Source of the DNA: a virus
Direction: 5' to 3' (one strand)
Length of the DNA: 25,326 nucleotides
Virus record (IMG/VR): IMGVR_UViG_3300032241_001329
Span: 1 to 25,326 of that record
A program made the translations under genes and the position numbers. The notes beneath the pieces were generated by a model, which made no database searches, was not told the origin of the DNA, and saw only the letters and a list, made by a program, of their open reading frames with translations. Positions 1-25,326 of the stretch are shown here, piece after piece; the first letter of the stretch is position 1; every line of letters starts with the position of its first letter.

Positions 1-715
1 CAGGCATTACACCATCTTCCTTTGCCGCTTCGTAGTCGTAGAAATACTTTTGCGACTTCGTGAGCAAGAAGAGGTGTTCGTGACTGCGCGTAGGTCTGTC
101 CTTGACCGCCTCTGGCATAGGGTTCGGCTTCGCCCAAATAATGTCGGATCGGAGATACCAACCATCTTGACGTAAAGCGACTGCGAGCATCCACGGGACA
201 CCGATGAGGTCTTTCGGCTTCAGTCCGGCGTTGTCCAACCACTCTTTGCGATTACGGACGTTGGTCGGGTGCTGTCCACCAGCCTGTGAGATGCCGGTCT
301 TGTTGTAGTTTCCACCACCGCCGCCTGCATAACTGTCCCCGATGTTGAGCCAGAGTGTCCCATCATCAGTCAGAACGCGCCTGACTTCACGGAACACCTC
401 AACCATGTTCTCAACGTATTCTTGCGGAGTGTCCTCAAGTCCGAGTTGAGCGTCAATGCGAGTTGCACCACACTTCTTGCACAACCTCTTGTATTGACCA
501 TCTGCGGAGAACTTGTTTCTGTGACCCTTGCTCGACGGGCCACCTGTAGGGGGTGCGATGTGGTCGCAGTCTGCTGATCCACCTTCCCACTCACCCGTGC
601 CGTAGTCTCGCAACCCGAAGTACGGCGGCGATGTGATGCAAGTTCGCACGCTCTTGTCCGGGATTTCACTAAGTCTGGCCAGAACGTCACCGACGAGAAT
701 GAGGGCCTTGCTCAC
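1..715 (-). CDS. DNA methyltransferase, TSPPY type, partial (cut by window start)
   Basis: The reading frame stays open on the minus strand from a GTG at 715 to the window edge, so only about the first 238 residues are visible. Near the N terminus it has LSEIPDKSV, then TSPPYFGLRDYG, the catalytic TSPPY motif of beta-class DNA amino-methyltransferases (N4-cytosine or N6-adenine). A K-x-C-G insertion (LCKKCGATRIDAQLGL) and KPNPMPE follow. The SAM-binding FxGxG motif would lie beyond the edge. It is a clear paralog of the methyltransferase at 712-1809, whose stop it overlaps in GTGA, so the two are cotranscribed and probably translationally coupled. Methylation of phage DNA, for instance against host restriction, is the likely role. 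The target sequence cannot be read from this. Confidence 0.9.
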   Translation of the reverse strand, partial: MSKALILVGDVLARLSEIPDKSVRTCITSPPYFGLRDYGTGEWEGGSADCDHIAPPTGGPSSKGHRNKFSADGQYKRLCKKCGATRIDAQLGLEDTPQEYVENMVEVFREVRRVLTDDGTLWLNIGDSYAGGGGGNYNKTGISQAGGQHPTNVRNRKEWLDNAGLKPKDLIGVPWMLAVALRQDGWYLRSDIIWAKPNPMPEAVKDRPTRSHEHLFLLTKSQKYFYDYEAAKEDGVMP

Positions 716-1809
716 AGAACCGTGACCTCATTCATCAAGGGAGCAGCATCGGCAATCCTGCGCTCTGCAATCTCGGCGTATTCGGGGTTTAGTTCGGTTC
801 CTACGAAGTTTCTACCATGACGGAGTGCGACAACGGCAACCGTGCCACTTCCCGTAAATGGGTCGAGAACGGTGTCTCCGGGTCGAGAACCGGCGAGAAT
901 ACATGGTTCGACGAGTGCCTCTGGCATGACCGCAAAGTGAGCACCCTTGAAGGGCTTGGTTGGAACAGTCCAGACGCTCCGCTTGTTCGCGCCTTTCACC
1001 TCATCGTATTCGATTGCGACACGGGTGTATCCCTCATCGGACAAGTTCCCGTTGCGACGAGCAGCAGCCATTCCACCACTCGTTGCCTTGACCGGCTCCC
1101 TGATGGGTTCCATGTCGCAGTAATACTTGGACTTCTTCGTGAGAAGGAAGACGTACTCGTGGCTCTTCGTGCAACGGTCACGGACGCTTTCGGGCATCGG
1201 GTTTGGCTTTGACCAAATAATGTCTTGTCGCAGATACCAACCGTCATCTTGCAAGGCAAGGGCAACTCGCCACGGGATACCTACTAAGTCCTTCGGTTTG
1301 ATGGTCGGGTGGCGGCGATCCGTTGGTCGGGTTTCACCTCTACCGACAATGTGATGTTGCTTGCCCATAAGGGTCTCGCGCTCGGTGTGGGTCGCACTCC
1401 ACGCTTGGTTTGACGCGCCCTTTCCACCCCAATAACTATCTCCGAGATTGAGCCAGACAGTTCCATCGTTCGCCAGAACCCTGTGGATTTCACGGAACAC
1501 CTTGACCATTGAGGCTACATACAGTTCGGGTGTGTCTTCTAAGCCGATCTGTGCGTCAATCCTGTCTGCACCGCATCGAAGGCAAACACTCCGATCACCT
1601 CTGGTCACACGCTCGGCAAAGACAGCCTTCGCATCTGCGTCAGGGGCCGAGATGGTGTGTTCGCAGTCAGGATCACCGCCTTCCCATGAGGCAGTTCCAT
1701 AGTCACGGAGACCGAAGTATGGGGGGCTCGTAATGCAGGTCTGCACACTGCCTTCGGGGATTTCACTCAGTCGCTCTAAGACGTTTCCGAGCAAGATAGT
1801 GGCCTTCAC
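712..1809 (-). CDS. DNA methyltransferase (beta-class, TSPPY/DPFTGSGT)
   Basis: This is a 365-aa site-specific DNA methyltransferase. TSPPYFG (residues 27-33) is the catalytic motif and DPFTGSGT (about 316-323) is the SAM-binding motif. TSPPY before the SAM motif is the beta-class order. Between them lies an insertion with C-x2-C (76-79, CLRCG) that is also present in the downstream paralog and could bind zinc. The start is GTG at 1809, overlapping the upstream stop in GTGA. AACTGACC and AAGGAG lie just upstream, inside the preceding gene, so the leader word seen elsewhere also precedes this internal start. The product is N4-cytosine or N6-adenine methylation. No restriction endonuclease gene is seen nearby, so it is probably an orphan, protective enzyme. 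Confidence 0.93.
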   Translation of the reverse strand: MKATILLGNVLERLSEIPEGSVQTCITSPPYFGLRDYGTASWEGGDPDCEHTISAPDADAKAVFAERVTRGDRSVCLRCGADRIDAQIGLEDTPELYVASMVKVFREIHRVLANDGTVWLNLGDSYWGGKGASNQAWSATHTERETLMGKQHHIVGRGETRPTDRRHPTIKPKDLVGIPWRVALALQDDGWYLRQDIIWSKPNPMPESVRDRCTKSHEYVFLLTKKSKYYCDMEPIREPVKATSGGMAAARRNGNLSDEGYTRVAIEYDEVKGANKRSVWTVPTKPFKGAHFAVMPEALVEPCILAGSRPGDTVLDPFTGSGTVAVVALRHGRNFVGTELNPEYAEIAERRIADAAPLMNEVTVL

Positions 1810-2018
1810 AATAACTCCTTCAAGTGGGTCAGTTGGTTCCCTTGCTCAGTCAGCAAGTCGTAGTAGTGGAGAGAGGTCATTACGCATTGACCTTCGGTGA
1901 GGTCAAGGATCGTCGTGCAGAACTTCTTGAGTTTGCGCGGCAGCCGCTTCGCACCGACGATGGTGTAGTGCTTCCCGTTGGGCTTGACCGCCCATGCCTT
2001 CCGAGAATGGTATTTCAC
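1806..2018 (-). CDS. small hypothetical protein, 70 aa
   Basis: This is a short basic protein (VKYHSRKAW... with many K/R in the first half) ending in a hydrophilic helix-like tail. I do not recognise a family. I chose GTG at 2018 because it sits in a TAGTG overlap with the stop of the upstream gene. A TTG at 2045 is the longer alternative. Its last 30 bases carry AACTGACC and AAGGAG, which serve as the leader of the next gene, the methyltransferase. The start region also contains one exact ATTTCACTA nonamer (2012-2020). Confidence 0.6.
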   Translation of the reverse strand: MKYHSRKAWAVKPNGKHYTIVGAKRLPRKLKKFCTTILDLTEGQCVMTSLHYYDLLTEQGNQLTHLKELL

Positions 2019-2383
2019 TAGAAATCGTGCGCGCAGTAGGGGCAAGAGAGGATTTGGTCGCCGGCGATCCTACAGCCGCGCAGTGGTGCATCGGCCTCAA
2101 CGAGTTCTTCCTCAGTCTGGAAGACGTGGTAGCACTCACCGCACTCGCGGAATGATGTGTCGTAGCCGGTCTCGACCGTGTGGTGAATGAGGCACACTTG
2201 CTCACTCACCGGCTTTGGGACAGGCGTGAGTTCGTCACCTTGCCAGACTTGACCGTTGGCTTCGTAAGTGATGATGACAGCGGCCTCAACCCTCTCAATC
2301 ACCACTTGCTCGCCCCACGGGGTCAATGCCTTGTCTCCGGGACCGAACTTGGCAGTTGCTACGCCGACATGCTCTTGGGTCAT
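2018..2383 (-). CDS. SH3-like plus zinc-ribbon small protein, 121 aa
   Basis: Residues about 12-55 (KFGPGDKALTPWG...VWQGDELTPV) have the turn-rich, beta-strand pattern of small SH3-like barrels. The C-terminal half has paired cysteines (RECGEC and SCPYC), consistent with a zinc ribbon. The architecture resembles the proteins at 15475-16023 and 16688-16951. The start ATG overlaps the upstream stop in ATGA and the end overlaps the next start in TAGTG, so it is an internal member of the leftward operon that ends with the methyltransferases. Function unknown; small zinc proteins like this often bind nucleic acid or protein. Confidence 0.75.
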   Translation of the reverse strand: MTQEHVGVATAKFGPGDKALTPWGEQVVIERVEAAVIITYEANGQVWQGDELTPVPKPVSEQVCLIHHTVETGYDTSFRECGECYHVFQTEEELVEADAPLRGCRIAGDQILSCPYCAHDF

Positions 2384-2643
2384 GGTCTAGTTGCTTGCTC
2401 TTGCGCTGCCGCGACAGCGAGAGTGGCATGAACCTGCGCCGCGAGAGTATGAAAGGCGATTTCACCGTCAATGTCCTTCGTTGGAAGGTAGATGTTTACG
2501 GGTGTTTCGTCTTGCTTCATCCAGTCATCAACCGGAACGCTCTCTGGCTTGGACTTCAGGCTGGTGTAGCAACGCACCGCCGTCAGGTGCAGTTCGGCAC
2601 TTCTGGCGTGGTCAATGGACTGCTCAAGTGGTTCTCTGGTCAT
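2380..2643 (-). CDS. hypothetical protein, 87 aa
   Basis: This is a small soluble protein with amphipathic, helix-prone N- and C-terminal thirds (MTREPLEQSIDHARSAELHL and a final alanine-rich stretch). There is no recognisable motif or membrane segment. It overlaps the upstream DUF3310 gene by ATGA and the downstream SH3/zinc gene by ATGA, so it must be translated as part of this operon. Function unknown. Confidence 0.7.
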   Translation of the reverse strand: MTREPLEQSIDHARSAELHLTAVRCYTSLKSKPESVPVDDWMKQDETPVNIYLPTKDIDGEIAFHTLAAQVHATLAVAAAQEQATRP

Positions 2644-2873
2644 GGCTGTCCTCCTAGTCGGGTGATCTCTTGGTTGACGTAGAACACGGCCTTCTTCAAG
2701 TCCTCAATGGTCTTGTCCGGGTTCCCTGCGTCCTTTAGTCCTGCTCGCCACAAATACTTGATAGCGTTGCCGACACAGAAGTTGCGGTGTTGCGTGATGG
2801 CGATGCACTCAATCCCTGACGGATCGCTTGTGTAGTGCGGCGGGTGGTTCACCATGTCCGCGTCTTGTGTCAT
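2640..2873 (-). CDS. DUF3310 family phage protein
   Basis: This 77-aa protein carries the signature of the DUF3310 family, which is frequent in phages: VNHPPHYTSDPSGIECI (from residue 8), then FCVGNAIKYLWRAGLKD and IEDLKKAVFYVNQEI. The family is often annotated as a putative nucleotide kinase-related protein, but its reaction is not established. Length is typical for the minimal domain. The start ATG has GAAGGAAGGCGC upstream as a ribosome-binding site. A 72-base gap with an inverted repeat separates it from the previous gene. It heads the run of overlapping genes leading to the methyltransferases. Confidence 0.9.
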   Translation of the reverse strand: MTQDADMVNHPPHYTSDPSGIECIAITQHRNFCVGNAIKYLWRAGLKDAGNPDKTIEDLKKAVFYVNQEITRLGGQP

Positions 2874-2894
2874 GCGCCTTCCTTCGGTAGAGGT

Positions 2895-2933
2895 CTTGCG
2901 GTCAGGCTACCAGTCCGGCAACCCGACCGCAAG
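2895..2933. repeat. inverted repeat between two leftward genes
   Basis: CTTGCGGTC (2895-2903) and GACCGCAAG (2925-2933) form a perfect 9-bp stem with a 21-base loop in the gap between the genes ending at 2945 and starting at 2873. No T-run follows on the transcribed strand, so it is not a classic intrinsic terminator. It may be a partial terminator, an mRNA processing or stability element, or a protein-binding dyad. Confidence 0.55.
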
Positions 2934-2944
2934 GGCGGTTCACC

Positions 2945-3295
2945 TCAGAAGAACCACGACCGCTTCACGGAGGCGGGTTCAGTCACCGGCTCGATGACCG
3001 GCTCAGGTGCGACGGGAGTGAACACACTCTCGGTCTCTTCCTCAGTTGCGACAACCGGCGTCGGTGCGGGTTGTGCGGTGGTGAAGATGGGCAGTTGGCT
3101 GGCGATGGAGCGCGTTGTCCAGTCCTCAACGTGACTGCTCGGCTCTCCGGTGATCGGGTCGTAGCCCTCAACCTTGACCTTCACGACGCGTCGTGCGGCG
3201 TCCCCTTCGTAGAGGTCAATCACCGTTGCCTTGTGCCAACGGTTTGCAATCTGCTTATAGACGGTCTGGCCGACCGTCATACTGCGTCGCTTCAT
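2945..3295 (-). CDS. SH3-like domain with Pro/Glu-rich tail, 116 aa
   Basis: The start ATG at 3295 follows a leader with AGGAGAACAG as ribosome-binding site. Residues about 6-55 (MTVGQTVYKQ...KATVIDLYEG...VVKVKVEG) look like a small SH3-like beta barrel. The rest is a low-complexity tail rich in P, E, T and V that ends in KRSWFF, a basic-aromatic terminus of possible interaction value. I do not recognise a named family. It has a candidate promoter with a dyad just upstream (3329-3363). A 72-base gap separates it from the DUF3310 gene downstream. Confidence 0.72.
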   Translation of the reverse strand: MKRRSMTVGQTVYKQIANRWHKATVIDLYEGDAARRVVKVKVEGYDPITGEPSSHVEDWTTRSIASQLPIFTTAQPAPTPVVATEEETESVFTPVAPEPVIEPVTEPASVKRSWFF

Positions 3296-3328
3296 CTGTT
3301 CTCCTAGTGAGTTGGTATGTGGTGATGC

Positions 3329-3355
3329 GCCGTAAGTCAATCACAGTCTTACGGC
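3329..3355. promoter_or_regulatory. dyad GCCGTAAG-N11-CTTACGGC in a promoter region
   Basis: GCCGTAAG (3329-3336) and CTTACGGC (3348-3355) form a perfect 8-bp inverted repeat. It lies immediately downstream of a minus-strand TTGACA (3358-3363) and before the gene starting at 3295. No good -10 is visible at 17-18 bases (the position holds TTGACT), so the promoter is weak or needs an activator. The dyad sits where an operator would block or help polymerase. It could alternatively be an RNA hairpin in the 5' leader or a terminator of the gene ending at 3369. Confidence 0.5.
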
Positions 3356-3368
3356 ATTGTCAAATCGG

Positions 3369-3587
3369 TTAGTCGATGTAATCAACCTCTGCGCCGCAAG
3401 AGCAAGTTGCCTTGACGTGGCAAGCGAAGGGTGATACCGGCTCAAGGTATTCCTGTTGCGCCCACCCATCGGCCTCACAAGTGAGGTGGAGCACTCCGTC
3501 GTACAGAATACCGACGCTACGGTCTGCCGGTTCATACGCCCACCCAGCCGCGAACAGTTCCATCTTCTCTAATAATCCGTATCGCAT
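3369..3587 (-). CDS. small cysteine-containing protein, 72 aa
   Basis: ATG at 3587 is preceded by AGGAGG and by a minus-strand promoter (3625-3653), so this start is well supported. The protein ends with CHVKATCSCGAEVDYID, a cysteine/histidine cluster that may hold a metal. The first part contains MELFAAGWAYEP and GILYDGVLHLTCEADG. No named family recognised. It appears monocistronic: its own promoter lies upstream and another promoter region begins just after its stop. Confidence 0.72.
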   Translation of the reverse strand: MRYGLLEKMELFAAGWAYEPADRSVGILYDGVLHLTCEADGWAQQEYLEPVSPFACHVKATCSCGAEVDYID

Positions 3588-3624
3588 CTCTGCCTCCTGT
3601 GCAGTTGGTTCATGTTGGTTGGTT

Positions 3625-3653
3625 ATTGTCTCACATAAGTAAGGCGCGGTCAA
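3625..3653 (-). promoter_or_regulatory. sigma70-like promoter, ACTTATG spacer class
   Basis: TTGACC (3648-3653), 17-base spacer, GACAAT (3625-3630) on the minus strand, driving the 72-aa gene at 3369-3587. The spacer carries ACTTATG at positions 8-14, as in the promoter at 19999. Confidence 0.75.
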
Positions 3654-3656
3654 GTC

Positions 3657-3860
3657 TCAGTAGGCGGCGCGCATCTGCTTGGCCAAACGCTCGACAGTCT
3701 TGTAGTTGGCAATCTCGGCGCATTGACCGTAGTGACCACCTTCGCTGATCGCTTGGCTCATGGTCTCGCAGACCAACATGCGCGTCACGGGTTGTCCTGC
3801 GTTGCGGGCCCAAACGCTGATGTGGAGTGCAAGTCGCTCTGCCGCTTGTGTCTTCGTCAT
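3657..3860 (-). CDS. hypothetical helical protein, 67 aa
   Basis: I place the start at ATG 3860 because ACGGAGCGAAG precedes it. An ATG at 3878 would lie almost exactly at the predicted transcription start and would give a leaderless message 6 residues longer. The product is alpha-helical in character (MTKTQAAERLALHISVWARN...KTVERLAKQMRAAY) with two cysteines and no recognisable family. Single-gene unit with its own promoter at 3885-3913. Confidence 0.68.
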   Translation of the reverse strand: MTKTQAAERLALHISVWARNAGQPVTRMLVCETMSQAISEGGHYGQCAEIANYKTVERLAKQMRAAY

Positions 3861-3884
3861 CTTCGCTCCGTTCTCCATAAGTCA

Positions 3885-3913
3885 ATCGTGACATAGTGCG
3901 AAGATAAAGTCAA
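3885..3913 (-). promoter_or_regulatory. sigma70-like promoter, leftward arm of a divergent pair
   Basis: TTGACT (3908-3913), 17-base spacer, CACGAT (3885-3890) on the minus strand. It diverges from the promoter at 3962-3990, with 48 bases between the two -35 boxes, and drives 3657-3860. Confidence 0.6.
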
Positions 3914-3961
3914 GGCGAGAGACAGGATTTACGCCCCTCTCTAAATAATCTTCGATTGCCC

Positions 3962-3990
3962 TTGACTTTGTGACAACCGTTGTGCATAAT
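3962..3990 (+). promoter_or_regulatory. sigma70-like promoter, CAACCGT spacer class
   Basis: TTGACT (3962-3967), 17-base spacer, CATAAT (3985-3990). The spacer has CAACCGT at positions 7-13, inside ACAACCGTTGT, a short near-palindrome. The leader word AACTGACCA follows at 4005-4013 and the ATG lies at 4030. Confidence 0.85.
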
Positions 3991-4029
3991 AGATGTGTAG
4001 TAAGAACTGACCACGAGAGAGGCAAACAA

Positions 4030-4491
4030 ATGCGAGACTTCAACTCACGAGACTTGGACACTTGGCTCCGTTCACCATACGACGATGCCGAAGACTGCGA
4101 CGAAGAGACAACTGCCGGCGAAGTCACTTGCCAGCGATGCGGCACGACTTACGAGACTGACTGGGCCGACCGCGAGTGGGTCGATGGTGACATTCGATAC
4201 ACCGAGGCTTGTGAGGGTTGCAACATTCCCTTCACCATCGTTATCGGCGGTTGGGACGGTGGTGTGTGCAAGGACAGCATCGCCGAGGCCAACGGTTGGG
4301 ACGACCCCGACTTCGTGCCGAACACGGTTCGCCCCTACTTCTACAGCAAGGTTGTTGCAGAGTGGAAGTTGATGCAGTACCAGATGTGGAGCACCGAGAA
4401 CGCCTACGAGGCCCTCTACTACCGCATGGCAAAGAACTGCGAACAGCAAGAGTTCCCGAACAGGTACTACAGCAAGGAAATCGGTTGGTAG
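4030..4491 (+). CDS. zinc-ribbon protein, 153 aa
   Basis: The ATG at 4030 follows a promoter, the AACTGACCA leader word and GAGAGGCAAACAA, so this start is preferred to any upstream in-frame codon. The N terminus is acidic (DDAEDCDEETT). C34-x2-C37 (CQRCG) and C61-x2-C64 (CEGC) form a four-cysteine zinc ribbon. The C-terminal half (VAEWKLMQYQMWSTENAYEA...) is aromatic and helical, suggesting a folded interaction domain. No named family recognised. It stands first of two adjacent rightward single-gene units. Confidence 0.82.
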   Translation: MRDFNSRDLDTWLRSPYDDAEDCDEETTAGEVTCQRCGTTYETDWADREWVDGDIRYTEACEGCNIPFTIVIGGWDGGVCKDSIAEANGWDDPDFVPNTVRPYFYSKVVAEWKLMQYQMWSTENAYEALYYRMAKNCEQQEFPNRYYSKEIGW

Positions 4492-4502
4492 TCTCAACCG
4501 AT

Positions 4503-4531
4503 TTGACAAGCGCGCTAAGGTGCGCGACAAT
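4503..4531 (+). promoter_or_regulatory. sigma70-like promoter with dyad in spacer
   Basis: TTGACA (4503-4508), 17-base spacer, GACAAT (4526-4531). CGCGC and GCGCG within the spacer form a 5-bp dyad around TAAGGT. AACTGAC (4540-4546) follows in the leader of the gene starting at 4561. Confidence 0.82.
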
Positions 4532-4560
4532 GAACGACCAACTGACTTAGGAGAGAGACA

Positions 4561-4950
4561 ATGACCGACCAGAAACTCGTCACGCGTTTCATGTATCCGC
4601 CTTCCTTGTTCGTCTTGTGCGAAGAGGCGGGTATCAACGCGATGCAAGGGGAGAAGTTCACCGATCAGGATTGGGCCGACTACCTTGGGATTGACTTAGG
4701 TGAACTGCCTTACTACATGCTCGATGACGAAGAACTTGAGATGTTCTTGACGATGTATCCCGATTGGGAAGACAACCCCTTCGGTGATGACGAAGACGAG
4801 GCAGAGGTCTTTCCTGACTTGGCCCCTGTCGTTCCGATAAGCGCGGCTAAGGCGAAGACTAAGGCGAAGAGCGAATACGACGAACCGTCAATCTTCGCCA
4901 ACACCTTCACGACGCCAAAGGTTCCTCACTACCTAGTGACGATCCACTAG
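4561..4950 (+). CDS. highly acidic small protein, 129 aa
   Basis: This is a strongly acidic protein: by hand count 27 D/E against 8 K/R, with the densest stretch around DDEDEAEVFPD. A short K-A-K repeat (AKAKTKAKSEY) then precedes the C terminus. Start ATG 4561 has GGAGAGAGACA upstream plus promoter and leader word. No family recognised. Size and charge are compatible with a DNA-mimic inhibitor (such as an anti-restriction or anti-nuclease protein), but many acidic phage proteins are not mimics, so this is speculation. Its stop lies in a CTAG that also supplies the stop of the convergent gene. Confidence 0.8.
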   Translation: MTDQKLVTRFMYPPSLFVLCEEAGINAMQGEKFTDQDWADYLGIDLGELPYYMLDDEELEMFLTMYPDWEDNPFGDDEDEAEVFPDLAPVVPISAAKAKTKAKSEYDEPSIFANTFTTPKVPHYLVTIH

Positions 4951-5096
4951 TCGCAACAACTATCTCGCCACCCGCACGCTCGGCACTTGTAATGGGCGTG
5001 TTCGGGTGAGAGGTCGCTACCGCAGTGCGGACACTCGGGGAAGATAGCGTAAGGGTTGCACTCAGGCGACCCCTGTTGCCCCTCTACGCCCGCCAT
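4947..5096 (-). CDS. small zinc-ribbon protein, 49 aa
   Basis: C22-x2-C25 (CPHCG) and C38-x2-C41 (CRACG) form a textbook four-cysteine ribbon in a 49-aa protein that ends WRDSCCD. The start ATG at 5096 lies inside the 3' end of the upstream gene (13-base overlap), marking it as the last gene of the leftward block. Its TAG stop shares the palindrome CTAG (4947-4950) with the stop of the convergent acidic-protein gene. The role is unknown; ribbons of this size usually bind nucleic acid or a protein partner. Confidence 0.78.
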   Translation of the reverse strand: MAGVEGQQGSPECNPYAIFPECPHCGSDLSPEHAHYKCRACGWRDSCCD

Positions 5097-5371
5097 GTCG
5101 GTTGGTTCTGCGGCAAGTGGAGTTTGGCAACCTCAGCACTCGCAACGGCTTGCTTCGTGGCGCGCTCGTACTCTTCGTCAAGTCCACTTGACAAGATAGC
5201 GATCACCTCTTCGGGCGGGTTGCTTGTGATCTGCGACAGAGCGTTCACGGCTCGGGTGAGCATGGCGCGCTCTATAGCGTGCATACGCTTGATGGCCTCA
5301 ATGCCAACCTGAACGGCGATGCCTTCAGCATCGTCATCTTCGATGCCACTTGGCACTTGTTCCTCAGCCAT
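5084..5371 (-). CDS. hypothetical helical protein, 95 aa
   Basis: A soluble, mostly helical protein (VQVGIEAIKRMHAIERAML...LDEEYERATKQAVASAEVAK) with no recognised motif. It has an acidic N terminus and a central PPEEV turn. The ATG at 5371 overlaps the stop of the preceding gene by 8 bases, and its own 3' end overlaps the zinc-ribbon gene by 13 bases, so it is embedded in the leftward operon. Function unknown. Confidence 0.68.
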   Translation of the reverse strand: MAEEQVPSGIEDDDAEGIAVQVGIEAIKRMHAIERAMLTRAVNALSQITSNPPEEVIAILSSGLDEEYERATKQAVASAEVAKLHLPQNQPTWRA

Positions 5372-5693
5372 CTAGTTGCCCTTTCATTAGTTCTAAGTCA
5401 ATCCCGAGCGTCTCGCTAATCACCTTGAGGGCTGCGGTGAGGCGCGCCATGTTGTCGGCGTGTCGCTGCTCGACAGGTTGCGGGAGAATAATCATCGTGC
5501 CTTCTGCCGCCAACTGCGTCAAGAGACCGTTCCACATCTCAATCATAAAGACGATGGTTTCCACCGCAGCGTCAAGGGCCTCTTCGGTCGCTACGACGCG
5601 CTGGACGTCTTCGGGGAGTAGGGCATCGTAGAAGTCCGACTTGCCGCCGACGAGACTGCGAACACGGTTCAGCAAGCGTTGGTAGGTGGACAC
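5364..5693 (-). CDS. hypothetical helical protein, 109 aa
   Basis: Starts at GTG 5693, 9 bases after the previous stop, with only a weak AGGG upstream. The sequence is alpha-helical (STYQRLLNRVRSLVGG...ALDAAVETIVFMIEMWNGLL...ARLTAALKVISETLGID). There is no membrane segment long enough to be convincing and no recognised family. Its position between overlapping genes supports it being real. Function unknown. Confidence 0.68.
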   Translation of the reverse strand: MSTYQRLLNRVRSLVGGKSDFYDALLPEDVQRVVATEEALDAAVETIVFMIEMWNGLLTQLAAEGTMIILPQPVEQRHADNMARLTAALKVISETLGIDLELMKGQLDG

Positions 5694-5702
5694 GCGGCTA
5701 CC

Positions 5703-5882
5703 CTACCACTCTTCGTCTTCGTAGGAGTTGATGATCTTCACGATCTTCGCAACGGCTGTGCGACTTGTCTCACCCCGACGGGCGTAGAAGACTGAGTTCC
5801 CGTCAACGTCAAAGATTTCCCACTGCTCTTCGTCGAGTTCGTAGGCCCACGGGCGCGGGTGCTCGTCAAACAGGAGCATCAT
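5703..5882 (-). CDS. small hypothetical protein, 59 aa
   Basis: ATG 5882 (or the adjacent in-frame ATG 5879) is preceded by GGAGGTGGA. The product has a compact alpha/beta look: an aromatic N terminus (LLFDEHPRPWAY), then EIFDVDGNSVFYARRG and an AKIVKIIN helix. This pattern recurs in small phage proteins, but I cannot name the family. The start overlaps the upstream gene by 17 bases. Confidence 0.7.
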   Translation of the reverse strand: MMLLFDEHPRPWAYELDEEQWEIFDVDGNSVFYARRGETSRTAVAKIVKIINSYEDEEW

Positions 5883-6279
5883 TCCACCTCCACGACATAG
5901 GTTCCTTGACCGCAAAGGTCACATAGTTCCGACCCTCTTCGATAACCGTTTCTTGCTTGATGACGCTCTGCGCTTGGATACCTGCGCCAACCGCATAACG
6001 GATCGCTTCGTCGTTCGGCAACTCCCCACCGACGAATGGCACTCGCACGGGTGCTGGCTCTAGTGAAATCCAATCCATGTCGCCATCTCCCCACTCGCCG
6101 GCGGCTTGCCAGCCCTTTGACTTGGCAGCAGCAAGGGCGACTTCGTGCGATTTCACTAACTCGCTCGCCTCAAGAGTGCCGAGAATACGAGATTTCACTA
6201 CAACCTCAGTCGTGTCGGACACGGGCTCGATTGCACTTACCGCAACCGTGTCCCCACTGATCTCAAGAATGGTTCTCAT
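5866..6279 (-). CDS. hypothetical protein, 137 aa, carrying three ATTTCACTA sites
   Basis: The protein reads as beta-rich at the N terminus (RTILEISGDTVAVSAIEPV...TTEVVVKSRILG), followed by a helix (SHEVALAAAKSKG) and another beta section. No family recognised. I chose ATG 6279; its ribosome-binding site is poor and the upstream gene ends 32 bases earlier. Three exact copies of the dispersed nonamer lie within 140 bases of this gene (6061, 6150, 6192), in two orientations and so in different codon contexts. That makes a protein-level explanation unlikely. Confidence 0.7.
   Translation of the reverse strand: MRTILEISGDTVAVSAIEPVSDTTEVVVKSRILGTLEASELVKSHEVALAAAKSKGWQAAGEWGDGDMDWISLEPAPVRVPFVGGELPNDEAIRYAVGAGIQAQSVIKQETVIEEGRNYVTFAVKEPMSWRWNDAPV
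6061..6200. repeat. cluster of three ATTTCACTA nonamers
   Basis: TAGTGAAAT at 6061-6069 and ATTTCACTA at 6150-6158 and 6192-6200, all inside one coding region. See the finding on the dispersed nonamer. Confidence 0.7.
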
Positions 6280-6310
6280 GCTTGGAAGTTTATTCCATAG
6301 ATGGAGAACA

Positions 6311-6610
6311 CTACCCTGCAACCTGTTCGGTTTCCACCTCAGCAAGCGTATTGACCATCGCTAGGAACCGTTGGGCTGCTCCGAGCGCGGCGTCTTTCGT
6401 CGGGAAGTCTTCGCCGTGCACGTACACGTCTGAGGGTGTGGCCGTGAAATACCACCAGAAGACCCACTTCGGGAAGGCGTAATACTGCCCGCGCTCGTCA
6501 ATCTTGTGAGACTCAATCCAGAGGTTGAGTGACCCCTCTTCAGCATGAAACTGCTCTTCGATGCGGTCAGAGGCGTGAGTAGTTTCCTGTTTCCATGTAA
6601 TCGGTGTCAT
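6311..6610 (-). CDS. hypothetical protein, 99 aa
   Basis: Starts at ATG 6610 with AAGGAGAACG upstream and an ATGA overlap with the deaminase stop, so it is translationally coupled to that gene. It contains an aromatic patch (AFPKWVFWWYFTATPSDVYVHG) followed by a helix (KDAALGAAQRFLAMVNTLAE). No named family recognised. The WVFWWYF patch is too short to be a membrane span with confidence. The role is unknown. Confidence 0.74.
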   Translation of the reverse strand: MTPITWKQETTHASDRIEEQFHAEEGSLNLWIESHKIDERGQYYAFPKWVFWWYFTATPSDVYVHGEDFPTKDAALGAAQRFLAMVNTLAEVETEQVAG

Positions 6611-7125
6611 CGTTCTCCTTGCGGTAGCCAAAGTTCCCCGTTGCGAAGGATCGGTTCGCAACCCTCAATCGGTGCGGTCAAGGTGGTGATACGAACCCTT
6701 GCCTCAGCCATCATTTCGTCGGCGCGGGCAATACTCTCGTCCCAAAGGGCGTGATCGTCAGTTGAGTAGTAGCGGATCAAGTGGACGATACCGGCCTGAA
6801 TAATCGCCCGAGCGCAATCAGCACAAGCGGCCCAGACCGCGACCATCGTTAGTCCATTCGTGCAGATACCGCGCCCTGCCGCCCTGTAGATGGCATTACG
6901 CTCGGCGTGCTCGACATAGGCATACTTCGTCGGTCGCTCCCACCGTTCTGCGCTCTCGTCCACTCCATTAGGAAATCGGTTCACCTCAAGGGTGTTCAAG
7001 TGGACGTTCCCTGTTGGACTGACGAGAAAGGCGGCGTTCTGAGTGGACGGATCGGGTGATTGCAGTGCAGTCTCAATCGCTAGGCGTATCCACCCGTACT
7101 GCGCCTCGACAGAGGGCGCGCCCAC
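6607..7125 (-). CDS. cytidine/deoxycytidylate deaminase-like protein
   Basis: This 172-aa zinc deaminase has H73-A-E75 (VEHAERNAIYRAA), in which the glutamate is the proton shuttle, and C101-A-D-C104 (WAACADCARAIIQAG), the zinc cysteines. The order and spacing fit the dCMP/cytidine deaminase superfamily, and phage members usually convert dCMP to dUMP to feed dTMP synthesis. The proline usual in P-C-x2-C is alanine here. I choose GTG 7125, which overlaps the preceding TAG stop in TAGTG. No thymidylate synthase is visible, so a deaminase acting on another substrate cannot be excluded. Confidence 0.87.
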   Translation of the reverse strand: MGAPSVEAQYGWIRLAIETALQSPDPSTQNAAFLVSPTGNVHLNTLEVNRFPNGVDESAERWERPTKYAYVEHAERNAIYRAAGRGICTNGLTMVAVWAACADCARAIIQAGIVHLIRYYSTDDHALWDESIARADEMMAEARVRITTLTAPIEGCEPILRNGELWLPQGER

Positions 7126-7304
7126 TAGTCTTGCCCGAACATGCCGCGAAGGAGTGCTGTGAACGTCAAGAGACCTACGACGCAGAAATACGCGACCAGA
7201 CCGGCACGAACTCCCCAGACGAGAATAGCGACAACCGGCGCAAAGGAAACGGCGATGCACAAGACCATAACGGTCAGCATCAGGACGAACTCAAGCAACT
7301 TCAT
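7125..7304 (-). CDS. small membrane protein, 59 aa, two predicted spans
   Basis: The frame runs from ATG 7304, with AGGGGTTGCC upstream, to a TAG at 7125 shared with the deaminase GTG. The sequence is hydrophobic almost throughout. Residues about 2-27 (MLTVMVLCIAVSFAPVVAIL) and 31-50 (AGLVAYFCVVGLLTFTALL) look like two transmembrane helices joined by a short basic turn, followed by a polar tail (RGMFGQD). Function unknown. It may alter the host membrane or anchor a partner. The coupling to the deaminase may be only genomic economy. Confidence 0.72.
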   Translation of the reverse strand: MKLLEFVLMLTVMVLCIAVSFAPVVAILVWGVRAGLVAYFCVVGLLTFTALLRGMFGQD

Positions 7305-7364
7305 GGCAACCCCCTAGTAGTCGGGAGAAACCTATCAGAGATGATTTAGGCGCGCAAGCGCGTC

Positions 7365-7532
7365 CTACTCACTCCACCGGCGGCAGGCCTTCCTGTCGGC
7401 CTCTCGCTTCTTATTGGTGATCCGGACGGCGTTGCCACCGCGCCACGCGGTCAGGGTTCCCCCGTTGGCGAAGTGCTCTTCGCGGCGGCGGCCCTTCGCT
7501 CCCTTGAGTGCTTGCTTCGTTGTCTTATCCAT
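7365..7532 (-). CDS. small basic protein, 55 aa
   Basis: From ATG 7532 this encodes a very basic peptide (MDKTTKQALKGAKGRRREEH...NKKREADRKACRRWSE) with a glycine-rich centre. This is consistent with nucleic-acid binding, but no family is recognised. The upstream 200 bases hold no convincing gene. TTGATT, 17 bases and TATGAG lie just upstream and could be a weak promoter. A short GC-rich inverted repeat follows the stop. Confidence 0.55.
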   Translation of the reverse strand: MDKTTKQALKGAKGRRREEHFANGGTLTAWRGGNAVRITNKKREADRKACRRWSE

Positions 7533-7744
7533 GCCGATAAGTATCTCATAGGGACGCACCATTCGCAAATCAACCCGTGATAGGTTCACCACTTGACAGA
7601 AAGAAAGGCCACTTGTGCTCCGTCGCTTCAATCCTATTTACCGCTACCGACTTCGCCGCAGTAAGCGACGCCACCCGTCTAGCCGTTAGGACTTGACATA
7701 AAGTTCCGAGCGTGGTAGCCGTCCTGCTTCATGGTGATCGGCGG
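7533..7744. other. 212-base gap without a convincing gene
   Basis: No ORF here has both a good start and a family-like product. A 17-codon minus-strand frame from about 7733 and a 35-codon frame beginning GTGGCGTCG are the only candidates. Two plus-strand TTGACA hexamers (7593, 7693) lack a -10 at the right distance. No tRNA fold was recognised. Confidence 0.4.
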
Positions 7745-7972
7745 CTACACGACGCGGAGTTGCGGGCGCGGCGTGAATGGGTGTATCGTCCCGCGCGCGT
7801 CCATGAGCCTGACCTCTCCCTCTCGCCACACTTCGCCGGTGAGGTTCGTCTTCGCTCGCTCGATGGCGATGAGGTCATGCGCCATCACCACGGCCTCGTC
7901 CACATCGTCGGCATAGACATACAGATTGCGCGTCCGCTTGCCGGCCTTCGCTCTGAACCAATAGGTAGTCAC
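7745..7972 (-). CDS. hypothetical protein, 75 aa
   Basis: Short soluble protein starting MTTYWFRAKAGKRTRNLYVYADDVDEA. Its beta-beta-alpha beginning resembles small domains that handle periodic input such as phage accessory proteins, but I cannot assign a family. The ATG overlaps the preceding membrane-protein stop in ATGA. It is the last gene of the 8728-to-7745 run. Confidence 0.68.
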   Translation of the reverse strand: MTTYWFRAKAGKRTRNLYVYADDVDEAVVMAHDLIAIERAKTNLTGEVWREGEVRLMDARGTIHPFTPRPQLRVV

Positions 7973-8199
7973 TCCATCACCTCATTAGCGAAGTAGCCCA
8001 ACACGAGCACCATGACCACGTAGTAGATGGCGGCCCACATCACACCGAGGCCCAAGCGACCGGCGAAGGTGCGAGCGTGGACGTTATAGAAGTGGCTAAC
8101 GACGAGACCGACTGAGGTGAACGCACTGAACCCGTGAACATACTTCGCCCACGGTGTCCAACGGAGCCGACGCTTACGACCATGCTTTGCCTTCGTCAC
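7969..8199 (-). CDS. small membrane protein, 76 aa, two predicted spans
   Basis: The first 20 residues are very basic (KAKHGRKRRLRW), followed by a hydrophobic stretch at about 22-44 (VHGFSAFTSVGLVVSHFY) and a longer one at about 50-72 (LGLGVMWAAIYYVVMVLVLGYFA). The positive-inside rule would put the N terminus in the cytoplasm. A two-span phage membrane protein could be a holin-like, superinfection-exclusion or anchoring protein. No endolysin lies nearby, so I do not favour holin. Coupled to both neighbours by 4-base overlaps. Confidence 0.74.
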   Translation of the reverse strand: MTKAKHGRKRRLRWTPWAKYVHGFSAFTSVGLVVSHFYNVHARTFAGRLGLGVMWAAIYYVVMVLVLGYFANEVME

Positions 8200-8378
8200 A
8201 GCGCACCATCTTCCTGTAGCCAGCCGTAAGCGCGACGCGCTGCGGCGTTGATCTGACGAACCGACGCTTCACTCCACCGACTAATGAGGCCGTTGCACTC
8301 AATCTCGTCAAGCACCTTCTTCGCCACATCGTCGGAGACCGTGAGGGCCTTCTTGATGAGTGAGAGTTCCCAAGTCAT
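8196..8378 (-). CDS. hypothetical helical protein, 60 aa
   Basis: A compact, all-helical small protein (SLIKKALTVSDDVAKKVLDEI...ASVRQINAAARRAYGWLQED). Its arrangement of three short helices could be a small DNA-binding or adaptor fold, but no helix-turn-helix signature is clear. Both ends overlap neighbours by 4 bases. Function unknown. Confidence 0.68.
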   Translation of the reverse strand: MTWELSLIKKALTVSDDVAKKVLDEIECNGLISRWSEASVRQINAAARRAYGWLQEDGAL

Positions 8379-8728
8379 CGAGCCACCTCAACGCGCTTGA
8401 CTTCGATGGGGCTTCCGTGATACACGAACGACAAGTCTTCGTGACGGTTGGCGCGCAACATGCGGACTGCCTGCGCGTAGTCTTCATTCGCCAACGGTGC
8501 GGCGAAGACCAACTCGGCGGTGAGGAACGCCTCAACCTCTTCCCAAGTTCCGACGCGCTTGCGGCGGTTCGGCGCGCTCGGCTTACCAAAGGTCGCGGTG
8601 TAGGTCGGGAAGAGAAGAGCCCGAACCTCTTGAGCCGCGACAGTTGCCGTGACCATCTCTTCTTCGCTACGCACAAACCGCGTCGCTAAGTCAATGAGGT
8701 TCATGGTCTCTGCATCTATGTTCTGCAT
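8375..8728 (-). CDS. hypothetical protein, 117 aa, first gene of operon
   Basis: ATG 8728 follows promoter (8764-8792), leader word AACTGACTA (8741-8749) and AGGAAGG, so the start is secure. The protein has an N-terminal helix (NLIDLATRFVRSEEEMVTATVAAQ), a basic middle (APNRRKRVGTWEEVEAFLTAEL) and ends with VYHGSPIEVKRVEVAR. No family recognised. It heads a four-gene run with 4-base overlaps that ends at 7745. Confidence 0.76.
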   Translation of the reverse strand: MQNIDAETMNLIDLATRFVRSEEEMVTATVAAQEVRALLFPTYTATFGKPSAPNRRKRVGTWEEVEAFLTAELVFAAPLANEDYAQAVRMLRANRHEDLSFVYHGSPIEVKRVEVAR

Positions 8729-8763
8729 GGTGATCCTTCCTAGTCAGTTGTTGCAGTGAGGGA

Positions 8764-8792
8764 ATGATACACGACACGAAGACACGCGTCAA
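8764..8792 (-). promoter_or_regulatory. sigma70-like promoter for the 8728 operon
   Basis: TTGACG (8787-8792), 17-base spacer, TATCAT (8764-8769) on the minus strand, preceded by CGATT as in several other promoters here. It diverges from the promoter at 8927. Confidence 0.82.
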
Positions 8793-8926
8793 ATCGTGAG
8801 AGCAGTTGGACACACACGCGCAGTCAATACGACTGACCAAATGACGCGCCCTTGCTCGATGGTGCGAGAGTGTAGGGTCGGAAACCCCAGTAATCGCTTG
8901 CCTTCTAAGAAATGTTTGCGATTGAC
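8793..8926. other. 134-base divergent intergenic region
   Basis: Between the two divergent promoters lie two tiny dyads on the plus strand (CTCG-ATGGTG-CGAG and GGGT-CGGAA-ACCC) and a 29-codon frame from ATG 8841 that has no ribosome-binding site. There is no convincing gene or RNA. It may hold operators for the flanking promoters. Confidence 0.4.
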
Positions 8927-8955
8927 TTGACAATGCAACACCGGCACTGCACAAT
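8927..8955 (+). promoter_or_regulatory. sigma70-like promoter for the amidoligase gene
   Basis: TTGACA (8927-8932), 17-base spacer, CACAAT (8950-8955). The leader contains CCTGACCACGAAAGAGAG (a one-base variant of the leader word) before ATG 8999. Confidence 0.82.
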
Positions 8956-8998
8956 GGTTTACGAAGCAGCAACACCTGACCACGAAAGAGAGAAACAA

Positions 8999-10015
8999 AT
9001 GCCAAGCATCAACCGCCACCAACAGCACGCTCGCCAGAATGAGGCCTTCGCCTTGCGAGCAGCAGGCGAGACCTACCAGACCATCGCCTACCGTTTGGGC
9101 TACGCAAGCACCGGCAGCGTGCAGGCAGCAGTCCGAGCCGCCGCCGAGCGACAGGGCGTTGCAATCCCGAACACTCGTCGCAACCCGCGTCGTAGCGTTC
9201 GCCCGACCATCGCACCGAGCACCTTCTCGGTGAACACGGTTGCCGACCTTCCCTCTACCCGCACCTTCGGTTGCGAGTTTGAGTTCTTCGGCATCAGCAT
9301 CACGACGGCGGCAGCAGCACTCCGAGCCGCAGGCCTTGATGTGGTCACGCCCGGATACACGCACCAAGTCATGCGTCAATGGAAGATTGTGACCGACGCA
9401 TCGGTGGACGGTTCGGGCCTCGAACTTGTGAGCCCCGTCCTCAGCGGCACGGCAGGCATCGCCCAGATGAAGGCGGCCCTCAAGGCACTCGCCGACGCCG
9501 GTGCAGTCGTGAACAAGTCGTGTGGGTTCCATCTCCACATCGGTTGCTCCGACATGAACGGTTCCGACCTCATTCGGGTCGTGAACCTCTACGCCGCCAA
9601 CCACACGGGGATTGACATGATGCTCGCACGGTCACGCCGCAACGACGCCTGTTTCTACGCTCGGCACATTCCGGCGAACTCGGTTGTCCGCCACGGTGCC
9701 TTCACTCAGGTCGGGCAGTCGGGCAGCAGCATGGGCCTCCGTTCCGCGATTGACAACATCGGCACTCGCTACTACTCGGTGAACCTCAAGTCGTTCGTCA
9801 AGTACGGCACGATTGAGTTCCGCCAGCACCAAGGCACCCTCAACGGTGACAAGGCAGAGGCGTGGGTTCGGTTCATTCTCTCCTTCGTCGAGGCCGCACA
9901 CGCCGACCGCGTGAACGGTAGCCTCGGCAACCGCGACGAGATGATCGCCGCAGTGTGCAACGGAACCGACGCAGCGATCGTGGGTCAAGTGGCCTCACGG
10001 TTCGCACTCGCCTAA
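8999..10015 (+). CDS. amidoligase (COOH-NH2 ligase, glutamine-synthetase-like fold) with N-terminal helix-turn-helix
   Basis: This 338-aa protein carries the hallmarks of the putative amidoligase family: GCEFEFF (91-97, metal/ATP-binding acidic strand), W128 with D133, ELVSPVLSG (142-150), GFHLHIG (176-182), RYYSVNL (257-263) and TIEFRQHQGTL (271-281). Such enzymes join a carboxylate to an amine using ATP. Residues about 13-53 (EAFALRAAGETYQTIAYRLGY...AVRAAAERQG) read as a helix-turn-helix, an unusual addition, joined by a basic linker (NTRRNPRRSVRP). The start is ATG 8999, set by the promoter, leader and GAAAGAGAG. A class II glutamine amidotransferase follows on the same strand and could feed it ammonia. 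The substrate is unknown. Confidence 0.92.
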   Translation: MPSINRHQQHARQNEAFALRAAGETYQTIAYRLGYASTGSVQAAVRAAAERQGVAIPNTRRNPRRSVRPTIAPSTFSVNTVADLPSTRTFGCEFEFFGISITTAAAALRAAGLDVVTPGYTHQVMRQWKIVTDASVDGSGLELVSPVLSGTAGIAQMKAALKALADAGAVVNKSCGFHLHIGCSDMNGSDLIRVVNLYAANHTGIDMMLARSRRNDACFYARHIPANSVVRHGAFTQVGQSGSSMGLRSAIDNIGTRYYSVNLKSFVKYGTIEFRQHQGTLNGDKAEAWVRFILSFVEAAHADRVNGSLGNRDEMIAAVCNGTDAAIVGQVASRFALA

Positions 10016-10021
10016 TCCCCT

Positions 10022-10066
10022 CTCGCGAACCTGCGCCTGATTTGACATTGGGCGCAGGTTCGTGAG
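10022..10066. promoter_or_regulatory. long perfect dyad enclosing a promoter
   Basis: CGAACCTGCGCC (10026-10037) and GGCGCAGGTTCG (10051-10062) match perfectly over 12 bp with a 13-base loop. With one G-U pair the stem extends to 16 bp (10022-10066). The loop contains the -35 TTGACA of the next promoter and the -10 begins at the base of the right arm. There is no T-run, so as a terminator of the amidoligase gene it would be atypical. It may be an operator or a DNA cruciform. Confidence 0.75.
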
Positions 10067-10071
10067 ACAAT
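10042..10071 (+). promoter_or_regulatory. sigma70-like promoter for the glutamine amidotransferase operon
   Basis: TTGACA (10042-10047), 18-base spacer, GACAAT (10066-10071). The leader word AACTGACCA lies at 10088-10096 and ATG at 10115. The -35 sits in the loop of the 10022-10066 dyad. Confidence 0.82.
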
Positions 10072-10114
10072 ACTCAACCAACCAATCAACTGACCAATAG
10101 AAAGAGAGCAACAA

Positions 10115-10846
10115 ATGTGTGGCATCGCAGGCTTCTGCCTCCACCCCGAAGAGGAAGTAAACGCTAAGAGACTGTCTATGGGCCTCTTGACGCAGATTGT
10201 CAAGAGAGGTCAAGACGCTACCGGCGCGGCATGGGTCGAGTACGACAACAAGACCAAGCGTTCGTCCATCACGGTCAGCAAGGCCCCGGTGTCGGCGCAT
10301 CGCTTTGAGCCGTTCATCGCCCCTATGCCTATCCGTGCTCGGCGTGCAATCTTGCACACGCGTTGGGCGACGCAGGGTTCACCTCAAGACAACCTCAACA
10401 ACCACCCGATTGTCTCCGGTGGCATCATCGGTGTCCACAACGGCGTCTTGCACAACGACGATGCCGTGTTCGCACACATCGGTTCGGAGAGGTTCGGACA
10501 AGTGGACAGTGAGGCGGCGTTCGCACTCATTGACTACACCTCTCAACACCCCGCGAATGTTCTGTCTTCACTCAAGGGTCGGGCGGCGTTGGCATGGTTC
10601 GATGCTCGCGACAAGCGCGACTTGCACCTTGCCCGCGTGAGTGACAGTCCCCTAGTGGTCGGTGGCACGGCGAAGGGTTCTCTGATCTTCGCCAGCACCT
10701 TGCCCTTGTTGCTCGCCGGTGTGCAGCGTTCGGGCTTGACCTTGACGTGGACAGAGGAAATCGAAGAGCGCACTTACCTCCGAGTTCGCAACGGCGAGAT
10801 TGCCGATTGCTACCTCATCGGTGAGAGTGAGAAGGCAATCGCATGA
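10115..10846 (+). CDS. stand-alone class II glutamine amidotransferase
   Basis: This 243-aa protein begins MCGIAGF. After methionine removal Cys2 would be the N-terminal nucleophile that hydrolyses glutamine to glutamate and ammonia. The family motifs are complete: RGQDATG (31-37), HTRWATQG (81-88), HNG (108-110, oxyanion and substrate binding) and DSEAAF (131-136). There is no attached synthetase domain such as those of GlmS, PurF or AsnB, so ammonia must go to a separate acceptor enzyme. The amidoligase just upstream is the obvious candidate (inference). The stop overlaps the next gene in ATGA. Confidence 0.95.
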   Translation: MCGIAGFCLHPEEEVNAKRLSMGLLTQIVKRGQDATGAAWVEYDNKTKRSSITVSKAPVSAHRFEPFIAPMPIRARRAILHTRWATQGSPQDNLNNHPIVSGGIIGVHNGVLHNDDAVFAHIGSERFGQVDSEAAFALIDYTSQHPANVLSSLKGRAALAWFDARDKRDLHLARVSDSPLVVGGTAKGSLIFASTLPLLLAGVQRSGLTLTWTEEIEERTYLRVRNGEIADCYLIGESEKAIA

Positions 10847-11223
10847 ACGACTTCGCCACCTACATCTATCCAACCGAGCCCGTATGGCGAGTGACGTGGG
10901 GGAGGGAGGTCTATACGGCCTCCAATCCCTACGACATTCTCGCCGCCATCGGTGAGAGTAGCCACAACCCTCTTGACCACAAGTGGCCTAAGCGTGGACT
11001 TGCCTACCGAGCGTTCTTGCAGTATGCAATCCTGATTGACGAGGAACTGCCTGACGGAATGTTCCTTATGAAACTCGCCGAATACGGTTTGATTACCGTC
11101 AAGGTGTCCGGAACTAAGCCGGACGACGTCCTAAGCCAAGCAGTCGAGTTCGCCGCACAATGGTACGGCATGCCGGCTGAAGGCGAAGGTGTAGTAAATC
11201 CCCAACCAGAAGAAACGGAGTAG
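10843..11223 (+). CDS. hypothetical protein coupled to the amidotransferase, 126 aa
   Basis: The ATG overlaps the amidotransferase stop in ATGA, the strongest coupling in this island. The product is an aromatic, probably globular protein (YIYPTEPVWRVTWGREVY...SNPYDILAAIGES...AFLQYAILIDEELPDGMF) with an acidic, Pro-rich C terminus (NPQPEETE). I recognise no family. Position suggests a partner of the amidotransferase/amidoligase pair, but nothing in the sequence proves this. Confidence 0.78.
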   Translation: MNDFATYIYPTEPVWRVTWGREVYTASNPYDILAAIGESSHNPLDHKWPKRGLAYRAFLQYAILIDEELPDGMFLMKLAEYGLITVKVSGTKPDDVLSQAVEFAAQWYGMPAEGEGVVNPQPEETE

Positions 11224-11225
11224 TA

Positions 11226-11582
11226 ATGAACAGCAGAGACAAGAGGGTTGTTGCAACCTTGAGCCAAGCGATCGCTGCGATGGCAGAAGATAACTTCACG
11301 AAGTCCACTTCGTATGTTGCTGCCGCCATCGAACTGATCACCTCACGCCCTCAAGAGGCGCAGAGCGCGTCGGTGGCCCCAGTGGTTGCCAAGCAGGCCC
11401 GTAAGCGCAAGACGCGCCCGTACTCTCGCCTGACGCCTGTCCAGAAGGCGATGGTGCAGCGTGCCTACAAGCAGGGGACGAATGTCACGACGATCAGCAA
11501 GCAGTTCGGCATCTCCAAGCAGAGTGTTTACAACTATGCGAAGGCCGACCTGTCTGCCGTGGCAGAGGTGTCGTTCCTCTAG
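11226..11582 (+). CDS. helix-turn-helix protein, 118 aa
   Basis: The C-terminal part contains LTPVQKAMVQRAYKQG, then TNVTTISKQFGISKQSVYNYAK (about 85-107), a helix-turn-helix of the resolvase/Hin type. The first 50 residues are helical with alanines, and a basic hinge (KQARKRKTRPYSR) separates the two. It starts 3 bases after the previous stop, so it is the last gene of the island and could be its autoregulator. No catalytic serine-recombinase domain is present, so it is not a resolvase. Confidence 0.83.
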   Translation: MNSRDKRVVATLSQAIAAMAEDNFTKSTSYVAAAIELITSRPQEAQSASVAPVVAKQARKRKTRPYSRLTPVQKAMVQRAYKQGTNVTTISKQFGISKQSVYNYAKADLSAVAEVSFL

Positions 11583-11590
11583 GGCCTTGC

Positions 11591-11632
11591 AATAGGGTGG
11601 TGACGGTCTCTCTCTACCGTTGCCACCCTATT
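11591..11632. terminator. two-way hairpin terminator between convergent units
   Basis: AATAGGGTGG (11591-11600) pairs perfectly with CCACCCTATT (11623-11632), and an inner ACGGT (11603-11607) pairs with ACCGT (11616-11620). It separates the rightward HTH gene (stop 11582) from the leftward terminase nuclease (stop 11640). The A/T ends give short T-rich tails in both directions. Confidence 0.82.
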
Positions 11633-11639
11633 TGCGCGT

Positions 11640-12266
11640 CTAGATTGACCAGACGTTGCGAGACATGATCCCTACCGGATCAACAATCGGCGTTCGCTTC
11701 CTCAGTCGAGAGCCTTGCAAGTTGAGTTCAGCAATCGCCCAGACGAGCGCGTCCACTCGGTCAGGAGATACCCGTCCCCGACCACTCTCGCCCGGTATCC
11801 ACGTGGTCATCTGTTCCTCTAGGAGAGCGAACTTCGATGGGTCGCCTACATGGTGAACGCGTCCTTGTTCGTAGAGGGCCACGATGGGTTCGGCGCGGGC
11901 CTTCTTGTTCTCGCGAGCGTTCGGCCTGACGATCGGCAAGTCGGGTCGCTTCGTGCGGAGACTCATCTCAAGCAGTTCCCTGCCTTGATTGTCTTCCACC
12001 ACAACGAGACTGGCGTTCCATGCGTCGTAAACCTCAATCACACGGTCAAGCCACTTGTCCACTGAGTTCTTGTTAGAGCGCGTCAGGGTGGCATCTTGTA
12101 GGACGTAGGCATGTGCGTTGCAGGTTTCGATGGAGCATGTAGAGGGTTGGTGAGGGCCAGAGGCGGCCACGATAATCCCTGTTTCGTCGGCGTTCTGCCC
12201 AGAGGTCACGGACGGATCAACGCCGACCACGATGCGGTAGAAATCGTCGGGGGTTATAGCGATCAT
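11640..12266 (-). CDS. terminase large subunit, nuclease domain
   Basis: This 208-aa protein corresponds to the C-terminal RNase H-like nuclease of phage large terminases. It has VVGVDPS (D17), VVVEDNQGRE (E91/D92) and SPDRVDALVWA (D169/D172), which together supply the acidic metal-binding residues that cut concatemeric DNA during packaging. A conventional terminase would carry this after the ATPase in one chain. Here it starts at its own ATG (12266) that overlaps the ATPase stop in ATGA. It begins MIAITPDDFYRIVVGVDP, which in fused homologs would be the interdomain linker. So the two halves are separate polypeptides made by coupled translation. Confidence 0.9.
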   Translation of the reverse strand: MIAITPDDFYRIVVGVDPSVTSGQNADETGIIVAASGPHQPSTCSIETCNAHAYVLQDATLTRSNKNSVDKWLDRVIEVYDAWNASLVVVEDNQGRELLEMSLRTKRPDLPIVRPNARENKKARAEPIVALYEQGRVHHVGDPSKFALLEEQMTTWIPGESGRGRVSPDRVDALVWAIAELNLQGSRLRKRTPIVDPVGIMSRNVWSI

Positions 12267-13219
12267 GCGGCGTTCGGCAACAAGAGTTCAGCGCGCCCTG
12301 TCTCAATCATCTCTAGGTTCCACATAGCACCTTCGACGTCGGTCAAGAGGGTTCCCATCAACTCTTGCTCACCGATGCGGGTTCCCTCATAGGCGGCCAG
12401 AACACTCTCCTTGAACGATGGTGCAAGGTTGGAGAGGTTCTCATAGGTCGTGCCTTGAGTAATCACGGTAGAGGCGCGCTCCATGATTTGTCGCACTAAC
12501 TTGACGCGCTTAGGGGTCGAGGTGATGAGAACACGCGGTCGAGTGCCGAGGCGCAGACCGAGCATGAGGTTGTTGTATGAGGTGTCTAAGGTGTCACCCT
12601 TCGGCGCATCTGTCCATGCGGCCAACTCGTCGCACCATGCCGCGTCGTGTTGCGGTCCACGAAGTTGGCTCGGGGCTGCGGCAGAGTAGGTGAAAGCCTG
12701 CGCTCCGTTCGGCCAGACCAATCGGCGTTTCGTCGGTTCGTGATGTGGTCGAGGGTTGGGCGCAGAGCAGTTCATAATCCCACTGTCCCCGTAGATCATC
12801 ACATCTCGGACGTCCGCAGGGGTTCTACCAACGAGGGCGATGCGCTTGTAGCCTTGGTTCCATACGAGGTCGAGAACCCACTCAGCCCCGCCACGGGTCT
12901 TCCCCGTTCCACGTCCACCACTGTAGAACCATGCCAACCACGAGGTATTCGGGTCTTCCTTTGGGGGTCGCTGCGCTGTGCGAGCGTGCTTGCAGAACGG
13001 CGTATGTTGCCCGTCAATCGGGTGGTCGCACCAGTGAAATCCGGCGTGCGGTTCGCCATCACAAGTCGCTCGGTTGCAATACCAACGGCGCGTGGGGGTC
13101 TTCTCTAGGCGGTCAAGTTCAGCGAAGACAACGGCGAGTTCTTCTGAGGTCAAAGCCGACAAGATGCGCTCCCGATCCTCAACCTTCGCTTTCAGCAGCA
13201 GGGCAATAGTCGGGTTCAC
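12263..13219 (-). CDS. terminase large subunit, ATPase domain
   Basis: From GTG 13219 the protein is 318 aa. Walker A is GGRGTGKT (about 101-108) and the Walker B-like AAWCDE (about 193-198) carries the catalytic acidic pair. LITSTPK fits the coupling motif that follows. A Cys/His-rich stretch (about 46-80: W-Y-C, C-D-G, H-W-C-D-H, C-K-H) precedes the ATPase and may bind zinc. GTG 13219 overlaps the stop of a 28-aa upstream ORF in GTGA; a longer GTG start at 13273 is possible. The ORF ends in ELLLPNAA just before the nuclease ORF. No portal or capsid gene follows. Confidence 0.92.
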   Translation of the reverse strand: MNPTIALLLKAKVEDRERILSALTSEELAVVFAELDRLEKTPTRRWYCNRATCDGEPHAGFHWCDHPIDGQHTPFCKHARTAQRPPKEDPNTSWLAWFYSGGRGTGKTRGGAEWVLDLVWNQGYKRIALVGRTPADVRDVMIYGDSGIMNCSAPNPRPHHEPTKRRLVWPNGAQAFTYSAAAPSQLRGPQHDAAWCDELAAWTDAPKGDTLDTSYNNLMLGLRLGTRPRVLITSTPKRVKLVRQIMERASTVITQGTTYENLSNLAPSFKESVLAAYEGTRIGEQELMGTLLTDVEGAMWNLEMIETGRAELLLPNAA

Positions 13220-13302
13220 GGCTTCCGAAGGAATGAAATCAACAATGCAGTAGCGAAACCGATGCCGGCGCACTCAAGATACGTAAGCCAATGGTGAGAC
13301 AT
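13216..13302 (-). CDS. 28-aa hydrophobic peptide ahead of terminase
   Basis: ATG 13302 is preceded by AGGAGG at ideal spacing, the strongest ribosome-binding site in the region. The peptide reads MSHHWLTYLECAGIGFATA then LLISFLRKP, with one hydrophobic segment and a basic end. Its TGA overlaps the terminase GTG in GTGA. It could be a real membrane mini-protein or a leader peptide that delivers ribosomes to the weak terminase start. The ribosome-binding site lies in a hairpin (13305-13331). Confidence 0.6.
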   Translation of the reverse strand: MSHHWLTYLECAGIGFATALLISFLRKP

Positions 13303-13331
13303 TTCACTAACCTCCTACTACAAGGTTAGTG
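13301..13331 (-). promoter_or_regulatory. hairpin over the ribosome-binding site upstream of terminase, with one nonamer
   Basis: On the minus-strand mRNA CACUAACC (13331-13324) pairs with GGUUAGUG (13312-13305) around an 11-base loop. The AGGAGG of the 28-aa ORF spans the loop and right arm, and the AUG lies 3 bases past the stem. The ATTTCACTA nonamer (13301-13309) overlaps the right arm. This would hide the ribosome-binding site unless melted or bound. Confidence 0.65.
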
Positions 13332-13337
13332 CAGTTC

Positions 13338-13631
13338 CTACTTGATTGGCGGCTTGACGTAGGAGTTTCCCTTGAACGGGTGGTTCTTCCGCAAGTCCAC
13401 GACAACATCATCAAGGGTCGCATCGGTCAGGGCTAGGGACTGAGACAGTTCCGTAATCGTCTGTTCTTGATCGGTAATCATGTCCTTGAGCGTCTTGACT
13501 TCTTTCTCAAGTGCGGTCAGGCTCCCTTCGACGATGACTGCGAGTTCGTAGAGGGTTTGCGTCCTGCGCTTTACAGCACGGACTTCGCCTCTCAGGTAGT
13601 TGAGAGCGTCCTTGACTTTGCTCTTCTTCAT
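13338..13631 (-). CDS. small coiled-coil protein, 97 aa
   Basis: A basic N terminus (MKKSKVKDALNYLRGEVRAVKRR) leads into a long heptad-like helix (residues about 28-80: LYELAVIVEGSLTALEKEVK..., DQEQTITELSQSL...), typical of an oligomeric coiled coil. The last 20 residues are polar and basic (HPFKGNSYVKPPIK). Two genes upstream of terminase is where small terminase subunits often sit, and coiled coils occur in them. With no recognisable DNA-binding domain, I give that as a possibility only. ATGA overlap with the AP2-like gene. Confidence 0.76.
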   Translation of the reverse strand: MKKSKVKDALNYLRGEVRAVKRRTQTLYELAVIVEGSLTALEKEVKTLKDMITDQEQTITELSQSLALTDATLDDVVVDLRKNHPFKGNSYVKPPIK

Positions 13632-13975
13632 CGGTGGTTGCCTTTCCTTGATCGTGCTGGTCTCTTCGGATTGGAGTTCGGCCCGGGCTTCTGTCGGGGG
13701 TTTTCAGCATCAAACGCTGCCTCAACTGCCCGTGCTTCCTCAATCGTGTAGTAGGAGCCTAGATTAAACTGCACTCCGTTGCGATACCGGCGAGCCATGT
13801 AGGGTTTGCGAACCTTACTGGGCGTCACAACCTTGCGCTTAGCGGGGTAGATTTCAGCATAGGCTTGTTCGGCTGCGACTGCCTCTTCACGGGTAGGGAA
13901 GTTGCCGAGAAACACACTCGTTGCATCGCGCTTTACCCTTGCTGCCCAAGTGTTGTGTCTTGTCATTGACGGCAT
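13628..13975 (-). CDS. AP2-like DNA-binding protein with two repeats, 115 aa
   Basis: Two repeats of an AP2/integrase-type beta-beta-beta-alpha unit are visible: WAARVKRDATSVFLGNFPTR then EEAVAAEQAYAE (about 9-41), and YMARRYRNGVQFNLGSYYTI then EEARAVEAAFDAE (about 58-91). The lG.F.t.eEA pattern is that of AP2 domains, which in phages occur in homing endonucleases and DNA-binding accessory proteins. No HNH or other nuclease motif is attached, so it is probably a DNA-binding protein only. The C terminus is basic (KPGPNSNPKRPARSRKGNHR). It overlaps the Dam-like gene in TGATG. Confidence 0.82.
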   Translation of the reverse strand: MPSMTRHNTWAARVKRDATSVFLGNFPTREEAVAAEQAYAEIYPAKRKVVTPSKVRKPYMARRYRNGVQFNLGSYYTIEEARAVEAAFDAENPRQKPGPNSNPKRPARSRKGNHR

Positions 13976-14640
13976 CAGAACTCTGTCACTTCGTTCGTCC
14001 AGATGACCTCAACATTACGCTTTCCACCAACGCCCGTATTCTCTCGGAGTGGGCGGAAGGGTAGGTAGTCTCCACCGGCTCCCTCACAAGCGATGACTTG
14101 ACCTCTGCGGCTCTGTATCCACTCACCGAGCATCTCGTAGTCAATCATCTTGCTGCTGAACCTGTAGCCGGTTCCCGGATCGCCCTTGTATGGAGGGTCA
14201 ATAAACCATGTCGCCTCAATGTCGGGGGCTGTAGTGAAATCCCCCTCAATGACTTGCCAATGCTTGACCTTGTGGAGTGAGGCACTCATGGTTCGGCGGC
14301 TATTGTTCCAGTTCTGCGCCATGATCTCAGTCACGGTCATCTGCTTGTATCCGAACGCTCCCTTACTGACGCAGTGAAGGATTTGCAGGAAGTCTGCGGA
14401 CTTCTCACCCTTCGTCAGTGGTGGTAAGGCATCTATCTCTGCCTGAGTAGCATCGTTGATGAGCCACTTCCAGACCTCAACGACCTTCGGGTCGCGCTCG
14501 ACCAGAATGACTTGTCGCTTCCAGTTTTCACCATGAAGGGCGTATGCCGCCGAGCCTGCGAACGGTTCGATAATCGTGTCGTAGGTAGGTTCGGGATACC
14601 ACTTGGCTAGTCGCTTCTTCCGCCCGTAGTAGTAGAACAC
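13975..14640 (-). CDS. Dam-like (D12 class) DNA adenine N6-methyltransferase
   Basis: This 221-aa enzyme has the D12/alpha-class order: FYYYGRKKR at the N terminus, EPFAGSAAYAL (25-35, SAM-binding) and FIDPPYKGDP (146-155, catalytic DPPY). These enzymes methylate adenine N6 in short sites such as GATC, though the target here is not known. The GTG start at 14640 follows GAGGACTAGTTCTCC. It is the third DNA methyltransferase of the window and lies in the same transcript as terminase, which would suit late modification of DNA about to be packaged. Confidence 0.92.
   Translation of the reverse strand: MFYYYGRKKRLAKWYPEPTYDTIIEPFAGSAAYALHGENWKRQVILVERDPKVVEVWKWLINDATQAEIDALPPLTKGEKSADFLQILHCVSKGAFGYKQMTVTEIMAQNWNNSRRTMSASLHKVKHWQVIEGDFTTAPDIEATWFIDPPYKGDPGTGYRFSSKMIDYEMLGEWIQSRRGQVIACEGAGGDYLPFRPLRENTGVGGKRNVEVIWTNEVTEF
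14232..14240. repeat. ATTTCACTA nonamer (reverse orientation) inside the Dam-like gene
   Basis: TAGTGAAAT on the plus strand; exact copy of the dispersed nonamer, in the coding region for GDFTT. Confidence 0.6.
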
Positions 14641-14646
14641 GGAGAA

Positions 14647-14691
14647 CTAGTCCTCAAGTTTGTCGGATTGACGGGGTGTGTCGGTCTTCAT
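14647..14691 (-). CDS. possible 14-aa coupling peptide
   Basis: ATG 14691 overlaps the stop of the upstream ORF in ATGA and the frame MKTDTPRQSDKLED ends 6 bases before the GTG of the Dam-like gene. Its value may be only to carry ribosomes across the gap. It has no good ribosome-binding site and could equally be chance. Confidence 0.28.
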   Translation of the reverse strand: MKTDTPRQSDKLED

Positions 14692-14846
14692 TTAGTTCTT
14701 GTCTGGTTCTGATCGGTCAGTGGTGCGCCGAGAAGGTAGTGGGCGATTTCAGCATCGGTGTAGTCCGGCTTGGGTGGACACTCGCAGGGCTTGTGTACCG
14801 TGTAGCGACCTGTGCGGACAATAACTGTCGTGTGGGAGCAGAGCAA
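14688..14846 (-). CDS. small C-x-C protein, 52 aa
   Basis: TTG 14846 is preceded by GGAGG at 7-8 bases and by in-frame stops upstream, so TTG is the only reasonable start. The product has a strand-rich N terminus (LCSHTTVIVRTGRYTVHK), a PCECPPKPDY segment, then a helix (TDAEIAHYLLGAPLTD). Too short to classify, but the combination of ribosome-binding site, amphipathic ends and overlaps makes it likely to be real. Confidence 0.6.
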   Translation of the reverse strand: MLCSHTTVIVRTGRYTVHKPCECPPKPDYTDAEIAHYLLGAPLTDQNQTRTK

Positions 14847-14876
14847 GGGTTCACCTCCGTTAGAGGAACTACCCTA

Positions 14877-15020
14877 CTACTCTTCGACGCTAGCCACCAA
14901 TCGGCGCAACGCCTTGACCTCAAACTTGACCATCGCCTTCTGCTTCTTCAAGTAGGCCAACTCAGCCTCTTTGTGGCGCAGTTGCTCGGAGAGAATAACG
15001 TATCGTTCTGAAGGGGTCAT
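14877..15020 (-). CDS. 47-aa coiled-coil peptide
   Basis: From ATG 15020 the frame encodes MTPSERYVILSEQLRHKEAE followed by LAYLKKQKAMVKFEVKALRR, a single continuous charged helix with heptad character, ending VASVEE. Its start lies 8 bases after the upstream stop, and the ATTTCACTA word (here TAGTGAAAT on the plus strand, 15020-15028) touches its start codon. Function unknown; small coiled coils often regulate larger phage enzymes. Confidence 0.66.
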   Translation of the reverse strand: MTPSERYVILSEQLRHKEAELAYLKKQKAMVKFEVKALRRLVASVEE

Positions 15021-15028
15021 AGTGAAAT
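15020..15028. repeat. ATTTCACTA nonamer at a gene start
   Basis: Exact copy in the gap between the genes starting at 15171 and 15020, abutting the ATG of the latter. Confidence 0.6.
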
Positions 15029-15171
15029 CATACCTTCGGTGCGTGAGATGCATGGTCTTCTCTCGGTTGCGCGGTCGTGCGCCGACACCACCAATCCTGC
15101 GTCAAAGTGTGGCGATACTGGTGTCCAGAGGGGTAGATGCTCTCCCCACAGTTCTTGCAGATTTCCCTCAT
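15028..15171 (-). CDS. 47-aa zinc-finger-like peptide
   Basis: ATG 15171 overlaps the stop of the preceding 26-aa membrane peptide in ATGA. The frame reads MREICKNCGESIYPSGHQYR with C5-x2-C8 (CKNCG), followed by H-x-H-like residues and WWC, which could complete a small zinc site. This type of C-x2-C-G-x...H/W-C peptide is common among phage mini-proteins. The longer in-frame extension upstream lacks a credible start. Confidence 0.6.
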   Translation of the reverse strand: MREICKNCGESIYPSGHQYRHTLTQDWWCRRTTAQPREDHASHAPKV

Positions 15172-15248
15172 CGAGTAATCCAGACCGCAAGAGCGATTGC
15201 TCCCATGAGAAACCCTCCAACGAACTCCATTACTGCGAGTGCGATCAT
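15168..15248 (-). CDS. 26-aa single-span membrane peptide
   Basis: ATG 15248 is preceded by GAGAGGTGGAAACG and overlaps the upstream stop in ATGA; its own TGA overlaps the next start in ATGA. The peptide MIALAVMEFVGGFLMGAIAL then AVWITR is one transmembrane helix with glycines in the middle and a basic end. It is short enough to be missed by usual gene callers. Size and shape recall small membrane toxins, holin-like or regulatory peptides, none of which can be assigned. Confidence 0.62.
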   Translation of the reverse strand: MIALAVMEFVGGFLMGAIALAVWITR

Positions 15249-15478
15249 CGTTTCCACCTCTCCATCTCTGCGTCGTTGCTCTCTTGTTGTTGCGCCATGG
15301 CGTTGCCAAGGGCTTCTAAACAGTCCCACCAGCCTTCGCAGTAGCCCTTATAGTGGTCGCTCGGCGGTTCCCCGATGGTGTCGGGTGGTTCAGGCTTGTT
15401 GGCGAGGACACGCTCGTAGATGAGGTCTAGGAGCAACTTCTCTTGCCGGTTGATGTTGGCGATGACTTCTCGGCTCAT
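15245..15478 (-). CDS. hypothetical protein, 77 aa
   Basis: Starts at ATG 15478 in an ATGA overlap with the upstream stop. Its first part is a helix (SREVIANINRQEKLLLDLIYERVLANK), followed by PEPPDTIGEPPSDHYKGYCE and an aromatic, cysteine-containing segment (GWWDCLEALGNAMAQQQESN). The GY-x-x-GWWDCL pattern resembles small phage proteins of unknown role; I cannot name the family. Longer in-frame start 19 codons upstream is unlikely because it would overlap the preceding gene more deeply. Confidence 0.7.
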   Translation of the reverse strand: MSREVIANINRQEKLLLDLIYERVLANKPEPPDTIGEPPSDHYKGYCEGWWDCLEALGNAMAQQQESNDAEMERWKR

Positions 15479-16023
15479 TGGTTTCCACCTTCCTTGGACA
15501 AAGTTGTTCCTGTAGGGGTAAGTTTCTCCCCGCACAGTGGGCAGTAGGTGTAGTCAATCCATTGGAAGTCGGGATTGGCTGCGCTCGGCAAGATTTCACT
15601 ACCGACGATGTGCTTGCACGGGGGCGGCGTGGCGATCAACTCTGCTTCCACCCAAGCGTCATCACGACCCTTGCTATCGACAACCGTATAGACGGTGTCT
15701 ACTTGTGTCACGGTAAGGTCGCCCCACTCCGGGTTGGCAATCAGCCGCACACTGTCACCCAACTTGAACTTCGGCGGCTTGACTACGGGTGCGGGAATAC
15801 CTTGATAGTCATCTGACGCAACATTATGGGCGTCAATACTATTCACTGCCATAACATTCCCCTCTTCTTCTGGTCGGTGTGTATGGAGAACCTTGCCTTC
15901 GGGCTGCTCGGAAACATAGCAGACCACCGGCCCCCAATCAGTTGTCCGAGAACCATCGGTGGGCTCAAAGTCCCCCCACTCGTTTTCACTAACCTCTTTA
16001 CCGCAACGCTGGCATCGAGCCAT
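15475..16023 (-). CDS. zinc-ribbon/SH3-like/zinc-ribbon protein, 182 aa
   Basis: Three parts are visible: an N-terminal C-x2-C (CQRCGKEVSENEWG) that may be half a zinc site; a central SH3-like segment (about 84-130: FKLGDSVRLIANPEWGDLTV then TQVDTVYTVVDSKGRDDAW); and a C-terminal ribbon (CKH...YTYCPLCGEKL, about 136-169). The last two also make up the 87-aa paralog at 16688-16951, and the YxxCPxCGEKL ending recurs at 16081-16395. Start ATG 16023 has AAGGAAG upstream after a 57-base gap, the longest of this operon. Confidence 0.8.
   Translation of the reverse strand: MARCQRCGKEVSENEWGDFEPTDGSRTTDWGPVVCYVSEQPEGKVLHTHRPEEEGNVMAVNSIDAHNVASDDYQGIPAPVVKPPKFKLGDSVRLIANPEWGDLTVTQVDTVYTVVDSKGRDDAWVEAELIATPPPCKHIVGSEILPSAANPDFQWIDYTYCPLCGEKLTPTGTTLSKEGGNQ
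15593..15601. repeat. ATTTCACTA nonamer inside the 182-aa gene
   Basis: Exact copy in the coding region for GSEIL; a one-mismatch copy (TTTTCACTA) lies near 15984 in the same gene. Confidence 0.6.
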
Positions 16024-16080
16024 CAGTCTTCCTTAGTACCAGACCAGTTCGCAACACGGTAAAGGTCTTGATTTGCTGGT

Positions 16081-16395
16081 TCATAGTTTCTCGCCACACT
16101 TCGGGCAGTAGTCGTGCGTCCAGTAGGCAAGCGGTGTGTTCGAGCCGTACCGATAATGACCGGAGCCCCTGACGCCGACCCAGTGGTCGCAGGTGTCCGT
16201 TTGTGCAGGGCTAACTAGTCCGTTGGCGCGGTTGTCGTGGTTCTCAATGGCTCGCTCGATAGTGGTTGCGAGTTCTGCCTGCTTGTGATCGTTGGTAAAG
16301 GCTGGCAGTTCGTCGTACCACACTAAGATTTGCTCGGCCTGTTCACGGGTCACATACAGGCAGATTATTTCACTAAGCCGCTTTAGCCCACTCAC
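16081..16395 (-). CDS. helical domain plus C-terminal zinc ribbon, 104 aa
   Basis: Residues about 10-53 (ICLYVTREQAEQILVWYDEL...ELATTIERAIENHD) are a three-helix-like domain shared with the neighbouring 99-aa protein at 16392-16691. The C-terminal half carries CDH...YCPKCGEKL, the zinc ribbon shared with the SH3-like paralogs. It is thus a chimera of two small modules that circulate in this operon. GTG 16395 overlaps the upstream stop in GTGA. Function unknown. Confidence 0.78.
   Translation of the reverse strand: MSGLKRLSEIICLYVTREQAEQILVWYDELPAFTNDHKQAELATTIERAIENHDNRANGLVSPAQTDTCDHWVGVRGSGHYRYGSNTPLAYWTHDYCPKCGEKL
16367..16375. repeat. ATTTCACTA nonamer inside the 104-aa gene
   Basis: Exact copy in the coding region for LSEI, near the 5' end of the gene at 16081-16395. 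Confidence 0.6.
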
Positions 16396-16691
16396 GGCTT
16401 ACCGCCGAGCATCCAACGAACCTGTCGCACCGCTTGGTTGTTGAGGTGCTTGTCAAGTGGCGTCACTTCCGTAATGGTTTCATTACTCTTTCGACGCTGC
16501 ATCTCTGCGTCGTGCTGTTCGATGGCGCGCTCAATGCTTGCGGCGAGTTCGGTGTCCTCATTCGTCGCCATGTTCACCGCGTCAATCATTTCGTACCAGT
16601 CCACCAGTTGCTTGGCATGGTCACGACTGACGAGCAAACGGATCGGCGGGTTTGACACGCGGTTGTCTCGGTTTCCACCACGACCCTTCAC
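16392..16691 (-). CDS. paralog of the 104-aa helical protein, without zinc ribbon, 99 aa
   Basis: I start it at GTG 16691 because this overlaps the upstream TGA in GTGA; a TTG at 16712 is the longer option. IRLLVSRDHAKQLVDWYEMI...TELAASIERAIEQHD aligns by eye with the domain in the next gene (LYVTREQAEQILVWYDEL...ELATTIERAIENHD), so the two are tandem duplicates. Instead of a zinc ribbon it has a C-terminal QAVRQVRWMLGGKP. N terminus is basic and glycine-rich (KGRGGNRDNRVSN). Function unknown. Confidence 0.76.
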   Translation of the reverse strand: MKGRGGNRDNRVSNPPIRLLVSRDHAKQLVDWYEMIDAVNMATNEDTELAASIERAIEQHDAEMQRRKSNETITEVTPLDKHLNNQAVRQVRWMLGGKP

Positions 16692-16951
16692 TGTGCCAAC
16701 CTCTCTCCGCAATCGGGGCAGAACCGATAGGCCTTACTCGGTGTCATCTCACGACCTTCGGGGTAGTAGCCGCGAATGTGGTTGCAGACGCGCTTGACGA
16801 GCGTGAGTTGGTCATCTTGCCAGTGGCTCACCCTGCCGTTGCTCTCCACTCCATAACCGACCACGACCTCAGTAATGGTCAAGTCGGGTGAGTTCGGGGC
16901 ATCAGTGACCCTTACGACGTCACCGACATTGTATTTACTCGTCAAGATCAC
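16688..16951 (-). CDS. SH3-like plus zinc-ribbon protein, 87 aa
   Basis: Residues about 5-53 (KYNVGDVVRVTDAPNSPDLT then ITEVVVGYGVESNGRVSHW) fit a small SH3-like barrel, and CNH...YRFCPDCGERL (57-85) is the shared zinc ribbon. The SH3-like part aligns by eye with the central section of 15475-16023 (VGDxVRxxxNPxxxDLTxT). GTG 16951 overlaps the upstream TGA in GTGA. Several copies of such proteins in one operon suggest diversification of small DNA- or protein-binding adaptors. Confidence 0.8.
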   Translation of the reverse strand: MILTSKYNVGDVVRVTDAPNSPDLTITEVVVGYGVESNGRVSHWQDDQLTLVKRVCNHIRGYYPEGREMTPSKAYRFCPDCGERLAQ

Positions 16952-17136
16952 AGTCCACTCACCTCGTCGTAGGCTTCGATGGCTCGGATAACGTCACACG
17001 GCCAATAGAGGGGCAAGGTTCCGTGCGGGCCCATACAACCGGCGCACATGGACACACTGCCCTTCCGACCTTGGTGTTGTAGGACAGGGGCGTGTTTGGC
17101 ACGTAGGGCCTCTACGATTGCCACAGGGTCAGGCAT
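16948..17136 (-). CDS. small cysteine protein, 62 aa
   Basis: ATG 17136 follows GAGAGGAACCA and the leader word variant AACTGAGA (17144-17151), although no promoter is visible just upstream. The protein has CAGC and YWPCDVIRAIEAYDE, a C-x2-C...P-C arrangement followed by a helix that is typical of small actinobacterial and phage zinc proteins ending in PCptvrAl. No established function. Its end overlaps the next gene by GTGA. Confidence 0.75.
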   Translation of the reverse strand: MPDPVAIVEALRAKHAPVLQHQGRKGSVSMCAGCMGPHGTLPLYWPCDVIRAIEAYDEVSGL

Positions 17137-17154
17137 TGGTTCCTCTCAGTTGGA

Positions 17155-17505
17155 TTACGCAGTCTTGAGATTACGCGTCACGAAGACGCCGCGCAAACTC
17201 GGTTCCTGTTCCATAATCAAGCGCGCATACCGAGAACGGTAATCGTTGCAAATCTTGAATGGATCGTCGGTCACGGTATAGACGGTGTAGTCCCATCGCA
17301 GTCGCTCAACGAGTAGGGCGATACCCATCTTCGGCGCACGGCCTCGACTGCGCTGCGCGTCGCAGAACTGATTGGCAAGTCGGACGAGGTGCGAATAGAC
17401 CCACGGGTTCGCCGCGTGGAACGCCTCAAACCGTTGTTGGATTGTCGCTCCCTTCGTGTAGGTCGGGGCGACGAACTCAAAGAGTTGCTGCTGTTCCGCG
17501 CTCAC
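17155..17505 (-). CDS. conserved phage protein, 116 aa (FEAFHAANPWVY family)
   Basis: The sequence matches a family I know from phages and prophages, unnamed in function: QQRFEAFHAANPWVYSHLVRLA, then KMGIALLVERLRWDYTV, then NDYRSRYARLIMEQEPSLRG VF-TR at the C terminus. Start GTG 17505 overlaps the upstream TGA in GTGA. Length is normal for the family. It is probably a soluble alpha-helical protein; its role, even as a DNA-binding protein, is not established. Confidence 0.82.
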   Translation of the reverse strand: MSAEQQQLFEFVAPTYTKGATIQQRFEAFHAANPWVYSHLVRLANQFCDAQRSRGRAPKMGIALLVERLRWDYTVYTVTDDPFKICNDYRSRYARLIMEQEPSLRGVFVTRNLKTA

Positions 17506-17624
17506 TCTCCGTACTCGTCGGTCTCGTCCATGAACTCGGCGTAGTCCTGCCATGTTGCGAACCCTGCGGGGGCCTTGCCGTAGATTGCGACCATCTCGGC
17601 CTCGGTCTTCGTGTTCTTGGTCAT
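17502..17624 (-). CDS. 40-aa acidic peptide, first gene of the long leftward operon
   Basis: ATG 17624 lies after a strong promoter (17663-17691), a leader-word variant (ACCTGACTA, 17641 region) and GAGAGGAAGACACA. The peptide (MTKNTKTEAEMVAIYGKAP then AGFATWQDYAEFMDETDEYGE) is acidic at the C-terminal end with no recognised family. Its stop overlaps the next start in GTGA. Short length is supported by the complete set of expression signals. Confidence 0.74.
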   Translation of the reverse strand: MTKNTKTEAEMVAIYGKAPAGFATWQDYAEFMDETDEYGE

Positions 17625-17662
17625 TGTGTCTTCCTCTCAGTAGTCAGGTTGTTCAGGAACTT

Positions 17663-17691
17663 ATTGTCGCAGACGGTTGCGACGCTGTCAA
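17663..17691 (-). promoter_or_regulatory. sigma70-like promoter, CAACCGT spacer class, with dyad
   Basis: TTGACA (17686-17691), 17-base spacer, GACAAT (17663-17668) on the minus strand. The spacer holds GTCGCA-ACCGTC-TGCGAC, a 6-bp dyad, and CAACCGT at positions 7-13. It probably drives the long operon that reaches terminase. Confidence 0.85.
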
Positions 17692-17709
17692 ATCGGGAGT
17701 GGTGAACCC

Positions 17710-18114
17710 TTACTGCCGTGCGGCAATCTTGAGAGCACTCTCAACCGCCGACTGTGAGAACCGGAACTTCTTGTTCGTGGCAATCTCGGTTCCCATAAAG
17801 GGGAACTTCGGGGCGCGGAGGTTCACACCATCGAGGCGGAACTTCTGACCGCGAGACATGAACTCTGCGCCAAAGTCTTCGGCGGTCACGGTGGTTCCGT
17901 AGAGGGAGTTGAGGTCGCGGGCAAACTTCGCCGCTTCAGCACCCGCAATCGCGAGCGTAAACGAACCCTTGAGGTTGCCAACGGTAGGGTCGTAGCGGAA
18001 CGAACCGGGCACATAGGTCAGACCGAACTGTTCGGCAACTGCCTTGAGTGCCTTGTCGGTTTCGGCGGCGAGCAACTTGGTAGCGTTGCGGTCCATCGTG
18101 GTAATCGGGGTCAT
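17710..18114 (-). CDS. hypothetical protein, 134 aa
   Basis: ATG 18114 is chosen over upstream in-frame starts because AACTGACCA (18129-18137) and GAAAGAAGGAAGC lie just before it, after the promoter at 18155-18183. The protein has a helical N-terminal half (NATKLLAAETDKALKAVAEQF) and a beta-rich C-terminal half (FMSRGQKFRLDGVNLRAPKF, GTEIATNKKFRFSQSAVESA). No family I can name. Single-gene unit, apparently monocistronic. Confidence 0.74.
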   Translation of the reverse strand: MTPITTMDRNATKLLAAETDKALKAVAEQFGLTYVPGSFRYDPTVGNLKGSFTLAIAGAEAAKFARDLNSLYGTTVTAEDFGAEFMSRGQKFRLDGVNLRAPKFPFMGTEIATNKKFRFSQSAVESALKIAARQ

Positions 18115-18154
18115 GCTTCCTTCTTTCGTGGTCAGTTGGTTTACTACATCACTA

Positions 18155-18183
18155 ATAATACAGAACGGTTGTGCCGGCGTCAA
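18155..18183 (-). promoter_or_regulatory. sigma70-like promoter, CAACCGT spacer class
   Basis: TTGACG (18178-18183), 17-base spacer, TATTAT (18155-18160) on the minus strand; spacer CAACCGT at positions 7-13. Best -10 of the set. Confidence 0.86.
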
Positions 18184-18201
18184 ATCGCTATGAGGGGCTG
18201 C

Positions 18202-18327
18202 CTACCGTGTTTCTAATCGGAGTGAGGCGATCGTCAATGAGACGTACCACTCGCTCTTGCCCTCACACAGGACTTCGTAGCCCTTGTAGAGATAGTGACC
18301 GACCGCGAGTTTCTTCGGCGCGGTCAT
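18202..18327 (-). CDS. small hypothetical protein, 41 aa
   Basis: From ATG 18327 the frame reads MTAPKKLAVGHYLYKGYEVL then CEGKSEWYVSLTIASLRLETR. The VGHYLYKGYEV...SEWYV pattern recurs in small phage proteins that form a beta-hairpin-like unit. It starts 3 bases after the previous stop. Too short for certain classification; translation signals are modest (GGTGGTGATCC). Confidence 0.6.
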   Translation of the reverse strand: MTAPKKLAVGHYLYKGYEVLCEGKSEWYVSLTIASLRLETR

Positions 18328-18330
18328 GGA

Positions 18331-18795
18331 TCACCACCAACTATCGTAGTAAATCGTCATGTCGCTGCCGATAGCCTCACGGGCCTTCGCAATAAAGGCT
18401 AGGTCATCAAGTTTGTCTTCGGGTTGCGACTGCCCAAAGAAGAACCCTTCCGTTTCCGGTAGGACTTCGCCATTGACCGCACTCTCAAGGTCGGACAGGT
18501 CTTGGAAGGTGACGAGAACCGGCTGGCAGTTGAACACAACCTCGCCCGCGAACCAACCGTCTTCTTTCGGTAGAGGGGGTTCGCCTGCTGCGGTGGCTTT
18601 CGTGATCCAAAGGTTCTGCATCCAACCTTGCAAGTTCGGGTGCTTGCGCCACTGAGCAATCTTCGTCACAACGGCGATGCCCTTGTTCTCCAACTCGGTG
18701 CGCTCGGCATCACCTTGTTCGGTGTGCCACCAGATTGAGGTAGGCGTGTTGTTCGGGTGCGGTAGCACCGCGTAGGCGTATTGGTCAAGTCCCAT
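18331..18795 (-). CDS. conserved phage protein of the MGLDQYAY type, 154 aa
   Basis: The sequence begins MGLDQYAYAVLP and contains AQWRKHPNLQGWMQNLW, FNCQPVLVTFQDLSDLESAV, ETEGFFFGQSQPEDKLDDLA and the C-terminal TIYYDSWW. These blocks are typical of a conserved family in tailed phages. The family's biochemical function is not known to me. Length is normal. The ATG shares a base with the stop of the upstream gene (TAATG). It lies in the leftward run that starts at 19414. Confidence 0.84.
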   Translation of the reverse strand: MGLDQYAYAVLPHPNNTPTSIWWHTEQGDAERTELENKGIAVVTKIAQWRKHPNLQGWMQNLWITKATAAGEPPLPKEDGWFAGEVVFNCQPVLVTFQDLSDLESAVNGEVLPETEGFFFGQSQPEDKLDDLAFIAKAREAIGSDMTIYYDSWW

Positions 18796-19127
18796 TAGTT
18801 CGCCTCCACCTTCGCAAAGAGTTGGTCGTTCAGCAGTTGCATCAACGCTTCGTTGGTCACGATGACCGTCTCGTACTCGACAGAAATGGCTTCGTCAATA
18901 ATCGGTTCACCCGACATGACGTCGTATTGCGCGAGATGGAAGACGTCGGAGGCGTCCCACTCTGCGAGGTCAAGCGGTTCGTCAACGCGAACTTCGTGAC
19001 CATCGAAGAAATCAAACTGCTCCAATGCCCACTCCGTCGGAGTGACGTCAAGGTCAAGGATAGCGACACCTTCCCTGATGCCGCTAGTCCACTTTACGAC
19101 GCGTGTGCTGGGCTCCATGTTCCTCAC
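18795..19127 (-). CDS. hypothetical acidic protein, 110 aa
   Basis: The start is either GTG 19127, overlapping the previous TGA in GTGA, or ATG 19118 with GTGAGGAAC upstream; I record the longer form. The product is acidic and hydrophilic (DLDVTPTEWALEQFDFFDGH, VDEPLDLAEWDASDVFHLAQ), ending in a helix (NEALMQLLNDQLFAKVEAN). No family recognised. Coupled to the next gene by a TAATG overlap. Confidence 0.7.
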   Translation of the reverse strand: MRNMEPSTRVVKWTSGIREGVAILDLDVTPTEWALEQFDFFDGHEVRVDEPLDLAEWDASDVFHLAQYDVMSGEPIIDEAISVEYETVIVTNEALMQLLNDQLFAKVEAN

Positions 19128-19414
19128 TTGTACACCGCCACGACTTGACCGTCAAGGCCGATGCCGGCGGCGTTGCGGAGACCGCCTTCGCCTTCCCAGA
19201 TGCAATAGATGTGGATTGCGCCGGTTTCGCAGTTCACGTGGTTGGTCATTGAGACAATGACGCCTTCGGTGGTTCCGGTGTAGTTGCCCTTCATGTCGAA
19301 GTGCTTGACCACGATGAACTTGCCGACCTCAAGGATCGCTCGTCCGTGTCCCTTGTAGAAGTCCTTGTAGAAGGTCTTCCCTTCGTGGTGCTTGGTGTCT
19401 TGGGTGATGGTCAC
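19124..19414 (-). CDS. hypothetical beta-rich protein, 96 aa
   Basis: GTG 19414 has AAGGGAACAGAA upstream, the leader word AACTGACG (19429-19436) and a promoter (19457-19485), so the start is well supported. The product is beta-rich and basic at the start (KFIVVKHFDMKGNYTGTTEG, GAIHIYCIWEGEGGLRNAAG), with a possible Gly-rich loop. No family recognised. First gene of the four-gene leftward run that includes the MGLDQYAY protein. Confidence 0.74.
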   Translation of the reverse strand: MTITQDTKHHEGKTFYKDFYKGHGRAILEVGKFIVVKHFDMKGNYTGTTEGVIVSMTNHVNCETGAIHIYCIWEGEGGLRNAAGIGLDGQVVAVYK

Positions 19415-19456
19415 TTCTCTGTTCCCTTCGTCAGTTGGTTCGTGTGTTGCAAATAC

Positions 19457-19485
19457 ATTGTGACAGACAGTTGTGACGCCGTCAA
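19457..19485 (-). promoter_or_regulatory. sigma70-like promoter, CAACCGT spacer class (CAACTGT)
   Basis: TTGACG (19480-19485), 17-base spacer, CACAAT (19457-19462) on the minus strand; spacer CAACTGT at positions 7-13. It overlaps the end of the upstream gene region. Confidence 0.84.
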
Positions 19486-19494
19486 GTCAATGAC

Positions 19495-19941
19495 TTAGAA
19501 CCACTCGCTCTGGCGCGCGTTCCAATCATTATTGGGCAACTGCTCTCCGACATTACCGAACCAGATACAGGCAACTGCCGTGTGCTGCTCGCCGTTGTAG
19601 GTCACATCGCACTCTTGAATGGTGTAGCCCGCGTTGCTCTCCATCTTCAGCATTGAGATTACGCGGTCACTCATCGGCAACTCATAGAGTTCACCGATTG
19701 TCTCTTCACTCATGTTTCCTGTCTCAACGAGATAGGGGTAAACGCGGTGCTCTCGTCCGTAGTGCAAGCGCGCGCCCTTCATGGTGACGATGCCGAGGTC
19801 TTCGATGATCTCGTCCTCAATCCAATCGTGCAGGCGTTGTCCCTTGCGGAGTGTGCCGTAGGCGAAGAACAGGATTGTTGGCATCTGTTCTGCCGCGACT
19901 TCGGCTCCGATGGTGTTCTGGTCAGTTGGGGTAGTTGTCAT
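19495..19941 (-). CDS. gamma-glutamylcyclotransferase-like (AIG2/GGCT) protein
   Basis: ILFFAYGTLRKG (23-34 from the ATG at 19941) is the signature N-terminal strand and glycine-rich loop of the gamma-glutamylcyclotransferase fold. KMESNAGYTIQE contains E101 where the catalytic glutamate of the family lies. Such enzymes release 5-oxoproline from gamma-glutamyl amines or peptides. I give ATG 19941, which would be essentially leaderless. ATG 19884, just before PTILFFAYGTLRKG, gives a 129-aa protein closer to the usual size. The leader word AACTGACCA (19919-19927) lies between the two. Relevant to the amidoligase elsewhere in the window. Confidence 0.86.
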   Translation of the reverse strand: MTTTPTDQNTIGAEVAAEQMPTILFFAYGTLRKGQRLHDWIEDEIIEDLGIVTMKGARLHYGREHRVYPYLVETGNMSEETIGELYELPMSDRVISMLKMESNAGYTIQECDVTYNGEQHTAVACIWFGNVGEQLPNNDWNARQSEWF

Positions 19942-19948
19942 GGCCGAC

Positions 19949-19977
19949 ATGATACAGAGCCGTTCGTCGGGCGTCAA
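19949..19977 (-). promoter_or_regulatory. sigma70-like promoter for the cyclotransferase-like gene
   Basis: TTGACG (19972-19977), 17-base spacer, TATCAT (19949-19954) on the minus strand, diverging from the promoter at 19999 with 21 bases between -35 boxes. Confidence 0.82.
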
Positions 19978-19998
19978 ATCGAGTTGCCACTCATTGAC

Positions 19999-20027
19999 TT
20001 GACAAGTGCGGACTTATGACCGATAAT
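19999..20027 (+). promoter_or_regulatory. sigma70-like promoter, ACTTATG spacer class
   Basis: TTGACA (19999-20004), 17-base spacer, GATAAT (20022-20027); spacer ACTTATG at positions 8-14 as in the leftward promoter at 3625-3653. Shares TTGACAAGTGCG with the promoter at 21510. Confidence 0.86.
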
Positions 20028-20071
20028 ACGCGCCACTCACCCGACAAGTGGTGACGAGTGCGGAGGCGAAG

Positions 20072-20290
20072 ATGGGCGGCAAGGCAAGTGCAGTGAAGGT
20101 GGTCTTCATGGATCACATAGCGGTCGCGGTATTGCAAGACACAACGGAGCCGGTGTCGTGGCTCACGCGCAATAGTTATGTGCTGCTCGGTGACGTTCGG
20201 TTTGAGCCACGCGTCATCACCGTTCCCGTCCGTCACTTGTTGAGTGGCATGACGAGCCTCGCGAAGATTGTGACGATGGACTTGGAGTGA
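20072..20290 (+). CDS. small hypothetical protein, 72 aa
   Basis: ATG 20072 follows GCGGAGGCGAAG, a clear ribosome-binding site; an earlier GTG at 20048 lacks one. The leader here lacks AACTGACCA, an exception among first genes. The product (GGKASAVKVVFMDHIAVAVL, TRNSYVLLGDVRFEPRVITV) is beta-rich and fairly hydrophobic, but with no membrane span. No family recognised. It ends 1 base before the -35 of the next promoter. Confidence 0.7.
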   Translation: MGGKASAVKVVFMDHIAVAVLQDTTEPVSWLTRNSYVLLGDVRFEPRVITVPVRHLLSGMTSLAKIVTMDLE

Positions 20291-20291
20291 C

Positions 20292-20320
20292 TTGACTTCA
20301 CCACTTATCTGCGCGATAAT
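20292..20320 (+). promoter_or_regulatory. sigma70-like promoter, ACTTAT spacer class
   Basis: TTGACT (20292-20297), 17-base spacer with CACTTATC, GATAAT (20315-20320). Leader word AACTGACCA at 20335-20343. Confidence 0.83.
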
Positions 20321-20359
20321 AATCGGGCAATAGAAACTGACCATGAGAGAGGAACCTCT

Positions 20360-20671
20360 ATGAACATGAAACCGACGCTGGCCAACATCGAAGTTATGGC
20401 AGAGCGATTGGGCGCAACCGTTGAGTTCAGTTGGAGCGCGGTTGAGGCTCCTGTCGGTAAGGTCTGGGCCGCAACCCTGTCGCACAGTCTCGGACTTGAG
20501 AACGAAGTGGATTGGTCTGACGATAGGCGCACCATCACCGCACAGTTGCGACGGTCATACAAGTCGGTGCTTGAGGACATGACCTATCAAGAGGAACAAG
20601 GCGAGTGGGACGACTGCGACGACCCTGACTGCGAGTTCGATGGTTGCCCGATGTATGAGGTGACGCGATGA
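20360..20671 (+). CDS. tandem-duplicated small protein with cysteine-rich end, first copy (103 aa)
   Basis: The sequence begins MNMKPTLANIEVMAERLGAT and ends with WDDCDDPDCEFDGCP, a cysteine/aspartate cluster that could bind a metal. The second copy follows at 20668. N-terminal helix with AERLGATV recalls small helical proteins; no family recognised. ATG 20360 follows GAGAGGAACCTCT and the promoter/leader set; an in-frame ATG 20366 is also possible. The stop overlaps the next start in ATGA. Confidence 0.8.
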   Translation: MNMKPTLANIEVMAERLGATVEFSWSAVEAPVGKVWAATLSHSLGLENEVDWSDDRRTITAQLRRSYKSVLEDMTYQEEQGEWDDCDDPDCEFDGCPMYEVTR

Positions 20672-20967
20672 ACATGACGCCAACCTTGTCAAACATTCGT
20701 CGCATGGCCGAACGACTTGGGGCGACGGTAGATACCGAGCGCGGTTGTGTGGTCGTGGCCCCTGTCGGCAAGCGATGGGAAATCAACGGTGGACACACGA
20801 TTGACGTCAACGACTTTGACCCTTGGGTATGGCACTCAAAGGAAGGATACCGTTGGGCCCTTGAGGGCATGAAGTATCAAGAGGGGAAGGGTTGGCTCGA
20901 CTGCGCCGATCCGAAATGCGATTGGGTGGGTTGTCCGGTGGGTAATGCCAATCTCGGCTACGCCTAA
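20668..20967 (+). CDS. tandem-duplicated small protein, second copy (99 aa)
   Basis: This is a clear paralog of the preceding gene: MNMTPTLSNIRRMAERLGAT against MNMKPTLANIEVMAERLGAT, and the ending WLDCADPKCDWVGCP against WDDCDDPDCEFDGCP. The middle has diverged and carries DPWVWHSKEGYRWALEGMKYQE. Sharing of the terminal cysteine pattern implies the metal or disulfide site is functionally kept. ATGA overlap with the first copy suggests one transcript. Confidence 0.8.
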   Translation: MNMTPTLSNIRRMAERLGATVDTERGCVVVAPVGKRWEINGGHTIDVNDFDPWVWHSKEGYRWALEGMKYQEGKGWLDCADPKCDWVGCPVGNANLGYA

Positions 20968-20970
20968 GAC

Positions 20971-21000
20971 TTGACGAGCGTCACACCTATCGGCCATACT
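20971..21000 (+). promoter_or_regulatory. sigma70-like promoter
   Basis: TTGACG (20971-20976), 18-base spacer, CATACT (20995-21000), just past the previous stop. A variant leader word CACTGACTA (21018-21026) follows before ATG 21046. Confidence 0.72.
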
Positions 21001-21045
21001 AAATACATGGCAACGACCACTGACTACGAAGTGACAGGAACGAAG

Positions 21046-21273
21046 ATGATCACCATTCACATTCGCCCGCAGTCTGGCAAGTACGCGATTGTTCTCCTTG
21101 ACCCGCACAGCGATCAGGAAGACACGATTGCCAATCAGTTCGCATCGAAGGCGGACGCTGAAGCGTTCGTGACCGAACACATCGGCCAGATTGTTGAGAG
21201 CAACCGCCACCCTATCGGCGGCACTCTCCACTCTGTCAAGTGTGAGAACCCTCTCAACTTCCTCTACAACTAA
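21046..21273 (+). CDS. small PHSD-motif protein, first copy, 75 aa
   Basis: ATG 21046 follows ACAGGAACGAAG; an ATG at 21007 would be leaderless. The core YAIVLLDPHSDQEDTIANQF then ASKADAEAFVTEHIGQIVES is a beta-alpha segment that is repeated in the next gene (FVVILDDPHSD...FASYDEAEDYM). Function unknown. The DPHSD motif may mark a binding loop. The stop overlaps the AACTGACCA leader word of the next gene. Confidence 0.76.
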   Translation: MITIHIRPQSGKYAIVLLDPHSDQEDTIANQFASKADAEAFVTEHIGQIVESNRHPIGGTLHSVKCENPLNFLYN

Positions 21274-21297
21274 CTGACCACAGAAAGAAGGAACACC

Positions 21298-21513
21298 ATG
21301 ACCACCGACCTGACTACCTTGTTGCACATTGAGCGACGCCTCTCGCAGTTCGTCGTAATCCTTGATGACCCGCACAGCGACGGGGACACCGAACTCGATG
21401 GGCCGTTCGCCTCTTACGACGAGGCCGAAGACTACATGACCGACATGACGAGTGACGAGATCGCCGACATTCTCGCGGACGTGTTCTCTAAGCACTACGA
21501 AGGTTCCATTTGA
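21298..21513 (+). CDS. small PHSD-motif protein, second copy, 71 aa
   Basis: ATG 21298 has GAAAGAAGGAACACC and the leader word AACTGACCA (21272-21280), yet no promoter is visible between it and the previous gene. The sequence LSQFVVILDDPHSDGDTELD and PFASYDEAEDYMTDMTSDEI resembles the preceding gene, so the pair is a tandem duplication. The acidic C-terminal helix (DEIADILADVFSKHYEG) differs. Function unknown. Confidence 0.76.
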   Translation: MTTDLTTLLHIERRLSQFVVILDDPHSDGDTELDGPFASYDEAEDYMTDMTSDEIADILADVFSKHYEGSI

Positions 21514-21539
21514 CAAGTGCGCCACTTATGGCCCATACT
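21510..21539 (+). promoter_or_regulatory. sigma70-like promoter, ACTTATG spacer class
   Basis: TTGACA (21510-21515), 18-base spacer with CACTTATGG, CATACT (21534-21539). It overlaps the end of the preceding gene. Leader word AACTGACCA at 21552-21560. Confidence 0.83.
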
Positions 21540-21573
21540 TATCTCAATGACAACTGACCAGAGAAAGGCAGAC

Positions 21574-21855
21574 ATGACCTACACACCTACCGCCACCATC
21601 GAAGCCCGAGAAGACGAGATTGTTGTTCGGACGATTTGGAGTGGGCCCAACCTTGACCGCACGGACGGACACGCGTGGGCGTTCTCAGACCGCAGCATGC
21701 CTCTCGCGAAGCGTCTTGTGCGCGCCATCGAAGCAGGGGCCGCGTTCGGAACTCCCGAACTCCGCACTGATGCTCGGGGTAAGACTTACGTGACTGCCGA
21801 CCCTAAAGTGTTCGGGCGCAAGGCCAACGCCGACCTCCGCCGGTTGGGGTTCTAA
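21574..21855 (+). CDS. hypothetical protein, 93 aa
   Basis: ATG 21574 is preceded by GAGAAAGGCAGAC, the leader word and the promoter, which rule out an upstream in-frame start. The protein is beta-rich at first (TATIEAREDEIVVRTIWSGP), then helical and basic (PLAKRLVRAIEAGAAFG, KANADLRRLGF). No family recognised. The next promoter starts 7 bases after its stop. Confidence 0.76.
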   Translation: MTYTPTATIEAREDEIVVRTIWSGPNLDRTDGHAWAFSDRSMPLAKRLVRAIEAGAAFGTPELRTDARGKTYVTADPKVFGRKANADLRRLGF

Positions 21856-21861
21856 CTCGGT

Positions 21862-21890
21862 TTGACGGCGTTGCTGCCGTTATGTAAGAT
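21862..21890 (+). promoter_or_regulatory. sigma70-like promoter, partial CAACCGT match
   Basis: TTGACG (21862-21867), 17-base spacer with CTGCCGT at positions 7-13 (partial match to the class), TAAGAT (21885-21890). Leader word AACTGACCA at 21903-21911. Confidence 0.8.
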
Positions 21891-21927
21891 GTAAGTAGTA
21901 GCAACTGACCACGAGAAGGAGAAACAA

Positions 21928-22491
21928 ATGGCCCGAAGTTCATACATGGGATACAGCGGCTCAGGCGGAATGTGGGAAGCGCGAGCCGAGAAGCGTCGCG
22001 AACTTGACTACGAGTGGGAAGTGGAGCAGCGTCTCCAACGCCAGCACGATGCTTTGATGGCGCGCAAGAAGCGTCCCGCAACCGACAAGCAGATCGCTCT
22101 GTTCCTCAAGTTGGCCGCCACTCGCACTACAACGGCGGTTGATAAGAACGGTGGAGCGTGGCAACCTGCCATTGACAGGGTTGCGCTGCGGTTGGCGAAC
22201 GAAGAGAACTACCGTCCGCGCGACCTCTGGATTAGCCATGTCATTGGCCTACTGAAGGGCGAAGAGAGCGCGCCGAAGGTTGCTGACGCACCCGCAGTTG
22301 TGCCGACCGCAGTTGCAACGACGGGTGACGCGCCTACCGAGAAGCAGACGAACTTCGTAAAGGTTCTTCTCCGCAAGCACGAAGTCAGTGAAGAGGTTCT
22401 GGCAACTGTCGAAGAGGCACTCTTGACGAAGGCGGGCGCATCGGCCTTGATCGGTCTTCTCAAGTCCATGCCTCTCAAGGTGTCGGCCTGA
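21928..22491 (+). CDS. phage protein with two T-x-K-Q helical modules, 187 aa
   Basis: A glycine/serine-rich N terminus (MARSSYMGYSGSGGMWEAR) and charged helix (KRRELDYEWEVEQRLQRQHD) precede two related modules, ATDKQIALFLKLAATR (about 51-66) and PTEKQTNFVKVLLRKHEV... with KAGASALIGLLKSMP (about 136-182). The T-x-KQ...AS-x-LI-x-L pattern is a small helical module found at the ends of many phage proteins, sometimes linked to single-stranded DNA or replication functions, though I cannot assign one. An alanine/proline-rich linker (VADAPAVVPTAVATTG) joins them. It overlaps the next gene in TGATG. Confidence 0.83.
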   Translation: MARSSYMGYSGSGGMWEARAEKRRELDYEWEVEQRLQRQHDALMARKKRPATDKQIALFLKLAATRTTTAVDKNGGAWQPAIDRVALRLANEENYRPRDLWISHVIGLLKGEESAPKVADAPAVVPTAVATTGDAPTEKQTNFVKVLLRKHEVSEEVLATVEEALLTKAGASALIGLLKSMPLKVSA

Positions 22492-22901
22492 TGTTCTTTC
22501 CGTTCCTCAAGTGTCCGTGTCGGGGGAAGCGATGCAACCTGAGCATCTGCTCTCCCCTGCACGGCAAGAGGTCGGGATACACGAAGAACCATTGTCGGTG
22601 TGAGGACTGCCTCACGGCCAACCGCCTCTACTTGAGGGACTACAACTCCCGCAGAGACGCGCACAAGGGCGACCCTCTCAAGCATGATCGGATCGGAACT
22701 CGATGCGACTGCGGCAATCCTATCTGCCGCCTATCGGTCAATGACGAGCGACACGGAACCATCGCCGGTCACAAGTGCAAGTGTGTCTGTGCGCCATGCC
22801 GTAGGGCGGCCGCCGACTACAAGAACGCCCTACGCGGTGTCACCCTGTCACCGGATCGCCCGATGAACTTGACGGGGCGACAACCGTTAGGTAATCTGTA
22901 A
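22491..22901 (+). CDS. cysteine-rich protein with two H-G...C-x-C-x2-C repeats, 136 aa
   Basis: Two copies of an HG-x3-G-Y/H...C-x-C-x2-C-x2-A pattern are visible: HGKRSGYTKNHCRCEDCLTA (24-43) and HGTIAGHKCKCVCAPCRRAA (87-106), each followed by an aromatic helix (YLRDYN, YKNAL). This motif is common in actinobacteriophage proteins and looks like a zinc-binding unit. An additional CPCRGKRC...C occurs at the N terminus. Function unknown, probably nucleic-acid binding. Coupled to the upstream gene by TGATG. The next promoter lies inside its 3' end. Confidence 0.83.
   Translation: MFFPFLKCPCRGKRCNLSICSPLHGKRSGYTKNHCRCEDCLTANRLYLRDYNSRRDAHKGDPLKHDRIGTRCDCGNPICRLSVNDERHGTIAGHKCKCVCAPCRRAAADYKNALRGVTLSPDRPMNLTGRQPLGNL
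22869..22897 (+). promoter_or_regulatory. sigma70-like promoter, CAACCGT spacer class, inside a gene end
   Basis: TTGACG (22869-22874), 17-base spacer with CAACCGT at positions 7-13, TAATCT (22892-22897). It lies in the last codons of the preceding gene. Leader word AACTGACTA at 22904-22912. Confidence 0.84.
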
Positions 22902-22925
22902 GCAACTGACTAGAAAGAGGCAGAC

Positions 22926-23093
22926 ATGGAACACGATTGCTACAAGGAACTCCCCGACGCTGATGCGACGTGGTTGTGCGGCGTGGACGAAATGACTTGC
23001 TCGTGCGGCAGGGAGTTCTACATCGAGCACGTGGAAGACTACGCACCGTCCGGATACGGAATGGTGATGATGAACACATGGTTTGACGTATGA
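22926..23093 (+). CDS. small cysteine-containing protein, 55 aa
   Basis: ATG 22926 follows GAAAGAGGCAGAC and the leader word. The protein contains TWLCGVDEMTCSCGREF, with a C-x-C and an earlier cysteine, then aromatic and acidic residues (YIEHVEDYAPSGYGM). The C-x-C-G resembles half of a zinc site, seen also in the gene at 3369-3587 (CHVKATCSCG). Below the usual size cut-off. It overlaps the next gene in ATGA. Confidence 0.75.
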   Translation: MEHDCYKELPDADATWLCGVDEMTCSCGREFYIEHVEDYAPSGYGMVMMNTWFDV

Positions 23094-23371
23094 GCCAGCA
23101 TGTCTTCACACGCGGCGAAGTTGTCGAGGTGATTGACGATTGGAACCTCTTCGCCGGTTGTTTCGGCATCGTCAAGAAAGTCACCGATACCGCCCTCTAC
23201 TTGCAGTTCGGTGTCGTGCGAAGCACGAACAACGGATTTGAGAATGGCCGCGACTTCATCTCGCAGATGGTCTGTAGCGCGAATGAGGTCGCACCAGCAA
23301 GCCCAGAACTCAACCCTCTCAAGTCACGGCCACACCGCAAGGGGTGGTACGTCGTGAACCTAGACCTATGA
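23090..23371 (+). CDS. SH3-like small protein, 93 aa
   Basis: The protein begins SQHVFTRGEVVEVIDDWNLF and continues AGCFGIVKKVTDTALYLQFG, the pattern of a KOW/SH3-like barrel (turn, GxV, glycine, then long beta strand). The C terminus is basic (KSRPHRKGWYVVNLDL). No named family. It overlaps the gene before it and the metallophosphoesterase after it, each by ATGA, so the three form a unit. Confidence 0.75.
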   Translation: MSQHVFTRGEVVEVIDDWNLFAGCFGIVKKVTDTALYLQFGVVRSTNNGFENGRDFISQMVCSANEVAPASPELNPLKSRPHRKGWYVVNLDL

Positions 23372-23964
23372 CTACCTTCTTCACGTCCGATCACCACTTC
23401 GGCCACCAGAACATTATTGCCTACACGAACCGTCCCTACGCGTCGGTGGACGAGATGAACCTTGACTTGATTGCACGACACAACTCAGTTGTCAAGCCCG
23501 ATGACGTCGTGTTCGTTCTCGGTGACGTCTGTATGGGGAAGTTAGATGACAGTCTCGCTCTGGTCTCTCTGCTGAACGGAACGAAGTATCTGATCCCCGG
23601 CAACCATGACCGCATGTTCGATGCCACCGGCGACAAGTATCGCAACGCGGCTGCGCGCTACACGGACGCAGGATTTGCCGACATTCTCAGTCTGGTGATT
23701 ACCGATACCTACTCCTTCGGTAAGACCACTCTGACCCATTTACCGCCCTCTGGGGACAGTAGAGAAGACGATCGGTTCACCTCTCTGCGCCCGCAGATGC
23801 CCGCACACGGACTACTCTTACACGGACACACACACGGCCTCTACCGCAAGAGTGGTCGGTGCATTGACGTCGGGGTAGATGCCAACAACGGCTATCCCTT
23901 GAGTGAGGCAGACGTCGCTGATCTTGCCGCGCTCGGAGACGTGGACGCCTCCCCGATTGCCTAG
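23368..23964 (+). CDS. calcineurin-like metallophosphoesterase
   Basis: All five motifs are present in this 198-aa protein: D8-x-H10 (SDHHFGH), GD53 (LGDVCMG), GN79H80D (PGNHDR), H124 (LTHLPP) and G-H154-x-H156 (HGHTHGLYR). Together they bind two metal ions and hydrolyse phosphoester bonds. Short phage and bacterial members of this family (beginning TxFxSDxHFGHxNII) act on unknown nucleotides or nucleic acids. ATG 23368 overlaps the upstream stop in ATGA. A host-directed or phage nucleotide-processing role is inferred only from family. Confidence 0.93.
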   Translation: MTTFFTSDHHFGHQNIIAYTNRPYASVDEMNLDLIARHNSVVKPDDVVFVLGDVCMGKLDDSLALVSLLNGTKYLIPGNHDRMFDATGDKYRNAAARYTDAGFADILSLVITDTYSFGKTTLTHLPPSGDSREDDRFTSLRPQMPAHGLLLHGHTHGLYRKSGRCIDVGVDANNGYPLSEADVADLAALGDVDASPIA

Positions 23965-24174
23965 TTAGGCAAGGTGCAGTTCACTCGCTTGACAGAAGAC
24001 CGAATGACGCTTGCCGTCAAACAGGACTTCGATGGGCCAGACAACATCACTCGTCACAACTCGGACAACCGTTCCATTGGCCTGAGCCGGAACGACATGA
24101 TCACCAAGGTAGTGCCGGATTTCCGTCACGGCATACACCCGTGCGCCCTCAGTAAGACCGTCTTCGATACTCAT
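23965..24174 (-). CDS. SH3-like small protein, 69 aa
   Basis: ATG 24174 has TGGAGGTAGCG upstream, a good ribosome-binding site. The sequence has EGARVYAVTEI, ANGTVVRVVTSDVVWPIEVL and FDGKRHSVFCQASEL, the alternating pattern of an SH3-like barrel. Its stop abuts that of the convergent metallophosphoesterase (TAG at 23962-23964, TAA at 23965-23967). A weak leftward promoter may lie around 24200-24230 (TTGTCG, 18 bases, TAGGGT). Function unknown. Confidence 0.74.
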   Translation of the reverse strand: MSIEDGLTEGARVYAVTEIRHYLGDHVVPAQANGTVVRVVTSDVVWPIEVLFDGKRHSVFCQASELHLA

Positions 24175-24330
24175 CGCTACCTCCAAGTGGCTTGACCGCG
24201 CCACCCTACACGCAATACCGCACACTCGACAAGGGGGCAGGACTATACGGGGGTAGAGTTAGTGAAATAGGGGTCAGAAAAAAATCTGGTTCCCACTCTG
24301 CCTTACTGTAGGGGGGTGGAGTAGGGTAAA

Positions 24331-24414
24331 GATTTCCGGAAGGGGTGAGGGGGGTCAGGCCGACCTTGATAATGATAAAAGCCCTTGAGATTTCTGGGGA
24401 TTTCCGGAAGGGGT
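24331..24414 (+). repeat. 16-bp direct repeat GATTTCCGGAAGGGGT, two copies
   Basis: Exact copies at 24331-24346 and 24399-24414, 68 bases apart start to start. Each contains the palindrome TTCCGGAA. Confidence 0.85.
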
Positions 24415-24420
24415 CTTTCA

Positions 24421-24457
24421 CATAGGGCGGGGTCACATGACCAGCCCCCCCCCTATG
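24421..24457. repeat. inverted repeat with a C9 tract
   Basis: CATAGGGCGGGG (24421-24432) pairs with the C9 tract plus CCTATG ending at 24457, with one C-C mismatch. Its centre is a separate palindrome, GGTCA-CA-TGACC (24431-24442). The C9 run (24445-24453) should be prone to slippage. Confidence 0.7.
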
Positions 24458-24526
24458 TCGCATCGTGTCGTAAGAACCTCTCTATTCTAGTGAAAACAAG
24501 GGGTTGTTGTTCCTCTTGTCGGTTGT

Positions 24527-24543
24527 CTAGCCCCCCCCCCTAG
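24527..24543. repeat. C10 tract flanked by CTAG on both sides
   Basis: CTAG (24527-24530), ten C residues (24531-24540) and TAG (24541-24543), where the last C completes a second CTAG. An unusual homopolymer for this genome. Confidence 0.7.
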
Positions 24544-24593
24544 CCTACTTGTAGAGAGGGATTTCACTAGAGATTGTGATGGGAGTGCGCTGT

Positions 24594-24718
24594 GATGGAT
24601 CGGGGTTTGTTCCTGTTGCGGTTTGATGGATCGGGTTTCGACGGTCGAGTGGGGGTGGGGGTAGGGGATTTCACTAGTGCGCGCACTTACCTGCTGCGCT
24701 GTGGGGTTGCGGTTTGAT
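24594..24718 (+). repeat. short direct repeats GATGGATCGGG and GTTGCGGTTTGAT
   Basis: GATGGATCGGG at 24594-24604 and 24625-24635; GTTGCGGTTTGAT at 24615-24627 and 24706-24718. They interleave with the G tracts and the nonamers. Confidence 0.75.
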
Positions 24719-24817
24719 AGCCCTTCCTTGTCGGGTGGCGGGTGTCCTGTTCCTCCATGTAGAGATGCAGAGCGTTCGGGGAGTATGGGGGCCATCGAAG
24801 AAATCTTGCAATAGGCC

Positions 24818-24846
24818 TTGACTTTGTGACAGGCATAGTGCATGAT
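24818..24846 (+). promoter_or_regulatory. sigma70-like promoter
   Basis: TTGACT (24818-24823), 17-base spacer, CATGAT (24841-24846). Shares TTGACTTTGTGACA with the promoter at 3962, but lacks the CAACCGT word. Leader word AACTGACCA at 24860-24868. Confidence 0.8.
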
Positions 24847-24879
24847 GGAGATGTGAAGCAACTGACCAAGGAGAATGAA

Positions 24880-25086
24880 GTGAACGCAACCATGAAGTTT
24901 GAGGCGACTTGCCCGAAGTGTGACACCGTGACGGTGCTTGACCTTGATGTTGAGGCCTGCCGGCAGTGGGTCGTAGAGAATGTGAAGTTGCAGGACGCAT
25001 TTGCCAACCTCTCCGCCACCGAGCGTGAGGTGATCAAGTCCAACCTTTGCCCGCCTTGCCAGAAGCGGTTTGCGAACAGGGCATAG
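24880..25086 (+). CDS. tandem zinc-ribbon small protein, first copy, 68 aa
   Basis: GTG 24880 lies 7 bases after AAGGAG and after the promoter and leader word; ATG 24892 is an alternative. C-x2-C (CPKC) near the N terminus and CPPC near the end form the two halves of a zinc ribbon, separated by a helix (VEACRQWVVENVKLQDAFAN). The next gene is a close paralog. The role is unknown. Confidence 0.82.
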   Translation: MNATMKFEATCPKCDTVTVLDLDVEACRQWVVENVKLQDAFANLSATEREVIKSNLCPPCQKRFANRA

Positions 25087-25152
25087 GGCGTATCGGAAAT
25101 AATCTTCCGTTTGGACTGAACTTCGAAGGAACTGACCATGAAGGAGCAACCA

Positions 25153-25326
25153 ATGACCAACGCAACCAAGACCCTTGATGCCCACTGCTCGATGTGTGGA
25201 ACCGTGACCCGTGTTGAGGTGGACGCCGAAGCCTACCGGCTGTGGAGCGTTGAGGGTGTGAAGGTGCAAGATGCCTTCCCGAACCTCTCGCCTGCTGGAC
25301 GCGAGATGATCAAGTCGGGCTACTGC
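25153..25326 (+). CDS. tandem zinc-ribbon small protein, second copy, partial (window end)
   Basis: Fifty-eight codons are visible from ATG 25153, which follows AAGGAG and the leader word AACTGACCA (25130-25138). It aligns with the preceding gene: CSMCGTVTRVEVDAEAYRLW, VKVQDAFPNLSPAGREMIKS, then Y-C at the window end. The first C-x2-C is kept and the second would fall past the edge. No promoter is evident in the 66-base gap, only a small hairpin (CGGAA...TTCCG), so it is likely cotranscribed with the first copy. Confidence 0.82.
   Translation, partial: MTNATKTLDAHCSMCGTVTRVEVDAEAYRLWSVEGVKVQDAFPNLSPAGREMIKSGYC

Follow-up and report, generated by a model that had tools for sequence, protein, structure and literature searches.

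Background

What does a phage keep in the only large gap between its genes? The window, by which we mean the whole stretch of DNA analysed here (25,326 nucleotides; G000), is a linear contig of viral DNA, 25.3 kb long, in which positions 24175-24879 form the sole intergenic gap of at least 350 bp. A first-pass annotation of this DNA noted G/C tracts, repeats and opposed nonamers in the gap and likened the combination to replication origins, packaging sites or termini, and multi-operator regions. Replication origins usually have repeats, a strong local skew and a large non-coding gap. Short, asymmetric words that are enriched genome-wide, including inside genes, are familiar as the Chi and DNA-uptake words of bacteria, which are words of the host genome. 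In bacteriophage SPP1, a multi-box pac near terS overlaps promoters, and TerS-binding boxes flank the cleavage site (PMC6316719). In Cluster A mycobacteriophages the stoperators, which are 13 bp long and number about 20-30 per genome, lie at promoters and in short intergenic spaces and are the sites of the immunity repressor (PMC6550527, PMC9283540).

In this paper we compare the window with related viral contigs and weigh what the region may do. It is best read as the region in which a large freshwater phage keeps its main cis-acting controls; that the group comes from fresh water is our reading of the contig sources.

Methods

Relatives were retrieved through the metallophosphoesterase, a small plus-strand gene and the terminase, and contigs were read whole where needed. 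The comparison set comprised 17 related viral contigs, among which G016 is the same phage as G004, and G018 the same phage as G017, from other samples. A DNA search of the phage collection matched neither the region nor the terminase, and a search of bacterial genomes with terL found no relative. Genes of the relatives were called with a simple codon-usage script, not a standard gene finder. At the left border of the region the script favoured an overlapping plus-strand ORF (24004-24195) over the minus-strand gene at 23965-24174, and the latter was chosen by eye because of its ribosome site. Tracts and repeats were compared with 500 dinucleotide shuffles of region 24175-24879.

Results

The non-coding region and its borders

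The region and the features at its borders are as follows.

24175-24879, no strand: main non-coding region of the phage fragment, with a minus-strand gene on its left and plus-strand genes on its right
23965-24174, minus strand: small gene of 69 aa with a GGAGG ribosome site, downstream of the conserved element
24818-24846, plus strand: sigma-70-like promoter TTGACT-17-CATGAT for the plus-strand genes, with a near-copy at 3962 in the window
24860-24868, plus strand: leader word AACTGACCA, 11 nt ahead of the GTG start

The region had been called non-coding, and it does run exactly from one gene start to the other, that is from the ATG at 24174 (minus strand, GGAGG before the start) to the GTG at 24880 (plus strand, AAGGAG before the start). 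A family search with the 69-aa gene gave no match. The region is not AT-rich, and its GC skew of +0.26 to +0.29 is the largest in the window, where the maximum elsewhere is 0.15.

The leader word AACTGACCA occurs 10 times in the window (4005, 10088, 18129, 19919, 20335, 21272, 21552, 21903, 24860 and 25130), mostly 13-18 nt ahead of start codons, and is found in G010 too. It resembles the start-associated sequences of Cluster K mycobacteriophages but differs from them in sequence (PMC3203893). Window positions 3960-4013 and 24816-24868 form near-identical promoter-leader units (CCTTGACTTTGTGACA-N6-GTGCATrAT ... AACTGACCA) before different plus-strand genes. The genes at 24880-25086 and 25138-25326 are tandem small paralogs with two CxxC pairs (phrog_20898), and the series continues in L038.

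Tracts, repeats and local structure

24445-24453, plus strand: C9 tract, inside the imperfect palindrome ACATAGGGCGGGG...CCCCCCCCTATGT (24420-24458)
24531-24540, plus strand: C10 tract, with CTAG on either flank
24651-24655, 24657-24661 and 24664-24667: G runs forming G5-T-G5-TA-G4, followed by ATTTCACTA at 24668
24331-24346, plus strand: copy A of the exact 16-bp repeat GATTTCCGGAAGGGGT, overlapping the conserved element
24399-24414, plus strand: copy B of the same repeat
24558 and 24665: exact 13-bp repeat GGGATTTCACTAG
24615 and 24706: exact 13-bp repeat GTTGCGGTTTGAT
24275-24288, no strand: hairpin-like palindrome CAGA-AAAAAA-TCTG, beside GGGGTC

The C9 and C10 tracts, the G runs, the 16-bp and 13-bp repeats and the opposed nonamers that the first-pass annotation had listed are all present where it placed them. 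Dinucleotide shuffles seldom or never reproduced the long C tracts, so many G/C runs or a 16-bp repeat: two runs of at least 9 have p 0.002, 19 runs of at least 4 have p 0.004, and the 16-bp repeat was reproduced in 0/500. The C9 and C10 tracts are the only G/C runs of at least 7 in the window. In many relatives a non-coding gap close to terS and terL likewise holds tracts of C7-C8 or G7-G10. Two samples of one phage differ in tract length (C8+C6 vs C8+C8 in G004/G016), and G019 reads G10 vs G9 across the overlap of its own contig ends; the tracts are therefore unstable or else poorly assembled. The 16-bp repeat is not kept in the relatives and is present in 13 viral contigs, none of which has the element or the word described below. 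In one relative the palindrome reads GGGGTC-GGGA-AAAAAA-TCCC, with its stem altered relative to that of the window.

The G-quadruplex potential of the region is weak, in agreement with the caution first expressed: neither strand has a G3+N1-7 motif, and a single match (24396-24432) appears only if loops are allowed to reach 12. Rfam gave no match at E up to 1, folding z-scores were -1.7 to +1.6, and 11 records, several of which are partial, contained no tyrosine integrase (PF00589). The region thus gives no sign of a structured RNA, an attP or a strong G-quadruplex.

A conserved minus-strand element

24273-24423, minus strand: conserved cis-acting element by profile match (about 140 bp), with a leave-one-out core of about 125 bp at 24400-24277
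24377-24395, minus strand: box 1, AGAAATCTCAAGGGCTTTT (consensus AGAATTTCAAGCGACTTT), from the alignments
24342-24356, minus strand: box 2, GACCCCCCTCACCCC (consensus nACCCCACACACCTC), from the alignment

The element is present in nine phages, the window and eight others. With the window in the seed, nhmmer gave the window element E 8.9e-21, and a profile built without the window still found it at E 4e-9. The same leave-one-out procedure returned the element as top match in each case, at 8e-8 to 2.4e-13 for G004, G007, G008, G010, G012, G013, G017 and G020. The annotation had said that its reading would be refuted by a missing depth or skew signal together with no conservation of the repeats in relatives, and the answer is divided, for the 16-bp repeat is not conserved, another element that overlaps it is, and the local skew is strong. 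G011 looked by eye like a tenth carrier, failed the leave-one-out test and was dropped, and weak matches in G009 and L182 were not counted. A search with the pattern GGGGTCNGAAAAAAATCNNG gave no match, and the pattern of box 1, a gap and ACTAAACCC yielded just four contigs, all of them known carriers of the element, its remaining matches being due to chance.

The consensus runs CCCC-AGAATTTCAAGCGACTTT, about 20 bases, ACCCCACACACCTC and then box 3, ACTAAACC, which lies 53-55 bases after box 1 in typical copies and is not intact in the window's element. Box 3 is nearly confined to intergenic DNA in the relatives (G007, G008, G010, G012, G013, G015, G020 and others) and often occupies the spacer between TTGAC and TAnnnT, which marks it as linked to promoters in this phage group.

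Position relative to the terminase genes

The window encodes a split Terminase_6 large subunit (terL) on the minus strand at 13273-11640, with Terminase_6N/6C matches; the split, into 11640-12266 and 12263-13273, separates the ATPase from the nuclease, with an overlap of 4 bp. Many relatives have terL divided in a similar way, and some of these have a further insertion. The closest relative, G006 (L071), overlaps the right end of the window at 91% identity and carries terS (phrog_4102).

The element is co-oriented with terL in 9/9 phages (window, G004, G007, G008, G010, G012, G013, G017 and G020), a count that is weaker than a coin-toss calculation would make it because the orientation of terL is common to most genes of these phages. 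Co-orientation is kept despite opposed neighbours, namely the flanking plus-strand genes in the window and the next downstream gene in G013 and G020. In six of the eight phages with a known terS the element lies within about 2.4 kb downstream of that gene: 0.4 kb in G004, 1.2 in G017, 1.8 in G008, 1.8 in G020, 2.4 in G013 and about 1.6 in the window, the last inferred by joining two different phages (the window and G006) at their shared segment. The distance is 9-12 kb in G012 and G010, and the G007 contig is without terS. In 6/9 phages the element sits in the largest or sole big gap. It stands directly ahead of the same methyltransferase gene in G004, G007, G012 and G017; a different gene follows it in G008 and G010, and the next gene is on the opposite strand in G013 and G020. 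Element divergence tracks that of TerS no better than that of TerL (Spearman 0.30 vs 0.35).

A genome-wide word

24260-24268, minus strand: word ATTTCACTA, copy 1, near the -35 position upstream of TATAGT (24247-24242, minus) and of the gene starting at 24174, the promoter being read by eye
24488-24496, minus strand: copy 2, TTTTCACTA, with one mismatch
24561-24569, plus strand: copy 3
24668-24676, plus strand: copy 4, adjoining the G5-T-G5-TA-G4 run

The opposed nonamers are copies of TTTCACTA, at 24260 and 24488 on the minus strand against 24561 and 24668 on the plus strand. The nonamer ATTTCACTA is not peculiar to the region, as the window holds 13 exact copies vs 0.19 expected and G006 holds 29 copies in 16.7 kb. 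Its form varies with lineage: GATTTCACTA in the window, G006, G012 and G019; GATTTCACTG in G011, G017 and G018; GATTTCAGTA in G010; and ATTTCAGCA in G014 and G015. TTTCACTA belongs to the window's lineage, and CACTG, CAGTA and CAGCA variants are found in relatives. G013 and G020 have no genome-wide enrichment, and the flanks of the copies are not conserved.

Most copies lie inside called genes (36/54 in G012 and 25/35 in G019). Synonymous-codon shuffles gave 0.06-2 coding copies vs 5-37 observed, which rules out codon usage as the cause of the word, and the excess over this expectation is 6- to 48-fold in every allowed frame and on both strands. An excess in all allowed frames points to selection, or another process, acting on DNA and not on protein. 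In the main gap of nine phages, G019 among them, the density of the word rises another 7-fold, with 21 copies seen vs 2.9 expected (p 5e-12, a somewhat optimistic value because the word pattern was fitted to each lineage); this clustering is driven by the window (4 vs 0.3), G019 (6 vs 0.26) and G013 (2 vs 0.02). In a two-copy scan, the only viral contigs among 2.9 million in which the word was dense were members of this phage group, and none of the genomes scanned from 84,980 species of bacteria and archaea was dense in it.

Two other repeated sequences were observed. A second over-represented word family, AGTTTTGGAA / TAGTTTGGAAA, is genome-wide in G012, G014, G015 and G009, and G019 has a strong GC-rich repeat, CCAGGCCCGC, present 14 times vs 0.02 expected.

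Discussion

A possible packaging start or transcription control

What the control region most likely includes, judged from its sequence and held with less than even confidence, is a pac-like packaging start as in SPP1. We rank this reading above a replication origin, and its main competitor is pure transcription control. As in a pac site, a conserved cis element lies near the terminase genes in a fixed orientation (9/9; 6/8 near terS), and co-orientation with terL together with the usual place shortly downstream of terS would fit packaging. G017 closes by a 127-bp overlap elsewhere than the element, and the ends of G012 and G019 overlap imperfectly, with mismatches or the G9/G10 difference, which suggests circular assemblies broken by polymorphism; circular or near-circular assemblies of these three phages fit permuted headful genomes.

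If the element is a packaging start, TerS would bind concatemeric DNA at it and TerL would make the first cut of headful packaging there. Transcription would start from the same region as the packaging cut, much as the SPP1 pac overlaps promoters. The cluster of words, for its part, would be a site of high occupancy for a sequence-specific DNA-binding protein that also has sites dispersed through the rest of the genome. The likeness to SPP1 pac consists in multi-box DNA near terS that overlaps promoters, a constant terminase orientation, genomes that assemble as circles and a separate origin inside the initiator gene (PMC6316719). The present element, a candidate pac, differs in that it lies downstream of terS, not at its start, and is remote from that gene in two phages. 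Counting against packaging are the distance in G012 and G010, the failure to track TerS better than TerL, and the methyltransferase adjacency in four phages. A packaging start at this position would give a large group of uncultured freshwater phages a packaging signal that can be tested.

It is possible, if somewhat less probable, that the region serves transcription control only, with the boxes as activator or operator sites of a promoter in the terminase direction, the word copies as operators and the whole as a divergent promoter region. The cluster of a genome-wide word fits operators, and the recurrence of box 3 at promoters elsewhere in the genomes, strongly intergenic and often between TTGAC and TAnnnT, favours this explanation. 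The window region is itself divergent, with TATAGT ahead of the minus-strand gene on one side and TTGACT-17-CATGAT at the right end, and the methyltransferase gene directly follows the element in G004, G007, G012 and G017. However, the element is not tied to one target gene, because the next gene is opposite in G013 and G020 or different in G008 and G010, and its copies are without a clear -35/-10 pair at box 3.

A possible self-recognition word

The word is a more surprising part of the finding than the element. A word that varies by lineage and is enriched in all allowed frames is what would be expected of a DNA-reading protein with evolving specificity. We consider it doubtful, and yet worth stating, that it is a genome-wide address kept in genes by selection on DNA, concentrated at the main non-coding region and read by a phage-encoded protein for genome organisation, protection, recognition or packaging, which would amount to a self-recognition system. 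To our knowledge a phage system of this kind has not been described, and we know of no such word system in phages that have neither an integrase nor a classical repressor. A ParB-like protein was considered as the reader and rejected: it occurs in seven records and is absent from G014 and G015, which carry a variant of the word.

The nearest known analogue is the stoperator of Cluster A mycobacteriophages, likewise a short, asymmetric, genome-scattered word with variants between related phages (PMC6550527, PMC9283540). The present word is 8-10 bp long, however, reaches up to 100 cores per genome and lies mostly inside genes, and neither an HTH_3 repressor nor a tyrosine integrase was found in these phages (11 records, several partial). 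Chi and the DNA-uptake words share its shortness, asymmetry and genome-wide spread but differ in that none of the bacterial or archaeal genomes scanned was dense in the phage word.

Less likely readings: replication origin, neutral DNA and fixed terminus

That the region is the phage's replication origin seems unlikely, even with the repeats, strong local skew and large non-coding gap it contains, and with the two origins of SPP1 as a precedent that leaves room for a second here (PMC6316719). The origin is probably elsewhere. G006 has 3.4 tandem 21-bp iterons at 15484-15555, inside an O-like initiator gene (15052-15876), and this array is the probable origin of the phage group; four units of 21 bp are likewise present at the initiator gene of G013. 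The case is limited by the initiator genes of G011, G012 and G017, in which the same test found no iteron array. None was found in the region or its counterparts either (0.47-0.50, same as null). Iterons of 21 bp inside an O-like gene recall origins of the Lambda O / SPP1 gp38 type, and the G006 candidate occupies another part of the genome than the region does. Downstream of these iterons are TTGTCCAC words that resemble DnaA boxes. A skew check had also been proposed at the outset. The local GC skew was indeed strong, but the complete genomes showed monotonic skew, with no switch at the element and no origin signal, and the lack of AT-richness in the region likewise speaks against an origin. 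Among the functions first suggested for the region, an origin is disfavoured and a cos has no clear support, and a packaging signal and an operator cluster stay as candidates.

Quite improbable, too, is that the region is neutral, fast-evolving intergenic DNA with homopolymers and repeats that do nothing. Relatives do not keep the 16-bp repeat, and tract lengths vary between samples of the same phage (G004/G016) and in G019, so for the C/G tracts and this repeat the neutral reading may hold; for the element and the word it is contradicted by the leave-one-out match at E 4e-9 and by the clustering of the word in homologous gaps. Least probable is a fixed terminus (cos or another defined end), to which the near-complete contigs G012 and G019, broken inside the region, and the ends of the window and G018, within about 1.1 kb of the element, might point, since the two breaks are explained by polymorphic overlaps, G017 circularises elsewhere, no shared cut point was seen, and a cos is without clear support because the relatives assemble as circles or near-circles.

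A further non-coding stretch in two phages

Apart from the region, a non-coding stretch of 419 bp is shared by L054 (4556-4973, minus strand) and L081 (8949-9364) and is 92% identical in these otherwise diverged phages. It has a TTGACT-17-TACAAT promoter, a terminator-like hairpin, a folding z-score of -3.1 and no Rfam family, and is a candidate for a new phage non-coding RNA.
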